From Chloroflexota bacterium (lineage in GTDB: Bacteria > Chloroflexota > Anaerolineae > UBA2200), in the NCBI GenBank assembly GCA_014360905.1, contig JACIWW010000008.1:1-64000 (forward strand): 64,000 bases of DNA. Direction: 5' to 3'. The notes beneath the pieces are model-generated. The model was given only the letters and a program-made list of their open reading frames with translations. It did not search any database and was not told the DNA's origin. Within the stretch, counting starts at the first letter, position 1; each line of letters starts with the position of its first letter. The translations under genes were made by a program, and so were the position numbers. Positions 1 through 64,000 of this stretch are shown one piece after another.

Positions 1-192
1 CTGAGTGCGGACAACAATCTGGCCGAACGGAGCCTTCGTCCGCTGGTGGTAGCGCGCAAGATCAGCGGGGGTACGCGGAGTAGCCGCGGTAGCAGGATCA
101 CGTTGGCCCTGGCCAGTCTCTTTGAAACGTGGAAAGCACGTGGGCTCAATCCCCTTACGCAGTGCTTCAGTATGCTTGCTCAAGGCCCTTAA
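1..192 (+). CDS. IS66-family transposase, C-terminal end (partial)
   Basis: The reading frame is open from base 1 and stops with TAA at 190-192. It encodes 63 residues matching the conserved C-terminal end of IS66 transposases: DNNLAERSLRPLVVARK, then SGGTRS, then a helix with LFETW and a short tail. The 5' part lies outside the window, so whether the element is intact cannot be judged. The bases after the stop (about 205-236, ending in TCTGAACAGTTAC) may be the right end of the element, but no left end is available for comparison. The next feature, the B12 operon promoter, begins only about 55 bp after the stop. Confidence 0.85.
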   Translation: MSADNNLAERSLRPLVVARKISGGTRSSRGSRITLALASLFETWKARGLNPLTQCFSMLAQGP

Positions 193-247
193 CCTCGAAG
201 CTGAAATTTCTTACCTCAAATCTGAACAGTTACTCAAGCTAGATTGT

Positions 248-276
248 TTGACTAAAATCTCCTATTTCGTTATAAT
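248..276 (+). promoter_or_regulatory. Sigma-70 promoter of the cobalamin uptake operon
   Basis: TTGACT (248-253), a 17-bp spacer and TATAAT (271-276) form a near-consensus promoter. Transcription would start near 283, about 18 nt before the P1 stem of the cobalamin aptamer. Confidence 0.85.
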
Positions 277-300
277 GAGCATGGAATCGCATAATTGCAA

Positions 301-420
301 CACAGAGGTCGCCCAAGGCCCGGAAGCCCGGCGACAATGGGGGAAGACCGGTTAAGTCCGGCGCTGTCCCGCAACTGTAGCCTCGGCATAACCGAGGAAG
401 CCAGATTACCCGCCTCTGTG
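301..420 (+). promoter_or_regulatory. Cobalamin (AdoCbl-type) riboswitch aptamer
   Basis: The core follows the B12-element consensus: AGTCCGGCGCTGTCCCGCAACTGT around 355-378, then the B12 box AAGCCAGATTACCCGCC near 398-414. The outer P1 stem pairs CACAGAGG (301-308) with CCTCTGTG (413-420). It lies between the promoter at 248-276 and a terminator at 477-513, so it probably represses the downstream operon when cobalamin is plentiful. That fits the operon's predicted role in corrinoid uptake. Confidence 0.95.
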
Positions 421-476
421 GTGCTCCTAGTGACCCTTCGCGAGAAAGGGGGTGGGAGAAAAAGCAAAAAGAACGG

Positions 477-513
477 AACCCCTTGTCCGAAGTGGCAGGG
501 GGTTTATTTTTCT
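477..513 (+). terminator. Riboswitch expression-platform terminator
   Basis: AACCCCTTG (477-485) pairs with CAGGGGGTT (496-504) and is followed by TTATTTTTCTT. The upstream AAGGGGG (about 446-452) could pair with CCCCTT (479-484) as the competing antiterminator. This gives a transcription-attenuation switch ahead of the gene at 540. Confidence 0.8.
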
Positions 514-539
514 TATCTCACAAAGAAAGGATTTGAGCG

Positions 540-1508
540 ATGCTGAAAAAACGTATTGACTTGTTCATTGTACTGGCGTTGCTTGTTGCGTTGATCGGAA
601 TGAGTGCTTGTAAACAACGTGTACAACAGTCTCAACAAAGTCCCGCTCAACAAGCAGCGGAGAAGGCTCTGACCTGGCTGCGCACGCAGCAACAGGAAGA
701 TGGCAGTTTCAACATTGGCTTTGGCCACCCTGCGGGTGTTACCTGCGATGCCGTGCTGGCTATCGCTGCCAGTGGTGGCGATCCAGCAACATGGCGCACT
801 GTGGCGGGCAAACCTTCCCTCATTGATTACTTGGCTGCACATAGTGAAGAATACGCAACAGACGCAGCCACCACAGGCAAATTGATCGTCACGGTGGTTG
901 CTGCCGGCCTCAATCCCAGAAATTTTGGCGGGGTTGACTATGTGGCCCATCTGCAATCCTTTGCCAGTGCAAAAGGAGTCTACGATCCAGGTGCAGTGGG
1001 TCAAGCCTGGGCCATTCTCGCGCTGAAAGCAGCGGGGCAAGAGGTGCCTGCAGAGGCGTTGACTGTGCTTAAGAGTTACCAACTCGAAAGTGGTGCCTGG
1101 AACTCAGCCTTTGGACCAGACAACGATACCGTTTCTTATGTATTGCAGGCGCTTATCGCCGGAGGTGAACCCAAAGACTCTCCAGCGATCCGCAAGGCTC
1201 TAGCGTTTTTCCAAGAACAGCAGAATGAGGATGGCGGGTTCCCGGCCATCAAGCCTTCCGAGTGGGGCACGGACACGAACGCTAATTCCACCGCTGCGGT
1301 TATTATGGCACTGTACGCTGTCGGCGAAAAGCCCGAAGATGCCAAGTGGAGCAAACCTAGAGGCAATCCCATGACAGCCTTGTTGTCCCTGCAGGCTGCA
1401 GACGGCAAAATCGAGTTCCAGCCCGGCGTGGGTAGCCCAATCATGGCCACTGTTCAGGCCATCCCGGCGTTGCTAGGCAAGACTCTTCCAATACGCAGTC
1501 AGCGCTAG
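540..1508 (+). CDS. Lipoprotein with prenyltransferase/terpenoid-cyclase-like repeats, intrinsic-factor alpha-domain-like; candidate corrinoid-binding protein
   Basis: The 322-residue product has a lipoprotein signal, with lipobox MSAC and the modified cysteine at residue 24. The mature part contains repeats of the alpha/alpha-toroid type (QQEDGSF 51-57, QLESGAW 181-187, QNEDGGF 228-234) and the segment DTNANSTAAVIMALYAVG (245-262). Vertebrate intrinsic factor and transcobalamin use this fold as their alpha domain. The gene is first after a cobalamin riboswitch and precedes an ECF transporter, so I infer that it captures cobalamin or another corrinoid at the cell surface. AAAGGA near 524 serves as ribosome binding site. 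Toroid repeats also occur in cyclases and peptidase-like proteins, so direct B12 binding is inferred from context. Confidence 0.75.
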   Translation: MLKKRIDLFIVLALLVALIGMSACKQRVQQSQQSPAQQAAEKALTWLRTQQQEDGSFNIGFGHPAGVTCDAVLAIAASGGDPATWRTVAGKPSLIDYLAAHSEEYATDAATTGKLIVTVVAAGLNPRNFGGVDYVAHLQSFASAKGVYDPGAVGQAWAILALKAAGQEVPAEALTVLKSYQLESGAWNSAFGPDNDTVSYVLQALIAGGEPKDSPAIRKALAFFQEQQNEDGGFPAIKPSEWGTDTNANSTAAVIMALYAVGEKPEDAKWSKPRGNPMTALLSLQAADGKIEFQPGVGSPIMATVQAIPALLGKTLPIRSQR

Positions 1509-1572
1509 CGGAGAACTTGGTGGTCGGCGCTCGTGAGAAAACACCGACCACCAATACCTGCCTTAGGTAAAG

Positions 1573-2196
1573 ATGATGAATGGCAAGAAATCGGCACGAA
1601 CGACGTTGATCCTGGTTTTGCTGTACCTCGCGTTCATATCCACGTATACCGAAACTGCATCTTCGGGCGCTGCACAACCAAAGCACTGGGCCGGTCTTGT
1701 GGTGCAGTTTGGCGATGGCAGCTATATCACACGCTGCATACCCTTTGCTGAGGACAGCATCAGCGGCTTGGAGTTGCTCATGCGCTCGGGGCTGAGCATT
1801 GTAACGTGGGGTGGTGCTGTATGTCGCATCGAGCAGGACGGCTGTGACTATCCCACCATGCCTTGTTTCTGCCAATGCACTGGTGCCCAATGCCTTTACT
1901 GGAGTTATTGGCATTGGCGCGATGGACGTTGGGTCTATTCACAAGTGGGTTCTGCTGATTACCAGGTGCGCCATGGCGATATCGAGGGCTGGTCGTGGAG
2001 CGAGGGACAACCTCCTCCTGTCGTTCCCTTTGAGCAGATTTGCCCTCCAGAGTCAGTGGCCATTTTAGAACAAGCACATACTGCTACAGGGATTGACCGA
2101 AGCGCTATGCTGGTACAATATGCCGCTTTTGTCCTCATGACAGCGGTACTGGTCGGCAGCTTTTTCTTCCTTCAAAAACGCCAAAGGGAGCGATAA
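1573..2196 (+). CDS. Membrane-anchored DUF4430-like protein (transcobalamin beta-domain-like)
   Basis: The product has 207 residues, an N-terminal signal or anchor segment (about 8-25), one C-terminal membrane helix (about 181-200) and a basic cytoplasmic end. The exported middle part resembles DUF4430: SISGLELLMRSGLSI (62-76), an aromatic YWSYWHWRDGRW strand (109-120) and HGDIEGWSW (134-142). DUF4430 is the domain related to the beta half of intrinsic factor and transcobalamin. Six cysteines cluster at residues 84, 91, 98, 100, 102 and 107, which is unusual for the domain and suggests disulfides or a metal site. It follows the toroid lipoprotein by 64 nt and precedes EcfT by 3 nt. I infer that the two exported proteins together form a split corrinoid receptor. 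Confidence 0.65.
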   Translation: MMNGKKSARTTLILVLLYLAFISTYTETASSGAAQPKHWAGLVVQFGDGSYITRCIPFAEDSISGLELLMRSGLSIVTWGGAVCRIEQDGCDYPTMPCFCQCTGAQCLYWSYWHWRDGRWVYSQVGSADYQVRHGDIEGWSWSEGQPPPVVPFEQICPPESVAILEQAHTATGIDRSAMLVQYAAFVLMTAVLVGSFFFLQKRQRER

Positions 2197-2199
2197 CCA

Positions 2200-3354
2200 A
2201 TGCCCTACCACACGCTTACTTGGCTGGCATGGCTTGCTGCTGGAGCGTACCTGGCTTTGGTTAACCAGCAGCCACTTCAATCGCTGCTGTTTATCCTGGC
2301 GACTGGTTTGGTCTTTACCGTAGTCAGCCGTTCTAACGGCACACAATCGGGCACGGAATCCGCCTCGCTGCCTGCAGGACAATCGCTCAAGGTCGAAGGG
2401 TGGAGCACCTTTCTGCGCTTCGGCCTGTCGGTCTGGTTCGTGGCGCTCATTTTCAACCTGCTGTTCTCGCATACTGGCAACATTGTGCTATTCGTCTTGC
2501 CATGTAAGTGGCCCTTTATCGGCGGCCCCGTCACCTTGGAGGCTTTGCTCTACGGACTGGCCACCGGAGCTAGTTTATTTGCTGTTTTGCTGGTTTTTGC
2601 CACCTTTAACCTGGGGATGGATGTGCATCGTCTGTTACGCTGGCTTCCAGCGGGGCTTTATCAGGCTGGCCTGATTGTTTCCATCGCCTTGACCCTTGTA
2701 CCCCAATTGATCACCAGCCTCAAGGACATACGGGAAGCCCAACGCCTGCGTGGACATAAATTCCGAGGAATCAAAGACATGATACCCCTGTTTGTGCCTT
2801 TGTTGACCACAGCTTTGGAGCGCTCCTTGACCCTGGCTGAATCCATGGAGGCACGCGGCTTTGGCGGGATTGACCAATTCACCATGGCGGCCTCAGGCGT
2901 TGTCCCCATATCAACGACTACTGAACTCTCCACAACGAGCCTCCCACGCAATGCAACGTTGGCTGGATTGCTGGCGTTACTGGCAGGTCTTGTGTGGCAA
3001 GCGACAAACCGAGCGCGATGGCTAGGGTGGTCATTGGTTGGCTTGGGTGTTCTATTCGTATGCATTGCGCTCTACCTACAAGGCCGACGCTTGAAGCGCA
3101 CGCACTATCGTCGCGAAGTATGGCAGCAGCGTGATACCCTGGTAACGCTGGCTAGCCTGGCGTCTATTTCGATTGCTGCTTATACACAGGCACGGGATCC
3201 TGCCGCCTTATTCTATTACCCATACCCGCCTTTCTCCCCGTGGCCCAGGTTCACACCGCAACTTGGATTGGCTATTCTCCTGCTCGCTGCCCCCGCTATG
3301 TTATGGCCTTCTCGTGAAATATCCATCAAGCAGGCAAAGGACGATAACGGATGA
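2200..3354 (+). CDS. ecfT: ECF transporter transmembrane component EcfT
   Basis: This integral membrane protein of 384 residues would couple the S component to the ATPases in an energy-coupling-factor importer. The two cytoplasmic coupling motifs are visible: AQRLRG (180-185) and MEARGFG (about 216-222), both with the invariant Arg-Gly. The C-terminal 130 residues add further membrane helices that ordinary EcfT proteins of about 260 residues lack. The gene starts 3 nt after the DUF4430-like gene, and its stop overlaps the ATPase start by 4 nt (ATGA), so the operon is translationally coupled. The riboswitch makes cobalamin the probable substrate. Confidence 0.88.
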   Translation: MPYHTLTWLAWLAAGAYLALVNQQPLQSLLFILATGLVFTVVSRSNGTQSGTESASLPAGQSLKVEGWSTFLRFGLSVWFVALIFNLLFSHTGNIVLFVLPCKWPFIGGPVTLEALLYGLATGASLFAVLLVFATFNLGMDVHRLLRWLPAGLYQAGLIVSIALTLVPQLITSLKDIREAQRLRGHKFRGIKDMIPLFVPLLTTALERSLTLAESMEARGFGGIDQFTMAASGVVPISTTTELSTTSLPRNATLAGLLALLAGLVWQATNRARWLGWSLVGLGVLFVCIALYLQGRRLKRTHYRREVWQQRDTLVTLASLASISIAAYTQARDPAALFYYPYPPFSPWPRFTPQLGLAILLLAAPAMLWPSREISIKQAKDDNG

Positions 3355-4976
3355 GCAATCCATGGATTGAACTGCAAGACGTGACCTTCCGCTACCCTCA
3401 TAGCGACCATACTGTGCTGAACCAGGTAAGCCTGACCATACAGGAAGGAGATTTTGTCCTGGTCGTTGGGCCGTCAGGCTCTGGCAAGTCTACACTGCTA
3501 CGTACACTTAATGGGCTCGTGCCTCATTTCAGCGGTGGGCGCATCTCCGGGAAGATCAGGGTAGCTGGTTACGATCCAATTGCAGAGGGGCCGCACCGCA
3601 TGAGTTCCATCGTTGGTCTTGTGCAACAGGATCCGGAAACGCAATTCGTGGTAGACACGGTAGAAGATGAACTGGCTTTTGGCATGGAAAACCAGGGATT
3701 GCCACAGACCGTCATGCGCAAGCGAGTGGAAGAGGTGCTAGATCAATTGGGCATTGCCCACCTGCGCCATCGGCGGATTAGCAGCCTCTCTGCAGGCGAG
3801 AAGCAACGAGTAGCCATTGGCTCTGTGCTCACGCTACAACCCAAAGTACTCGTGCTGGATGAGCCAACCTCACAACTCGATCCTCAGGCCGCAGAGGAAG
3901 TATTAACCACGCTGCGCCACTTGAACCAGGACCTCGGTCTGACCATTGTGCTCTCTGAGCACCGCCTGGAGCGTGTCGTGCAGTACGCTGACTGCATCCT
4001 ATATCTCCCCGCACTTGGCAGTCGGCCCATATTGGGTACGGCGGAAGAAGTGCTGCCCCAAGTCCCATTCGCACCGCCATTGGTACAACTGGCCCAGGCT
4101 CTCGCTTGGCAGCCTATGCCACTGACGATCAAAGAGGCTCGTGCCTTTGTCAATCAAATGAACCTGCAGCGTGCGTTTCCCCATGAAACGCTTCAGCCAA
4201 TTTCGCCTCAGAGATCTGGCTCAACGCGTGTCGAGGCTCATGATGTATGGTTTAGCTACAATGGTGTGGAGGCACTACGCGGACTCTCCCTGCGTGCGGG
4301 TGAGGGCGAATTGATTGCGCTCATGGGACGTAACGGATCGGGCAAAACCACGTTGTTGAAGCATCTAGTGGGGTTGTTGCATCCCAAGCGTGGCTATGTC
4401 ACGGTACATGGTCAGGATACGCGCAAGGCAACCGTGGAAGCGCTCATCCAATATGTAGGCTATGTACCGCAAGACCCCAATACTTTGCTCTTTGCCGATA
4501 CGGTTCGTCAAGAACTGGAATTCACACTCCGTGCACATTCACTGTCCTTAGCAGGCTCGCAATCATGGCTGGAGCGTTTGGGATTAGCTCCACTGGCTGC
4601 ATTGTATCCACGGGACCTGAGCGTTGGCCAACGTCAACGCGTAGCATTGGCTGCTATTCTGGTTGCCGAGCCGCTAACCCTGCTCCTCGATGAGCCCACG
4701 CGTGGGCTTGATCACATCGAAAAGCAAGCGCTGGCTGATTTCCTGCGCAAGCAAGCAGCGCAAGGTCGCACGGTCATTCTCGCTACGCATGATGTAGAAC
4801 TGGCCGCCGAATGCGCGCAGCGTGTGGTGATCATCAGCGAGGGCCAGGTGGTTGTAGATGGCCCCGTGCGCGAAGTGATGAGCCAGTCACTTGTCTTTGC
4901 TTCACAAGTGAATAAGCTGTTCCGCGACCCTCGCCTGCTCACCGTACGCGATGTCCTGGAGGCTCAAAGGCGATGA
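3351..4976 (+). CDS. ecfA: ECF transporter ATPase, two fused ABC domains (EcfA-EcfA')
   Basis: One 541-residue chain carries two complete ABC ATPase domains. The first has Walker A GPSGSGKST (40-48), signature LSAGEKQ (146-152) and Walker B VLVLDEPT. The second has Walker A GRNGSGKTT (326-334), signature LSVGQRQ and Walker B LLLDEPT. In ECF transporters these two ATPases are usually separate genes, although fused forms are known. Each domain would contact one EcfT coupling helix. The gene overlaps both neighbours by 4 nt, as expected for subunits made in fixed ratio. Confidence 0.93.
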   Translation: MSNPWIELQDVTFRYPHSDHTVLNQVSLTIQEGDFVLVVGPSGSGKSTLLRTLNGLVPHFSGGRISGKIRVAGYDPIAEGPHRMSSIVGLVQQDPETQFVVDTVEDELAFGMENQGLPQTVMRKRVEEVLDQLGIAHLRHRRISSLSAGEKQRVAIGSVLTLQPKVLVLDEPTSQLDPQAAEEVLTTLRHLNQDLGLTIVLSEHRLERVVQYADCILYLPALGSRPILGTAEEVLPQVPFAPPLVQLAQALAWQPMPLTIKEARAFVNQMNLQRAFPHETLQPISPQRSGSTRVEAHDVWFSYNGVEALRGLSLRAGEGELIALMGRNGSGKTTLLKHLVGLLHPKRGYVTVHGQDTRKATVEALIQYVGYVPQDPNTLLFADTVRQELEFTLRAHSLSLAGSQSWLERLGLAPLAALYPRDLSVGQRQRVALAAILVAEPLTLLLDEPTRGLDHIEKQALADFLRKQAAQGRTVILATHDVELAAECAQRVVIISEGQVVVDGPVREVMSQSLVFASQVNKLFRDPRLLTVRDVLEAQRR

Positions 4977-5767
4977 AATGGGAGCGATTGGTGAGCTGCG
5001 CGATACTGATTCTGGCTACGCTCACTGGTATCATCGCTTTTGCCTATCCATTTTTTACCCCCACTGCAGCCAAGGGGCAATTTGCGATGGCCCATGCTCA
5101 GGATGCGCCAATCGTTGCTCTGACGCTGACCCTGTTGTGTGTAGTAATTCTTGTCGCTAACGTGACCAGCCGCCAGATGAGCGCTAGAACGATCGCTGTG
5201 CTTGGTGTACTGAGTGCGGTGAATGCCATCTTGCGAGCCATCCCAGGCCCAGGCGGATTCTCAGCCATTTTCTTCTTGTTGGTGCTGTGTGGCTACGTGT
5301 ATGGGAGTACTTTTGGCTTTCTGGTAGGCGTGTTGTCGTTACTGGTCTCAGCACTCATCGGCGGGGGCGTGGGGCCGTGGCTTCCCTACCAGATGTTCAC
5401 GGCGGGTTGGATGGGGCTTACATCCGGCTGGCTGCCCGATTTGCGGCGCTGGAGGCTCGCTGAGTTGCTCATGCTCGCTGTGTGGACAGTGTTATGGGGT
5501 TTCATCTTTGGGGCTATCATGAACCTCTGGTTCTGGCCGTACATCTCCCCAGCACAAACAGCTCTGAATCAAGCCTGGGAAGCAGGACTGCGCCTACATG
5601 AAGCACTCAGGCGCTATGCCGTTTTCTACGTGGCCACCTCGCTGTGGTGGGATGCATGGCGCGCGGCTGGCAATGCGCTGCTGACCCTGTCGCTGGGCGT
5701 TCCCCTGCTCAAGGTACTACGCCGCTTCGAGCGTGTGTTGGGATTTGAGGTAGCGCCTAGAGTTTGA
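4973..5767 (+). CDS. ECF transporter substrate-capture (S) component, probably for cobalamin
   Basis: The 264-residue protein has about six or seven membrane helices and the S-component signature GVGPWLPYQM (132-141). It would bind the vitamin within the membrane and topple towards EcfT. No sequence feature names the substrate; cobalamin is inferred from the riboswitch and the transcobalamin-like neighbours, and the family resembles the proposed bacterial B12 S components of the CbrT group. The start overlaps the ATPase stop by 4 nt. It is longer than the usual 180-200 residues because of a C-terminal extension with additional hydrophobic stretches. Confidence 0.8.
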   Translation: MKWERLVSCAILILATLTGIIAFAYPFFTPTAAKGQFAMAHAQDAPIVALTLTLLCVVILVANVTSRQMSARTIAVLGVLSAVNAILRAIPGPGGFSAIFFLLVLCGYVYGSTFGFLVGVLSLLVSALIGGGVGPWLPYQMFTAGWMGLTSGWLPDLRRWRLAELLMLAVWTVLWGFIFGAIMNLWFWPYISPAQTALNQAWEAGLRLHEALRRYAVFYVATSLWWDAWRAAGNALLTLSLGVPLLKVLRRFERVLGFEVAPRV

Positions 5768-5792
5768 CAATTTGGATAAAGTGGAGCAAAAT
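5764..5792 (+). promoter_or_regulatory. Possible promoter of the rubredoxin-superoxide reductase genes
   Basis: A perfect TTGACA (5764-5769) overlaps the stop of the S-component gene and is followed after 17 bp by CAAAAT (5787-5792), a four-of-six match. It would uncouple the oxidative-stress genes from the B12 riboswitch. Confidence 0.4.
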
Positions 5793-5824
5793 TGCCAAAA
5801 ATACAATGCCATAAGGAGGCATCT

Positions 5825-5986
5825 ATGAAAAAGTGGGAATGTCAAGTATGCGGATATATTTATGATCCTGCAAAAGGTGATCCCGATAATGGTGTCCCAC
5901 CCGGGACAGCATTCGAAGACCTGCCTGATGACTGGGTCTGTCCAGACTGTGGGGCAGAAAAGGATATGTTCGAACCGATTGACTAG
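5825..5986 (+). CDS. Rubredoxin
   Basis: This 53-residue one-iron electron carrier has the canonical pair of Cys knuckles, CQVCGY (6-11) and CPDCGA (39-44), and the conserved Trp/Pro/Asp core of rubredoxins ([19 protein letters not shown]). The ATG at 5825 is chosen because AAGGAGG lies 6-12 nt upstream; the longer frame from 5792 would add residues upstream of the ribosome binding site. It lies 12 nt upstream of superoxide reductase, for which rubredoxin is the usual electron donor. The pair probably removes superoxide in a strict or moderate anaerobe. Confidence 0.96.
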
Positions 5987-5998
5987 GAGGAGACGAAA

Positions 5999-6388
5999 AT
6001 GAAATTAGGTGAAAGAATTCAATCTGCCGATTGGAAAGCAGAAAAACATGTGCCGGTGATCGAATGCCCTGATCAGGTCGAAGCGGATAAGATGTTCACG
6101 GTCAAAGTCAGCGTGGGCAAGGAGATCGCGCATCCCAATACCACCGAACACCATATCCGCTGGATAGATGTCTACTTTCAACCAGAAGGGGACAAATTCA
6201 TCTACCATGTAGGTCATTTTGAATTCAGTGCCCACGGCGAGTCAGTGAAGGGGGCCAATCAGGGGCCAGTGTACACCAACCACGAAGCGCAATTCTCGAT
6301 GAAGGTGAACAACCCTGGCACGCTAATTGCGTTGTCTTACTGCAACATCCACGGGCTATGGGAGAGCGCCAAAGAGATCAAGCTGTAA
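5999..6388 (+). CDS. Superoxide reductase (neelaredoxin/desulfoferrodoxin, one-iron class)
   Basis: The enzyme reduces superoxide to peroxide at a square-pyramidal Fe(His)4Cys site. All five ligands can be placed: His17, His45, His51, Cys115 and His118 (CNIHG), with the active-site pair Glu15-Lys16 next to His17. At 129 residues it lacks the N-terminal desulforedoxin domain, so it belongs to the one-iron class. The start has a strong AGGAGG site. Rubredoxin lies immediately upstream and should supply electrons. A factor-independent terminator follows. Confidence 0.95.
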   Translation: MKLGERIQSADWKAEKHVPVIECPDQVEADKMFTVKVSVGKEIAHPNTTEHHIRWIDVYFQPEGDKFIYHVGHFEFSAHGESVKGANQGPVYTNHEAQFSMKVNNPGTLIALSYCNIHGLWESAKEIKL

Positions 6389-6418
6389 ATCTGTTGATCT
6401 AGCGACATGGCAAAAGAA

Positions 6419-6452
6419 GCCCCGTTCTTTCTAGGAGAATGGGGCCTTTTTG
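6419..6452 (+). terminator. Factor-independent terminator after superoxide reductase
   Basis: GCCCCGTTCT (6419-6428) pairs with AGAATGGGGC (6436-6445) around a 7-nt loop and is followed by CTTTTTGG. Confidence 0.9.
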
Positions 6453-6482
6453 GACCCTAAGAGCTGGAGAGGGCTCATTTGC

Positions 6483-7391
6483 TTAGCGTTCGTCTGGCAG
6501 TGTGCTCCTCGCCTTCACGTTCGAGAGCGATTCAATCATTTGAATAATTGCCGAATGGTCGAGTTCGCCCAAGCCGTTTGCCTGCATTGCACCGAATAAT
6601 TCGCGTGCCAGAGCGGTTGCCGGCAAACTGCATTGATAAGCCCGCGCCGTTTCAAGCACGATATTCAGATCCTTGTAGTGCAATCGGCTGCGAAATCCGG
6701 GTTGGAAATCACCCTTGATGACTCGTGGACCGCGCACATCCATCACCCGTGATTGCGCAAATCCTCCGCTAAGTACCTTTAGCACAATAGCGGGGTCAAC
6801 ACCGGCTTTGGCGCCTAGCACAAGTGCTTCGGACATCGCGATCATGTGCAGTGCCGTAGCGATTTGATTGCAGGCTTTCACGATCTGCCCTGCGCCAGAT
6901 GGACCGCAGTATATTGGTTTGCCCAGCAACTTGAAAATAGGCCTGGCGCGCTGAAAGACATCCGAGTCACCACCAACCATAATGACCAGGGTGGCATTTC
7001 TGGCGCCTACATCCCCACCTGAAACCGGAGCATCCAGCATGGGGCAGCCCTTTTCTCCTGCGGCCCTAGCCACTTTGATCGCCGTCACCGGCGAAATAGT
7101 AGACATATCAATGAGCAGAGTGCCGGGCCTGGCGCCCGCCAGTATCCCTTCCTTACCAAGGTAAACCTGTTCCACATCTGGCGAATCAGAGACCATGGAA
7201 ATCACGACATCGCTGCGTTCGGCCACATCTTGGCAGGATTGCCCCGCCTCCGCACCAAGCGCCAGCAGGGGCTGCATCTTCGCTGGCGTGCGGTTGTAGA
7301 CGACTAAGGGATGACCGCCACGCAGCAAATTTGTCGCCATAGGCGCGCCCATGATCCCCAGGCCAATGAAACCAAGCTTCTCTTTAGCCAT
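6483..7391 (-). CDS. NAD(P)-dependent beta-hydroxyacid dehydrogenase (3-hydroxyisobutyrate / tartronate semialdehyde reductase family)
   Basis: The 302-residue protein shows the N-terminal Rossmann fold GFIGLGIMGAPMA (7-19) and VVYNRT, and the family substrate-binding stretch DAPVSGGDVGA in mid-protein. A later GPSGAGQIVKACNQ segment carries the conserved catalytic Lys and the Asn four residues further on. Members reduce or oxidise 3-hydroxyisobutyrate, tartronate semialdehyde, glyoxylate or succinate semialdehyde; the sequence does not settle which. It is transcribed away from the superoxide reductase and stands alone. Confidence 0.88.
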   Translation of the reverse strand: MAKEKLGFIGLGIMGAPMATNLLRGGHPLVVYNRTPAKMQPLLALGAEAGQSCQDVAERSDVVISMVSDSPDVEQVYLGKEGILAGARPGTLLIDMSTISPVTAIKVARAAGEKGCPMLDAPVSGGDVGARNATLVIMVGGDSDVFQRARPIFKLLGKPIYCGPSGAGQIVKACNQIATALHMIAMSEALVLGAKAGVDPAIVLKVLSGGFAQSRVMDVRGPRVIKGDFQPGFRSRLHYKDLNIVLETARAYQCSLPATALARELFGAMQANGLGELDHSAIIQMIESLSNVKARSTLPDER

Positions 7392-7431
7392 GTTGTTCCT
7401 CCCTTTTGTTCATCGTGCCAAAGAGTATACT

Positions 7432-7758
7432 ATGAAAAACCAGATTACTCGAATGAGAAAGCCAGAAACGCTGCTTCTTTGGGCTGTGGTGGTGATCGGA
7501 ATCGTATTCACAAGCAGTTGTGGGCCAAGTACAACCCCTACTGAGAAACCAGCAGCAACACCGACGGCTCGGCCATCTCCTACTCCCCAACCAACAGTAC
7601 TCAAACCATTAGCCAAGGTGGGATCAGCGCTAGAATGGTACCCTATTGCTGAGAAGGAAGCCATGGCTTGGCAGGGTGACGCCGTCTTGCATTCGGTGGT
7701 TAGCGGCAACATTGCTAGTGATGGCAGTTCACTGCCCTGCTTTGAAGGAGCTCTATAG
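7432..7758 (+). CDS. Short lipoprotein of unknown function, probably truncated
   Basis: The 108-residue product has a lipoprotein signal ending in TSSC (Cys30), a Thr/Pro-rich spacer (TPTARPSPTPQPT) and then about 50 residues containing EWYPIAEKEAMAWQGDAVLH. The frame stops abruptly after SLPCFEGAL, where a globular domain would be expected to continue. No obvious continuation is seen in the other frames before the convergent TPR gene ends at 7809. It may be a decayed remnant of a larger lipoprotein or a genuine small surface protein. The ATG at 7432 is preferred over 7351 because it directly precedes the signal peptide. Confidence 0.5.
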   Translation: MKNQITRMRKPETLLLWAVVVIGIVFTSSCGPSTTPTEKPAATPTARPSPTPQPTVLKPLAKVGSALEWYPIAEKEAMAWQGDAVLHSVVSGNIASDGSSLPCFEGAL

Positions 7759-7808
7759 ATGCCCGTACGGGAGAGGTAAAGGAACGGCCATAAGTACAAG
7801 GGCAATGG

Positions 7809-8435
7809 CTATCCCTTGCGCTGGCCTCGACTTTTGAGCACTGCCTCTGAACCTCGTGCATAGAGAGAGTGTGGCAATAATTGAATGACTTCATTGAGCT
7901 GCTCCACGGCCTTGGCTTCCTGACCAGTGCGAAGATAGGCCAGACCTAGGTTATAGCGACAAGCTGCTTCATATTTAGGGCCACCGCGGCCATGGGGCAT
8001 GTGGGCCAATACATCACTGAGCAGTGCAATGGCTTCCTCAAAACGCTTCTGCCGGATCAAAACGACTCCGATATTGATCTGCCCAATGGCCTGGCTAAAT
8101 GCATCGCGGTCCAGGCGCAATGCCAGATGGAAAAGGGACAGAGCCTGACCGTATGCTCCCCGCGCCAAAAAGGCGTTACCTACGTCTATCAACAGCCGTG
8201 CGCGCATCGTGAACAGGTACACCAAGACCAGGAACAGCACAGGATGAATAGCTACTCTCGCTGCCCAGGTTATCAGGAGCACAACCCCAGTAAGTCCAAG
8301 CACTTCCCAGGCAAAGTGGCCAGGCAACCCCTCTCCGCGCATCCACGAGAGACCGCCAAAGCCCAAAATGAACAACAGAGCCACCAATACAAGCAGCATG
8401 TACGGGTTCACCGGAATCCACACTCCATTGAGCAT
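7809..8435 (-). CDS. Membrane protein with tetratricopeptide repeats
   Basis: This 208-residue protein has three hydrophobic segments in its first 80 residues followed by two or three TPR units (about 85-200: GNAFLARGAYGQALSLFHLAL, NIGVVLIRQKRFEEAIALL and YNLGLAYLRTGQEAKAVEQL). TPR units bind partner proteins, and here they should face the cytoplasm. It is the last gene of a minus-strand cluster with two Get3/ArsA-like ATPases and two small paralogs, 60 nt after the second ATPase. I cannot name a specific function; a scaffold or client-handling role for the ATPases is an inference. Confidence 0.65.
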   Translation of the reverse strand: MLNGVWIPVNPYMLLVLVALLFILGFGGLSWMRGEGLPGHFAWEVLGLTGVVLLITWAARVAIHPVLFLVLVYLFTMRARLLIDVGNAFLARGAYGQALSLFHLALRLDRDAFSQAIGQINIGVVLIRQKRFEEAIALLSDVLAHMPHGRGGPKYEAACRYNLGLAYLRTGQEAKAVEQLNEVIQLLPHSLYARGSEAVLKSRGQRKG

Positions 8436-8495
8436 GTAAGCCAGAGCCGTGTTTTCAGCAAAAAGTGGGGTATTGCCGAAAGAGCAAGAAAGGGT

Positions 8496-9473
8496 CTAGC
8501 TAGCGAAAACTCGCTCCGCTACGCGTTCCAGCATAGGCACGCCCCGCACTTCTGTCTCGAAGAGGGGCACCAGCGCACAAACATTGGGAAAACTGCGCCA
8601 GATCTCCTCCATGTAGCGCTCTTGCATTAGGACACGGTTGCGCACGAATTCTGGCGCATCAGGCCCCACAGACTCTTTATCAATCAGCATGTTGACAATT
8701 ACGCCACCCACGGGAATGCCAAAATCTTTGAACCAGTTGATGAAACGCTTGATAACGGCAATGGGCAATGCCTCCGGCAAGGTGATGAAGAAGAAAGCCG
8801 TCTTTTGGTCATTGGTGAGCAGCATTTTTGCCCGCTCCATGCGTTCACGGAGGCCAACCAGGTACTCCATTAATGGGTCCTTCTCCTCTTTCTTCTTGCT
8901 ATAGGAGAGAAGCTCCTTCAACGATTTGGCCTCCTCGCGGCTCTGCAGCATCTTGTTCACCCACATCGAATAGACGCTCGACATGCCTAAGAGGCGCCTG
9001 GCATTGGCCGTTGGAGCGGTGTCAAAGACATAGGCTTCGTACTTGTCCTCGAACATGAGATCAATCATGTTCTCAAACATCGCTGACTCTTCGAAAGCCG
9101 GGTTCATCGTCGCTGATTCAACAAACTCATCCGCTCTAGTTTTGATGTCCGCATAGCGCAGAAACCATTCGATCTTCTGCGTGAGTTCCACTTTTGACTT
9201 CGCAATGGTATCTTTGGTGTCAATTTCATACGCCCAGAGGTTAGGCACCCCAGCGACCGCGGTAGGCTTTCCAAAGACATCCTGATCAAGCAAACTGCTG
9301 AGGGAATGCACGGGGTTCGTCGAAGCCAACAAAGTCCGTTTCCCCTGCCGCGCCATCCACAATGCTGCTGCCCCAGCCATCACCGTCTTGCCCACGCCGC
9401 CTTTTCCCCCAAAGAAGAGGTATTTCATTTGGGGATGTTCAGCCAAAAATTGGCAGGTGTTTGTCGTAATCAT
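8496..9473 (-). CDS. ArsA/Get3-like ATPase, second paralog (Switch I Asp replaced by Asn)
   Basis: A 325-residue ATPase of the ArsA/Get3 class with the deviant Walker A GGKGGVGKT (22-30). Where Get3 has STDPAHS, this protein has STNPVHS, so the catalytic Switch I Asp is Asn53. The nucleotide-proximal DTAPT motif (151-155) is intact but continues ANARRLL rather than GHTLRLL. The CxxC zinc pair of Get3 is not seen. The C-terminal motif LVPLFETEVRGVPML is typical of the family. The start codon overlaps the stop of the upstream paralog (ATGA), so the two are probably made in equal amounts and may form a heterodimer. Substrate unknown. Confidence 0.85.
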   Translation of the reverse strand: MITTNTCQFLAEHPQMKYLFFGGKGGVGKTVMAGAAALWMARQGKRTLLASTNPVHSLSSLLDQDVFGKPTAVAGVPNLWAYEIDTKDTIAKSKVELTQKIEWFLRYADIKTRADEFVESATMNPAFEESAMFENMIDLMFEDKYEAYVFDTAPTANARRLLGMSSVYSMWVNKMLQSREEAKSLKELLSYSKKKEEKDPLMEYLVGLRERMERAKMLLTNDQKTAFFFITLPEALPIAVIKRFINWFKDFGIPVGGVIVNMLIDKESVGPDAPEFVRNRVLMQERYMEEIWRSFPNVCALVPLFETEVRGVPMLERVAERVFAS

Positions 9474-10453
9474 GCCTCACCTCCATATAGGGCCTGCGCT
9501 ACCTTGGCAATCATTTCTATACCCGTGATGTCGCGCTCGAACTCGGGCACGCATGCCAATACATCCTTGCCAAAGGTTGCATCTATCTGCTTTAGGTACC
9601 GCTCTTGCATGGCAATGCGATTGCGCAAATACTCCGGGATGTTCTGTTGCGCCAACTCTGGTGGGATCACGCGGTTGACAATGTAGCCACAGATAGGCAC
9701 CTGATATTTGGCGAACAGCGCGGCTGCTTTCACCGTGTCGCGAATGATCATATCTTCTGGCGTCACCACGAAGAAGAACGCCGTTCTTTCCCGATCGGTG
9801 AGGATACCTGACGATGTGCTGATGCGCTGTCGGATATACTGTAACTCGGCCAAGATCTGATCCTCTTCGGTCTGCTTCTTGCGCTCCAGAATTGCCGCCA
9901 CCTGGGCATACTCCTGCATCTCCTCACGTAGTTTGGTAATTTTCTCAATCCATTCGTTGTAGATACTAGCCATGCTCAGATAGTACAGTGCATGACCTAA
10001 GGGCACCAAGTCGTAGATGTAATAATCATAATCCCCACCGACGACGATGTCCACAACTGCATCGAAGATGGCGCTTTCCTCCATGGCGGGCTCGGCTGCG
10101 GCAGCCTGAATATAGTGTTCAATCTCCTCGGGCACGGTATCCATGCCGTACATATCGAGAATTTTGTAGCGGATTTCATCTTGATATGCTTTGATTCGTT
10201 GGTCAGCGTCAATCTCTTGGGCGAAGAGATTGGGGATAATCTCGACTGGCCCTTTGCCAAAGATATCCCGTTCAAAGATGTCTGAGAGCGAGGCCTGGGG
10301 ATCTACGGAGAAGACCAGCACTTTATACCCCTGCTGGGCCAGCCAGTAAGCAGTAGCGGCAGAAAAAGTCGTCTTGCCCAGTCCGCCTTTGCCACCAAAT
10401 TCGATGTAGCGGCGGTTGGGATTAGCACGAAAGTTTTGCGCGAGCAGTGTCAA
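9470..10453 (-). CDS. ArsA/Get3-like ATPase, first paralog (DTAPTG motif degenerate)
   Basis: A 327-residue ArsA/Get3-class ATPase beginning at a TTG. Walker A is GGKGGLGKTT (20-29) and Switch I keeps the catalytic Asp (SVDPQASLSD, Asp51). The family motif DTAPTGHTLRLL has become YDLVPLGHALYYL (147-159), losing the Asp-Thr-Ala pattern. The C-terminal PEFERDITGIEMI segment is normal for the class. The pattern is complementary to the following paralog, which keeps DTAPT but lost the Switch I Asp, which suggests an asymmetric pair like the A1/A2 halves of ArsA. No arsenic genes are nearby. The function is open. Confidence 0.85.
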   Translation of the reverse strand: MTLLAQNFRANPNRRYIEFGGKGGLGKTTFSAATAYWLAQQGYKVLVFSVDPQASLSDIFERDIFGKGPVEIIPNLFAQEIDADQRIKAYQDEIRYKILDMYGMDTVPEEIEHYIQAAAAEPAMEESAIFDAVVDIVVGGDYDYYIYDLVPLGHALYYLSMASIYNEWIEKITKLREEMQEYAQVAAILERKKQTEEDQILAELQYIRQRISTSSGILTDRERTAFFFVVTPEDMIIRDTVKAAALFAKYQVPICGYIVNRVIPPELAQQNIPEYLRNRIAMQERYLKQIDATFGKDVLACVPEFERDITGIEMIAKVAQALYGGEA

Positions 10454-10467
10454 GTGTACACCCCTTT

Positions 10468-10749
10468 CTAAGCCAAAGCATCGGTCAGGTCGCGCTCACG
10501 CAACATACGTCGCTTCCAGGTACTGATTTGTGGCACAACGTATGGCAAGAGTCGCAATGAATAATAAGGCGGCAGGATAGGCACGCCCAGTAAATCCCCC
10601 ATGGTGATGAGGATGAACAGGTGTTCCATACTACCGCGCGTCTTGAGCGCATAACGGGTCATGTCATGTCCCGCCATGCCATAGAGCAGTTCCTTGAATG
10701 AACGACCAAAACGCGAAAATGCACTTTCCTGTTTTTCTTCCTCAGTCAT
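10468..10749 (-). CDS. Small conserved protein of the Get3-like cluster, paralog B
   Basis: The 93-residue product shares with its neighbour at 10854-11147 the pattern GDLLGVPILPPYYSLRLL then PYVVPQI, WKR and LRERD, so the two arose by duplication. The hydrophobic stretch (about 43-77) could pack on or dip into a membrane, while both ends are charged. I do not recognise the family. It ends 14 nt before the first ATPase gene, which points to a joint role. It carries an acidic N-terminus (MTEEEKQES) that its paralog lacks. Confidence 0.75.
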   Translation of the reverse strand: MTEEEKQESAFSRFGRSFKELLYGMAGHDMTRYALKTRGSMEHLFILITMGDLLGVPILPPYYSLRLLPYVVPQISTWKRRMLRERDLTDALA

Positions 10750-10853
10750 TTTTGCTCCTTTCTAAGATTTACCTGCTACTCGAACATGATCCATTCGGCT
10801 CACAGACCGGATTCATTTCAAGAACTCAGCTCTTCGGCTTCTCGGAAAGCGAG

Positions 10854-11147
10854 TCAATCTACCCCCTCAATCAGCTCTGCCAGGTCTGTCCAATCCCGCT
10901 CACGGAGTAGCGAGCGTTTCCAGCGGTTGATCTGCGGTACTACGTATGGTAGCAAACGCAATGTGTAGTAAGGAGGCAGGACAGGAATTCCAACCAAGTC
11001 ACCGAAGGCAATCAACATGAAAAGTTGCTCGATTTCTCCCCGCTGGCGACGCAGGCCACGTACCCAATCAAAAACGGTCATGCCATAAAAGATCTCGCCG
11101 ATCAAACGCCTGGCCCAGCGGAATCTCTTCCGTATTCTACTCAGCAC
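10854..11147 (-). CDS. Small conserved protein of the Get3-like cluster, paralog A
   Basis: The 97-residue product is related to the following gene through GDLVGIPVLPPYYTLRLL, PYVVPQINRWKRSLLRERD and the upstream pattern YGMTVFDWVRGLRRQRG. The N-terminus is strongly basic (LSRIRKRFRWARRL). It opens the minus-strand cluster of two small proteins, two Get3-like ATPases and a TPR membrane protein. The family is not one I recognise; a membrane-peripheral or adaptor role is only an inference from the basic end and central hydrophobic stretch. Confidence 0.75.
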   Translation of the reverse strand: MLSRIRKRFRWARRLIGEIFYGMTVFDWVRGLRRQRGEIEQLFMLIAFGDLVGIPVLPPYYTLRLLPYVVPQINRWKRSLLRERDWTDLAELIEGVD

Positions 11148-11174
11148 CGATGCATGAACCTTATCCTATCACTT

Positions 11175-11207
11175 AGAAACCAGGTTTCTGTCAGAAACCT
11201 GGTTTCT
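11175..11207. repeat. REP-like near-perfect palindrome
   Basis: Two copies of AGAAACCnGGTTTCT separated by GTC form a 33-nt palindrome (only the centre mismatches). Similar elements are known as dispersed intergenic repeats in cyanobacteria and Chloroflexota. It sits between the small-protein gene and the cstA 3' end. Confidence 0.7.
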
Positions 11208-11223
11208 GTTCTGTGCTTGTCGA

Positions 11224-11269
11224 GTCTTGTACGGCAGAAGGCTTCGGCAGACCCCCTGCCGTACAAGAC
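11224..11269. repeat. 14-bp perfect inverted repeat downstream of cstA
   Basis: GTCTTGTACGGCAG (11224-11237) pairs perfectly with CTGCCGTACAAGAC (11256-11269) around an 18-nt loop. It lies 9 bp past the cstA stop on the minus strand. No T-run follows, so it may be an mRNA-stabilising or Rho-related hairpin or a remnant of a miniature element. Confidence 0.65.
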
Positions 11270-11278
11270 GAGATTTGG

Positions 11279-12994
11279 CTATGGTGCCTTCTCAACGGCT
11301 TCGGGACGCCGCTTCTGGAGGGCCTTCCAGCCATCCACAATGAGGAAGGCTGCTGCAACGACTAGCACCACGGCAATGATCCCCACCAAAACCGCAGCAA
11401 TAGCGGCCTGCGAGGTCTTGGCCGTTGCTACACCCTTGAACTGGTTATAGGCGAGTAAGATCAAGGCCGCTATGGTTGTAATGAGCATGAAGAGGGAGGG
11501 ATAAAGCGCCCATGTATTTCTCTTCCCCTCATCCTTCAGCCATAGTGCGATAAGTAGCAAGGCCAGGCCAGCCATCAGTTGATTAGCGGCGCCAAAGGCA
11601 ACCCAAATGGTCAACCAGGGCACGACCCAGACAAAGATGGCCGTCAGGATCAAGGCTAAAATGGTACCCACATGGACATTCTTAAGGACGGGTACTTTGT
11701 CACCGGCCAATTCAGCACTGGCTACGCGCATGAAACGCACCGCCAATTGCATGATGGTCAATCCCATGATGGTCAGGAAAACCGAGCCATAGGCGACGCC
11801 AAAATCGTGAGGCACACCAAGACGATCCAAGAAACGAGCCAACCCTTCGGCAAAGACCCCTAGCGCAGCGGCTTTCCCTAGCGTTTCCTTATAGCCAGCC
11901 AGACCGCCAAAAGCGACAGTCGCCGTCAAGAAGGAAATGACCGCCAAGACCATCTCTAGGAACATGGCGCCGCCTCCAACGGGCAGGGCATCCGTCTCGC
12001 ACTCCAACTGGCGCGCTGTACCAGAAGTGGAGACCAGGCTGTGCCAACCAGAGATCGCGCCGCAGGCAATGGTGACGAACAGCATCGGCCACAATGGTCC
12101 TATACCGATGGTCCAGGATGTAAAGGCTGGGAAGTCACCCATGCCAGGGCGCCAGATGAGCATGCCCAGCACACCCCCCAACATCCCCAGTGCGATGATC
12201 CAGAACGAAACATAGTTCACTGGCTGCGCCCAGGACCAGATTGGCATCACAGAGCCGAGATAGCAAAAGAGTAGGACAAGCAGGCTGCCGATAAACTGTG
12301 CCTTTGTTACGGTCAGGAAAAGCACAGGGGAATTGGGAAGACCGTACAGCCCAGAGAAGAAGTTGGACACTGCTGGCAAAGTGCTGATCCAGATTCCTAC
12401 AAAGGAAAGCAGGACAGTAACAACAGTGGTCAGAATAATGTCTCTCTTCCATTTGTAGAGCATTTGCCCAGCCAAAATGCCCATCAGTGTCACGGCAATC
12501 ATCCCAAACGGCACTCGCGGGTTGACCATTAAACCTTTTCCCACCGTGTTGCCGAAAGAGCCCATGATTAGTAGCAGGTAAAAATAGAGGAAGAGCATGA
12601 GGATGTTGCGCGCGCGCGGCGAGATCAGCTTGTAACTCAAGGCTCCCAAGGTGTCTCCATCACGACGCACGCCCATCATCATGCTGCCATAGTCCTGCAC
12701 CCAACCGATGAAAAAGGTGCCAAGGATGATCCAGAGCAAAGCCGGCAGCCAGCCCCACTGTACGGCTGTAATCGGGCCGATGATAGGACCGAGAGCAGCG
12801 ATGGACTTGAACTGATAACCGAAGAGAACGTTGCGGCTAGCCGGGATGAAATCGACGCCATCCATGTACATCTTAGCTGGGCAGGCCTTCTTAGGGTCTG
12901 GTTGGATGACATTGCGGTTTATACTGCGCGCATACACTCCATAACCCAGGTACAAAGCAATGGCAGCAATAATCAAAACAAGAATTGTGTTCAT
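11279..12994 (-). CDS. cstA: Carbon starvation protein CstA family transporter
   Basis: This 571-residue membrane protein has well over ten hydrophobic segments. The N-terminal region carries family hallmarks: DGVDFIPASRNVLFGYQFKSIAALGPIIGP and QWGWLPALLWI. It also has WHSLVSTSGTARQL in mid-protein. CstA/BtsT proteins import pyruvate or peptides by proton symport during nutrient limitation. The start has a strong GGAGGGG site. Its promoter is far upstream at 13185-13213, giving a leader of about 180 nt. Confidence 0.93.
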   Translation of the reverse strand: MNTILVLIIAAIALYLGYGVYARSINRNVIQPDPKKACPAKMYMDGVDFIPASRNVLFGYQFKSIAALGPIIGPITAVQWGWLPALLWIILGTFFIGWVQDYGSMMMGVRRDGDTLGALSYKLISPRARNILMLFLYFYLLLIMGSFGNTVGKGLMVNPRVPFGMIAVTLMGILAGQMLYKWKRDIILTTVVTVLLSFVGIWISTLPAVSNFFSGLYGLPNSPVLFLTVTKAQFIGSLLVLLFCYLGSVMPIWSWAQPVNYVSFWIIALGMLGGVLGMLIWRPGMGDFPAFTSWTIGIGPLWPMLFVTIACGAISGWHSLVSTSGTARQLECETDALPVGGGAMFLEMVLAVISFLTATVAFGGLAGYKETLGKAAALGVFAEGLARFLDRLGVPHDFGVAYGSVFLTIMGLTIMQLAVRFMRVASAELAGDKVPVLKNVHVGTILALILTAIFVWVVPWLTIWVAFGAANQLMAGLALLLIALWLKDEGKRNTWALYPSLFMLITTIAALILLAYNQFKGVATAKTSQAAIAAVLVGIIAVVLVVAAAFLIVDGWKALQKRRPEAVEKAP

Positions 12995-13184
12995 TTTTCT
13001 CCCCTCCTATAGTAGCATACCAAGATCTTCTACCTCTCATCAAGGCAAAGCATAACTCGGCATGGCTTATTGACCGACTCACCACCTCCTTTCCGAAGTG
13101 GGAATCAGCGGCACTGGATGAGGGGAATCTATGATGCCTTGTCGCTGCTCCCCATCGAACAAGCGAGCTGCCTGATTAATTGAT

Positions 13185-13213
13185 ATTTTACTCTTATTCC
13201 GCCTGTTTGTCAA
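13185..13213 (-). promoter_or_regulatory. Promoter of cstA
   Basis: On the minus strand TTGACA (13208-13213), a 17-bp spacer and TAAAAT (13185-13190) match the sigma-70 consensus. The transcript would carry an untranslated leader of about 180 nt before cstA, long enough for post-transcriptional control, although I see no known riboswitch in it. Confidence 0.75.
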
Positions 13214-13485
13214 ATCTCAGGACGATTTGGATGTAGTTCAACTTGGGGGCAAGTTGTTAAGTCTTGGCCGTCAACGAATAAACGGATGCACGTTGCTGCA
13301 CATTCGTTTATTCGTGTCCATATTCGTTGCTGGCTGTCCGGCATATCGTCGGCTATGTTCGCCCCGAAACTGAACAGCTCCCGGCAATTTGCATTGTCTC
13401 CCCAGTAGTTGCTGCGGGCTCTGGCCAGGGAATAATACTTAGCCTAGGAGAAGCAACGAATTCCCTGAAACATGTTAGCGTTACT

Positions 13486-13514
13486 TTGACAGCACTCCAC
13501 TTGTCCACTATACT
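13486..13514 (+). promoter_or_regulatory. Promoter of mutS
   Basis: TTGACA (13486-13491), a 17-bp spacer and TATACT (13509-13514). The predicted start near 13521 leaves a 34-nt leader and excludes starts upstream of 13555. Confidence 0.8.
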
Positions 13515-13554
13515 TGGCTTGACTATCAGCCCGAGAGTGACTGGAGCAAGTTAT

Positions 13555-16137
13555 ATGACTACACCAGTGCGCCGGCAATACCTGCGCATTAAGAAGCGTT
13601 TCCCAGATGCTATTGTCCTCTTCCGCCTCGGTGACTTTTACGAGACCTTCGACGACGACGCCAAGCTAGTCTCCGAAGCATGCGACATCGTGCTCACCTC
13701 TCGGCCTGTTGGCAAGGGGGAGCGTGTACCTCTCGCGGGAGTTCCCTACCATGCGGTCGAAAGCTACTTGGCGAAGCTGATCTCCGCTGGACACAAAGTA
13801 GCCATTGTCGAGCAAGTGGAACAGGCAGAATCCAGGGGACTGATGGGGCGTGAGGTGGTGCGTGTGGTCACGCCGGGCACAGTAGTTGAGCCTGCCTTGC
13901 TAGAAGAAAAACGTAACAACTACCTGGCAGCAATTGCTCTCCAATCTGAGCGGGTGGGGCTGGCGTATACTGACATCACCACAGGCGAGTTCAAGGCCAC
14001 TCAGTTCGATGACAGACAGCCATTACAGCAAGCATGGCAAGAGGTAGAACGACTGCAGCCAGCCGAAGTATTGGTCAGCGAAAAAGCCAGTCTGCCTGAG
14101 GAATGGAATAATAGGTATACCTTCACAAAATACGCGGACTGGCATTTCGATGTAGGGAATGCTCAGCATGCTTTGCTGGAGCATTTTGGAGTCGCTACGC
14201 TTGATGGCTACGGTTGCGCGGGTTTGCCGCTGGCTATATCTGCGGCTGGAGCGATTGTGCAATACCTACAAGAAACGCAGAAAACAACCCTGCAGCAGCT
14301 CACTCAGTTATCCACGTATTCTACGCAAGCATTCATGACCCTCGATGCTGCCACACGCCGCAATCTGGAACTGATGAGCACCATCCGCAGTGGCACTGTG
14401 CGTGGTTCGCTGCTGGGCGTGTTGGACGATACTCAGACGGCAATGGGCGGCAGGCTTTTGCGGCAATGGCTCAGCCAGCCTCTGCTCAATTTGCCTGCGC
14501 TACAGCGCCGACTGGATGGCGTGCAGGCTTTTTACGACGATATTCCTCGGCGCACGGCCTTGCGCGCTTTGCTCAAGCGTGTTGCGGACATAGAGCGGCT
14601 CACCAACCGCGTCGTGCAGCGTATCGCTACACCACGCGAACTGATTGGGTTGCGTGACTCGCTACAGGCTGTATCGGAGATCATCCCTCTGCTCAACGCA
14701 ATGGCCTCATCTACTTGCATTGCTTCCCTAGCAGGATCGCTTGATCCATGCCCTGAAGTGGTCACGCTTATCTCACGGGCTATCGTGCCCGATCCCCCAG
14801 CAACACTGGCTGCAGGAGGAGTCATCGCTCGGGGCTTTTCCAACGAACTGGATACGGTGCTAAATGCAGCGCACAATGCCAAAACTTGGGTTGCTAATCT
14901 GGAGCACCAAGAGCGTCAGCGCACAGGCATCAAGTCCTTGAAAGTAGGGTATAACAAAGTCTTTGGCTACTATATCGAGGTCACCAAAGCCAATTTGGAT
15001 GCGGTGCCCAAGGATTATATCCGTAAGCAGACGCTGGTGAATGCAGAACGTTTTATCACACCTGAGCTGAAAGAGCACGAATCGGTTATCCTCAATGCCG
15101 AAGAGCGTCGCGCAGAGCTGGAACGACAGATCTACCTGCAAGTCTGTGAGCAGATAGGGGCTGCGGCTCCGCATATGCTCGCTACAGCCCGTGTTCTGGC
15201 TGAATTGGATGTGTACGCAGCACTGGCTGAAGTGGCGCAACGCAATCGCTATGTGCGACCAACTTTGAATGAAGGCGATACCATCCGTATTACTGGTGGC
15301 CGCCACCCCGTGGTCGAATTAACTCTGCACGAAGAACCTTTTGTGCCGAATGACACGTACCTTTCACCACAGGAAGCAATTTTGGTGATCACTGGCCCCA
15401 ACATGTCAGGTAAGAGCACCTACTTGCGTCAGGTTGCCCTCATTGTCCTAATGGCGCAGATTGGTTCATTCGTGCCCGCGGATGCGGCGGAAATCGGCAT
15501 TGTGGATCGCATTTTTACCCGCGTGGGCGCCCAAGATGAAATCAGCGCTGGACAGAGCACTTTCATGGTAGAAATGGTGGAAACCGCCAACATCCTCAAC
15601 CATGCTACCAATCGCAGTTTGCTTATCCTGGATGAAATCGGGCGTGGCACAAGTACCTATGATGGCATTTCCATTGCCTGGGCGGTCGTCGAATACATCC
15701 ATAACCATCCCCGCTTACAAGCCAAGACCCTTTTCGCCACGCATTATCATGAACTGACAGAATTGGCTCGATTTCTGCCTCGCGTGCGCAATTACAATGT
15801 AGCAGTGGCAGAGGAAGGCGACCGAGTGGTCTTTCTACGCAAGATCGTACCTGGTGGCGCTGACCGCAGTTACGGCATCCACGTTGCCCAATTGGCTGGC
15901 CTGCCCAAACCCGTAATCCGTCGGGCAGAGGAAATCTTGAAAAGGCTGGAAGAAGAAGTGCAACGCTCTCCTGCTGGTACAGCACCCCGCCGTGTGATGC
16001 AAGTGCAGCAATTGTCTCTCTTTCCAGCTAGCCATCCCGTGCTGGATGAACTGAAAGAATTGGATATCTCTTCTATGTCTCCCCTGGAGGCGATCAACAA
16101 ACTCTATGAATTGCAGGAGAAAGCAAAACGCTCATGA
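13555..16137 (+). CDS. mutS: DNA mismatch repair protein MutS
   Basis: The 860-residue protein recognises mismatches and recruits MutL. The mismatch-reading motif is GDFYE (26-30), with Phe28 and Glu30 as the Phe-x-Glu pair. The C-terminal ATPase has Walker A GPNMSGKST (about 614-622) and DEIGRGTST. Its length matches the bacterial MutS1 norm (about 853). The ATG at 13555 is chosen because GGAG lies 8 nt upstream, the protein then starts in the usual way (MTTPVRRQYLRIKK), and the promoter lies just ahead. The stop overlaps the start of the ZIP transporter by 4 nt. No mutL is seen in the window. Confidence 0.96.
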   Translation: MTTPVRRQYLRIKKRFPDAIVLFRLGDFYETFDDDAKLVSEACDIVLTSRPVGKGERVPLAGVPYHAVESYLAKLISAGHKVAIVEQVEQAESRGLMGREVVRVVTPGTVVEPALLEEKRNNYLAAIALQSERVGLAYTDITTGEFKATQFDDRQPLQQAWQEVERLQPAEVLVSEKASLPEEWNNRYTFTKYADWHFDVGNAQHALLEHFGVATLDGYGCAGLPLAISAAGAIVQYLQETQKTTLQQLTQLSTYSTQAFMTLDAATRRNLELMSTIRSGTVRGSLLGVLDDTQTAMGGRLLRQWLSQPLLNLPALQRRLDGVQAFYDDIPRRTALRALLKRVADIERLTNRVVQRIATPRELIGLRDSLQAVSEIIPLLNAMASSTCIASLAGSLDPCPEVVTLISRAIVPDPPATLAAGGVIARGFSNELDTVLNAAHNAKTWVANLEHQERQRTGIKSLKVGYNKVFGYYIEVTKANLDAVPKDYIRKQTLVNAERFITPELKEHESVILNAEERRAELERQIYLQVCEQIGAAAPHMLATARVLAELDVYAALAEVAQRNRYVRPTLNEGDTIRITGGRHPVVELTLHEEPFVPNDTYLSPQEAILVITGPNMSGKSTYLRQVALIVLMAQIGSFVPADAAEIGIVDRIFTRVGAQDEISAGQSTFMVEMVETANILNHATNRSLLILDEIGRGTSTYDGISIAWAVVEYIHNHPRLQAKTLFATHYHELTELARFLPRVRNYNVAVAEEGDRVVFLRKIVPGGADRSYGIHVAQLAGLPKPVIRRAEEILKRLEEEVQRSPAGTAPRRVMQVQQLSLFPASHPVLDELKELDISSMSPLEAINKLYELQEKAKRS

Positions 16138-16952
16138 GCATAGTCAATGCTTTTCAAGGTTTGTCTCCCGTCTTACAGGCGTTGCTGGCCACGTGTTTTA
16201 CCTGGGGAATGACCGCCCTGGGAGCTGCTGCAGTCTTTACCTCCAATGAGATCAGCAAAAAGACACTGGACATATTGCTCGGCTTTGCCGCCGGGGTGAT
16301 GATCGCGGCCAGCTACTGGTCTTTGCTTGCTCCTGCCATCGAGATGTCAGAGGGCAGGAGCATTCCCGCCTGGTTGCCCGCTGCGGTAGGCTTTCTCGCT
16401 GGCGGACTGTTCCTGCGTGGTATTGACCTAGTTCTACCGCACTTGCACCCAGGTGCTCTTATGGAAGAAGCAGAGGGCATCCATACTACCTTTAGACGGA
16501 TCACCCTGCTTGTGCTAGCCATTACATTGCACAACTTCCCTGAGGGGTTGGCTGTGGGAGTGGCTTTTGGAGCGGCTGCGGCTGGTTTCCCTTCTGCCAA
16601 TCTGGCAGGAGCAATTGCCCTGGCCATTGGCATCGGCATCCAGAACTTCCCAGAGGGCATGGCCGTTTCCATGCCCCTGCGCCGTGAAGGCGTTTCATCG
16701 CTAAAAAGCTTCTGCTATGGGCAGCTATCTGCGCTCGTTGAACCTATTGCAGGCGTGTTCGGGGCAGGAGCTGTTCTCTTGGCTCAGCCTATTCTGCCCT
16801 ATGCTTTGGCTTTTGCGGCAGGGGCGATGATCTTTGTCGTGATTGAGGAGCTAGTGCCCGAATCGCAGCGTGGTGGCAACACCGATTGGGCCACTATGGG
16901 TGCTATGGCCGGTTTTGCCGCTATGATGATCCTGGACGTGGCCTTTGGGTAG
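16134..16952 (+). CDS. ZIP-family divalent metal transporter (GufA group)
   Basis: The 272-residue membrane protein has about eight helices and both metal-site helices of ZIP transporters: HNFPEGLAVGVAFG and QNFPEGMAVSMPLRREG. ZIP proteins import zinc, iron or manganese down their gradients; GufA-type members such as ZupT favour zinc. A His-containing loop (LPHLHPG) lies in the variable region. The gene overlaps mutS by 4 nt (ATGA), so it is translated from the mutS transcript; no functional tie to mismatch repair is evident. Confidence 0.9.
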   Translation: MSIVNAFQGLSPVLQALLATCFTWGMTALGAAAVFTSNEISKKTLDILLGFAAGVMIAASYWSLLAPAIEMSEGRSIPAWLPAAVGFLAGGLFLRGIDLVLPHLHPGALMEEAEGIHTTFRRITLLVLAITLHNFPEGLAVGVAFGAAAAGFPSANLAGAIALAIGIGIQNFPEGMAVSMPLRREGVSSLKSFCYGQLSALVEPIAGVFGAGAVLLAQPILPYALAFAAGAMIFVVIEELVPESQRGGNTDWATMGAMAGFAAMMILDVAFG

Positions 16953-17033
16953 AGTCACTTACGGGAATCATAATCGTATTGCTTAGCAATAGCCTTCAAA
17001 AGCCTATCTTTACTTTCCCCAAGTCTACCTGCT

Positions 17034-17801
17034 TTATCCTTTGCACAGTAATGGCTTTCTCTGTAACGCGCGGATAGCTCCTACTGCTGCTATAACCACT
17101 GCCAGCAAGCCCGCCGTCCAGGCCACCAAAGGTGTTGCCATGTGTTTCACCGCAATGCCCGCGAAAGCCCATACAATGACCAGCACATAAGCCAGGTCTC
17201 TGCGGGTGAGATGGACAGCCAAGGCTATTCCGGCAGCGATAACCAGCATAATCGCTGCCCATGCAGGGGCACTGATGCCCCAGCCGCTCCAATTCCAGTA
17301 GGACAAGAGCGCCGTAACATTCGCCACGGTCGCTACCGTGATCCAGCCCAGGTAGATGCTGAATGGAATGTCTACCAGCCATTTCTCGGCCGTTGCAATC
17401 CGCTCGTGGCCAATGTCCAAGCGGAGGTAAATCGCTATCAGCGAGATGAGGAGGATAAGCATCACGGCTACGGTCAGTGGAAAGAATTCATAATGCCAGA
17501 GAAGGATCCACACAGCATTTGCCAAGCAACTCAGGACAAACCAGTAGCCAACACGTGCTAACCGTCGGTTATCCCTTTGTGCGGGCAATAATTGATAAAC
17601 GACAAACCCCAATAGTCCAAGGTAAATCAACCCCCAGATGGAGAAGACGTAGCCCGCTGGGACAAAATAAACCCGGAAGCGATCCGATATCTCTCCCGTG
17701 GTCTGGCCGTTGAGGGGCAAGGCATTGGCCAAACCATTGATAATTACCATAGCAAGGAGAGCCAATAGGTTAAGTATCTGTCTTGATCCGATCTTTTTCA
17801 T
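17034..17801 (-). CDS. TspO/MBR-like tryptophan-rich membrane protein
   Basis: The 255-residue protein has about eight hydrophobic helices. The first part has VFSIWGLIYLGLLGF and the middle SCLANAVWILLWHYEFFP, both typical of the TspO/MBR superfamily, in which tryptophans line a tetrapyrrole pocket. It is longer than classical TspO (about 160) and belongs to the extended bacterial group annotated as tryptophan-rich sensory protein. Ligand and role are not deducible. It stands alone, convergent with the ZIP gene. Confidence 0.75.
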   Translation of the reverse strand: MKKIGSRQILNLLALLAMVIINGLANALPLNGQTTGEISDRFRVYFVPAGYVFSIWGLIYLGLLGFVVYQLLPAQRDNRRLARVGYWFVLSCLANAVWILLWHYEFFPLTVAVMLILLISLIAIYLRLDIGHERIATAEKWLVDIPFSIYLGWITVATVANVTALLSYWNWSGWGISAPAWAAIMLVIAAGIALAVHLTRRDLAYVLVIVWAFAGIAVKHMATPLVAWTAGLLAVVIAAVGAIRALQRKPLLCKG

Positions 17802-17888
17802 CGCGCGATTCTCCCTTCCTCATGTAAGACACAATAATAAGTGTGGGGGCTTTCAGCCATGTTTTTTAGGAAGTTCCCGCTGGTAGCA

Positions 17889-18860
17889 CTACTTTGCTAG
17901 CACTTGGGCTAACTCCAGCAAACGCACATCCAGCTCTTTCTTCTTACTCACCACTTCCTCTAGCGGAGTGCCTGTGATTTCACCTTTATTCAGACCCATC
18001 AGCAGACCATATTCGCCACGAGCGATGTGCTCTGTTGCCGCCGCCCCCATGCGAGTAGCCAGCAACCGGTCCGAAGCGGTAGGCGCACCTCCTCGCTGGA
18101 CGTGTCCCAAGGTGGTTGCCCGCAATTCAAAGCCCAATCGCTCACGGTGTTTCTGGAAGTATTGTAGCAATCCTTCAGCATTGTATTTGGCTCCTTCTGC
18201 AACCACGATGAGCGCGTGCGACTTGCCGCGCCGATAACTATCGCGCAGCTCTGTAGCCAGAGCTTCTGGGTCGGTTTCTACTTCAGGGATGACCACCGCC
18301 TCTGCACCACCCGCAATACCGGACATCAGGGCTAGGTAGCCGCAATTGCGCCCCATTACTTCAACCAGGAAAGCCCGCTGATGCGATGAAGCCGTGACTT
18401 TCAGCCGGTCTATAGCCTCTAAGGCGATGTTCAGAGCAGTGTCTACACCGATGGTGATTTCCGACCCGTAAAGGTCATTGTCAATGGTGGAAGCCACTCC
18501 TACCACAGGGAAGCCCATCTGGAACAGCTCATGAGCACCACACTGCGATCCATTTCCACCGATCACTACCAGAGCCTCAATATCTTGCTGATTCAATGCC
18601 CTCAATGCTCTGAGGCGTCCTTCTTCGGTCTTGAACTCAGGGCAGCGGGCACTGCCCAGCACAGTTCCACCCATTTGGATGATGCCGCTGACATCGCGGG
18701 CTTTCAACGGCACAAAATTCCCCGCGATGAGACCTGCATAACCTTGCCGCACGCCAAAGACTTCCCAACCTTTATCCAGACCAGTACGCACCACGGCGCG
18801 AACAGCAGCGTTCATGCCTGGTGCATCTCCTCCGCTAGTCAACACCGCGATACGCTTCAT
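17889..18860 (-). CDS. pfkA: 6-phosphofructokinase
   Basis: The 323-residue enzyme phosphorylates fructose 6-phosphate in glycolysis. The N-terminus TSGGDAPGMNAAVRAVVR, the catalytic loop TIDNDLYGSE with its base Asp, and MGRNCGYLALM are all present. Length is standard for bacterial ATP-PFK. The Mg-binding GGDGS of the E. coli enzyme reads GGNGS here (codon AAT), a variant I believe is shared by a subgroup of bacterial PFKs. The residue after it is Gly rather than Asp, which favours ATP over pyrophosphate as donor, although a membrane pyrophosphatase is also encoded in the window. Confidence 0.93.
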   Translation of the reverse strand: MKRIAVLTSGGDAPGMNAAVRAVVRTGLDKGWEVFGVRQGYAGLIAGNFVPLKARDVSGIIQMGGTVLGSARCPEFKTEEGRLRALRALNQQDIEALVVIGGNGSQCGAHELFQMGFPVVGVASTIDNDLYGSEITIGVDTALNIALEAIDRLKVTASSHQRAFLVEVMGRNCGYLALMSGIAGGAEAVVIPEVETDPEALATELRDSYRRGKSHALIVVAEGAKYNAEGLLQYFQKHRERLGFELRATTLGHVQRGGAPTASDRLLATRMGAAATEHIARGEYGLLMGLNKGEITGTPLEEVVSKKKELDVRLLELAQVLAK

Positions 18861-18978
18861 GTCGTATCCTCCATCTGTTGTCGGTCAAGGCCTCGCCATA
18901 TCTGCTCTGTTTGCAGCGCTCATGTATGGTAGAGACTGCTATATAGCAGAGGATGTTGCCTCCACCAACCTTGCAACA

Positions 18979-19007
18979 AGTATAGCATTGTATTCCCTAA
19001 CGGTCAA
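18979..19007 (-). promoter_or_regulatory. Promoter of pfkA
   Basis: On the minus strand TTGACC (19002-19007), a 17-bp spacer and TATACT (18979-18984). The leader of about 110 nt contains the palindrome CTGCTATATAGCAG (18936-18949). Confidence 0.75.
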
Positions 19008-19069
19008 TAGCAACTGTCCCGCGCTTTCAGCCATCGTCTTACAATGCAAGAGCAGAAAGCAGAGTTCTC

Positions 19070-19098
19070 TTGGGCATCCAATCTCTTTGAGGTATAAT
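19070..19098 (+). promoter_or_regulatory. Promoter of gyrA
   Basis: TTGGGC (19070-19075), a 17-bp spacer and TATAAT (19093-19098). A start near 19105 would give a leader of about 29 nt. Confidence 0.7.
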
Positions 19099-19133
19099 AC
19101 ACTTGCAATTTATCAAGAAAGGGCTTTCAGGGC

Positions 19134-21707
19134 ATGGAGATTGGCATAGTTAGACAAGTTGATATTGAGCGAGAAATGAAGACGGCGTATCTGGATTATG
19201 CCATGAGCGTGATCACTTCGCGTGCCCTGCCTGATGTCCGGGATGGGCTAAAGCCAGTGCAACGCCGCATCCTCTATGCCATGAACGACATGGGTCTGCG
19301 ACACGACAAGCCCTATAAGAAGAGCGCACGCATCGTTGGCGAGGTGCTGGGCAAGTATCATCCCCATGGCGATGTGGCCGTCTACGATGCCATGACCCGC
19401 ATGGCCCAAGATTTCACGATGCGCTATATGCTCGTGGATGGACAAGGCAACTTTGGCTCTATAGATGGCGACAACCCCGCCGCGATGCGCTACACGGAGG
19501 CACGCCTGGCTGCTATTGCGGAGGAAATGCTAGCCGATATTGACAAAGACACCGTGGATTTCATGGACAATTTCGATGGCACGCTGCGCGAACCAGTGGT
19601 TCTACCTACGCGTCTGCCGAATTTTCTATTGAACGGTGCCTCGGGTATCGCAGTAGGCATGGCTACTAATGTGCCGCCTCACAATTTGAACGAAGTGTGC
19701 GATGCCACGATTTTCCTCATCGACAATTACCGACGCATCGATTCCATTTCTGTTGAAGAACTGATGGAATTCATCAAGGGGCCTGATTTTCCAACGGGAG
19801 GCACCATCCTGGGACTGGAAGGGATACGCAGCGCATACGCCACCGGCGCTGGCAAGATCGTGATGCGCGCACGTGCACACTTTGAAGAGGCTGGGGGAGG
19901 CAAATCGTTGATCATCGTCACCGAGCTTCCCTATCAGGTGAGCAAGGCCGGCTTGATTGAAAGGATCGCCGAGTTAGTGCGCGACAAAAGGATCGAAACA
20001 ATATCCGATCTGCGCGACGAATCAGACCGCCAGGGCATGCGTATTGTCATCGAGTTGAAGCGCGGGATGGAACCGCAGCCCACTTTGATGCAGTTGTACA
20101 AGTACACGCCAATGCAGAGCACATTCAATGTCAACATGTTGGCACTTGTCTATGGCGAACCTCGTGTTTTGTCGTTGAAGAGAAGCCTGCAACTCTTTAT
20201 TGAACATCGCCAAGAAGTTATCACCCGTCGTAGCCGCTTCGAGCTCGAGCGAGCCAAATTGCGTGCGCATATTCTAGAGGGCCTGAAAATTGCGTTGGAC
20301 CACCTAGACGCGGTGATTGCCACCATCCGCCAATCCCAAAGTGCCGAGACGGCGCTGACTAACTTGCAGCGCAAGTTCAAGCTAACGGAAACGCAGGCAC
20401 GCGCCATCCTCGATCTGCAATTGCGTCGTCTGGCAGCGCTGGAACGACGCAAGATCGAGGAAGAGTATGCAGATACACTAAAGCAAATCCAGTACCTGCA
20501 AAGTCTACTAGCCAATCCACGCAAAATCCTGCAGCTCATCAAGACGGAACTACAAGAGTTGAAAGAGCGTTATGGGGATGGGAGACTTACGCGTATTTCG
20601 GAAAAGGAAGCGGAGGAGATCAAGGTAGAAGACTTGATACCCGAAGAGGATGTGTTCGTCGCCGTTACACAAAGAGGTTACGTGAAAAGAGTCTTGCGAC
20701 GCAGCGATCTCTTTCCCCCAACAGGTCGGGATGCTGCCCTCCGCGCAGTAGCCACGAATACGCTGCATAATGTGCTCTTCTGCACGAACAAAGGACGCTG
20801 CTTTACCATCAAAGCACATCAAATTCCCGATTCGACAAACGGCATCCCTCTCTCCAACTTGCTGACCATAGAATCGGATGAAATTGTGACCTCCATTGTA
20901 GAAGTGCCGGACTTTAAGGAGGTCTCTTTCCTCACCATGTGTACAGCCCACGGGCGTATCAAACGCACTCCCGTGGCAGAGTTCTCCGCAATACGCTCAA
21001 GTGGTCTGAGTGCCATCACGTTGGACAATGGCGATGAGTTGCGTTGCGCGGTAACAACGAATGGTAGCCAGGAATTGATCCTCGTTACAGCAAAAGGGCG
21101 AGCGATACGCTTCAAAGAGGATGAAGTACGGGCCATGGGACGCAGTGCGGCTGGTGTGAATGCCATCAAACTGGATTCAGGCGACCACATCATCGGGATG
21201 GATGCAGTGCAGGAAGGAGGAACTTTGCTTGTCGTGAGTGAAAAAGGCTATGCAAAGCAGACACCTCTGACGGCATATCCGACCCAAAGTCGATATGGGA
21301 AAGGCATCGAAGCATTCTCGCCTAAGGCTCTTGCCCAAACCGGGCATTTGGTGGCTGCTTGTGTGGTGTATCCCGATGATGAAATAGGCATCTCATCTGC
21401 TAGCGGAGCGGCCTTCCGCATCAAAGCTAGCGAGATTCCCACGCAGAGCCGTTCCACGCGGGGCAGTGTCATCGCGCCTCTCAAAGGTACGGACAAGATA
21501 GCGGGCATGATGCATATTGCCGCCAAGCCCAAGAAGTCCGCTGTTGCGAGCCTGGTATCGCCACAAAGCAAGAAGCCCCGTCATGCTCGCAAATCTTCTG
21601 TGAAACAGCTTGCAACGAAGACCAAGGGAACCGCTACACAGGCGAAGAGAGGGGCGGAAAAAGGCGCAGCTTCTGCTCCCCGCGCACCCACATCCAGGAA
21701 AGAGTGA
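19134..21707 (+). CDS. gyrA: DNA gyrase subunit A (or topoisomerase IV A-like)
   Basis: The 857-residue protein has the breakage-reunion core with catalytic Tyr120 in [10 protein letters not shown], the quinolone-region sequence [12 protein letters not shown], and six C-terminal beta-pinwheel repeats (GYVKRV, GRIKRT, GRAIRF, GYAKQT). The GyrA-box that allows DNA wrapping reads QSRYGKG instead of QRRGGKG, so wrapping may be altered. After the pinwheel follows a Lys/Ala/Ser-rich basic tail of about 55 residues that most GyrA proteins lack. No gyrB is adjacent, so gyrase versus topoisomerase IV cannot be settled from context. Confidence 0.9.
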
Positions 21708-21724
21708 GCAAGGGGTAGCATTTT

Positions 21725-23089
21725 ATGGACTTCAGAGAATTGCTGAGAAAAGGTCGCGGACAATTGCTGGAGCTCATGCCACAGCCAGAAGTAGAAGCGT
21801 TGGCAGAAACGCTGGTTGCATTTGCCAATGCTGATGGGGGCACAATTCTGGTTGGGCTCAGCAGCACCGGGATGTTGCTGGAGGAGGTGGAGCCCGAGCA
21901 CCTGGAGGCATTGCTCCTGCGTGCGCAAGGGATGTGCCGCCCGCCAGTCAAAACAGAGTGGCAGCCACTAGAGGCTATGGGCGGAACAGCGATTGCGATT
22001 TCTGTGCCGCGTAGCCCAGAATTGCACAGCCTTTTCGATGGCCGGGTGTTGTTGCGCTCAGGTGCGAAGAATCGTCCCCTGAGTGGCGAGGAGATCAGGT
22101 ACCTTGCTTCTGCTAAGGGAGCGGGCGAGTACGAATTGGAAGCGGTCCCCGGCGCGACCCTGACCGACTTCGATGAAGACATTATTGCTGAGTATGCGGC
22201 CAAGCGCCGCATACGTGGACCGCGCGGCGAGCAATTGAACGATGAGGAACTCTTATCCGATAGTGGAGCCGTGAACACGGAGGGCAAGCCCACTGTAGCT
22301 GGCATCTTGCTCTTTGGACGCAATCCGCAGCGCCTGTTATCTCACAGCGGTGCCGTGCTGGTGCGCTTTGCGGGCACGACACCAACTAACCGCGAGGGGC
22401 TTCCAGGCTATACCCGACGTGAGGAAATCACCGGATCGCTGAACCAGATCATCGACAAACTTTGGAACATTATCTGGGAAGAAATGCGCCATGAGTCGGT
22501 CATCTTCGGCTTGAAGCGCGAGGAGCGTCCCGAATACCCACCAGCTGCAGTTCGCGAGGCCATCGTCAATGCGGTTGCTCACCGCGACTATCGCCTCACG
22601 GGTCGCAAGATCGAAGTGCGCATGTTCGACGACCGGCTCGAAATCATCAGCCCTGGTGGACTTCCTGGCCACATCACGCTGGACAACATTGTCGAAGAGC
22701 ACTTCTCACGCAACCCTCGTATTGTGAGAGGACTCTTCTATTGGGGTTTCATCGAGGAATTGGGACTAGGCATTGACCGCATGATCGAGGAGATGCTGCA
22801 GGCTGGACATCCCCGGCCACAGTTTGACGCTACTCCTTTCACTTTTAAGGTAACCCTGCGCAACGTGCGCGAACGCCCAGTGAGCAAATGGGAAAAAGTT
22901 CTCAACGAGCGGCAGATCAAAGCCCTGCTTTTCCTGCAGGATCACAACCGCATTACCAATCGCGAGTACCACGACCTCTGTCCAGATGTAACACCTGAAA
23001 CGCTGCGCCTAGACCTGGTGGATATGGTGCAGAAGGGGATTCTACTGCGCATTGGCGACAAGAAGGGCGCCTATTACATCCTCAAATAA
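21725..23089 (+). CDS. AlbA_2-domain putative transcriptional regulator with GHKL ATPase-like domain
   Basis: The 454-residue protein starts with an AlbA_2 (Schlafen-type) domain (ALAETLVAFANADGGTILVGLSS, about 25-47). It continues with the ATP-binding-like region PAAVREAIVNAVAHRDY and DDRLEIISPGGLPGHITLDN, and ends with a winged helix (ITNREYHDLCPDVTPETLRLDLVDMVQKG). Such proteins are often annotated as RecG-like or transcriptional regulators; their targets are mostly unknown. It follows gyrA by 17 nt and is probably co-transcribed. Three copies of ATATCCCAAA lie just after its stop. Confidence 0.8.
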   Translation: MDFRELLRKGRGQLLELMPQPEVEALAETLVAFANADGGTILVGLSSTGMLLEEVEPEHLEALLLRAQGMCRPPVKTEWQPLEAMGGTAIAISVPRSPELHSLFDGRVLLRSGAKNRPLSGEEIRYLASAKGAGEYELEAVPGATLTDFDEDIIAEYAAKRRIRGPRGEQLNDEELLSDSGAVNTEGKPTVAGILLFGRNPQRLLSHSGAVLVRFAGTTPTNREGLPGYTRREEITGSLNQIIDKLWNIIWEEMRHESVIFGLKREERPEYPPAAVREAIVNAVAHRDYRLTGRKIEVRMFDDRLEIISPGGLPGHITLDNIVEEHFSRNPRIVRGLFYWGFIEELGLGIDRMIEEMLQAGHPRPQFDATPFTFKVTLRNVRERPVSKWEKVLNERQIKALLFLQDHNRITNREYHDLCPDVTPETLRLDLVDMVQKGILLRIGDKKGAYYILK

Positions 23090-23100
23090 ACGATGTAGTT

Positions 23101-23131
23101 ATATCCCAAATTATATCCCAAATATCCCAAA
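23101..23131 (+). repeat. Three copies of ATATCCCAAA
   Basis: Copies at 23101-23110, 23113-23122 and 23122-23131 lie 11 nt after the AlbA_2 regulator stop, in the convergent gap to the C26 amidase gene. They may be an operator for the adjacent regulator or a short replication-slippage tract. Confidence 0.6.
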
Positions 23132-23177
23132 TGCGATGGTTCGATGCGCTGTCAAAGCCTGTTGCTGGGGTGCATCG

Positions 23178-23909
23178 CTAACTGCAGCGAGGATTTCTGG
23201 CTGCCTCTTCAATGAATGCCGCTAAGAGACGTCTCATCTTGGGATCGTCCCATACCAAGTCCTCTGGATGCCATTGCACGCCCAGGACGAATCGCTTGTC
23301 CGGGGCTTCCATAGCTTCGATCACACCATCTGGCGCAACAGCGGCTACTATTAAGCGAGGAGCCACGTCTCGCACTGATTGGTGGTGAAAGCTATTGACA
23401 TGCACTTGATTGACGCCCAGGATGCCTGCCAGCCGAGTTCCCTCTTTGACCACTATCTCATGTCCTAGGTGGTTTCGCGGGTGTTCAGGGTGAAAGTTGT
23501 GGCGCAAGGCATGAGGAATCTGCGAGGGGATATCCTGATAGAGCGTGCCTCCCAAAGCTACGTTGAGCACCTGTATCCCGCGGCAAATGGCCAATAGAGG
23601 CAGATCATCCTCTACTGCCCAGCGCACCAAGAGCAATTCCACGCGATCGCGAGGTGGATCAATGTTCCCCAGCCTAGCTAGACGCTCTTGGCCAAAATGT
23701 CGAGGGGCGATGTCTCCCCCACCGGCTAGAAGCAATCCATCCAAGCGTTGATAGATATCCAGCAAGGCCTCCTCATCATCGAGCAACGGAATCAAAACTG
23801 GCGCTCCACCTACCGCCTCTAGCGCACGGCAGTAACTCTGCCCGACACAAAAACGGCGATAATTCGAGCGCAGGTTACCTTGGCATGGGATACCGATTAA
23901 TGGACGCAT
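23178..23909 (-). CDS. Class I glutamine-amidotransferase-like hydrolase (peptidase C26, PuuD-like)
   Basis: The 243-residue protein has the nucleophile elbow LAICRGIQVLNVALGGTLYQD with the catalytic Cys and the GVQWHPEDLVWD segment with the His-Glu pair. PuuD-type enzymes hydrolyse gamma-glutamyl-GABA in putrescine breakdown; others act on folyl-polyglutamate or related gamma-glutamyl compounds. No other putrescine genes are adjacent. It is the last gene of the ugd-acpS-protease-hppA run, starting 11 nt after hppA. Confidence 0.88.
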   Translation of the reverse strand: MRPLIGIPCQGNLRSNYRRFCVGQSYCRALEAVGGAPVLIPLLDDEEALLDIYQRLDGLLLAGGGDIAPRHFGQERLARLGNIDPPRDRVELLLVRWAVEDDLPLLAICRGIQVLNVALGGTLYQDIPSQIPHALRHNFHPEHPRNHLGHEIVVKEGTRLAGILGVNQVHVNSFHHQSVRDVAPRLIVAAVAPDGVIEAMEAPDKRFVLGVQWHPEDLVWDDPKMRRLLAAFIEEAARNPRCS

Positions 23910-23920
23910 GTGCGATTCCT

Positions 23921-25942
23921 TTAGTGGACTAGTCGCAGGAATAACGGCACGAAAGCAAGCGAGACAGCCGCAACCAATTCGACGAGAATGTTCAGAGTGG
24001 GTCCGGCCGTATCTTTCAATGGGTCTCCCACAGTGTCTCCTACCACGCTGGCGAGATGGGCCAGAGAACCCTTGCCACCATAGGCGCCAGTCTCGATGCG
24101 TTTCTTGGCATTGTCCCAGGCACCACCTACATTAGCCATGAAGATAGCCAAAAAAATACCACTCACGATATTGCCGGCTAGGAACCCAGCCAGCGCCTCA
24201 CAGCCCAAGGAGAAAACGATGACGAAGGGAGCAGCAACCGCAATCAGACAAGGTGCAACCAACTGCTCCAAAGCCCCCTTAGTGGCGATGTCAATACAGC
24301 GTTGATAATCTGGCGGGATTTTGCCTTCCCGCAACCCGACAATCTCTTTGAATTGACGCCGCACCTCTGTAACAATCAAACCTGCCGTACGTCCTACCGC
24401 TTTGAGCGTCATCGAAGAGACCAAAGCCGGAAATGCTCCTCCAATTAGGATGCCAGCCATCACCTTGGCATCGCGAATATCAAGGCTTTGCACCTTTGTC
24501 GCAGCAGAGTAAGCAGTCAGCAAGGAAAGCGCAGCGGCAGCAGTAGCACTGACCGCAAAAGCCTTGGCAATGGCTGCCGTGGTGTTGCCCGCTGCATCCA
24601 GACGATCGGTGATGCGCCTAATATGCGGATGCTGCCGTGTCATTTCAGCGATACCACCTGCGTTATCGGCGATAGGTCCGTAGGCATCCATGGACAACGT
24701 GATACCAAGAATCGAGAGCAAGCCCACGCCCGACAGCGAAATGCCATAGATACCCCACGCTCTGAAGGCAATGACCATGGACAATCCCAGTATAACCATA
24801 GGCAAGGTAGCGCTCTGCATGCCCACGGCTAATCCAGTGATGAGGATAGTGGCCGCGCCGGATTCACCTGAGCGAGCAATGGTATCGACTGGGCTTCCAG
24901 AAGTGAAGTAATCTGTAATCAGCCCGATGAGCACACCGGCAACCAGTCCTGCAGAAGCAGCGTAAAAAGCGCGCATGTCTCCTAGATAAAAGATAGACAG
25001 CAATAAAATCCCCAGCAACGTTGTCGCTCCGCTGCTGACCATGCCGATGCGCAAGAGCATTTCTGGCCCTACCTTTCCAGTTCGTGCCAGCGTCTTCACC
25101 GCAATAATTCCCAGTACAGAACCAATCATTCCTACAAAAAGAATCCACAAAGGCAAGAGTATGCCTTTTTCCCCTAAAGGCGTGCCCAGGATAGTGGTAG
25201 CCGAGGCACCCAGAATAAGGGCGGCAATGGAAGTATCCACATAAGCCTGGTAGGTGTCTGCACCCATGCCTGCCACATCGCCCACATTGTCGCCCACGTT
25301 ATCTGCGATGACCGCTGGGTTGCGTGGATCATCCTCCGGTATGCCTACCTCTACTTTCCCCACCATGTCAGCTCCTATGTCTGCCGCTTTGGTGAAGATG
25401 CCCCCGCCAATACGTGCGAAGATGGCGGCAAAACTTGCGCCAATGGAATAACCTGTCATCACGGTCAGTGGATTGGGCACTAGCCTCAAAAAGTGGAACA
25501 GCAGATACACCGAGGATATACCAAGGATGCCGATGCTCACGGCGGCCATGCCCAAAACCGACCCACCAGAGAAGGCCACAACAAAGGCATGGGTAGGGCC
25601 ATTGCGGGCGGCAAAAGTCGTACGACCATTCGCGCGTGTGGCGATGGCCATGCCGATATAGCCAGCCAGTACAGAAGTGCCCGCGCCGATGATGAAAGTG
25701 AACATTATATATGCGTCTAACGTCACCACCAAAAAGGCAGCGAAGAAAACTGCTACGATGGCCATGATGCGGTATTCACGTCGGAGAAACGTAGCTGCGC
25801 CTTCCTGGATGAAGGCGGAGAAATTGACGATCTCAGGTGGACCTGCCTCTTTGTTCATCGTGACTCGGGCAAGATACAGGGTAAACAGCAGCCCCAGCAG
25901 CCCGGCAATGGGAAAAACAAAGGCAATTGAAGACACGGTCAT
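23921..25942 (-). CDS. hppA: Membrane-bound ion-translocating pyrophosphatase
   Basis: The 673-residue protein has about 16 helices and couples pyrophosphate hydrolysis to H+ or Na+ pumping. Substrate-site motifs include DIGADMVGKVE, DDPRNPAVIADNVGDNVGD and DNAKK near the C-terminus. The segment GNTTAAIAKAF has Ala where potassium-independent enzymes have Lys, which suggests the K+-dependent class; the pumped ion cannot be read with certainty. The gene follows the S8 protease and precedes the C26 amidase by 11 nt. Confidence 0.95.
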   Translation of the reverse strand: MTVSSIAFVFPIAGLLGLLFTLYLARVTMNKEAGPPEIVNFSAFIQEGAATFLRREYRIMAIVAVFFAAFLVVTLDAYIMFTFIIGAGTSVLAGYIGMAIATRANGRTTFAARNGPTHAFVVAFSGGSVLGMAAVSIGILGISSVYLLFHFLRLVPNPLTVMTGYSIGASFAAIFARIGGGIFTKAADIGADMVGKVEVGIPEDDPRNPAVIADNVGDNVGDVAGMGADTYQAYVDTSIAALILGASATTILGTPLGEKGILLPLWILFVGMIGSVLGIIAVKTLARTGKVGPEMLLRIGMVSSGATTLLGILLLSIFYLGDMRAFYAASAGLVAGVLIGLITDYFTSGSPVDTIARSGESGAATILITGLAVGMQSATLPMVILGLSMVIAFRAWGIYGISLSGVGLLSILGITLSMDAYGPIADNAGGIAEMTRQHPHIRRITDRLDAAGNTTAAIAKAFAVSATAAAALSLLTAYSAATKVQSLDIRDAKVMAGILIGGAFPALVSSMTLKAVGRTAGLIVTEVRRQFKEIVGLREGKIPPDYQRCIDIATKGALEQLVAPCLIAVAAPFVIVFSLGCEALAGFLAGNIVSGIFLAIFMANVGGAWDNAKKRIETGAYGGKGSLAHLASVVGDTVGDPLKDTAGPTLNILVELVAAVSLAFVPLFLRLVH

Positions 25943-26025
25943 TGTGTAATACTTTTCCTTCTAATTAGGATAATCAAAATTGAAAAGGTCGAGAATAATC
26001 TTCCCATAGTTTAAGGATGGGCGGC

Positions 26026-27228
26026 TTACCAGCCCGGCATGAAGAGATGCAGAATCGAAATAAGGCAGCCCGGTGTGGGCGTTGGCGGTGTTGGTGGCGG
26101 TGCAAACGGTGTGTTCAAATGGGCCTGATAGGCGTCCGCACGTCCTTTGCCTTGTGCATTGGCATCCAACCCCAGGTCCTTCGCTGTGTTCATTAGCCGT
26201 TCTTTCAATTGCGACGGCGTTAAATCCGGAAAAGCTTCCAGCAGCAGAGCTACGATGCCCGTGCCGTGAGGCGTAGCCATACTGGTACCAGATGCTCGCG
26301 TGTACAGTGCATCTACGGGTGTACCCATGGTGGTACCTTGTGCACGGCAAGAAACAATGCCCACACCGGGCAGTAGAATATCTGGCTTCACTCGGCCATC
26401 GCTCGTGGGCCCACGCGCGGAAAAGTTAGCAATCGTACCTTGGTTGGAGCAGGCGCCTATGGTCAGCACCTTCCTGGCGCAGCCAGGAGGTCCGACGGTG
26501 GATGCACCTGGGCCATAGTTGCCCGCGGCCACACAAACCATTACACCTTGTTCTACTGCTGCGTCACAGGCAGTGGAAAGGGCATCTGTCCCATCGCAAG
26601 GCCCCACGCCACCCAGGGATAAATTGATAACCCTTACGTTCTGCTGTACTGCCCAATCCAGGCCAGATATCACCTCGCTCATGTAACCTGAGCCGTCGCC
26701 GTGCAACACCTTAGCAGCATAGATGCGTGCTTCGGGCGCAATCCCTTTATACGTATTGCCCGCACCCGCTGCAATGCCAGCCACGTGAGTGCCATGCCCA
26801 TTGTTATCACGCGGTCCTTCGCCGGTAAAATCCTCCATAGCGATAATGCGCCCGGCAAAATCGGGATGTCCGGGGTCAATACCCGTATCAACAATCGCAA
26901 TCGGCACATCGCGCCCGGTAAAGCCAGCTGCCCAGACCTGCGGAGCACGGATGAAAGGAGCCGAAGTGTCCAAGCAGGTACGCACAGGCAAGTCCGGCCA
27001 GATGTATTCCACTGCAGGATCAGTAGCAAGGGCTTGAATCTGCTCAGCAGAAGCACGCATCGCCGCTGCAGGGATGAGAAAGAAATGTCGTGCACGCGAG
27101 ATGCCCATCAAGGGCCGCGCGGTCAGAGCGATATGCTCTCGATATTTCACAATGATGCGATGCTCTTGCGGCGCTCCCGGAGCAGCCAGCGCGTCTGCTA
27201 GAGCAGGGGTTATTTTGTTTTCACTCAT
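26026..27228 (-). CDS. Subtilisin-like serine protease (S8)
   Basis: The 400-residue protease has the full triad: Asp in VDTGID, His in NNGHGTHVAG and Ser in ASGTSMATPH, with the oxyanion Asn in AAGNYG. Residues 20-85 look like an I9 prodomain (HRIIVKYREH to EYIWPD). No signal peptide is visible, so it may act inside the cell or leave by another route. The C-terminus is a Pro/Thr linker followed by GCLISILHLFMPGW, a short hydrophobic end not typical of subtilases. Its start overlaps the stop of an I9-like inhibitor gene by 4 nt. Confidence 0.93.
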   Translation of the reverse strand: MSENKITPALADALAAPGAPQEHRIIVKYREHIALTARPLMGISRARHFFLIPAAAMRASAEQIQALATDPAVEYIWPDLPVRTCLDTSAPFIRAPQVWAAGFTGRDVPIAIVDTGIDPGHPDFAGRIIAMEDFTGEGPRDNNGHGTHVAGIAAGAGNTYKGIAPEARIYAAKVLHGDGSGYMSEVISGLDWAVQQNVRVINLSLGGVGPCDGTDALSTACDAAVEQGVMVCVAAGNYGPGASTVGPPGCARKVLTIGACSNQGTIANFSARGPTSDGRVKPDILLPGVGIVSCRAQGTTMGTPVDALYTRASGTSMATPHGTGIVALLLEAFPDLTPSQLKERLMNTAKDLGLDANAQGKGRADAYQAHLNTPFAPPPTPPTPTPGCLISILHLFMPGW

Positions 27229-27524
27229 GTCTGCCTCCCTTGCTTTCCTTTTTCCGTTGCAATGTCATGCGCCTGAGCAAACACCTGGCGATCTTCCTCG
27301 ATTTTCTCTACCCAAGGCTCTTGCATAAGAGCCAAAGCCATCTCTGCGGTACAGGAAATAGCTACAGCGTTGATGAGGCGGAAAGAACGCAGCACAGGGA
27401 CGTTCAATTCAGACAGCCGTGTTCTCGCCTGTGCTATATCACCCGTAACATGCACAATGAGGCGTACAGTATCCTTCGGGCGTCCCTGTAACTTGGCCTC
27501 AAACGCTCGCTCTACTTTGCCCAT
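27225..27524 (-). CDS. Stand-alone I9-type subtilase inhibitor/propeptide-like protein
   Basis: The 99-residue protein resembles subtilisin propeptides: VRLIVHVTGD, a middle helix (ARTRLSELN), then VLRSFRLINAVAISCT and the edge EPWVEKIEEDRQVFA. Such proteins serve as folding chaperones and temporary inhibitors. It overlaps acpS by 26 bp at its start and the S8 protease by 4 bp at its end, so it is translationally coupled to the protease it probably controls. The protease has its own I9-like prodomain, so the cell would have one fused and one separate copy. Confidence 0.75.
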   Translation of the reverse strand: MGKVERAFEAKLQGRPKDTVRLIVHVTGDIAQARTRLSELNVPVLRSFRLINAVAISCTAEMALALMQEPWVEKIEEDRQVFAQAHDIATEKGKQGRQT

Positions 27525-27885
27525 TCTCGTCCGCCACTACAAAAGCTATAGCATAATCGCACGAATGCGATAGACTGATCGCAAACTCCCTCAGACCTAG
27601 CTCGTCAGCCCGAGCTGCCGCACGGCCATGCAAGCGGACCAATGGCTTGCCTCGTGCATCGGCCAACACTTCCATCTCGCACCATAACACTCCAGACAAC
27701 CCAGTCCCCAAGGCCTTGGAAATCGCTTCCTTAGCAGCAAAGCGTACTGCTAGTTCCGGCACCCGTCCTCGGCACAAAGCAAGCTCAGCAGGGGTGTATA
27801 TTCTGGTTAAGAAACGTCCCTGCCAGCGCGTGATCGCCCGCTGGATCCGCTCGATTTCCACAATGTCCACACCCACGCTGAGCAT
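27499..27885 (-). CDS. acpS: Holo-[acyl-carrier-protein] synthase
   Basis: The 128-residue enzyme transfers the 4'-phosphopantetheine arm from CoA to acyl carrier protein. Both family motifs are present: GVDIVEIERI (5-14), with the Mg-binding Asp, and RFAAKEAISKALG, with the catalytic Glu-Lys. Length is standard. It starts 9 nt after ugd and its 3' end overlaps the inhibitor gene by 26 bp; this tight packing has no obvious functional reason. Confidence 0.95.
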   Translation of the reverse strand: MLSVGVDIVEIERIQRAITRWQGRFLTRIYTPAELALCRGRVPELAVRFAAKEAISKALGTGLSGVLWCEMEVLADARGKPLVRLHGRAAARADELGLREFAISLSHSCDYAIAFVVADENGQSRASV

Positions 27886-27894
27886 CAGGAGTTC

Positions 27895-29214
27895 TCACAA
27901 GGGTTGTCCATTCGCGTCGTAGCCCCGGCCAACGCCGCGATAGATAAATCCCAATTGCCTCATCTTTTCAGGTTCGTAGATATTGCGCCCGTCAAAAAGC
28001 ACGCGTTGACGCATGGACTGGGCAATGCGCGCCATGTCCAGTTGCTTGAACTCATTCCATTCTGTGACCAGGATCAAAGCATCTGCACCCTCAGCCACTG
28101 CATAAGGATTATCACAATACGTCACATTGTTGAGGATCTTGCGCGCGTTGTTCATCGCCACTGGGTCATAGGCTTTTACCTGCGCCCCCTCATGCTGCAA
28201 CATGTGGATGATCTCGATAGAAGGGGCATCGCGCATGTCGTCCGTATTTGGCTTGAAGGAGAGCCCCAGAATACCGATGGTCTTACCGCGGAAATTGCCC
28301 AGGATCTCGCGCACTTTCTGGATGACGCGCTTGCGCTGATCGTAGTTGATCTCCATGACTGCACGCAGCATCTGCGGGTGACAGCCGTGTGTTGCTGCGA
28401 TATGGGCCAGAGCTTTGACATCCTTGGGGAAGCAAGAGCCGCCCCAGCCTACGCCTGCGCCGAGAAAGGCATGGCCAATGCGCTTGTCGCTGCCCATGCC
28501 TAGAGCCACTTCCTTTACATCTGCCCCAAGCGCCTCACAGATGTTCGCCATTTCATTGATAAACGAGATCTTGGTTGCTAGGAAGCAGTTCGAAGCGTAC
28601 TTGATCATCTCCGCGGTGCGCAAGTCGGTGATAATGGTGGGAGATTGTAATGGGGCATAGAGCTCGGCCACTTTCTCCGCTGCTTGCCGATTGGTTGAGC
28701 CAAGCACGATTCGGTCGGGGTTCATGAAATCATAAACAGCCGAGCCCTCGCGCAGGAATTCTGGGTTGGAAACGACAAAGAATTCCACATCGTTCACCTT
28801 GTATTCATTGATAATGTCGGCTACCCAGTCTCCTGTCCCAATGGGCACGGTGCTCTTGTTCACGATGATCACGGGCTTGACCAGCCTTTTGGCAATATCC
28901 TCTGCGCACTGGGTTACATGGGAAAGGTCGGCTTCCCCCTCGCTTCCAGAGGGCGTGCCCACGGCGATGAAAATAAACTCGGCATCACGCAACCCTTCAT
29001 CGTAGGAAATGGTGAAATCGAGGCGCTGTGCCTCATGGTTACGGCGGACCATTTCCTCCAGGCCGGGCTCGAAAATGGGCAATATGCCCTTCTTTAGTCG
29101 CTCTGCCTTCTCCTTATCGCGGTTGACGCAGATGACCTTGTTGCCCAAATCGGCCAGACATGCTCCAGTAACCAAGCCAACATAGCCTACGCCGATGACA
29201 CAAATGTTTTTCAT
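27895..29214 (-). CDS. ugd: UDP-glucose 6-dehydrogenase family protein
   Basis: The 439-residue enzyme oxidises a nucleotide sugar twice, with NAD, to the uronate. The N-terminal fold reads [18 protein letters not shown] (6-23), the catalytic Cys lies in [16 protein letters not shown], and the C-terminal domain has [16 protein letters not shown]. These features fit UDP-glucose rather than GDP-mannose dehydrogenase, although the two are close. Product UDP-glucuronate would feed polysaccharide synthesis. The gene is first in its run and has a near-consensus promoter. Confidence 0.92.
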
Positions 29215-29251
29215 GCAGTGGATTGCCTCCTCAGGTATATGGTAACATCAG

Positions 29252-29280
29252 AATATAGCATTGGAGAGAGAAATTGTCAA
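29252..29280 (-). promoter_or_regulatory. Promoter of ugd and the genes behind it
   Basis: On the minus strand TTGACA (29275-29280), a 17-bp spacer and TATATT (29252-29257). It is back-to-back with the promoter at 29304-29331. Confidence 0.85.
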
Positions 29281-29303
29281 AAACATAATAGGGGTGTGCA
29301 AGT

Positions 29304-29331
29304 TTGACAAGCGGCGTATTTGTTGTATAAT
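29304..29331 (+). promoter_or_regulatory. Promoter of the hybrid ABC import operon
   Basis: TTGACA (29304-29309), a 16-bp spacer and TATAAT (29326-29331). Predicted start near 29338, leaving a leader of about 440 nt before the first coding sequence. Confidence 0.88.
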
Positions 29332-29337
29332 TTTATC

Positions 29338-29777
29338 TCGAAACAGCGCTGTCTCTTTCGAGAGAGCACCCAATACCTGCTTTCACTGCAGTAAAGGGGA
29401 GGGTCCCCTCTTGATTCAGGAGCTCTCTTCGTGAAGAGTAGATGAGGCTCGTATGTCGTTGGTGACATGCGTGTAGGTGCCTGTACAGGCTCTGCGGCGA
29501 GCCAAGCTCTCCTGGAAGGAGTTCAGCGCTTTTTGGTTCTCGTTATGGATTGAACCAAAAAGCGCGGGATGTGGTGAAAAATAAAAAGATATACGGTACT
29601 TCTTCCGCTTTGTGAGGAGTTTCATTTTACCTGTGCCTTTGACAAGGCAGCCAAATAACTCAAAGGAGGTGATTCTGCCTTAGCCAATCCAGGTAAACCG
29701 CTGGGCTGTTGACACGGGGGTGGGTTCCCTTGGTTTTCAGCCAGTGAACTATTGATCAAGCAAGAAGGAGGGCAATT
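29338..29777 (+). ncRNA. Long structured leader RNA, class not recognised
   Basis: No gene is seen between the promoter and 29778, but many stems are. They include AGGGGA/TCCCCT (29395-29409); CAGGAG (about 29417-29422) closing with CTCCTG (about 29509-29514) around the hairpin CTCTTCGTGAAGAG; and a GGCTCG/CGAGCC arm carrying TGTC/GACA and the palindrome GCCTGTACAGGC. A perfect 14-bp hairpin (29526-29539 with 29552-29565, loop 12 nt) follows, then TGCCTT/AAGGCA near 29633-29650. I compared it by eye with T-box, lysine, SAM, glycine, cobalamin and c-di-AMP elements and found no match. It may be an unknown riboswitch or attenuator for the transporter operon. Confidence 0.5.
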
Positions 29778-32120
29778 GTGAAAAGCAAGGTTTGGACTCT
29801 CATCGCTGTTTTCGTGGTGATTAGCATGGTACTGGCATCCTGCCGTCCGGCAGCCACGCCAACACCGACACCTAAGCCGCCGCCAACGCCAGTGCCACCA
29901 ACTGCTACACCAAAGCCCAAGCTCAAGATTACGGTGGCCACTGATGCCACTTGGCCGCCATTTGAGTATGTGGACGAAACAACCAAAGAGTTTGTGGGCT
30001 TTGACATTGACCTGATGAAGGCCATTGCCGAGGCGGCTGGCTTTGAGGTGGAATTCGTCAATGTCGCTTGGGATCCCCTGTTGGCTGGCATGGCCACAGG
30101 CCAATACGATGCTGCCATCTCTGCTATGACCATCACAGAGGAGCGCGCAAAGCAGTTTGACTTCTCCGAACCCTACTACAATGCAGGACAGCTTATTGCT
30201 GTGCGCATTGATGATACTCGCATCAAAGGGCCAGCAGACCTGGCGGGCAAAGTAGTGGGTGCTCAGCTCGGCACAACCGGCGCTATGGAAGTGGAAAAAA
30301 TCGCCGGTGCCACGCTCAAAAATTATGACACCATTGACCAAGCTTTCCTGGATCTCATCAATGGCCAGATTGACGCGGTGGTAGCGGATAACCCATTGGT
30401 GGCTGGCTATGTAGGGAAATACGCGGGTAAGATCAAGAGCGTCGGCGAACCCTTCACCGAGGAATTCTACGGCATTGCGGTGAAAAAGAACGCACCAGAG
30501 ATCCTGGAAGCCATCAACAAGGGCCTCAAGGCAGTGAAGGAGAAGGGCCTCATTGCTCAGCTCGAGGAGAAATGGGTCAAAGCAGCAGCACCTGCGCCAG
30601 CGCCAACGCCTGAAGCGGCTTGTGTATTAAAATCCGTGGAGAAGGTGGATGACTACACCGTTAGGTTCACCTTCCATCGCCCCCATGCTCCCTTCCTGGC
30701 ACAGTTGGCTTCAGCCATGATGCCCATGGTCAGCCCTGCGGCAGTGATGAAGTACATGGACGAGAGCTTCCGGAACCCAGTGGGCACAGGGCCGATGAAG
30801 TTCGTAGAGTGGAAGCCCGAAGATACCATCACCATTGTACGCAACGACGATTACTGGAGCGAAAAAGCCAAGCTGCAGAAGATGGTCTTCCGCGTCATCA
30901 AAGAGGACACCGCCCGGCTTCTGGAACTGCAGGCAGGGACGATTGACGGTGCTGACAGCATTCGGCCTGACGACATCCCCGTGGTCAGGGCAGATCCGAA
31001 CCTGCAACTGTACCTACGTCCGGCATTCACCATCGGCTACCTGGGGATGAACACAGACCGCGAACCCTTCAACAAACTCGAAGTACGACAGGCCATCAAC
31101 CATGCCATTGACAAGCAGGCCATTGTCAACGCTGTTGCACCCGAGACCGGACAGCCAGCGAAGGAATACCTGCCGCCATTGATGTGGGGCTATAATGACG
31201 AGATTGTGGACTATGAGTACAACCCTACCAAGGCTAAGGAACTGCTGGCCAAAGCTGGTTATCCCGAAGGTTTTGAGTTGTACTTGTGGTATCTACCGGT
31301 GCGCCGCTCCTACTACCCCGAGGCCAAGCTAATCGCCGAAATTATACAGAGCCAACTCAAAGCTATCGGCATTAACTGCCGCCTGGTAACTTACGACTGG
31401 GGTACTTACTTGTACAAGATCCGCCATGATGAGGCAGATCTGTGGATGCTGGGCTGGATGTCCGACTTTGGCGATCCGGACAACAACCTATTCACCTTCT
31501 TCAGCGGCTCCACCGACAGCTGGGCCAAAGGGCCGCCTGACAAGGAGCTGTATGACCTCTTAGTCAAGGCCAGGTCTGAGCCTGATATCGCCAAGCGCAC
31601 TGAGCTGTATAAGCAAGCCAACCAGCGTATCCATGACATCGCTCTGGGTGTACCGGTGATGCACAATGCGGGTGCCTTTGCCGCCAAGAAGGAAGTTAAA
31701 GGCATCGTGCCTGATCCCTTCTATCTAGAGTATTGGTGGGATATCGAGACTCCTACCGGTACCTTCATCTGGGGGCGAGCTGGCGATGCAGTCGGCCTGG
31801 ATGCCTGGGATGAGACCGATGGCGAATCCTTCATGGTTACGAACCAGATCTTCGAGGGTCTGTATGCCCGGAAGCCCGGAGCGACGGAAATCGAGCCAAA
31901 ACTAGCGGATGGGATGCCTGAAGTTTCCGCCGATGGCTTGGTGTGGACGATCAAACTCAAGAAGGGCATCAAGTTCCACGATGGAACGGACTTTAATGCT
32001 GATGCGGTAATCTTTAATATCGAGCGGGCCTGGGATCCGGACCATCCTTATCGCAATACCGCCCACACCAATGAATATGTCTACTTTGCCGACTTCTTCG
32101 GCGGATTCAAGGGAGAATAA
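29778..32120 (+). CDS. Double substrate-binding lipoprotein: SBP_bac_3 fused to a circularly permuted SBP_bac_5
   Basis: The 780-residue lipoprotein (lipobox LASC, Cys22; Pro/Thr spacer 24-46) begins with a complete amino-acid-binding domain (about 48-268: TWPPFEYVDE, FVGFDIDLMKAIA, DFSEPYY). After an Ala/Pro linker (269-280) comes a peptide-binding SBP_bac_5 domain in the wrong order. Residues 281-652 are its middle and C-terminal parts (VDDYTVRFTFHRP, NPVGTGPMKFVEWKPED, EVRQAINHAIDK, VTYDWGTYLYK). Residues 660-780 are its N-terminal part (GDAVGLDAWDETDGES, EVSADGLVWTIKLKKG, KFHDGTDFNADAVIF) and end at GGFKGE. In ordinary members GGFKGE leads directly into the segment found at 281. All junctions are in frame. 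A misassembly is possible. It heads an operon with permeases for both domain types. Confidence 0.85.
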   Translation: MKSKVWTLIAVFVVISMVLASCRPAATPTPTPKPPPTPVPPTATPKPKLKITVATDATWPPFEYVDETTKEFVGFDIDLMKAIAEAAGFEVEFVNVAWDPLLAGMATGQYDAAISAMTITEERAKQFDFSEPYYNAGQLIAVRIDDTRIKGPADLAGKVVGAQLGTTGAMEVEKIAGATLKNYDTIDQAFLDLINGQIDAVVADNPLVAGYVGKYAGKIKSVGEPFTEEFYGIAVKKNAPEILEAINKGLKAVKEKGLIAQLEEKWVKAAAPAPAPTPEAACVLKSVEKVDDYTVRFTFHRPHAPFLAQLASAMMPMVSPAAVMKYMDESFRNPVGTGPMKFVEWKPEDTITIVRNDDYWSEKAKLQKMVFRVIKEDTARLLELQAGTIDGADSIRPDDIPVVRADPNLQLYLRPAFTIGYLGMNTDREPFNKLEVRQAINHAIDKQAIVNAVAPETGQPAKEYLPPLMWGYNDEIVDYEYNPTKAKELLAKAGYPEGFELYLWYLPVRRSYYPEAKLIAEIIQSQLKAIGINCRLVTYDWGTYLYKIRHDEADLWMLGWMSDFGDPDNNLFTFFSGSTDSWAKGPPDKELYDLLVKARSEPDIAKRTELYKQANQRIHDIALGVPVMHNAGAFAAKKEVKGIVPDPFYLEYWWDIETPTGTFIWGRAGDAVGLDAWDETDGESFMVTNQIFEGLYARKPGATEIEPKLADGMPEVSADGLVWTIKLKKGIKFHDGTDFNADAVIFNIERAWDPDHPYRNTAHTNEYVYFADFFGGFKGE

Positions 32121-32142
32121 GTTCATCCGGTTCTAAATCCTA

Positions 32143-32177
32143 CCACAGTGCAGGGAGAGTATTTCCCTGCACTGTGG
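32143..32177 (+). other. Strong intercistronic hairpin after the binding-protein gene
   Basis: CCACAGTGCAGGGA (32143-32156) pairs perfectly with TCCCTGCACTGTGG (32164-32177), loop 7 nt, without a T-run. Such hairpins after binding-protein genes commonly protect the upstream mRNA so that the binding protein exceeds the permeases. Confidence 0.75.
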
Positions 32178-32197
32178 CCTGATAAGAGGGCAGACAT

Positions 32198-33277
32198 TTG
32201 ACTCGCTATATCATCCAGCGTTTGATACTATTGGTTTTCGTTCTATTGGGGATTTCCGTCATCACTTTCACCATGATGCACCTCGTGCCAGGCACTCCGG
32301 CTGATGTGATGTTGGGAGAGCATGCCACGGACGAGAAAGTAGCACGCTTCAGGAAAGCGTACGGCCTTGATGATCCCATCCCCGTGCAATACCTGCGCTA
32401 TCTCGGCAAAATTGCGCGCGGTGATTTTGGACGCTCTGTGCGTACCAATTTCCTGGTCACGGAAGAATTGGCCCAGCGTTTGCCGGCCACGGTAGAGCTG
32501 ACTGTTGGCGCCATGCTTGTGGCTTGCTTGATTGGCATTCCTGCCGGCATCCTCGCTGCTTATCACCACAATTCATTTTTCGATTTAATTACCATGGTTG
32601 GTAGCCTGATCGGCGTTTCTATGCCGGTTTTCTGGCTCGGTCTGGTCTTGAGTTATATTTTTGGTTTCCGACTCCATGTACTTCCTCCTTCAGCACGCCT
32701 GACAGTGGGAGTAGAATTGCCTACTATCACAGAAGTCTATAACCTTCGCACTATCTTTACGGGTTCCTTTGGCAACAAGATCATAGCATTCAGCGATTTC
32801 CTTTCGAATTTCTATGTTTTCACTGCCCTAGTCACTGGCAATCCAGAAGCTTTGATAGATGCCTTGAAGCATCTCATCCTTCCTTCTCTAGCTCTGGGGA
32901 CGATCCCTATGGCGAATATCGCCCGCATGACCCGTAGCAGCCTGCTCGAAGTCTTGGGCCAGGACTATATTCGCACTGCCCGGGCTAAGGGACTTCCGGA
33001 ACGAATGGTGATCTTGGTACATGCCTTGAAGAACGCCTTTTTGCCCATCATCACCGTCATTGGCCTCTTATTGGGTGGCCTCTTGGGAGGTGCTATCCTG
33101 ACAGAGACCATCTTCTCCTGGCCTGGTATGGGCCGCCTGGTAGTGGACCGCGTCCTAGCCCGTGACTATCCAGCCGTGCAAGGTGGTGTCATGGTGATTG
33201 CGTTATTATTTGTGCTGCTCAATCTTTTAGTGGATATATCCTATGCCTACCTTGATCCTCGCATCCGTTATGAGTAG
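32198..33277 (+). CDS. Peptide/nickel-type ABC permease, DppB-like
   Basis: The 359-residue membrane protein starts at a TTG preceded by AGAGGG. It shows the DppB/OppB N-terminus (RYIIQRLILLVFVLLGISVITF and VPGTPAD) and the ATPase-coupling loop with RMTRSSLLEVLGQDYIRTARAKGL. An insertion at about 170-215 between helices makes it longer than the usual 310-340 residues. It would pair with the following DppC-like permease for the SBP_bac_5 part of the upstream protein. No DppD/DppF ATPases are found in the operon. Confidence 0.92.
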   Translation: MTRYIIQRLILLVFVLLGISVITFTMMHLVPGTPADVMLGEHATDEKVARFRKAYGLDDPIPVQYLRYLGKIARGDFGRSVRTNFLVTEELAQRLPATVELTVGAMLVACLIGIPAGILAAYHHNSFFDLITMVGSLIGVSMPVFWLGLVLSYIFGFRLHVLPPSARLTVGVELPTITEVYNLRTIFTGSFGNKIIAFSDFLSNFYVFTALVTGNPEALIDALKHLILPSLALGTIPMANIARMTRSSLLEVLGQDYIRTARAKGLPERMVILVHALKNAFLPIITVIGLLLGGLLGGAILTETIFSWPGMGRLVVDRVLARDYPAVQGGVMVIALLFVLLNLLVDISYAYLDPRIRYE

Positions 33278-33328
33278 AATGTTATTCCACGTCCTTGGCA
33301 CTAATTACGCTTTGTTGAGAAGGCACAA

Positions 33329-34231
33329 ATGAGATCAGCAAGCCTGCAAGAACTGAGTTCTACTACCTTCCAATTAGAAAAACGAGTTCCAACCAATCTG
33401 TGGCAGGATGCGTTACGCCGATTGTTGCGGAACAAGTTAGCTGTTGTGGGCATGTTGATTCTAGCTGTTTTTTTGCTCTGTGCACTATTTGCTCCCCTCT
33501 TAGCCCCGTACGATCCATTGGAACAAAGGTTAGTTTTGCGTCGTCAGCCCCCTTCACAACAGTATCCCTTTGGCCTGGATGATTTGGGCCGCGACATTTT
33601 GAGCCGCATTATCTTTGGGGCACAGGTCTCTTTGCGTGTAGGAGTGCTTTCAGTTAGCCTGGCCATTATCCTTGGTACTTTGTTGGGCCTTGTATCTGGC
33701 TACTTGGGAGGTTGGGCCGACAACCTAATCATGCGCTTTATGGATATTGCGTTGGCTTTTCCTGCCATGCTGTTGGCTATCGCCATTGTGGCTATCCTGG
33801 GGCCTGGCCTGATGAATATGTTGATTGCCATTGCCCTTGTTTCTATCCCTACTTATGCTCGCTTAGTCCGCTCTCAAGTGCTATCTGTCAAAGCACAGGA
33901 TTATATCCTAGCTGCACGGGCGATTGGTGTAACCCACAGCCGTATACTCTTTCGCAACATCCTGCCCAATTCTATCACTCCCATTATTGTTCAGGGCACG
34001 TTAGGCATAGCTACAGCCATCCTGGATGCGGCTGGCCTCAGTTTTCTGGGGCTAGGGGCTCAACCCCCCACGCCGGAGTGGGGAGCTATGTTGGGTGAGG
34101 GCAGGTTTTCCATGTTTACTGCTCCTCACATTATCATTTTCCCTGGTATAGCGATTATGCTCACTGTTTTGGGGTTCAATCTGCTGGGCGATGGCCTGCG
34201 CGATGCCCTGGACCCACGCCTGCGCATGTAG
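33329..34231 (+). CDS. Peptide/nickel-type ABC permease, DppC-like
   Basis: The 300-residue membrane protein has the OppC/DppC N-terminal hairpin (LRRLLRNKLAVVGMLILAVFLLCALFAPLLAPYDP), then FGLDDLGRDILSRIIFGAQVSL and the coupling loop RSQVLSVKAQDYILAARAIGV. It forms the second half of the permease pair with the DppB-like protein 51 nt upstream. The usual peptide-transporter ATPases do not follow; an amino-acid permease comes next instead. Confidence 0.92.
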   Translation: MRSASLQELSSTTFQLEKRVPTNLWQDALRRLLRNKLAVVGMLILAVFLLCALFAPLLAPYDPLEQRLVLRRQPPSQQYPFGLDDLGRDILSRIIFGAQVSLRVGVLSVSLAIILGTLLGLVSGYLGGWADNLIMRFMDIALAFPAMLLAIAIVAILGPGLMNMLIAIALVSIPTYARLVRSQVLSVKAQDYILAARAIGVTHSRILFRNILPNSITPIIVQGTLGIATAILDAAGLSFLGLGAQPPTPEWGAMLGEGRFSMFTAPHIIIFPGIAIMLTVLGFNLLGDGLRDALDPRLRM

Positions 34232-34293
34232 AGCTAGCCGATTGCTGCAGTTCTAGCTACCTTCATTCATGCGGGAATGAGGAAACTTTTATC

Positions 34294-35139
34294 ATGACAT
34301 ACAAAGAGATTCGTGCGAATACTAAAACGCTCACTTCTACCGAAGAGACCAAGCCTATTTGGCAACGAATAGACCGCTGGTGGCTGCTATTTATCAGCGT
34401 GGTGCTCATTACCCTGTTTTTGATCAGCAGCAAGCCAGATCCGTATCGGCGCATCTTCGTCTTCCTCGAAGATGGCGTCCGCGTGACCATGAGCATTACG
34501 GTGTTATCTTTTTTATTGATACTTTTGGTAGGACTGATCGGCGGGCTGGGGCGCATAGCCAAGAATCCTCTTATCAAAGGGATCGCCTCGATATACGTTG
34601 AGGTTATTCGTGGCATACCGCTTTTGGTACAACTCTTGTTCATCTATTATGCCTCTCCTATCTTACTGCGAGATGTTGGGATAAAACTGATAGGCGCCTG
34701 GCCGAGTTTTGCCCATAGGTTAATCAATATCAAATTGAATCCCTTTGGAGCGGCTGTAGCAGGCCTGACTATCTGTTACGGAGCGTACATGTCGGAGATC
34801 TTCCGTGCTGGTATCGAATCCATTCCCAAAGGGCAAATGGAAGCGGCACGCTCGTTGGGGATGAGTTATTTTCAGGCTATGCGCTACATCATCTTGCCCC
34901 AAGCTGTACGCATTATTTTGCCACCCGTAGGCAACGAATTTGTAGCGCTGTTGAAGGACTCTTCGCTGGTCTCGGTCGTAGCCGTCGCCGACATGACGCG
35001 TAGAGGGCGCGAGTTTATGGCCAGTACTTTTCTGGCTCTTGAAACCTGGATGATGGTGGCGCTGTTGTATTTAGTCATGACCCTGTTTCTCTCTCGTATT
35101 GTAGCCTATCTAGAGAGGAAGACGACTTTTGTCCGATAA
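34294..35139 (+). CDS. Polar amino-acid ABC permease (HisM/GlnP-like)
   Basis: The 281-residue membrane protein has an extra N-terminal helix (WWLLFISVVLITLFLI) and then the HisMQ-type permease: GVRVTMSITVLSFLLILLVG, IYVEVIRGIPLLVQL and the coupling motif EAARSLGMSYFQAMRYIILPQA. A 25-residue insertion sits after VQLLFIYYASPIL. It should serve the SBP_bac_3 half of the fused binding protein together with the next gene, as a homodimer. Its 3' end overlaps the ATPase gene by 11 nt. Confidence 0.92.
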   Translation: MTYKEIRANTKTLTSTEETKPIWQRIDRWWLLFISVVLITLFLISSKPDPYRRIFVFLEDGVRVTMSITVLSFLLILLVGLIGGLGRIAKNPLIKGIASIYVEVIRGIPLLVQLLFIYYASPILLRDVGIKLIGAWPSFAHRLINIKLNPFGAAVAGLTICYGAYMSEIFRAGIESIPKGQMEAARSLGMSYFQAMRYIILPQAVRIILPPVGNEFVALLKDSSLVSVVAVADMTRRGREFMASTFLALETWMMVALLYLVMTLFLSRIVAYLERKTTFVR

Positions 35140-35866
35140 CATTATCGAAATCGAACATGTGAGCAAGCGTTTTGGGCGGGTAGTTGCCTTAGATGATGTC
35201 AGCCTGACCGTGAAACGTGGTGAGGTGGTGGTCATCATTGGCCCCAGTGGCTCCGGCAAGTCTACACTCCTTCGGTGCATCAACCATCTGGAGACAATAG
35301 ACAGCGGGCGGATTGTCGTGGATGGCATCCCACTCACCGAGGCCAAGAATATTGACAAAGTACGGGCTGAGGTGGGCATGGTTTTTCAATTGTTCAATCT
35401 TTTTCCCCACCTGACAGCTCTGGAGAACATTACCTTAGCACAACGCGTCGTGCGCAAGAGGTCACAGCAGGAGGCGGAAGAGATCGCTCGTCAACTACTG
35501 GCCAAGGTAGGCATTCCGGAGAAAGCAAACGCCTATCCTGCGCAGCTTTCTGGTGGTCAACAACAACGAGTAGCTATCGCTCGCGCGCTAGCCATGCAGC
35601 CAAAGATCATGCTTTTCGACGAACCAACTTCTGCACTGGACCCAGAGATGATCAAAGAAGTATTGGACGTGATGTTGGATCTGGCCAGAGAAGGTATGAC
35701 CATGGTAGTGGTATCGCACGAGATGGGCTTTGTCAAAGCCGCTGCCAAGCGCATCTTTTTCATGTGCGAGGGGCATATCATTGAAGAGACAACGCCTGAT
35801 GGCCTTTCGTTGGCTGCCTGCAAGGAAGAACGCACTAGGCAATTTCTTAGCAAGATACTGATCTAG
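35129..35866 (+). CDS. glnQ: Polar amino-acid ABC ATPase (GlnQ/HisP-like)
   Basis: The 245-residue ATPase starts at a TTG behind AGAGAGGAAG, inside the end of the permease gene. It has Walker A GPSGSGKST (33-41), the Q-loop VFQLFNLFPHLT, signature LSGGQQQR and Walker B IMLFDEPTSALDPE. The usual family sequence VVTHEM appears as VVSHEMGF. This is the only ATPase in an operon that also encodes a DppB/DppC-like pair, so either it serves only the amino-acid permease or it energises both. Confidence 0.94.
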   Translation: MSDNIIEIEHVSKRFGRVVALDDVSLTVKRGEVVVIIGPSGSGKSTLLRCINHLETIDSGRIVVDGIPLTEAKNIDKVRAEVGMVFQLFNLFPHLTALENITLAQRVVRKRSQQEAEEIARQLLAKVGIPEKANAYPAQLSGGQQQRVAIARALAMQPKIMLFDEPTSALDPEMIKEVLDVMLDLAREGMTMVVVSHEMGFVKAAAKRIFFMCEGHIIEETTPDGLSLAACKEERTRQFLSKILI

Positions 35867-35901
35867 TGCCTGCCCTTTAGATTCCCCAAAGTGCTCTAGT
35901 C

Positions 35902-36510
35902 CTAATAATGCTCCACGCGGCGTTCCGAACCCGAGCGCAGACGCTCGATATTCGGGCGCAACTCGAACAGGATCAGACCACAAGCCAGCACTCCATAAAG
36001 CACATATATCGCTGGTGACAGGGACAGCAAACACGAGACTGCCAGTGTGATGAGCATAGTTACTGCGGCGACAATAGATGTTACGGATGCAATCCGCGAT
36101 AGGCAAGCCGCTACCACAGCGGCCACGGCCATGAAGGGCAAAACGTGAGGGGCCAGTACAAGTATCACCCCAGCGTTGGTCATGGAGCCTGCGCCACCGC
36201 GAAAGCGTAGAAAAATGGAGCGATTATGTCCCAACACCGCAGCCAATCCCGCTACTACTGCTGCGCTGCTTGTCCCCAACAGCACGCGCGCCAGCCCAAC
36301 GGATAATGCACCTTTCAGGAAATCTCCCATAACGGTGAATATCGCAGGGCCTTTGCCGGCGGCACGAAGGATATTCGTCCCTCCGGTGCGGCCACTGCCA
36401 TACTGACGGGGATCTATACCTTTCCATAGCTTGGCAAGCACATAGCCTGTAGGAAACGATCCTAGCAAATAACCCATTCCCGCTACTAGTATATAGCGCA
36501 GCACTGTCAT
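35902..36510 (-). CDS. plsY: Glycerol-3-phosphate acyltransferase PlsY-like
   Basis: The 202-residue protein with about five helices would transfer the acyl group from acyl-phosphate to glycerol 3-phosphate, the first step of phospholipid synthesis. The N-terminal GYLLGSFPTGYVLAKLW and the loop GSGRTGGTNILRAAGK replace the usual GSGNxGATNVLR. The later motif LGHNRSIFLRFRGGAGS has Ala where GGKG carries the phosphate-binding Lys. The overall pattern is clearly PlsY, but the changed active-site loops leave activity open. It is convergent with the ABC operon. Confidence 0.8.
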   Translation of the reverse strand: MTVLRYILVAGMGYLLGSFPTGYVLAKLWKGIDPRQYGSGRTGGTNILRAAGKGPAIFTVMGDFLKGALSVGLARVLLGTSSAAVVAGLAAVLGHNRSIFLRFRGGAGSMTNAGVILVLAPHVLPFMAVAAVVAACLSRIASVTSIVAAVTMLITLAVSCLLSLSPAIYVLYGVLACGLILFELRPNIERLRSGSERRVEHY

Positions 36511-36591
36511 TGCCCACCTCGCCTCAATCCTTCAGTTTGCACTTTTAAAACACTCTTGCACCCCTGTGGTTACTATGGATGCTTTCTATTT

Positions 36592-36621
36592 TTCGCATTG
36601 TGGGAAAAATCGCCGTATAAT
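36592..36621 (+). promoter_or_regulatory. Promoter of the secreted GH57 gene
   Basis: TATAAT at 36616-36621 with TTCGCA (36592-36597) 18 bp upstream. The ATG at 36651 has an AAGGAGGAG ribosome binding site. Confidence 0.6.
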
Positions 36622-36650
36622 GTGCCTACTAACTTCGCAAGGAGGAGAAG

Positions 36651-39600
36651 ATGTCGCACTGGAGACAGTTCTTCTGTTTGACCATGACGGTGGTCTTGCT
36701 TATTAGCTGTGCGCCCAAACCTACCCCCATACCCATCGTGCCAACTGCAACGCCTTTGCCAGCTATAGCTACGCCAATCTCGGAAGAACCATTGTATCTG
36801 TCCATTATCTGGCACCAGCACCAACCACGTTACTACAAAGATCCCCAAACCGGCATTTACAGCAAACCTTGGGTACGCTGCCATGCCACCAAAGATTACT
36901 ATGACATGGCTGCCATGCTGAAAAAGTACCCCAAGATCAAGGCAACCTTTAACCTGACACCGAGTCTGATCTTTCAACTGCAGGATTTGGTTGCAGAAGC
37001 CAAGGATCTCTATTGGGTGCTGGCTGAAAAACCGGCTGCTAGCCTAAGTGAAGAAGAGAAAATCTTTATCCTCAAGCGTTTCTTTGATGCTAATTGGGAT
37101 CATGTCATTCGCCGTTATCCTCGCTATCAAGAGTTGTTGGCCAAGCGCGGCAGCGATGACAGCGATGCCACTGTGCAGAAAGCATTGCCCAACTTCACCG
37201 AACAAGATTTTCGTGACCTTCAGGTGTGGTTCAACTTAGCCTGGTTCGATCCCGATTTTCTGGCTGAGGAGCCATTGCTGAGCCTGGTGAACAAGGGGAA
37301 AGGCTTTAGCGAGGAAGACAAAACTATTATCTTTGCTAAAGCTTTGGAAGTGATGGAAATGGTCCTGCCTATGCATAAAGAACTGCAAGATACCGGGCAG
37401 ATTGAGGTAACCTTCACGCCCTATACACATCCCATTCTGCCCTTGCTCTATGACACGAACCTAGCCCTGATCGGTATGCCTGATGCCAAACTGCCGGAAC
37501 GTTTCTCTTTCCCTAACGATGCCATTGCGCAGATCCAGAAGGGAGTGGCCAAGTACAAGGAACTATTTGGCAGGGAGCCTCGCGGGATGTGGCCGGCAGA
37601 GGGAGCTGTCGCCCAGGAAATCGTGAAAATGGTTTCTGATGCCGGTGTTATTTGGATGGCTTCTGGAGAACAGGTGCTGGCCCGTTCCCTGGGAATGGAT
37701 GGGTTTACTCGCAATAGCAAGGACGTTGTACAGGAAGCCGATCGGTTATATCGCCCCTACTATGTCCAACACGGCGATGGGCGCCCAGTGGGCATGGTTT
37801 TCCGCGACCTGCTTATCTCGGATAAGGTAGGCTTCACGTACAGTGGCATGCCTGGTCAGGAAGCGGCGAAGGATTTCATGCGCAGGTTGCGTGATATCAA
37901 GGTCCGTCTGAAGGAAGAAAATGCTGCCGGCCCGCATCTGGTCACTGTGCTGCTGGATGGAGAGAACGCTTGGGAATACTACGATAATGACGGCAAGGAG
38001 TTCTTGAACGCTTTGTACCAGCAATTGTCCGAGGCTTCGGATATTGTCACCATCACTCCCTCTGAGTATCTGCAAAAGTTTCCAGAGCAGCGCAAGATCG
38101 AAAAGCTCTGGGCAGGCTGCTGGTTTACACCGGACTTTTCCACTTGGATTGGGGAAGACGAAGAAAATCAGGCTTGGAACTACTTGCAGAAGACGCGGAT
38201 GATGCTCATTAACCGGCGCAATGCGGTTTCCGAGAAGCAATTCGAGGAAGCCATGGAGTTGATGTACTTTGCCGAGGGCTCAGACTGGTTCTGGTGGTAC
38301 GGCTCGGATCAGAGCGTAGCGGATGAGCGCGCTTTCGACACGATGTTCCGGCAGACGCTTATGGATATCTATCGCACGATGGGCGATGGCGTACCAGACT
38401 GGCTATATGTACCCATCATGCCACCACAACCTCCTGTGCCGACGCAAGAGATAGCCGGTTTGTTCACGCCTGTGATAGATGGTGTGGCCTCTGAAGGTGA
38501 GTGGGCGCAGGCTGGTTATTACCTCAAATCAGGGGGAGCCATGGCCCGCGCCGAGGATGTGATTTCCGCTCTATACTACGGCTTTGACAAGAAGAATATC
38601 TATCTGCGCATAGACGGGCGCAGCAATTGGTTTACGCTGGCTCCTGATCTCACCATCGCGGTTTACTTCTCGAACCCACACGCGAAACAAGTTAACACCT
38701 TCTCGCGCTATGGTGCTGTTGCCACTCCCAAAACTATCCTAGGGTTCGGTGCGGCTGGCGAAGCCGCAGTGCGCATCCAACAGGGCACAGTGAGTGCATT
38801 TTATGCCAATGCTCTGGGATACAATCAGTGGGAAAAAGAAACGCCACTGGCAGATGCTGCTGTCAAAGGGACAGCCATTGAATTGGCTGTGCCGTTCAAA
38901 AACCTAACAGATTTGGAGGCAGGCGATCGGATCAATCTGTACGTTGTCGTGAGTCGAGCGCTGACAGACATTGATGCAGCACCACTGGGTGGTCCAGCTT
39001 TGCTTGTTGTGCCCGATATCAGCGCTATCACACCCATTCTCGTCATTGACGATCCTGAACACGATGACTATGGCCCAGGAAGTTACACCTATCCTACCGA
39101 TGGCGTGTTCTTGGCGCAGTGCTTCGATGGCAAGCAATTTGTTGTCGGCTACGATGAGAACAACCTCGTACTCATCTTCTCCATGTATGGCCCTGTTGCC
39201 AACCCTTGGGGTTCTGCCGTCAATTTGTCCGTGCAAGCATTCGATGTCTACATAGATATGGACCACCAATCTGGTTCAGGGCGACGGTTGCTGTTGCCTG
39301 GACGCAATGCTGCCGTTTCCAGCGAGGATGCCTGGGACTATGCGGTATGGGTAGAAGGCTGGACACCGGGAGTCTTCAAACTGGATGCAAAGGGCAACCC
39401 CCAGAAAGTAGATGTTTCCATGAAGATTGTTGTGGATCCTCCGGGCAGGAAGGTTACCGTACGTGTGCCCAAGAATGCATTCAGTAGCTGGGAGCCGCAG
39501 AGGTGGGGTTACTTAGCTGTTGTACTTGGTCAGGAGGGATATCCGGCTGCTGGGGTATGGCGCGTGCGCGACGTGGAAGCACAGAGTGCACAGTGGCGTT

Positions 39601-39776
39601 TCGGTGGAGCTCCGGCTGATACCAATCACACGCGTATCATTGATGTTTTCTTGCCTGCTGGAGCCTCTCCAACCCAAGAAGAATTGCTGAGCCAATACCC
39701 CGCTTCGCAGGAAAAGGATATGGACAAGCTCACACCGGACGATTTTGCACTACTCCCTGTGTTACGTGTGCAATAA
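36651..39776 (+). CDS. Surface GH57 glycoside hydrolase lipoprotein with C-terminal glucodextranase-type modules
   Basis: The 1041-residue protein has a lipoprotein signal (LISC, Cys20) and a Pro/Thr spacer, then a GH57 barrel (about 47-590) starting YLSIIWHQHQPRYY. The nucleophile is Glu317 in MWPAEGAVAQE and the acid/base is Asp436 in VLLDGENAWEYY. From about residue 600 two beta-rich modules follow (IDGVASEGEWAQAGYYLKSG and the FDVYIDMDHQSGSGR region), resembling the C-terminal membrane-bound modules of glucodextranase and pullulanase. It probably attacks alpha-glucans outside the cell, such as starch or glycogen. A second GH57 gene of the branching-enzyme type lies at the end of the window. 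Confidence 0.88.
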   Translation: MSHWRQFFCLTMTVVLLISCAPKPTPIPIVPTATPLPAIATPISEEPLYLSIIWHQHQPRYYKDPQTGIYSKPWVRCHATKDYYDMAAMLKKYPKIKATFNLTPSLIFQLQDLVAEAKDLYWVLAEKPAASLSEEEKIFILKRFFDANWDHVIRRYPRYQELLAKRGSDDSDATVQKALPNFTEQDFRDLQVWFNLAWFDPDFLAEEPLLSLVNKGKGFSEEDKTIIFAKALEVMEMVLPMHKELQDTGQIEVTFTPYTHPILPLLYDTNLALIGMPDAKLPERFSFPNDAIAQIQKGVAKYKELFGREPRGMWPAEGAVAQEIVKMVSDAGVIWMASGEQVLARSLGMDGFTRNSKDVVQEADRLYRPYYVQHGDGRPVGMVFRDLLISDKVGFTYSGMPGQEAAKDFMRRLRDIKVRLKEENAAGPHLVTVLLDGENAWEYYDNDGKEFLNALYQQLSEASDIVTITPSEYLQKFPEQRKIEKLWAGCWFTPDFSTWIGEDEENQAWNYLQKTRMMLINRRNAVSEKQFEEAMELMYFAEGSDWFWWYGSDQSVADERAFDTMFRQTLMDIYRTMGDGVPDWLYVPIMPPQPPVPTQEIAGLFTPVIDGVASEGEWAQAGYYLKSGGAMARAEDVISALYYGFDKKNIYLRIDGRSNWFTLAPDLTIAVYFSNPHAKQVNTFSRYGAVATPKTILGFGAAGEAAVRIQQGTVSAFYANALGYNQWEKETPLADAAVKGTAIELAVPFKNLTDLEAGDRINLYVVVSRALTDIDAAPLGGPALLVVPDISAITPILVIDDPEHDDYGPGSYTYPTDGVFLAQCFDGKQFVVGYDENNLVLIFSMYGPVANPWGSAVNLSVQAFDVYIDMDHQSGSGRRLLLPGRNAAVSSEDAWDYAVWVEGWTPGVFKLDAKGNPQKVDVSMKIVVDPPGRKVTVRVPKNAFSSWEPQRWGYLAVVLGQEGYPAAGVWRVRDVEAQSAQWRFGGAPADTNHTRIIDVFLPAGASPTQEELLSQYPASQEKDMDKLTPDDFALLPVLRVQ

Positions 39777-39787
39777 GCCAGTTGAAG

Positions 39788-39828
39788 AAGAACAAGGGCG
39801 AGAGCAATCTCTTCGCCCTTGTTCTTTT
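39788..39828. terminator. Bidirectional terminator
   Basis: AAGAACAAGGGCGA (39788-39801) pairs with TCGCCCTTGTTCTT (39813-39826), followed by TTGT on the plus strand and preceded by AAG-rich sequence. It lies between the GH57 gene and the convergent exporter operon. Confidence 0.85.
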
Positions 39829-39836
39829 GTGCCTAA

Positions 39837-40574
39837 CTAATCCTCCAAGATCAGCCGTCTCCGCTGGAAGCGGGCAATGCCAATTGCTAATAAGATAATG
39901 TCCAAAGCCAGCGTTACCAGGCCTACTACAATGCCTACGAGGTTCAAGTTCGCAGTGCTCAGTATCTGCAGCAGAGTATCCTTGGCTGAAGCCGGCAGGG
40001 CTTGCAACAATAGCGGGCCACCGACGAAAAGCACTAGCGTGGCAACGCTGAACACTTGCGCTGCTGCACGGGCAGTGGGCGCCCGCAGCGAGATGAAAAC
40101 GCCAATTGTTGCAATGAACAGACTGCTTAGGATGGTCCCGAACACGATCATGATCAAGACCGCACCGGGGTAAAAGAAGGGGCGACTAGTCCCCCTGGCC
40201 ACATTCAGAGCAATTAGACTGAGCAACATAGAGGCCCAGACTATAGTAATGCTGTAGATGACGCAGGCAAGTACCTTGCCCAGGAAGATGTCTCGGTCGG
40301 AAAGTCTGGTGGCAAGTAGCGTTTCCAAGGTGTGGCGTTCCCTCTCTCCCGCGAAGCTATCCGCAACTGCTCCGCCTGCCAGGATAAAGGGCAGCACAAT
40401 GGAGAAAATTCCTGCCAGTGGGCTGTTGACCCAGGCTTCGCGCTCCTGTAATGGCAGGATAACGCCAAATACGAGCAACAGGGGCAGGTAGGAAAGCAAG
40501 CGCGAGCGCATCCCGCCTCTGGCATGCCACAGTTCTTTTAGTTCCTTCCACACGATCGTCATAATATCTTCCAT
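39837..40574 (-). CDS. ABC-2 type permease (NatB-like)
   Basis: The 245-residue membrane protein has about six helices and the ABC-2 pattern: an N-terminal cytoplasmic segment (VWKELKELWHARGG), a gap helix and the conserved FAGERERHTLETLLATRLSDRDIFLGKVL loop. It forms an exporter or Na+-extrusion-type transporter with the ATPase encoded immediately upstream (2-nt gap). The cargo is unknown. It is the last gene of a four-gene operon led by an XRE regulator. Confidence 0.85.
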   Translation of the reverse strand: MEDIMTIVWKELKELWHARGGMRSRLLSYLPLLLVFGVILPLQEREAWVNSPLAGIFSIVLPFILAGGAVADSFAGERERHTLETLLATRLSDRDIFLGKVLACVIYSITIVWASMLLSLIALNVARGTSRPFFYPGAVLIMIVFGTILSSLFIATIGVFISLRAPTARAAAQVFSVATLVLFVGGPLLLQALPASAKDTLLQILSTANLNLVGIVVGLVTLALDIILLAIGIARFQRRRLILED

Positions 40575-40576
40575 AG

Positions 40577-41521
40577 TTACATTGCTCCCAATTCTTGTTC
40601 TTCTTGCATGAGCGTGACAAAAGCCTCTTCCAGGCTGCCGCGACCTTTGCGCACTTCCTCCACTTCAGCTCCCTCGCTGACCAGCAAACTGATCAAAGGC
40701 GCTGTCTCTGCGCCTGGTTCGAGTTCTACCTGCAAATGATCCGCATGCAGAAATACAGAGGACACTTTGGATAGGGCGCGCAGTGCCTCGACCGCACTGG
40801 TGCTAAAACCACGTCCGTAAATTGCAACCGTTGGCTTGCCTGTGCGTGCTCGCAATTCTTCTGGGGTGCCCATCGCAATGAGTTGCCCCTGCCGGATGAC
40901 ACCGACCATATCGCATATCTTCTCCGCCTCAGCCAGATTGTGCGTGGTCAGAAAGACGGTCGTCCCTTCCTTTCGCGCTAGGTTCTGAATGTCCTCGCGT
41001 AGAGCGACAGCCGCGACCGGGTCTAAACCCGCTGATGGTTCGTCCAAGAAAACTAGGCTAGGCCGGTGCAGCAGGGCACGAGCGATTGCGACTTTCTGTC
41101 TCATGCCCTTGGATAGCTTGGTGATGTCTGCGTTGCGCCATTCCCATATGCCTAGATGCTCCAGAAGTTCTCGAATGCGTGCCTGGCGAACTTTCTTGTC
41201 CAGGTGATAGATGCGACCAAAGAATTCCAGATTATCCAAAACGGTCAAACGCTGATACAAACCATCGTGTTCAAGCAGAACGCCGCTGTGCGCACGGATT
41301 GCATCGGCCTGAGTAGCAACATCATATCCCAACACTGTTGCCGAACCACCGCTTAGCTCTAGAAGACCTAGCAGCAGACGCAAAGTCGTGGTCTTGCCTG
41401 CACCGTTGGGCCCCAGGAAGCCGAAGATGGTCCCGCTTAGCACCTGTAACGATACCCGGTTCACCGCGCAGAGGCTATCAAAATAGTGCGTTATCTCTCT
41501 GGTCTCAATGGCATATGTCAT
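40577..41521 (-). CDS. ABC transporter ATPase (NatA/CcmA-like)
   Basis: The 314-residue ATPase has Walker A GPNGAGKTTT, signature LSKGMRQK, Walker B LVFLDEPSAGLDP and the switch His in TTHNLAEAE. The C-terminal 90 residues form the accessory domain usual in ABC-2 exporters (EELRARTGKPTVAIYG onward). It pairs with the permease that starts 2 nt after its stop. Typical cargos in this group are sodium, antibiotics or lantibiotics; nothing here discriminates between them. Confidence 0.92.
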   Translation of the reverse strand: MTYAIETREITHYFDSLCAVNRVSLQVLSGTIFGFLGPNGAGKTTTLRLLLGLLELSGGSATVLGYDVATQADAIRAHSGVLLEHDGLYQRLTVLDNLEFFGRIYHLDKKVRQARIRELLEHLGIWEWRNADITKLSKGMRQKVAIARALLHRPSLVFLDEPSAGLDPVAAVALREDIQNLARKEGTTVFLTTHNLAEAEKICDMVGVIRQGQLIAMGTPEELRARTGKPTVAIYGRGFSTSAVEALRALSKVSSVFLHADHLQVELEPGAETAPLISLLVSEGAEVEEVRKGRGSLEEAFVTLMQEEQELGAM

Positions 41522-41538
41522 TCTGTTTTCCTTTCACT

Positions 41539-41934
41539 CTACGCTTGGCGATGTAGCCACAAACTGGCTATAAACTGTGTGATGAGTCCAATGGCCATGA
41601 TCAGGCTGACCTGCTCGATAGATAACACATCCTGGCTATGCAGAGCAGCCCAGATGATTACCGCAGCCATGAGGACAACCAGAACAGAAAAGCCATAGGA
41701 TGCTGCTTTGAGCGAGATGGTTTGTTCCCGCTCATCATGCTCTAGAGGCGAGAGGGGCCTATCGTCGCGAATCACATAACGGCCACTGTAAGGCAGCCAG
41801 AGGTAAAGCCCAGTCATCAGCAAGACGCCGAACAAAATAATCTCGCGGCGTGCTTTTAACAGGATCATCAACCCTATCCAGGCTAAGATAAGCATCCCTC
41901 TGGTAATGTAGTACCAGTACAGTCCTTTTCGCAT
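41539..41934 (-). CDS. DUF2178-like small membrane protein
   Basis: The 131-residue protein has four hydrophobic helices in two pairs with a central cytoplasmic loop containing DEREQTISLKAASYGFSVLV, the hallmark of DUF2178-type proteins. The ATG at 41934 is preferred because AAGGAG lies 6 nt upstream; the earlier ATG at 41952 lies inside the regulator gene without its own site. Such proteins are found between small XRE regulators and ABC-2 exporters in Firmicutes and Chloroflexota, but their function is not established. Confidence 0.7.
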   Translation of the reverse strand: MRKGLYWYYITRGMLILAWIGLMILLKARREIILFGVLLMTGLYLWLPYSGRYVIRDDRPLSPLEHDEREQTISLKAASYGFSVLVVLMAAVIIWAALHSQDVLSIEQVSLIMAIGLITQFIASLWLHRQA

Positions 41935-41935
41935 C

Positions 41936-42172
41936 TTATACTCCTTCCACATCCTCCTCGTCTTCCAGCCAGAAGGCTTCCTCTAACGGCACCTGCAGCA
42001 CATGAGCAATGCGCAATGCCAGAAATACAGAAGGGAAATAGTTCCCTTTCTCGATGGACAAGATTGTCTGACGGGTAACCCCAACCGCTTGGGCCAATTG
42101 TTCCTGCGTCAAGTCATGCCGTGCGCGTAATTCCCTTAAGCGATTACATAAACGAGCCATTTCCATCTCCAC
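41936..42172 (-). CDS. Small XRE-family transcriptional regulator
   Basis: The 78-residue protein is a single helix-turn-helix domain: LRARHDLTQEQLAQAVGVTRQTILSIEKGNYFPS (14-47) is the XRE/YozG pattern. An acidic C-terminal tail (EDEEDVEG) follows. It lies first in the operon with the DUF2178-like protein and the ABC exporter, and presumably controls that operon from its strong promoter. Confidence 0.92.
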   Translation of the reverse strand: MEMEMARLCNRLRELRARHDLTQEQLAQAVGVTRQTILSIEKGNYFPSVFLALRIAHVLQVPLEEAFWLEDEEDVEGV

Positions 42173-42211
42173 AATATCACTGCCATGTCATATAGCAATA
42201 GAGATGGCATA

Positions 42212-42240
42212 ATTGTACATTAAATTTTACTTTTTGTCAA
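42212..42240 (-). promoter_or_regulatory. Promoter of the XRE-exporter operon
   Basis: On the minus strand TTGACA (42235-42240), a 17-bp spacer and TACAAT (42212-42217). A second TTGACA lies further upstream near 42260. Confidence 0.85.
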
Positions 42241-42313
42241 ATTTACTTTACTTGATTGGTTGTCAAGGATTGGGTTAAAGCCTTACTCGTTGGTTGTACG
42301 AAGCATCTTTTGC

Positions 42314-42342
42314 TTGCTGAAAGGCAAGAATAGTGATATAAT
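42314..42342 (+). promoter_or_regulatory. Promoter of efp-epmA
   Basis: TTGCTG (42314-42319), a 17-bp spacer and TATAAT (42337-42342), giving a leader of about 42 nt. Confidence 0.78.
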
Positions 42343-42390
42343 AAACCTTGTGCAATTCATTGACTTATTCTGTAGTGGAGTTATAGGCAT

Positions 42391-42954
42391 ATGTACACAG
42401 TTTCAGATTTGCGCAAAGGACTGACTATCACTATTGATGACGAACCGTATATCGTGATCGCATTCGAGTTCACCAAACCAGGTAAGGGACAAGCGCTCTA
42501 CCGCACCCGCCTGCGCAACATGGTGAATGGAACGATTATTGACCGTACCTACCGCTCAGGCGATACACTGGAGCCTGCCGCGCTGGAACAGCGAAGCATG
42601 CAGTACCTGTACCACGAAGGCGGCGTGTACCACTTCATGGATACTCAAACGTATGAGCAGTTTGGCATCAGCGAAGAAGCACTGGGGGATGCGAAGAACT
42701 ATCTGATTGACAATCTCACGGTGGATGTGCTCTTCTTCCGTGGGGAACCTATCGGGGTTAATGTCCCTAATTTTGTCAATCTGCGCGTGGTGAAATCTGC
42801 GCCTTGGGCAAAAGGGGATACCTCTAGTTCCGATATGAAAACCGTCACCGTGGAAACGGGATACGAGCTCCGCGTTCCTCCTTTTGTTAACGAAGGCGAT
42901 CTGATTCAGATTGACACCAGGACAGGCACGTACGTGACCAGGGTCAAGGAGTAG
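42391..42954 (+). CDS. efp: Elongation factor P
   Basis: The 187-residue protein relieves ribosome stalling at proline runs. The tip loop reads TKPGKGQAL with Lys32 at the place that is modified in E. coli (Lys34). The three-domain length and the C-terminal TGTYVTRV are normal. The EpmA-like ligase gene follows by 4 nt, so Lys32 is probably lysylated. EF-P should matter here because several exported proteins in the window carry long Pro-rich spacers. Confidence 0.96.
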   Translation: MYTVSDLRKGLTITIDDEPYIVIAFEFTKPGKGQALYRTRLRNMVNGTIIDRTYRSGDTLEPAALEQRSMQYLYHEGGVYHFMDTQTYEQFGISEEALGDAKNYLIDNLTVDVLFFRGEPIGVNVPNFVNLRVVKSAPWAKGDTSSSDMKTVTVETGYELRVPPFVNEGDLIQIDTRTGTYVTRVKE

Positions 42955-42958
42955 CACG

Positions 42959-43876
42959 TTGAACTGGCGGTTGGCCAGTCGCAAGAGAGCGCTCGTGATA
43001 CGAGCCGCCGTTCTACAGGCGATCCGAGAATTTTTCATCGCTCGTGGCTATCTGGAGGTGGAAACGCCACAGCGTATCCCTGCTCCAGCCCCCGAAGCAC
43101 ATATTGATGCCATTCCCGCTGACGGTTGGTTTCTACAGACTTCTCCTGAGCTATGCATGAAACGTCTGTTGGCGGCTGGCTATCCTCGTATCTTTCAAAT
43201 CTGCCATTGCTGGCGGGAAGGGGAAAGAGGCAGCCGTCACATCCCCGAGTTCACCATGCTGGAGTGGTATTGTGCCGGCAGCGACTACCATGGCCTAATG
43301 GATGAATGCGAGGCGCTAATTCAGAGCGTGGCACGCAGAATGGGTTATGGGGATAAACTCGTTTACCAAGGGAAAGAGGTGGAGTTGAGTAGCCCATGGC
43401 CCCGGCTCTCGGTCGAAGAGTCCTTTTCCCGTTATGCAAAGGTTTCCATGGCCCAAGCTTTGGAATGTGATCTATTCGATGAGATCATGGTGCGAGACAT
43501 CGAGCCTCACTTAGGAGTTAGCCAGCCTGCTTTCCTCTACGACTATCCGGCGACGAGAGGAGCGCTAGCACATTTGCGCCCTGATAAACCCTCCGTAGCC
43601 GAACGCTTCGAGCTCTACATCGCTGGACTGGAACTAGCCAATGGATTCTCTGAGTTGACGGATGCCGCGGAACAGCGAGCGCGTTTTCTACGGGATGAAA
43701 CTTACCGCCGTTCGCTGGGGAAACGCCCTTATCCTATCCCGGAAAAGTTCCTTGCCGAATTGGGGGAAATGCCCCCATCGGCCGGCATAGCCTTGGGGAT
43801 AGATAGGCTGGTCATGCTATTCGTAGATGCAGCCTCTATTGATGAGGTAGTGGCATTCACGCCAGAGGAGCTGTGA
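42959..43876 (+). CDS. epmA: EF-P lysine ligase EpmA (PoxA/GenX/YjeA)
   Basis: The 305-residue protein is a class II lysyl-tRNA synthetase catalytic core without anticodon-binding domain. Motif 1 region is ARGYLEVETPQR, motif 2 includes RHIPEFTMLEWY and motif 3 is GIALGIDRLVMLF. EpmA attaches (beta-)lysine to EF-P. It starts at a TTG 4 nt after efp, with AAGGAG overlapping the efp end. EpmB, the lysine 2,3-aminomutase that makes beta-lysine, is not in the window, so whether alpha- or beta-lysine is used remains open. Confidence 0.92.
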   Translation: MNWRLASRKRALVIRAAVLQAIREFFIARGYLEVETPQRIPAPAPEAHIDAIPADGWFLQTSPELCMKRLLAAGYPRIFQICHCWREGERGSRHIPEFTMLEWYCAGSDYHGLMDECEALIQSVARRMGYGDKLVYQGKEVELSSPWPRLSVEESFSRYAKVSMAQALECDLFDEIMVRDIEPHLGVSQPAFLYDYPATRGALAHLRPDKPSVAERFELYIAGLELANGFSELTDAAEQRARFLRDETYRRSLGKRPYPIPEKFLAELGEMPPSAGIALGIDRLVMLFVDAASIDEVVAFTPEEL

Positions 43877-43905
43877 AGGCTATGCTCCGTGCCGAACTCA
43901 AGGCG

Positions 43906-44616
43906 CTATATCTGATCTCCTTCTCTTGCTTGCGGATGGCTTCCCGACTGTGAAAACATTACGTTTCGGTAGTGATCGCACAGTTCTCGCAACGCGCATC
44001 GTTCACAGCGTGGGCGACGTGCTTGGCAAACCTCGCGGCCGTGGCGGATTATATTAAGGTGGAAGGTATAGTACGTCTCCTGTGGCAGCAGGGTTTCCAA
44101 TAGTTCGTGTGCTTTCTCGCGTGAAGCGCTTGCTGGGATCAGACCAAGGCGTCTGGTGACACGGTGGATATGCGTATCCACGGGGAAAGCTGGCATATCT
44201 AGAGAAAAGAGCAGGATAATGGCTGCTGTCTTGGGACCAATGCCATTCATGGTAGTAAGCCATTGTTTTGCTTCTTCGACCCTCATCTGACGCAGGAAAT
44301 CCAAGCTCAGTTTGCCCTGCCTCTCCGTGATGTACCGCAAGGCTTGCTGGATGCGCGGAGCTTTCTTTTGGCTCAGTCCAGCGATCTGAATTGCCTCCAT
44401 CACTTCTTCAACTGGTGCATCACGGACCTGCTCCCAGGTAGGAAAACGCAGTCGTAGGGCGCTAAAAGCTTTATCGCGCAATACATCATTGGTATTCTGA
44501 CTAAGGATGGTAGAGACCAACTGGGCAATGGGGTCTAGGTGCTGCTTTTGGGGACGCTCACCATAAAGCTGTACCAAGCGCTGATGCACTTCGAGTGTTT
44601 TCTCTTGGGGCTCCAT
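43906..44616 (-). CDS. nth: Endonuclease III family DNA glycosylase
   Basis: The 236-residue protein removes oxidised pyrimidines and nicks the abasic site. The helix-hairpin-helix with catalytic Lys reads MNGIGPKTAAIILL and the catalytic Asp lies in PVDTHIHRV. The 4Fe-4S ligands follow the Cys-x6-Cys-x2-Cys-x5-Cys pattern (CQARRPRCERCALRELC). The length and motif order match Nth. It lies 21 nt upstream of nothing related; the marR gene precedes it on the same strand. Confidence 0.93.
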   Translation of the reverse strand: MEPQEKTLEVHQRLVQLYGERPQKQHLDPIAQLVSTILSQNTNDVLRDKAFSALRLRFPTWEQVRDAPVEEVMEAIQIAGLSQKKAPRIQQALRYITERQGKLSLDFLRQMRVEEAKQWLTTMNGIGPKTAAIILLFSLDMPAFPVDTHIHRVTRRLGLIPASASREKAHELLETLLPQETYYTFHLNIIRHGREVCQARRPRCERCALRELCDHYRNVMFSQSGSHPQAREGDQI

Positions 44617-44637
44617 GATCTGTCGTAGAACCTTCGT

Positions 44638-45168
44638 TTATTCTGGAGTGGGGCTGTGTGAGGCAAGCTCTTGCTGCAATACCTCTTCACCATATTCAAG
44701 CTGGAAGGCTTCCAAATAGGCTTTGAGCAGCCGCAGCAATTCCCTGGCGTCCTCTTGGGAAAGGCGCATCAGTGTCTCGCGCAGGCGCTTTTCGCGGCTG
44801 CCACGTACCTTATCCAGTAAATCCAGCCCTGCGGGAGTTAACTCTACCAGAACTTGGCGCCGATCGTGTGCACTGCGTCTCCGTTTTACCAACCCCATCT
44901 TCACCAGGCGACCGACAATACCAGTCACAGTGGCACAATGCTGTAAAGTGTCATAGGCCAATGTGCTCATGGTAGGGTTCTCGCCATGGGACTGAATAGA
45001 GCGCAGCACAAAAAACTGTGGTGGAGTAAGACCAAAACTATCTAGGTCCTGTGCAAAACGTCGTTGTTCTAGCCACCCAACGCGCAAGATCAATTGCTCA
45101 ATGCTCGCTAGCTGTTTCAGGAGATCCTGCTTTTCCAATGCGCTCCTCTTATCAAGTAGAGAATTCAT
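44638..45168 (-). CDS. MarR-family transcriptional regulator
   Basis: The 176-residue protein has the MarR winged helix (TPPQFFVLRSIQSHG, TMSTLAYDTLQHCATVTGIVGRLVKMGLVKRRRSAHDRRQVLVELTPAG). The ATG at 45168 is chosen because the promoter -10 box lies at 45192-45197, which excludes the ATG at 45201. A palindrome TTTAGCAATGCTAAA (45179-45193) overlaps the start of transcription and is a likely autoregulatory operator. The divergent gene is the HlyD-PIMT fusion, its probable target. Confidence 0.92.
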   Translation of the reverse strand: MNSLLDKRSALEKQDLLKQLASIEQLILRVGWLEQRRFAQDLDSFGLTPPQFFVLRSIQSHGENPTMSTLAYDTLQHCATVTGIVGRLVKMGLVKRRRSAHDRRQVLVELTPAGLDLLDKVRGSREKRLRETLMRLSQEDARELLRLLKAYLEAFQLEYGEEVLQQELASHSPTPE

Positions 45169-45178
45169 CAATTGGTTA

Positions 45179-45193
45179 TTTAGCAATGCTAAA
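45179..45193. promoter_or_regulatory. Palindromic operator of the MarR regulator
   Basis: TTTAGCAATGCTAAA is a perfect 15-bp palindrome between the marR -10 box and start codon. Confidence 0.65.
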
Positions 45194-45220
45194 TATATCA
45201 CAGGTATGCAGGTTTGTCAA
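45192..45220 (-). promoter_or_regulatory. Promoter of marR
   Basis: On the minus strand TTGACA (45215-45220), a 17-bp spacer and TATATT (45192-45197). Confidence 0.85.
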
Positions 45221-45394
45221 GCAGCGCGATAAAAGCACTTTCATGGTCTTGCCCCCTTGTTATGATGATTCACACAAGAACGGGTATAAGATCTACTCGG
45301 TTTGACAGGCACCCGAAACCGAGGTAATCTACTATCGGTGCGGATCAGAGTGGCATGAAATCTCCATCGCAGCGTGGGAGAGGGAAAGTTGAGC

Positions 45395-47251
45395 ATGAAG
45401 AAAACAGCGCTGCTTTTGATTGCCATACTCGCTATAGTCCTCATTGCGTTGATTGTCTTGCGCCTTGCACCACGACAAAGCTCCCAAACATTTTTGCTTC
45501 GTGAAACAGTGCCAAGTGCCCAGGAGACAGCCCTCGTCATAGTGCATGCCCCTGGCAGGATAGTGCCCGGCAGACAAGCTACCCTGACTTTTCCATTGGA
45601 GGGCTTGTTAGCAGAGATTGTCGTAAAGGTAGGCGAGCGAGTTCAGGCAGGGCAGCAGCTAGCGCGTCTAGATACCCGACAAGCGGAATTGAGCATCGCT
45701 CACGCTGAGGCCACATTGAAGGTGCGCGAGGCGCGCCTCAGACAACTTACCACAAGACCAACCCTGGCTGAGTTCCTGGCGGAGAGGGCTCTGGGAGAAG
45801 CAGTGCAAGCATTGAGCGAGGCTGCAGAAAAGCAGATTGATCTGCGAGACAAGCAATTAGCCGTTGCAGATGCAGAGCTGAAATTAGCTGAATTGGCGTT
45901 GCGCGATGCACAGCGCGCCTATGAGCAAGTCGCATGGCGTCCTGATATAGGAATGCTGCCAGAGGCGCTGGCTTTAGAGCAGGCCACAGCTGAGTATCAG
46001 CGGGCACAAGCGAACTACAACTCGACATTGGCGACGAATGAGTACCTCTCTGCTCTCCATAACGCTGCGCTCCAAGTGGTGCAGGCCCAACTAGAGGTGC
46101 AAAAGTCACAGCGTTCGATCACGGATGATGAAAAGGCGATCGCCGAAGGGGAGGTTGAACAAGCACGACTTGCTTTGGAGCAGGCGAAGCTCAATTGGGC
46201 GAATACGATCCTGACCGCCCCTTTTTCAGGAACTATTGTTTCGATAGAAGCAGAAGTCGGCCAGGTGGTCAACCAAGCCATGCCTGTATTAGTTCTGGCA
46301 GATCTTGATCATTGTCATGTCGAGGCGCAGGTTAACGAGCAGGACGTCGGGCGTGTGCAAGTAGGCCAGGAGGCAACCATTACCTTGAAGGCCTTCCCCG
46401 ATACCCCCCTCAAGGGAAAGGTCATTTCCATTGCGTCATTGGCTAACAATACAGAGGGGGAGGCCAATTATACGGTGAGGATAGCACTAGTCCCTACTGA
46501 TTTGGCAATCCTGCCTGGCATGACCGCCATGGTGGACATAGCTACCTCCGTGCCGGTGGTCAGGGGTGTAGGTATTACTCCGACGTTGACCAAGGCGACT
46601 CCAACCCCTGACCCTTATCAGATTCCGAGGGAGCATATGGTGACATTCGATATTGAGCAGCGGGGTGTTCGCGATCCTGAGGTATTGCGTGCTATGAGGA
46701 CTGTGCCTCGCCATGAATTTGTGCTTCCTAACTATGTGAACCGGGCATATGGTGATCACCCATTGCCTATTGGTTATGGCCAGACCATTTCGCAACCCTA
46801 TATCGTGGCAGTGATGACTGAGTTGCTGAAGCTGAAGCGTGGCGAGCGGGTGCTAGAGATTGGTACTGGCTCTGGTTACCAGGCTGCGATTCTGGCGGAG
46901 CTGACCGATGAAGTATACAGTGTAGAGATCATCGAGGAGCTGTACAAAAGAGCCACTGAGACATTGACCCGACTTGGCTACTCCCATGTGAAGACCAAGC
47001 ATGCCGATGGTTACTATGGCTGGGAGGAATATGCTCCTTACGATGCTATTATTGTTACCTGCGCTCCTGACCATATCCCACAACCGTTGATCAACCAACT
47101 CAAAGACGGCGGACGCCTGGTGATTCCTGTTGGCCCTCCAGGCGGCTACCAGACATTGTGGTTAATTGAGAAGCACGGGGACGAGATCATGTCTAAAGAA
47201 ATCATGGGAGTCGTCTTTGTCCCCTTGACAGGTACACATCCTTCTCGTTAG
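45395..47251 (+). CDS. Fusion of HlyD-type membrane-fusion protein with protein-L-isoaspartate O-methyltransferase
   Basis: The 618-residue protein has an N-terminal membrane anchor (about 4-24), then an HlyD/AcrA-type adaptor (about 45-395). The adaptor has a lipoyl half (EGLLAEIVVKVGERVQAGQQLARLDTRQAEL), a long alpha-helical hairpin, the return lipoyl half (TILTAPFSGTIVSIEAEVGQVV) and a beta-barrel region. A Thr/Pro linker (TLTKATPTPDPYQ) leads to a complete PIMT domain (about 415-612) with SAM motif I VLEIGTGSGYQ and the substrate region GYGQTISQPYIVA. PIMT repairs isoaspartate using cytosolic SAM, so attachment to an exported adaptor is unexpected. An in-frame ATG at 46637 behind GAGGGAG might yield free PIMT. 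Confidence 0.88.
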   Translation: MKKTALLLIAILAIVLIALIVLRLAPRQSSQTFLLRETVPSAQETALVIVHAPGRIVPGRQATLTFPLEGLLAEIVVKVGERVQAGQQLARLDTRQAELSIAHAEATLKVREARLRQLTTRPTLAEFLAERALGEAVQALSEAAEKQIDLRDKQLAVADAELKLAELALRDAQRAYEQVAWRPDIGMLPEALALEQATAEYQRAQANYNSTLATNEYLSALHNAALQVVQAQLEVQKSQRSITDDEKAIAEGEVEQARLALEQAKLNWANTILTAPFSGTIVSIEAEVGQVVNQAMPVLVLADLDHCHVEAQVNEQDVGRVQVGQEATITLKAFPDTPLKGKVISIASLANNTEGEANYTVRIALVPTDLAILPGMTAMVDIATSVPVVRGVGITPTLTKATPTPDPYQIPREHMVTFDIEQRGVRDPEVLRAMRTVPRHEFVLPNYVNRAYGDHPLPIGYGQTISQPYIVAVMTELLKLKRGERVLEIGTGSGYQAAILAELTDEVYSVEIIEELYKRATETLTRLGYSHVKTKHADGYYGWEEYAPYDAIIVTCAPDHIPQPLINQLKDGGRLVIPVGPPGGYQTLWLIEKHGDEIMSKEIMGVVFVPLTGTHPSR

Positions 47252-47328
47252 CAATCCTTTGGAGAAGAGCAGAAGCAGCTCCCGTGCTACCAGATACTGG
47301 ACGGTGGGGTGGATGCTGCGCCTTGTTT

Positions 47329-48552
47329 CTAAGACTGATTTGGCTCCCGCACAAAGGCTAGTAACAAGATCATGGCTACAGCAGCGCCAATCAAGTTGCC
47401 TAAAATAGGACCTCGGAATCCGAAGGCTTCGTAGATTAGACCTCCTACATAGGGCGCAGGAAAGGATAACAGCCCGCGGAAAGTACCTAGCCTGCCTATC
47501 TCTTCTGCGCGTTGTCGCTCAGGAACGCTATTGGCAATCCAGGCCGTGAAAGCTGGCGTCCAAGTTGCTACAACTAGACCCCAAAAGATCTCTAGCATGA
47601 GAAAGGCGGGGAAGGATTGTACAATAAGCCATCCTGTGGCCACAAACACAGCAATTGCTTCCGATAAGGCTAGAAAAGGTATGTAACCGCGCCGATCTAC
47701 CCATTGCCCAATAAACCATTGTGAGATAGCCCAGCTTGCAGAGCTCACGCTGGCCATGAGCCCCAATTGAAATGGCGTAAATCGGTATACTTTGGTAAGC
47801 AAGCCAGGCAAGATTCCAGCGCCCATACCATAAGCGAACATATCTATCGTGACAGCGACGTAAAAACTGCGTAATCCCGATGGAGGCGTCATAATCCTCT
47901 TGAGCAGGGCCCAAAACTCAGAAGCGATCAATGGTGTGCGAGCCTCTGAGTGCAGCGTCTCATGCAAAGCAAAAGCAACTAGACATAAGGTGACAAATTC
48001 CAGCAAGGCGCCAACTAGGAGCACAGCCAAAAAACCATAGCGGCTAGCCAGAAATCCGCCCAAAGTTGGGGCAAAGATACCCGAAGCAGCGAATGTCACT
48101 CCTATACGACCGAAGGCCAGGCCGCGCTCTGCTGGCGGTACGGACTCAGCCGTGATCGACTCGGTCGCAGGGCGGGCGATGGCGGTCAATCCGAGCATGA
48201 CCACGCCAGGCAAGAGCAAGCGCCATTCGCGAAGCCATCCAGCCAAAGCAAAGGCAACCATTGCCACAATCCCGAAAGCACTGGCAATGACTACAAATGG
48301 CTTGCGCCCGTGGCGATCGGATAGCCATCCACCTACGGATAGCGTTGCTGTGGACATGATGCCCTGAAACCCTCCAATGCTTTCCAGCAAGCCCAGCACT
48401 GGCATTGAGGCACCCAGGCTGAGGACAAAAGGTTGCCAGATAGCCCGCACCATATTCCAGCGGCAGCCAAAGAAAAAGTTGCGTAGCGCCAGCACGCGCA
48501 AATTCTGCATAGGCAGGGATTTTGGGGGCGGCTGGGGAGATGCAGTGTTCAT
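47329..48552 (-). CDS. Major facilitator superfamily transporter
   Basis: The 407-residue protein has twelve hydrophobic segments and the MFS loop motif GGWLSDRHGRKPFVVIAS between helices 2 and 3, with a repeat GQWVDRRGYIPFL in the second half. It resembles drug/H+ antiporters, but the substrate is not deducible. Its start overlaps the stop of the membrane spermidine-synthase-like gene by 4 nt, so the two are coupled. Confidence 0.88.
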   Translation of the reverse strand: MNTASPQPPPKSLPMQNLRVLALRNFFFGCRWNMVRAIWQPFVLSLGASMPVLGLLESIGGFQGIMSTATLSVGGWLSDRHGRKPFVVIASAFGIVAMVAFALAGWLREWRLLLPGVVMLGLTAIARPATESITAESVPPAERGLAFGRIGVTFAASGIFAPTLGGFLASRYGFLAVLLVGALLEFVTLCLVAFALHETLHSEARTPLIASEFWALLKRIMTPPSGLRSFYVAVTIDMFAYGMGAGILPGLLTKVYRFTPFQLGLMASVSSASWAISQWFIGQWVDRRGYIPFLALSEAIAVFVATGWLIVQSFPAFLMLEIFWGLVVATWTPAFTAWIANSVPERQRAEEIGRLGTFRGLLSFPAPYVGGLIYEAFGFRGPILGNLIGAAVAMILLLAFVREPNQS

Positions 48553-51041
48553 GGCATTGTTTTCGACGTAGGATGTGATTGCAGGTACATCATGACCGCA
48601 CTGGCCAGGAAATATGTCAATGCTCCCGCAACGAGAATACGAGAGAAACCGAAACTAACTGCGCCCATCACTGCTAAGATAGAGCTGATGACTGAAGCAA
48701 AGCCGTTGACTGCCCAAGCCCAAGGAATCCATTGTGGAGCACGTTCCTCCAATAGGCGAATGCCCCCTGGCATGGGCTGTCCAAGCAAAAAGCCGAGGGG
48801 ACCGAGGCTAAGTACAGCAACGATCAGGCGCAAAGGAAGGCTCCAACCAATAGCAAGAGCGAACAACTCAGAGAGCAAAAAGGGATAAGCGAGCACGACT
48901 ACGATCAGGACAGGCAAGACGCGCAGCAGGGGGAAGCGGTTGGCTACAAAGCTACCCAAGCCTGAAAAGAGCAAGATGGAAAATAATACGAGGGAAAATG
49001 AGTATGTAGGCTGGCCCAAGAATAAGATGAATTGCTGTAGCAAAGGCATCTCAACAAAGAGGAATCCCAAGCCCAGGCAGGCAAAATACAGCAAGTAAAG
49101 AGCAGTCAAGTGTAATGAGAATGAGGCGATGAGCTTTTTGCGTGGGCTCAAAACAAGCGGCAATAGAATAAACACGGCAGATAGGAACATCGCTAGTACC
49201 AGGAGAGCTACCAGGATAAGGAAGCCGCTGCCGCCAAAGGGCTGCCATGTTTTGCCTAACCCCCTTAGAATGCTTTGCGTCTGGGCCCATTTGAAATAAT
49301 GGAAGAAAAAAGGGCGGTCATCGCTTGGTGGTGAAACTTCATAGGGGTATTGTTGGAAGAAATCCTGCTTTCCACTGCCCGTGAGGACTTGGCGGAAGGT
49401 ATCGTAGTGCGCTGTATCACGAAGTACGTTGTAACGATTGGTCTCCTCGGCTGTCACATCCATGTAGTAAATCAAATCAAAGTGGCATGTCGCGCAGAAC
49501 TCTTTAAACCGCGCGATTTCATCACCGCGAAAGGGACTACGTTTGGCCAGGATTGTAACCGTGGACCAGGTGCGAAGGGCGATAACTCGTTGCGAGGGGT
49601 CTCCGATGCCAGCTCGTTGCAATGCCTCTGCCACCAATGCGCAGGCGCGTAATTCTTCCGTAGGCGGTGATTGCACCCATCTGGTAATCACCAGAATGCC
49701 CTCTTCTCGCAAGTGGTTCAAATATTCAATGAAGGCTTCCACCGTGTAAGCATAGGATTCGGATAGACTGTAAGCTCCCGAGATAACGGGCTGGTACGTA
49801 TCGCTCAGAGACAGCTGCACGACATCAAACCGCTCCTGGGAGCGGCGGAGATAGCTCCGTGCTTCTTCCAAGACGACGGTGACTCGCGGATCATCGTAGG
49901 CTACCGTACCGCATTTATTCGCTTGCTCACGTACAGCCTGTACAACCAACGAATTGCTCTCTAAGGCGACGACAGATGACGCACCGTTAGATAGCGCAGT
50001 CAAGAGGTCCAGTCCTCCGCGGGGCTCGATCACCAGAGCTCGTGCACGAGGGCGCAATAGGTAAGCCAGCGTCGTAGGCAGGTATCGTAGGAAACGTTCA
50101 TCGGCTGGGCTTTGCAGGCAGGTAATAGGACTTAAATTGGCGCCATCTACCAAAAGCCCCAATTGTCTGGGCAAATCCTCGGTGAAAGATAGGCTTAGCC
50201 CTGGCGCAGAGTGGATGGCTGTGCTTTCCACTACGTCCACGCGGGAGAAAGCGTTCCAGCGACTGAAAATTAGCTTGGCTTCTGGGAAGAGCAAGGATAT
50301 GCTTAATGTCTTGTAAGGGGACAAACGCAAGGCCAAGCATGTAGGTGGATGCAGCAACATAGCGAGCAAAATCACAAGTAGTGCAGGGTAGAGAATATAC
50401 GAGGCAGGCCGTCGCATAAATTCTTGCCAATTCTTAGGCAAAGGAGCGGCACCTAGACTGAAGGTGAGGGCTGCTACCAGTCCCAGAATGCCGGCGCTGA
50501 TTACAGCTCCAGTCCCTCCCAGGATTGGTACAAAGACCAGCACCAGCAGGCTGCCTGCAGCTGAGCCCGCCAGGTTGGCAGCATACAACACATTTGCCCG
50601 CCTAGGCCAGGCAGCAAGGGAAAGACCAATGCACAGTCCTGCAAAGAAGAAAGGCAGGATCAGAGCTGGATAGTAAAGGGTTAGGTAGAGCAACTGTCGC
50701 TGCTCCAAAGCAATGCGATAGGAGTCGAAAGGGACATAGTTAATCGCCAGGTAAGCAACCAGGATGCTGATAGAGAAGAAACAGGCATTCGTTGCCAGGC
50801 GTTCCATCACGACATAATCCTGGTTGTGAGAGGATCTGTCGGTAGGGAATTGTTGGCTACTTGACTTTGGCGGGCGCAGCGTTAGCCATGTGCCGCTTGC
50901 TCCAAAACCCAGCAGTGCTACGCTGACACTGATGAAAGCAAAGTGGTACCACTGTGTTACTGCAAAGAGGCGTGTCAGGATGAGTTCAAAAAACAGCATC
51001 GCTGCCGATATGAGAAAGACGCCAGCGTATAAGGTGATCAT
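48549..51041 (-). CDS. Multi-spanning spermidine-synthase-like membrane protein
   Basis: The 830-residue protein has about seven or eight N-terminal helices, then a SAM-binding Rossmann domain of the SpeE type (ALVIEPRGGLDLLTAL, VVALESN, RSQERFDVVQLSLSD, LREEGILVITRW), and a second membrane block of several helices. Proteins of this shape are called spermidine synthase-like or spermine/spermidine synthase with MFS-like membrane parts; their true reaction is unknown. The ATG at 51041 is preferred over 51101 because CGAGGTG lies just upstream and the hydrophobic start MITLYAGVFLISAAM follows. It overlaps the MFS gene by 4 nt. Confidence 0.78.
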   Translation of the reverse strand: MITLYAGVFLISAAMLFFELILTRLFAVTQWYHFAFISVSVALLGFGASGTWLTLRPPKSSSQQFPTDRSSHNQDYVVMERLATNACFFSISILVAYLAINYVPFDSYRIALEQRQLLYLTLYYPALILPFFFAGLCIGLSLAAWPRRANVLYAANLAGSAAGSLLVLVFVPILGGTGAVISAGILGLVAALTFSLGAAPLPKNWQEFMRRPASYILYPALLVILLAMLLHPPTCLALRLSPYKTLSISLLFPEAKLIFSRWNAFSRVDVVESTAIHSAPGLSLSFTEDLPRQLGLLVDGANLSPITCLQSPADERFLRYLPTTLAYLLRPRARALVIEPRGGLDLLTALSNGASSVVALESNSLVVQAVREQANKCGTVAYDDPRVTVVLEEARSYLRRSQERFDVVQLSLSDTYQPVISGAYSLSESYAYTVEAFIEYLNHLREEGILVITRWVQSPPTEELRACALVAEALQRAGIGDPSQRVIALRTWSTVTILAKRSPFRGDEIARFKEFCATCHFDLIYYMDVTAEETNRYNVLRDTAHYDTFRQVLTGSGKQDFFQQYPYEVSPPSDDRPFFFHYFKWAQTQSILRGLGKTWQPFGGSGFLILVALLVLAMFLSAVFILLPLVLSPRKKLIASFSLHLTALYLLYFACLGLGFLFVEMPLLQQFILFLGQPTYSFSLVLFSILLFSGLGSFVANRFPLLRVLPVLIVVVLAYPFLLSELFALAIGWSLPLRLIVAVLSLGPLGFLLGQPMPGGIRLLEERAPQWIPWAWAVNGFASVISSILAVMGAVSFGFSRILVAGALTYFLASAVMMYLQSHPTSKTMP

Positions 51042-51138
51042 TTGTGCACCTCGACAGCTACCAAGGGCCAGTTTCCAGTGGACAGCGGGCAAGCATCGCA
51101 CCTGTAAAGCATTCGTCGTGGCTTTTCTCAGGTGCTAC

Positions 51139-51969
51139 CTAAGTGCCCCAATCTCTGGGGTATAGAAAATCATGCCCCACATCGCGCCGGCTAACCTTGG
51201 CGATAATCGGCGGCATGCGCTTGAACTGCGAGGCGCGCATTTTGCGAAGCACCGTGTCCACAAAATGGGCATCAAATCCAGCTGCGATCGCTTCTTCGCG
51301 TGTGTACCGTTCGTCCACCAATAGGCAGAGGAGTTTATCAACTTCGGCATAGGTGAAACCAAGTTCGCCTTCGTCTGTCTGGCCAATCCATAGGTCCGCA
51401 GATGGGGGCTTTTGTATGATATGCTCTGGAACGCCTACTGCTCTTGCCATCTGACGCACTTGAGTTTTGTACAAATCCCCAAGCGGATTGATCGCTGATG
51501 CCATGTCGCCGAAGATCGTTCCATAGCCAAGGAGCAACTCCGTCTTGTTGCTGGTGCCAATGGGCAGGCCATTCCAAACAACAGAGTGATCGTAGAGAAT
51601 GATCATGCGCATTCTTGCCATGACGTTACCCCGGCGTATATCGCTCATCTCTGGGTCTTGTTCCAGATAGGGGTCTACCATTGGCGTAATATCCACGGTC
51701 TTGCTGTGTACCCCTGTGAGCTCTATAACTTGTTTGGCATGCTCGGCGCTATCTGGCGTGCTGGTTCGATAGGGCAGAAGAAGAGCCAATACATTTTCGG
51801 CGCCGATGGCCTCAACCGTGAGAAAGCATGTCAAGGAGGAATCCACCCCTCCAGACAGATTTAGCACCGCTTTCTTGAAGCCAAAGCGTTCCAACTCGTG
51901 CCGCAAGAAAGCAACTAAGACATGACGTGTTACATCCGTATTCAGCAACAACTTGGCAGCGATGTCCAA
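51139..51969 (-). CDS. nadE: NAD+ synthase (ammonia-dependent synthetase subunit)
   Basis: The 276-residue enzyme amidates nicotinate adenine dinucleotide. The PP-loop is SGGVDSS (39-45), followed by LLLPYRTS and the NaAD-site sequence GTSNKTELLLGYGT, then KPPSADLWIGQTDEGELG. It has no glutaminase domain. The nitrilase-type amidase encoded upstream probably supplies ammonia, making a two-gene version of glutamine-dependent NAD synthetase. nadD is encoded elsewhere in the window (60111-60761). Confidence 0.95.
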   Translation of the reverse strand: MDIAAKLLLNTDVTRHVLVAFLRHELERFGFKKAVLNLSGGVDSSLTCFLTVEAIGAENVLALLLPYRTSTPDSAEHAKQVIELTGVHSKTVDITPMVDPYLEQDPEMSDIRRGNVMARMRMIILYDHSVVWNGLPIGTSNKTELLLGYGTIFGDMASAINPLGDLYKTQVRQMARAVGVPEHIIQKPPSADLWIGQTDEGELGFTYAEVDKLLCLLVDERYTREEAIAAGFDAHFVDTVLRKMRASQFKRMPPIIAKVSRRDVGHDFLYPRDWGT

Positions 51970-52054
51970 AGTTCACCTCCGTGTACGAGCGGGAGCCTTA
52001 CGTGATAGCAATCGCTCTGGAATGGGAAATGGCTTCATTCTCACTTATTACTCG

Positions 52055-52912
52055 TTACTCCTCATAGTACAAGATCCGCTCCACTTCCCGACACAACAGC
52101 TCCGGCCGCTCATCCCGTAGTAGCGGCAACTGTATCCTGACACGCCGCAGGGCGCCTAAATCCAATTCTGCGACCAGCAAAGCCTCCTCAAAGTAAGGGG
52201 CTTGCGCCACAAGCTTACCATCTGGCCCAAATATCGTCGAGCCACCCCAAAAATTGAGCCCATCCTCAAATCCTACTCGGTTGCAATGCAGGACAAAATT
52301 GGTGAGAAAAGTGGCATATACTTGATTGATCAATTCCACAGAGCGTGAACTGCCCAGCACAGCCTCGGGACTCAAGCCTCTCCCAGGGCTAGCGGAAATC
52401 AGCAGCAGGATATCCGCTCCATCTAGCCAAAGGGCATAGGGCGAACTCATGTGCCAGAAATCTTCGCAGATCAGAATGCCCATGCGTGCGAAGCGAGTGT
52501 GGAAAGCGCGGAGACTGTCCCCCGCAGCCAGGTAACGGCCCTCTTCAAACATGCCGTAAGTAGGCAAATAAACCTTGCGATGTACGTGGACGATTCGCCC
52601 TTGTGATAAATAAGCAGCCGCAATGTAGTAGCGATGGCGCTGATCCTCCTCTACAAAGCTAACAACCAGATCCATAGCCTGGCTTGCAGAGAGCAGTTCG
52701 GTCATAGTTGGGTTGGTTTCTGCGCTCGATATAGCTACATCGGGTACCAAGTCTTTTAATAAGTAGCCGGTCAGCGATAGTTCCGGGAAGCAGAGCAATT
52801 GCACTTTTTGCTCCTTTGCCTTTTCAATGGTGTCTAGGTGTAGATGTAAGTTGCTCTGTACGTCCCCCAGCTTGGGACTGATCTGCGCTAGGCCAACTTT
52901 TATTTTTGTCAT
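52055..52912 (-). CDS. Nitrilase-superfamily amidohydrolase, probable glutaminase partner of NadE
   Basis: The 285-residue enzyme has the Glu-Lys-Cys triad: Glu44 (FPELSLTGY), Lys113 (HRKVYLPTYGMFEEG) and Cys149 (LICEDFWH). The sequence is closest in character to the glutaminase domain of glutamine-dependent NAD synthetases. The ATG at 52912 is preferred over 52951 because it begins the beta-strand MTKIKVGLAQISP. It overlaps the Lgt-like gene by 4 nt, and nadE follows after 85 nt. Supplying ammonia to NadE is the most likely role. Confidence 0.88.
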   Translation of the reverse strand: MTKIKVGLAQISPKLGDVQSNLHLHLDTIEKAKEQKVQLLCFPELSLTGYLLKDLVPDVAISSAETNPTMTELLSASQAMDLVVSFVEEDQRHRYYIAAAYLSQGRIVHVHRKVYLPTYGMFEEGRYLAAGDSLRAFHTRFARMGILICEDFWHMSSPYALWLDGADILLLISASPGRGLSPEAVLGSSRSVELINQVYATFLTNFVLHCNRVGFEDGLNFWGGSTIFGPDGKLVAQAPYFEEALLVAELDLGALRRVRIQLPLLRDERPELLCREVERILYYEE

Positions 52913-53703
52913 CTTGATCTCCCTCGCATTTTTGCCCTTCGTCTGAACCATAGATACATCAGCAACATGGCAGCAATGGCAACTTCTATCACTTCTGCTA
53001 CTTGTGTGATGCGGAGAAACCCAAGGGATGGGGCTTCATCGGCTCGGGTAAATTCCAGTAGGAAGTGTCCTAGGCCATTGGTGAACAGATAGATCAATCC
53101 TAGCGAACCAGGCTGCAGATGCAACCTACTCAATCTGTGCAAACCGAGGAATAGCAAGACACCTAGGGCACAGGCCAAAGCTTGGGTCGGAAGGCGCAGC
53201 GCGCAAATGCCGTAGAGATCTGGCAACCAGATACTGAACGGAGAGCGCATAATCAAGCCATAATTGGCCCCATGTATCCACGCGCCAACCCAACCTAGAG
53301 CCTGAGCCAGGGATACGGCAGGCGCCGCCAAGTCCATAAGATGAGGAAAGGATAGGCCTGTAAAGAACGAATAAAGCAATAGGGCAAATATCCCTCCAAG
53401 TAACCCCCCTTGAAAGACCAATCCACCTCCCCAGAAATTGAGCAGTGCAGCTGGATGGCCTGCATAGTCCGCCCAATTTGGCAAAACATAGGCTAGGCGA
53501 GCGCCAATAAGGCCACATGCTAGTACCCATAGTGCAGCGTCCAATATTTGCAGGCTTAGGTATCCCGTCCTATTCCCTCTAAGTTTGGCAGCCCGATAGC
53601 ATTGCCACTGCGTGTAAATCACAGCGGACACAATGCCCAACCAGATAAACACCGAGTATGAATACAAAGAAAAAGATCCATAGCGAAGCAGGATAGGATG
53701 CAT
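52909..53703 (-). CDS. Prolipoprotein diacylglyceryl transferase-like protein with altered active site
   Basis: The 264-residue membrane protein has the Lgt layout (about seven helices; FSLYSYSVFIWLGI near the start, GGGLVFQGGLLGG at 92-104, GHFLLEFTRADE near the end). Several residues essential in E. coli Lgt are changed: the His of VFHGG is Gln98. In the RxxNFxNGE motif Arg is Trp138, Asn is Ala141 and Glu is Ala146. It is therefore unlikely to be a normal Lgt, although lipoprotein signals are common in this window. It may use another acceptor or have lost catalysis. The gene ends in a 4-nt overlap with the amidase. Confidence 0.8.
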   Translation of the reverse strand: MHPILLRYGSFSLYSYSVFIWLGIVSAVIYTQWQCYRAAKLRGNRTGYLSLQILDAALWVLACGLIGARLAYVLPNWADYAGHPAALLNFWGGGLVFQGGLLGGIFALLLYSFFTGLSFPHLMDLAAPAVSLAQALGWVGAWIHGANYGLIMRSPFSIWLPDLYGICALRLPTQALACALGVLLFLGLHRLSRLHLQPGSLGLIYLFTNGLGHFLLEFTRADEAPSLGFLRITQVAEVIEVAIAAMLLMYLWFRRRAKMRGRSR

Positions 53704-53815
53704 AAGTGGTATCTACCTCTTATCCATTCTCTACCAATCCAGTGAAGACAAAGACGGCTTCCATGTCGTCAGGCATTGGCATGGGATACCCAATCTATAT
53801 GTATTGGGACCATTC

Positions 53816-56308
53816 TTATTCCTGAAGACTTTCTACAATGTGTGCGTATTTGTCCGCTAACTCCTCAGCGGCAGCAGTCGAGTCTGATTCTGCGTAGACG
53901 CGAAAAAGCGGTTGATCAGGATCAGGTAGAACCAGCACCCAATCTTGCCCCAACTGCACTTTGACGCCATCCACCTGTATCTCCCGGTGCTCCTTGTAAC
54001 GTTCGTGTAATAAGCGCATGACAGTCCCCTTGGCTTCCCACGGGCAAGGAACAGAGCGCACTGCCATGTACTGTGGGGGCAGCGAAGCCGTGATTTCAGA
54101 TAGCCGCACATTTTGTGTGGCCAAGAATTCGAGCAATTTAGCCAGAGCCATTATGCCATCCACTGCGGGTTGAAATTGAGGGAAGATGAAATTGTCAGCA
54201 CCATCCGCAGCCATTACGACACCTTCTTGGGTCGCAGCTTCCATGACATCGTGCATGTCTGCTTTGGTACGAATCACACGTCCACCGTATTGCGCTGCAA
54301 CCATTTCTAATGTGCGAGAGACAGTAACAGGCACGGCGATGATGCCCCCACTATATGCGCGCAATGCTAGAGCTGCCAACGCAATAGTGGCAACGCCACT
54401 GGGCAGAATCTTGCCTCGATCGTCCACTAGAAAGATTTTCTCGCCCCCAACGTCTAACCTTACCCCTAGGTTCGGACCCAGCGCCGCGCAAATAGCAGCT
54501 AACTGCTGCAAAGATTGTTGGAATTCCGCGGATGGAATGGACATCTTGCTTTCATCTAGCGCCGCATTGAGTTCCACCACTCTGACCCCAAGATGTCGGA
54601 GGATATTAGGCAAAACAAGCGAGGTGGGAGCGTTGGCATAGTCCACAACGATGGAGAAAGGAGCATTTTGGATGGCCTGGGTGTTCAGCCGGGCGAGAAA
54701 ATCAGCTGTATAAGTCTCAATGACGTCAGGTTGATACTCAATGAGCCCGATCTCATCGAGATAGACGCGTCGGAAATCCTCGCGGAAAAAGATGCGTTCT
54801 ATGTTGCGTTCGGCATCTTTGCTCAAGTTCAAGCCACGGCTATCCATGAACTTGATATCAACCACGCGGTTGTCATGTGGAGAAAGGCGGACATGGAGGC
54901 CACCCGCCGCCCTAATTTTGCGGGTAATGTAACGAGCCACGGGGATGGGCACGCTGCGCAAATCACGCACGTGAATGCCCGCAGAGGGCAAGCCAGAGAT
55001 CAACCCGCGCTTCAGCATACGGGGGCTGCGGTGGGGATCGCGGTTGATGGTTACCACGGCTCCTTTGGGCAAAGTAGTGCCAAAGGCTGCTCCCAACTTG
55101 GTAGCGAACTCCGGCGTCAGATCCACATTGACTTGTCCAGTGACTCCATATCGCCCAAAAAGCACACGGCGCCCTTGAGAACCCCAGATAATGCTGGCTT
55201 TCACTGTTGCTCCGGCTTCGACTACTTTCTCCGGCCATATCTTGACATTTGGATGAATGATCGCTCGCTCGCCAACTGTGCTCATGTCACCCACTACGGC
55301 GCCTTCAAAGATGACTACTTTGCTCTTGATACTGCATTGCCGGCACACGATGGCGCCACGCAGTTCTACTCCTTCGCCCACGTAAGAATTTCGCCAGACA
55401 ATGCTGCGGTCAACTTGAGCTCTGTTATCGATAATGGTATAGTCGCGGATTACGCTTGGCCCCCGCACAACCACGCCTCCCTTGATTTTCACGCCATTTC
55501 CTAGATAGATGGGGCCATAGAGATGTGCATCTGGGGCGATCTCTACATTGTCACCACTCCACACTCCAGCGCCGATTTCTCTGCCAATGGGTTCGAGATG
55601 GACACGTCCCTCCAATACATCGCTGCACGCACGCATATATTCCTGAATATTCCCTACATCGCACCAATAACCATCAGATACATAACCATAGAGAGGTTCA
55701 CCTTTTGCTAGCAGGATGGGGAACAGGTCTTTGCTGAAATCAAAGGCTTTGCCTGCTTCGAAGAGGTCCAACATTTGCGGCTCTAGCACATATATGCCAG
55801 TATTGACTGTGTCGGAAATGACTTCGCCCCAACTGGGCTTCTCCTGGAATTCTAGGATGCGCCCTTCTCCATTGAGAATCACTACGCCATATTCCAGTGG
55901 ATTCGGCACTCGATATAAAGTCAATGTCGCTACCGCTTTTTTAGCCTTGTGGTACTGAATGATGGCACTGAGGTCAAAATCAGTTACTGCATCGCCGCTG
56001 ATCACAATGAAAGTGTCATCCAAGTATTGTTGCGCATTCTTCACACTCCCCGCCGTGCCAAGAGGGATTTCTTCGATGGAATAGTTGATTTCCATGCCCA
56101 GCGCTGAGCCATCTCCGAAATAATCTTGTACTATGTCAGCCATGTATTGCAGAGTCAGCACTACTTGGGTGATGCCATGTCTTTTTAAGAGCTCCAGGAT
56201 ATGAAAGAGCACAGGTTTGTTTACCAGGGGTACCATTGGCTTGGGGCGGTTGATGGTCAATGGCCGCAACCGTGAACCCTCACCACCCGCCATGACAACC
56301 GCTTTCAT
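53816..56308 (-). CDS. Nucleotide-sugar transferase / phosphomannomutase-like fusion
   Basis: The 830-residue protein joins three parts: an NTP transferase (1-235: [41 protein letters not shown]), a left-handed beta-helix (about 250-365) and a phosphohexomutase-like domain (about 375-820). In the last part the phosphoserine loop (TASHNP in active enzymes) reads [11 protein letters not shown] and the metal loop DGDADR reads LDVGGEKIF, so mutase activity is doubtful. The family is annotated as mannose-1-phosphate guanylyltransferase/phosphomannomutase and occurs in cyanobacteria, actinobacteria and Chloroflexota. The ATG at 56308 is chosen because GGAGGGATAG precedes it. Confidence 0.88.
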
Positions 56309-56360
56309 GAGGCTATCCCTCCTCCAATATGGTGCTGGCATCCATTTTGTTTGCAATTAC

Positions 56361-56389
56361 ATCATACCACAAAGTTTGCCATAAGCCAA
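56361..56389 (-). promoter_or_regulatory. Promoter of the sugar-nucleotide transferase fusion and genes behind it
   Basis: On the minus strand TTGGCT (56384-56389), a 17-bp spacer and TATGAT (56361-56366). Confidence 0.7.
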
Positions 56390-56394
56390 TATCT

Positions 56395-56423
56395 TCTACA
56401 TTGCGCATGCTTTGTGCTATAAT
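56395..56423 (+). promoter_or_regulatory. Promoter of the L,D-transpeptidase gene
   Basis: TCTACA (56395-56400), a 17-bp spacer and TATAAT (56418-56423). It is back-to-back with the promoter at 56361-56389. Confidence 0.75.
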
Positions 56424-56450
56424 GGATAATAGCACAGTTCTGGATAAGGC

Positions 56451-57485
56451 ATGGAACAGCAGATTCGAAACAAAGCCGAGATAGAACGATTGCTCAGTTT
56501 GGGTCGTGCCACAGCGGAAGCGGGGCATTGGTCTGCAGCTCGACGCTATTTCGTTCGTGTGCTGAGAATAGACCCTGCTAACGAAGAAGCCTTGCTTTGG
56601 CAAGCAGGGCTAGCCGATGACCCTCGTGAGTCCATTGCCTATCTGCAGCAAGTGCTGAAAATCAACCCCAATAATAAGCGGGCACAAGCAGGCCTGGAAT
56701 GGGCAAAGCAGCGGATGCAAAAGACCCAGCAAGTGGCCGTCGAACGAGCAATCTTTTCCTACTTATGGCCTGTTCTTCTGATAGGTTTGTTGCTGCTCTG
56801 CATCGCAGGGGGCGCGTTCAGCCTAATGAATAATGATGCTCTGCGTGGCTTTATCTTTGCCCCCACCACTACATCTACGGCAACGCTGACGCCCACTTCT
56901 ACACCTACATTGACGCCAACTGCCATGCCCACTGCAACATCCACTCCGACTGCCACGCCTACTGCTACGCCGACCAGTACTGCGACACCCACGCCTACAG
57001 CAACGAATACCTTGATGCCGAGCCCTTCGCCAACCCAAACTTCCTCGCCGACAGCCGTTCCTCCTATAACTCAGCCTGTGCGTGGCGAGAAGTGGATCGA
57101 AGTTGACCTCTCTACACAGAGGCTCATTGCCTATGAGGGGGAGGTAGAAGTTTTTCGTGTTGAGGTATCGACAGGCGCTGCCAGCACGCCTACGGTAACT
57201 GGTCGTTTCCGCATCTATCGCAAATTGCTCTCGCAGACGATGGTCGGCCCAGATTATGTGCAGCCCAACGTGCCCTATGTAATGTATTTCTATGGTGCGT
57301 ATTCCCTGCACGGGACTTATTGGCACAATGACTTTGGTCGGCCGCGCAGTCACGGATGCGTGAACCTTCGTGTGCAGGATGCAAAGTGGCTGTTTGAGTG
57401 GACCGATCCCCCGCTTCCGCCAGGCGCCACTGAGGTCTGGGATACTACACGTGGTGCCGGCACTTTGGTAGTGATCCACGAGTGA
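56451..57485 (+). CDS. TPR-containing membrane-anchored L,D-transpeptidase (YkuD)
   Basis: The 344-residue protein has TPR-like helices in the cytoplasm (10-90), one membrane helix (101-123), a Thr/Pro-rich wall-spanning spacer (138-207) and a YkuD domain (212-343). The active site is HGTYWH and SHGCVN, with Cys303. It would form 3-3 crosslinks in peptidoglycan or attach proteins to it. The combination of cytoplasmic TPR and external YkuD suggests that the enzyme is positioned by an internal partner. It has its own promoter. Confidence 0.9.
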   Translation: MEQQIRNKAEIERLLSLGRATAEAGHWSAARRYFVRVLRIDPANEEALLWQAGLADDPRESIAYLQQVLKINPNNKRAQAGLEWAKQRMQKTQQVAVERAIFSYLWPVLLIGLLLLCIAGGAFSLMNNDALRGFIFAPTTTSTATLTPTSTPTLTPTAMPTATSTPTATPTATPTSTATPTPTATNTLMPSPSPTQTSSPTAVPPITQPVRGEKWIEVDLSTQRLIAYEGEVEVFRVEVSTGAASTPTVTGRFRIYRKLLSQTMVGPDYVQPNVPYVMYFYGAYSLHGTYWHNDFGRPRSHGCVNLRVQDAKWLFEWTDPPLPPGATEVWDTTRGAGTLVVIHE

Positions 57486-57486
57486 A

Positions 57487-57515
57487 TTGACTGTTGTCGA
57501 CTTTTATGGTATAAA
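57487..57515 (+). promoter_or_regulatory. Promoter of the T-box/aspS unit
   Basis: TTGACT (57487-57492), a 17-bp spacer and TATAAA (57510-57515), with a predicted start near 57522. Confidence 0.82.
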
Positions 57516-57522
57516 AGCGCCA

Positions 57523-57878
57523 AAGCGGTGAAGGAGAGAGTAGGAGATCCACCGAAGCACAGAGAGCTACGCCAGGTGAGAGGTAGCCTTCAGGAATCTC
57601 TGAAAGACACTCTGGAGCTGCGCGGTCGAAAAGCTGATTAGCAAAAGAGCGCCTCGTGTCGTCCTGAATGGGGGACTGCAATGATGCAGAAGCGAAAAGA
57701 TGACTCCGCTCGTTTCAGTAGGACAGGCAATCGTGATTGAACAGCGTAGTAGGCTGCGCCGGATGCTCCCGTTAGCGAGCTTGGGTTATTAACCCACAGA
57801 GTCACTGGCCAGAAGGCTAGTGAGAATAAAGGTGGCACCACGGGAAACCCCGTCCTTTAGTCAGGCGGGGTATTTTTT
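57523..57878 (+). promoter_or_regulatory. T-box riboswitch leader of aspS
   Basis: The T-box core AAGGTGGCACCACGG lies at 57829-57843 and is followed by the terminator CCCCG (57848-57852)/CGGGG (57866-57870) with TATTTTTT. The Stem I region has the GAGAGAGTAG pattern near 57534-57543 and a candidate specifier GAC at 57606-57608 inside GAAAGACACTCTGG, consistent with tRNA-Asp. Uncharged tRNA binding should prevent termination and allow aspS expression. Confidence 0.9.
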
Positions 57879-57894
57879 GTATCGGGAGGTAACG

Positions 57895-59196
57895 ATGCAA
57901 AGGATACGAACAGATGAAGCGCCTAGCCATGTAGGAAAGAGAATCAAGCTTGCCGGCTGGATGCACAACTGGCGCGATTTGGGGCAGTTCGGCTTCCTGG
58001 TTTTGCGCGATGGAGCAGGAACTTTTCAGGCTGTCCTGGATGATGCTGCAGAAATGGCGAAGCTCAAGGGCTTGCAATACGAGACGGTATTGCAAGTCGA
58101 GGGAGTGGTGGCTGAAGAGCCTCGCGCTCCAGGGGGTGCAGAACTGCATGACTGCCAGGTTACGGTGATTTCGCCAGTTCTAGAACCCTTGCCTTTCGAG
58201 ATCAACAAAAAGGAACTAAAGCCCGGCTTGGATGTCTTCTTGGACAATGCGCCGATCGGTTTGCGTCATTTGCGCAAGCGGGCGCTGTTCCGCATCTCAG
58301 CCGAGATCATGGCTGGTTTCCGTGAATACCTGATGCAGCAAGGTTTCGTGGAAATTCAGACGCCGAAGATCGTTGGTTCAGCCACCGAAAGCGGCGCCAA
58401 CGTCTTTGCTCTGGATTACTTCGGTCGCCCAGCTTATCTTGCGCAAAGCCCGCAGTTCTATAAGCAGATCATGGTGGGAGTCTTTGAGCGAGTTTTTGAG
58501 ATTGGCCCGGTTTTTCGTGCTGAGAAACATAACACTGCGCGGCATACGAACGAGTATGTCAGTCTTGACATCGAGATGGGATTCATCCAAGATCACACCG
58601 ATGTAATGGCCATGCTCACAGAGATATTGCGCCATATTTTCAACCGGCTTACCCAGGTATGCCAGCGTGAGATCGATCTGCTTAAGATAAAAGTACCTGC
58701 TATTGGCCAAACGATCCCTGCGCTTCGTCTGCCAGAAGCCCAGCAACTGATTTTCGAGCGCCATGGCGAAGATTGCCGTGGCGAACCGGACCTCTCGCCC
58801 CAGCATGAAGAATGGCTCTGTGAATACGCCGAGCAAGAGCTGGGCTCAGAGCTGTTGTTTGTCACGCACTATCCAACCTCCAAGCGTCCGTTCTACGCCA
58901 TGCCCGATGACCAGGATCCGACGCTTACCAAGAGTTTTGATTTGCTATTCCGTGGATGTGAGGTAGTGACAGGAGGCCAGCGCATTCATCGTTATGAACA
59001 GTTACTAGACAATGCACGAAAGTGGGGGATTGACCCAGAAGACATTGCAGGCTACCTACAGGCTTTCAAGTATGGGATGCCTCCCCACGGTGGTTTTGGC
59101 ATGGGATTGGAACGGTTGCTGATGCAATTGGCACGATTAAGGAACCTGCGCGAGGCTACGCTCTTTCCCAGAGATCTGGATAGAGTGGCTCCGTAA
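57895..59196 (+). CDS. aspS: Aspartyl-tRNA synthetase, archaeal type, probably nondiscriminating
   Basis: The 433-residue class II synthetase has an N-terminal OB-fold anticodon domain (1-105) and the catalytic core with GSATESGANVF, RAEKHNTARHTNEY and GFGMGLERLLMQL. It lacks the GAD insert of the bacterial type (about 590 residues). In archaeal enzymes discrimination between tRNA-Asp and tRNA-Asn depends on Trp26 and Lys85; here the equivalent positions read His24 (GWMHNW) and Pro79 (PRAPGG), as in nondiscriminating enzymes. It would thus also make Asp-tRNA-Asn for GatCAB. GGGAGGT precedes the ATG. Confidence 0.93.
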   Translation: MQRIRTDEAPSHVGKRIKLAGWMHNWRDLGQFGFLVLRDGAGTFQAVLDDAAEMAKLKGLQYETVLQVEGVVAEEPRAPGGAELHDCQVTVISPVLEPLPFEINKKELKPGLDVFLDNAPIGLRHLRKRALFRISAEIMAGFREYLMQQGFVEIQTPKIVGSATESGANVFALDYFGRPAYLAQSPQFYKQIMVGVFERVFEIGPVFRAEKHNTARHTNEYVSLDIEMGFIQDHTDVMAMLTEILRHIFNRLTQVCQREIDLLKIKVPAIGQTIPALRLPEAQQLIFERHGEDCRGEPDLSPQHEEWLCEYAEQELGSELLFVTHYPTSKRPFYAMPDDQDPTLTKSFDLLFRGCEVVTGGQRIHRYEQLLDNARKWGIDPEDIAGYLQAFKYGMPPHGGFGMGLERLLMQLARLRNLREATLFPRDLDRVAP

Positions 59197-59222
59197 AGAC
59201 TATCCCTAGACGCAGCAGGAGT

Positions 59223-59257
59223 GGCTCCCATGTTGCCGAATATGGGGCATGGGAGCC
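59223..59257. other. Hairpin between convergent genes
   Basis: GGCTCCCATG (59223-59232) pairs with CATGGGAGCC (59248-59257). No T-run follows on either strand; possibly a Rho-type or stabilising structure after aspS. Confidence 0.5.
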
Positions 59258-59292
59258 CGGGCCACTTGTTTAGAGATGGATCTTGTATTTTA

Positions 59293-60132
59293 TCACCCCA
59301 TTTCGATCCGTCGCACAAACTCGATCATCCTTGCCAATCCCTTGCGCACGCGTGACAGGCTCCAAGCTCCAATGGCCGTAGGGCTGACTTCTAAGGTGAA
59401 TGGGCCCGAATAGCCGCTGGCCAGCAGGAGCCGCACGAACTCTGCTAGTGGCAGAATCCCCTCGCCTGGCATCTGATGATGTTTCAGAAAACTATAAAGT
59501 GGTGGCCAATCCGGGAAAATGCGCCGCGATACCAAGTCGCTGAAGTGCACATTGACCACTCGCCCGTGAAATAACTCATAGGCTTCCATGAGTGGATAGG
59601 ACGATGCACCCGCATGGGCGGTATCAAACGTGAGGGGCAAATCGTATTGGTCAGCGAAAGCGCGTAGCCGACGTGCATCGTGTAAGATATAATGGGCATC
59701 GGATCGCCGAAAGAACCCAGGGTTCTCTAGAGAAATTTGCACCCCTGGGTTGGCTTGTTCCCGTGCGCGCAATAGCACGTCTGTGAACTCGGCCCATTTG
59801 CGATCTTGTGGAGTAGTTACTTTGGGTACGTGTAGCACGACAAGGGGACAATCTAGCTGTTCAGCCAAGGAAACCAGGCGTGGTAGAATGGACCCTGCGC
59901 TATTCTGCCCGGGGTAGGGCACGATAGGTGGGTGCACGCTGAGCACGGGGAGAGCATATTCCTGACTTAGCCTGCGCACATAAGAGGCACCACGCAGGAT
60001 GATCTCTGGACTGAGGACCAATTCCACCCCCTCGAAACCAGCCTCGCATGCAAGAGCAAAGGCAATCCGCAAGGGGCAATGATACAGAGTGCCAGTGGAG
60101 AAGCTTAGTTTCAACGCAGCGTCCCTTGCCAA
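59293..60132 (-). CDS. Xylose-isomerase-like TIM-barrel protein (AP endonuclease 2 / sugar epimerase family)
   Basis: The 279-residue protein shows the metal-binding strands of the family: GFEGVELVLSPE, LSVHPPI, LVVLHVPKV, VQISLENPG, LTFDTAHAG, VNVHFSDL and FTLEVSP. Members include hydroxypyruvate isomerase, inosose dehydratase, sugar epimerases and endonuclease IV; the sequence does not single out one. The start overlaps the end of nadD by 22 bp, so it probably belongs to the obgE-nadD transcript. Confidence 0.75.
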   Translation of the reverse strand: MARDAALKLSFSTGTLYHCPLRIAFALACEAGFEGVELVLSPEIILRGASYVRRLSQEYALPVLSVHPPIVPYPGQNSAGSILPRLVSLAEQLDCPLVVLHVPKVTTPQDRKWAEFTDVLLRAREQANPGVQISLENPGFFRRSDAHYILHDARRLRAFADQYDLPLTFDTAHAGASSYPLMEAYELFHGRVVNVHFSDLVSRRIFPDWPPLYSFLKHHQMPGEGILPLAEFVRLLLASGYSGPFTLEVSPTAIGAWSLSRVRKGLARMIEFVRRIEMG

Positions 60133-60761
60133 AAAGAGGCATCTCCTTGTGCTTCTTCATCCAGGTAGAGTCGATGCTCGTAAATATATTTCTCGACCTG
60201 AGACGGTAATTGGTAGCGGATGGCCAGACCAGAGCGTACCCGCCGCTGCAAATCTGTCGAAGATATGGATAACTCCGGCGTGTCGATTAACTCGAGCTTG
60301 TTCCGCAAGCCAGGCAACGCTTCTTCCAGTGCGGACAAGTCTACGTGATAACCCGCGCGTTCGGCGACCACGATTCGACATAAAGTTAATAATTCCGCTG
60401 GTTTGTACCAGGATTCAATGTTGGCCAAGGAATCCATACCAATGATAAAGTACAAGTCCACATCGGGTCCGAATTCAGCGCGCAATTGACGTAATGTATC
60501 TACCGTATAGGATGGGCCAGGTCGCTCCGCCTCAATGAGTGAAAGGACAAAATGCGGGTTATCGGCGATAGCCAGCTCAGTCATGCGCACACGGTGTTGA
60601 AAAGCGGAATAGGAACCTTGTGCTTTGTGTGGAGGCTGGCGTGCCGGTACGAACAATACCTTTTCTAGTTGTAGATAAACCCGCGCATCTTCGGTGATCA
60701 CTAGATGCCCATAATGAATGGGGTCAAATGTGCCCCCAAAGACTCCAATACGTCGCTTCAC
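60111..60761 (-). CDS. nadD: Nicotinate-nucleotide adenylyltransferase
   Basis: The 216-residue enzyme joins NaMN and ATP to NaAD, the substrate of the NadE encoded at 51139. The nucleotidyltransferase motifs are GGTFDPIHYGHL near the start and SISSTDLQRRV near the end. GTG at 60761 is preferred because GGAGTGG lies 7 nt upstream and the protein then begins MKRRIGVFGGT; the longer TTG start lies inside obgE. The GTG follows the obgE stop directly, a common arrangement of these two genes. Confidence 0.93.
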   Translation of the reverse strand: MKRRIGVFGGTFDPIHYGHLVITEDARVYLQLEKVLFVPARQPPHKAQGSYSAFQHRVRMTELAIADNPHFVLSLIEAERPGPSYTVDTLRQLRAEFGPDVDLYFIIGMDSLANIESWYKPAELLTLCRIVVAERAGYHVDLSALEEALPGLRNKLELIDTPELSISSTDLQRRVRSGLAIRYQLPSQVEKYIYEHRLYLDEEAQGDASFWQGTLR

Positions 60762-60762
60762 T

Positions 60763-62409
<1,647 letters not shown>

Positions 62410-64000
62410 ATGAAAGGTGCCTTCACCTTCGTGTTGCACAGCCATTTGCCCTACGTGCGCAAGGCTGGCCGCTGGCCTCATGGCGAGGAAATGGTCCATG
62501 AAGCCATTGCGGAGACGTACATTCCCCTTCTCGATGCTCTCTTTGAATTAAAGCAAGAAGGTTGCACACCCCGTCTGACCATTGGCCTGACTCCCATCCT
62601 GCTGGAGCAATTATCCGATCCTGATGTCCTTGCTCATTTCGAACTCTATGTCCTGGAGAAGTTAGCATTGGTGGAAGCGGACATCAGACGTCACCAGGCA
62701 AACCACGATGCTCATCTGCTCTATTTGGCTGAATTCTATCTCAATTGGTACCGAAACATTCTGGAATCTTTTACCGAAAGATACAAAAGGAATCTGGTAG
62801 CCGCCTTTCGACAACTACAAGATGAAGGAAACCTGGACATCCTAACCAGCGCGGCTACACATGGCTATCTGCCCTTGATGGAGCGCGATTCCACAATCTA
62901 TGGACAGTTGAAGGTGGGTTGGGAAACTTCCCGACGGCATCTGGGGCGTGCACCACGCGGCATCTGGCTCCCGGAATGTGGCTATCGCCCCGCTTTTGTC
63001 CAGGATGGCACGTATAAGCCCGGCATCGAAGAATTCCTCAGCGAATTGAATCTGGGCTACTTTTTCACCGATACGCATGTGATTATCGGAGGGAAACTCG
63101 TTGGCAAAGTTGCCGGGGACGCCATCGGGCCATATGGTGCACTGCCAAAGCGCAAGCTTGTCGTGCGCATGGATGAGCGCCCCGAGGCCAAGCAACGCAC
63201 AACCATGCGACCGTACTACGTCTATTCCGCGAATGTAGCCGTCTACGGCCGCGATGAGCGCACTGGCTTGCAGGTGTGGTCTGCTGCTCACGGTTATCCG
63301 GGCGACTTTCTCTACCGCGAGTTTCACCGCAAAGATGACCACTCTGGTCTGCAGTACTGGCGTATCACCGGAGCCCAGGTAGATCTGGGACAAAAGGCAC
63401 TGTACGATCCCCAACCTGCTATGAACCAGGTGCACCTGCACGCCGACCATTTCGTGCACATCCTGGAAGAGGAAGTGAGCCGCTACTACGATACTACGGG
63501 AAAACCGGGTATTGTCGTCTCGGCATATGACACTGAACTTTTCGGCCACTGGTGGTTCGAGGGCGTTGCCTGGCTCACAGAAGTGCTGCATCGTTTGGAC
63601 AAAAACGAAACAGTCGCTGTGATGACCGCCGGCGATTATCTGGAGGCTTATCCACCAGATGAAGTGATCGCTCTGTCCGAAAGCTCGTGGGGGCAGGGCG
63701 GCGGCCACTGGACTTGGCTAAACCCGGATACCGAATGGATGTGGCCCCTCATACACAGTGCTGAACTGCGCATGGAGGAACTGGTTGCGCACTACCCACA
63801 GGCTGATGGCGACCTGCGAGATGTCTTGAACCAGGCAGCCCGTGAATTGTTGCTCCTGGAAAGCAGCGATTGGCCATTCCTCATCAGCACAGGGCAGGCC
63901 CGGGAATACGCCAGCGGACGCTTCCAGCAGCACCTGGCACGCTTTCACCACCTGGCATCCATAGCCGATTCTGGAACGCTCACTGAGATGAACAAGCACT
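62410..64000 (+). CDS. GH57 1,4-alpha-glucan branching-enzyme-like protein (partial, runs off the window)
   Basis: The open frame runs from ATG 62410 to the end of the window (530 codons visible). The start FTFVLHSHLPYVRKAGRWPHGEEMVHEAIAE, the nucleophile Glu189 in GIWLPECGYRP and the acid/base Asp in SAYDTELFGHWW match GH57 branching enzymes (TK1436-type). It is cytoplasmic, with no signal peptide. It would introduce alpha-1,6 branches into glycogen. ATG 62410 is preferred over 62407 because AGGAGG then sits 6 nt away. The C-terminal region with further helical domains lies outside the window. Confidence 0.9.
   Translation, partial: MKGAFTFVLHSHLPYVRKAGRWPHGEEMVHEAIAETYIPLLDALFELKQEGCTPRLTIGLTPILLEQLSDPDVLAHFELYVLEKLALVEADIRRHQANHDAHLLYLAEFYLNWYRNILESFTERYKRNLVAAFRQLQDEGNLDILTSAATHGYLPLMERDSTIYGQLKVGWETSRRHLGRAPRGIWLPECGYRPAFVQDGTYKPGIEEFLSELNLGYFFTDTHVIIGGKLVGKVAGDAIGPYGALPKRKLVVRMDERPEAKQRTTMRPYYVYSANVAVYGRDERTGLQVWSAAHGYPGDFLYREFHRKDDHSGLQYWRITGAQVDLGQKALYDPQPAMNQVHLHADHFVHILEEEVSRYYDTTGKPGIVVSAYDTELFGHWWFEGVAWLTEVLHRLDKNETVAVMTAGDYLEAYPPDEVIALSESSWGQGGGHWTWLNPDTEWMWPLIHSAELRMEELVAHYPQADGDLRDVLNQAARELLLLESSDWPFLISTGQAREYASGRFQQHLARFHHLASIADSGTLTEMNKH

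Follow-up and report, generated by a model that had tools for sequence, protein, structure and literature searches.

A two-part leader of a hybrid solute-binding protein operon in Anaerolineae: a candidate attenuator and a start-codon-less distal Shine-Dalgarno sequence

The locus and its leader

What lies ahead of the hybrid transporter operon in the window, the 64,000-nt stretch of Chloroflexota DNA analysed here? The operon (29778-35866) encodes two dipeptide-type permeases, one more BPD_transp_1 permease, one ABC ATPase and a fused binding protein, the lipoprotein whose gene follows the leader (Table 1). In the permuted SBP_bac_5 domain of this protein, residues ~283-580 correspond to profile positions 64-366, and positions 1-60 are found in the C-terminal part; near full-length matches to the fusion are present in G001, G004, G005, G033 and G045.

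The near-perfect promoter described in an earlier note on this DNA is borne out by a TTGACA-16-TATAAT sequence that agrees with the consensus at 12/12 positions, with a spacer of 16; the scan returned 4 promoter-like sites in the 2 kb covered, against 1.4 +/- 1.4 in shuffles. On the minus strand, a divergent promoter (29252-29280; TTGACA-17-TATATT, with TG before the second hexamer) lies upstream of a UDP-glucose dehydrogenase family gene (27895-29214). The 440 nt of leader are indeed non-coding, as the same note had it, with no conserved reading frame and, in the interior, no plus-strand ORF of at least 60 aa. As a whole, the leader folds at -160.8 kcal/mol, compared with -141.1 +/- 6.2 kcal/mol for dinucleotide shuffles (z -3.2). 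This excess stability is confined to the first ~230 nt (29338-29570, z -4.0 vs shuffles), the segment 29567-29800 being no more stable than expected by chance (z +0.18 vs shuffles). A covariance-model scan with Rfam 15, a check which the earlier note had proposed, returned nothing in the leader that reached a gathering score and no credible family up to E = 10, the top match (E 0.97) being to a microRNA family far under its cut-off.

The earlier note had read the leader as a single sensor. A conserved structured leader outside the Rfam models does precede the solute-binding/ABC transporter operon in 6/6 genomes of the family, but it is not one unit: it consists of a 5' structured module (Module A) and an unrelated, class-wide distal Shine-Dalgarno (SD) element (Module C). 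Sensing of the imported amino acid or peptide had been proposed from the position of the leader, and no ligand is indicated.

Table 1. Features of the leader and of the gene behind it, in window coordinates.
Feature	Position	Strand	Basis and remarks
Sigma-70 type promoter TTGACA-16-TATAAT	29304..29331	+	Promoter scan; relatives also scanned
Module A, structured RNA at the inferred transcript 5' end	29340..29536	+	Covariance model R1, alignments A2 and A4
P1, 5' strand AGCGCUG	29345..29351	+	97.5% of cells paired; both sides changed in 2/7 pairs
P2, hairpin UCUC-UUUC-GAGA; alternatively the 5' side of a rod lengthening P1	29352..29363	+	Folds, alignment
P5 hairpin GGCUC-UGCGGC-GAGCC, conserved loop UGYGGY	29488..29503	+	Alignment; C-G to U-A in G002
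P6, hairpin CUCCU-GGA-AGGAG; alternatively the 3' side of that rod	29509..29521	+	Folds, alignment
P1, 3' strand CAGCGCU	29524..29530	+	Alignment
U-run immediately after P1, terminator-like	29530..29534	+	Sequence; U5 to U7 in 5/6 family sequences
14-bp hairpin absorbing the P1 3' strand and U-run, candidate antiterminator	29526..29565	+	Complementarity, folds
Module C, distal SD AAAGGAGGTG lacking a usable start codon; start codon of the gene 106 nt downstream	29662..29671	+	Motif surveys, 16S comparison
GGGGGTGGGTTCCC hairpin after the distal SD	29716..29729	+	GGKTRGGTTCCC kept in G002, G004, G005 and G023; one mismatch in G001
Ribosome-binding site AAGGAGGG of the gene	29765..29772	+	Sequence
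Gene for a lipoprotein that joins an SBP_bac_3 domain and a circularly permuted SBP_bac_5 domain	29778..32120	+	ORF list, domain search

The 5' structured module and its competing hairpin

Six genomes of this Chloroflexota/Anaerolineae family were compared, that of the window (G000) and G001-G005, with G001 in the same genus and its leader 76% identical over 438 nt. The leaders of G004 and G005 were located via a 28-nt match, those of G002 and G003 via the orthologous gene. A covariance model, R1, built from four of the sequences recovers G002, which was not among its sources, at 54 bits (E 1e-13). It rejects G003, whose membership rests on the position of the leader and on the first 16 nt. 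In 298 genomes of the class, strong matches are limited to the four sources and G002, with none comparable outside the family; of seven genomes of the order, five match strongly and G003 and G006 are negative. Weak matches outside the family (G160, G115, G089, G105), together with a second one in G005, have E values of 0.0007-0.03. No copy of Module A of comparable strength was found outside the family, whether elsewhere in its own genome, in the 298 class genomes, at 47 of a set of 80 loci, in the seven order genomes or in plasmids.

Across the six-sequence alignment, P1 pairs in 6/6 sequences although the letters differ, being kept via double-sided changes that include G-C to A-U and U-A to C-G exchanges. 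For the set P1, P2, P5 and P6, 88.7% of cells are paired, compared with 38-60% when the set is slid along the alignment. Against the shuffle control, the number of changed pairs does not reach significance (127/500 shuffles reach 3 pairs), as expected because only six related rows are available. Most core folds prefer to pair P2 with P6, which extends P1 into a rod. Of the stems that the earlier note had put forward, the three-way junction closed by CAGGAG/CTCCTG does not hold up, being unpaired at 4/6 positions in the closest relative, G001, and 70.4% paired overall. The perfect 14-bp hairpin is confirmed, with 14-nt arms (29526-29539/29552-29565) that are 100% complementary, and is well formed in the same genus only.

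How do P1 and the hairpin relate? When the segment downstream of the U-run is added, the minimum-energy fold loses P1 in 4/6 sequences (G000, G001, G003, G004), and in G000 and G001 P1 is replaced by the 14-bp hairpin, with the P1 3' strand and the U-run inside it. G002, which has a poor U-run, and G005 retain P1. The strength of the competing hairpin varies: it is high in G000 and G001 and low in G004 and G005, and the hairpin also appears in the fold of G003. Among the six family sequences it shows no significant covariation. A GC-rich stem leading directly into a U-run, as in an intrinsic terminator, is seen in 5/6 sequences and a competing fold in 4/6. Together, Module A and the competing hairpin have the layout of an attenuator, and predicted attenuation is plausible.

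Could Module A be a metabolite riboswitch for the imported solute of the operon, with P1 and the U-run as its expression platform? The conserved blocks, UGYGGY in the P5 loop and GAAACARCGCUGUCUC at the 5' end, would be in keeping with such a device, as would the mutually exclusive pairing of P1 and hairpin and the constant place upstream of the transporter throughout the family. A precedent for a terminator-embedded aptamer is the HMP-PP (thiS) riboswitch, in which the sensor domain overlaps the terminator stem and competing stems decide read-through (PMC6478431). It is the device nearest in working to Module A, which would likewise be terminator-embedded with competing stems; Module A differs in its size (~195 nt) and several arms, and has no Rfam relation and no known ligand. 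Against a riboswitch speak the lack of any Rfam riboswitch match, the unconserved central part of Module A (columns ~40-110 of the alignment), and its occurrence before one operon type only, in one family, which offers no second gene context hinting at a ligand. We regard this reading as rather unlikely. Among other regulatory leaders, the T-box resembles the present one in its length and in the competition of terminator and antiterminator; however, the leader has no T-box match, whereas the true T-box of the window lies at 57519-57860. When compared by eye with the T-box core, GGGGTGGGTTCCCC leaves no room for the second helix of a T-box antiterminator. That T-box leader and a cobalamin riboswitch (289-431) exceed their Rfam gathering scores elsewhere in the window.

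The main alternative for Module A is an independent gene for a small RNA, served by a promoter and a terminator of its own, with the transporter message then arising by read-through. A promoter, a folded RNA of ~195 nt, a closing stem and a U-run do amount to a complete transcription unit, and the corresponding place in other Anaerolineales, directly upstream of the orthologous binding-protein gene, is taken by a complete tRNA-Leu(GAG) gene that is itself preceded by a strong promoter (L120, L122, L123, L124, L126, L173). But in L107, L110, L112 and L113, the family leaders that were scanned, one promoter with <=2 mismatches is present in each and no second one lies between Module A and the gene, and the scan of the window likewise shows none in this interval, so that, as far as can be judged from sequence, the gene depends on read-through in any case. 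(These loci correspond to G001, G005, G002 and G003; L110 is from Anaerolineales bacterium UBA2200, Chloroflexota, Anaerolineae, and L113 from UBA6131.) Nor does Module A belong to a familiar small RNA. It shares with 6S RNA a largely rod-like form of 180-200 nt transcribed from a strong promoter, but the 6S model (RF00013) finds the 6S gene itself on contig C15 of the genome, with Module A absent from its matches up to E = 10; ARAGORN detects neither a tRNA nor a tmRNA in it. In our judgement a small RNA gene is unlikely.

It seems improbable that the folding is incidental, the leader being merely long and its conserved blocks a mark of recent common descent. The sequences are indeed six and related, the changed pairs do not pass their shuffle control, and in G001 and G002 the core exceeds the stability of shuffles by only 1.3-1.5 sd. 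Set against this are the pairing of P1 in every sequence in spite of its differing letters, the retrieval of G002 by model R1, to which it had not contributed, the loss of pairing in the slid controls, and the recurrence of Module C across the class with unrelated flanks.

The distal Shine-Dalgarno element

Module C, which the earlier note had passed over, is the more surprising of the two modules. It lies ~320 nt behind the inferred transcription start, has one mismatch in G001 and is absent from G003. Its AAAGGAGGTGAT is complementary to the end of the genome's own 16S rRNA, GGATCACCTCCTTT, making it an SD-like sequence within a 5' UTR. In the window's genome, AAAGGAGGTG occurs at 44 sites, compared with 16 for the reversed motif. 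A gene start is callable for 34 of them, with 15 sites at 1-9 nt from it, none at 10-65 nt, 16 at 66-113 nt and the remaining three at 153-239 nt; one of the other 10 is the 16S gene read backwards. The distal sites (66-113 nt) precede exported or membrane proteins in 15/16 cases, the close sites (1-9 nt) in 2/15, with 13 soluble proteins (Fisher p 7e-6; classes assigned by a simple hydropathy and lipobox script in place of a signal-peptide program). This comparison imposes no demand for a strong ribosome-binding site (RBS).

How widespread is the element? The combination of AAAGGAGGTG with the GGKTRGGTTCCC hairpin occurs in 5/298 class genomes, four times in family leaders and the fifth time, in G023, before another lipoprotein gene, while the distal SD alone is far wider. 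When AAAGGAGGTG is required to have GGAGGAGA 76-131 nt downstream, 84/298 class genomes yield 123 matches, against nine for the reversed pattern, a spread that is a lower bound and biased to genes with a strong RBS, as the pattern demands GGAGGAGA. Behind 77 of these 123 matches, which are not independent since related genomes repeat some genes, we found 68 lipoproteins, three proteins with a signal or TM segment, three soluble ones, two too short to classify and one site without a start. All proteins tested by Pfam (10/10) are solute-binding, of families 1, 3, 5, 6 or 8. In a sample of the phylum, 13/301 genomes match the same pattern, again a lower bound, comprising 9/38 members of the class vs 4/263 others. 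Promoter-like sites lie <=300 nt before the motif in 28/88 leaders (about 2 in shuffles), in 14/88 within 100 nt of it, and between motif and gene in 0/88; where a promoter is visible, the motif is thus part of the 5' UTR. Literature searches among open-licence papers turned up no title or abstract that deals with such leaders in Chloroflexota.

The best parallel, and the nearest device described, appears to be the STAB-SD of Bacillus. Strong SD sequences without a start codon stabilise Bacillus mRNAs (PMC3997798), and that of cry3A, an SD near position -129 with no translation start, binds 30S subunits and blocks RNase J1 (PMC4113751). Module C is similar in that an SD complementary to the 16S tail stands without a conserved upstream ORF, in a genome that encodes RNase J (615 bits). 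It differs in that the Bacillus element lies near the 5' end of the RNA, whereas in the window a structured module precedes Module C, and in that the Anaerolineae element is class-wide before genes for exported proteins, with 30S binding and stabilisation putative there. By this parallel, Module C may protect the mRNAs that carry it.

That the distal SD instead starts a short leader peptide controlling or coupled to the gene is very improbable. At 28/91 sites an ATG directly follows AAAGGAGGTG, and some of the small frames stop at the RBS of the gene. The frames nevertheless look random and form no conserved short ORF: their median length of 10 codons does not exceed that in shuffles (14.8 +/- 3.6), they end near the gene start no more often (5 vs 6.3 +/- 2.1 in shuffles), start codons within reach of the SD are no more frequent than in the rest of the leader (19/40 vs 15.5 +/- 2.9), and the GTG overlapping the motif in the window opens only 4 codons.

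Possible working of the two modules

How might the two modules act on one message? Our preferred reading, held tentatively, is a two-module leader in which a family-specific attenuator is followed by a STAB-SD-like stabiliser bound by 30S subunits; termination, switching, 30S binding and stabilisation are all predicted from the layout. Module A would fold immediately behind the transcription start, and P1, running into the U-run, could act as an intrinsic terminator. The downstream segment would claim the U-run together with the 3' strand of P1 for the rival hairpin, so that RNA polymerase passes. On the resulting read-through transcripts, a 30S subunit would bind Module C, upstream of the gene, and would block 5'-to-3' decay of the RNase J type, such that the mRNA of the solute-binding protein stays abundant.

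Held about as tentatively is a wider proposal, in which, across the Anaerolineae, a start-codon-less SD ~75-145 nt ahead of a gene's start codon would functionally mark mRNAs whose products are exported or sit in the membrane, solute-binding lipoproteins in particular. Loading of 30S subunits on the leader would protect or position these messages, and in the window's family a terminator-coupled RNA sensor would have been inserted ahead of it. STAB-SD-type stabilisers come so far from single Bacillus genes, and their use throughout a class would generalise what has been an oddity. If true, this would be a general way of setting the excess of binding protein over permease, and dozens of natural leaders offer themselves for direct tests. 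Module A, for its part, is a narrow but testable candidate attenuator outside Rfam.

Two further loci show peculiarities of their own. In G006 (L075, reverse strand, about 1460-3000), the fused binding protein has an extra N-terminal region of ~410 aa, in an open frame of 1140 aa, and in G049 (L078, first 700 nt, reverse strand) the binding-protein gene is preceded by a ~149-nt tandem repeat in four copies.
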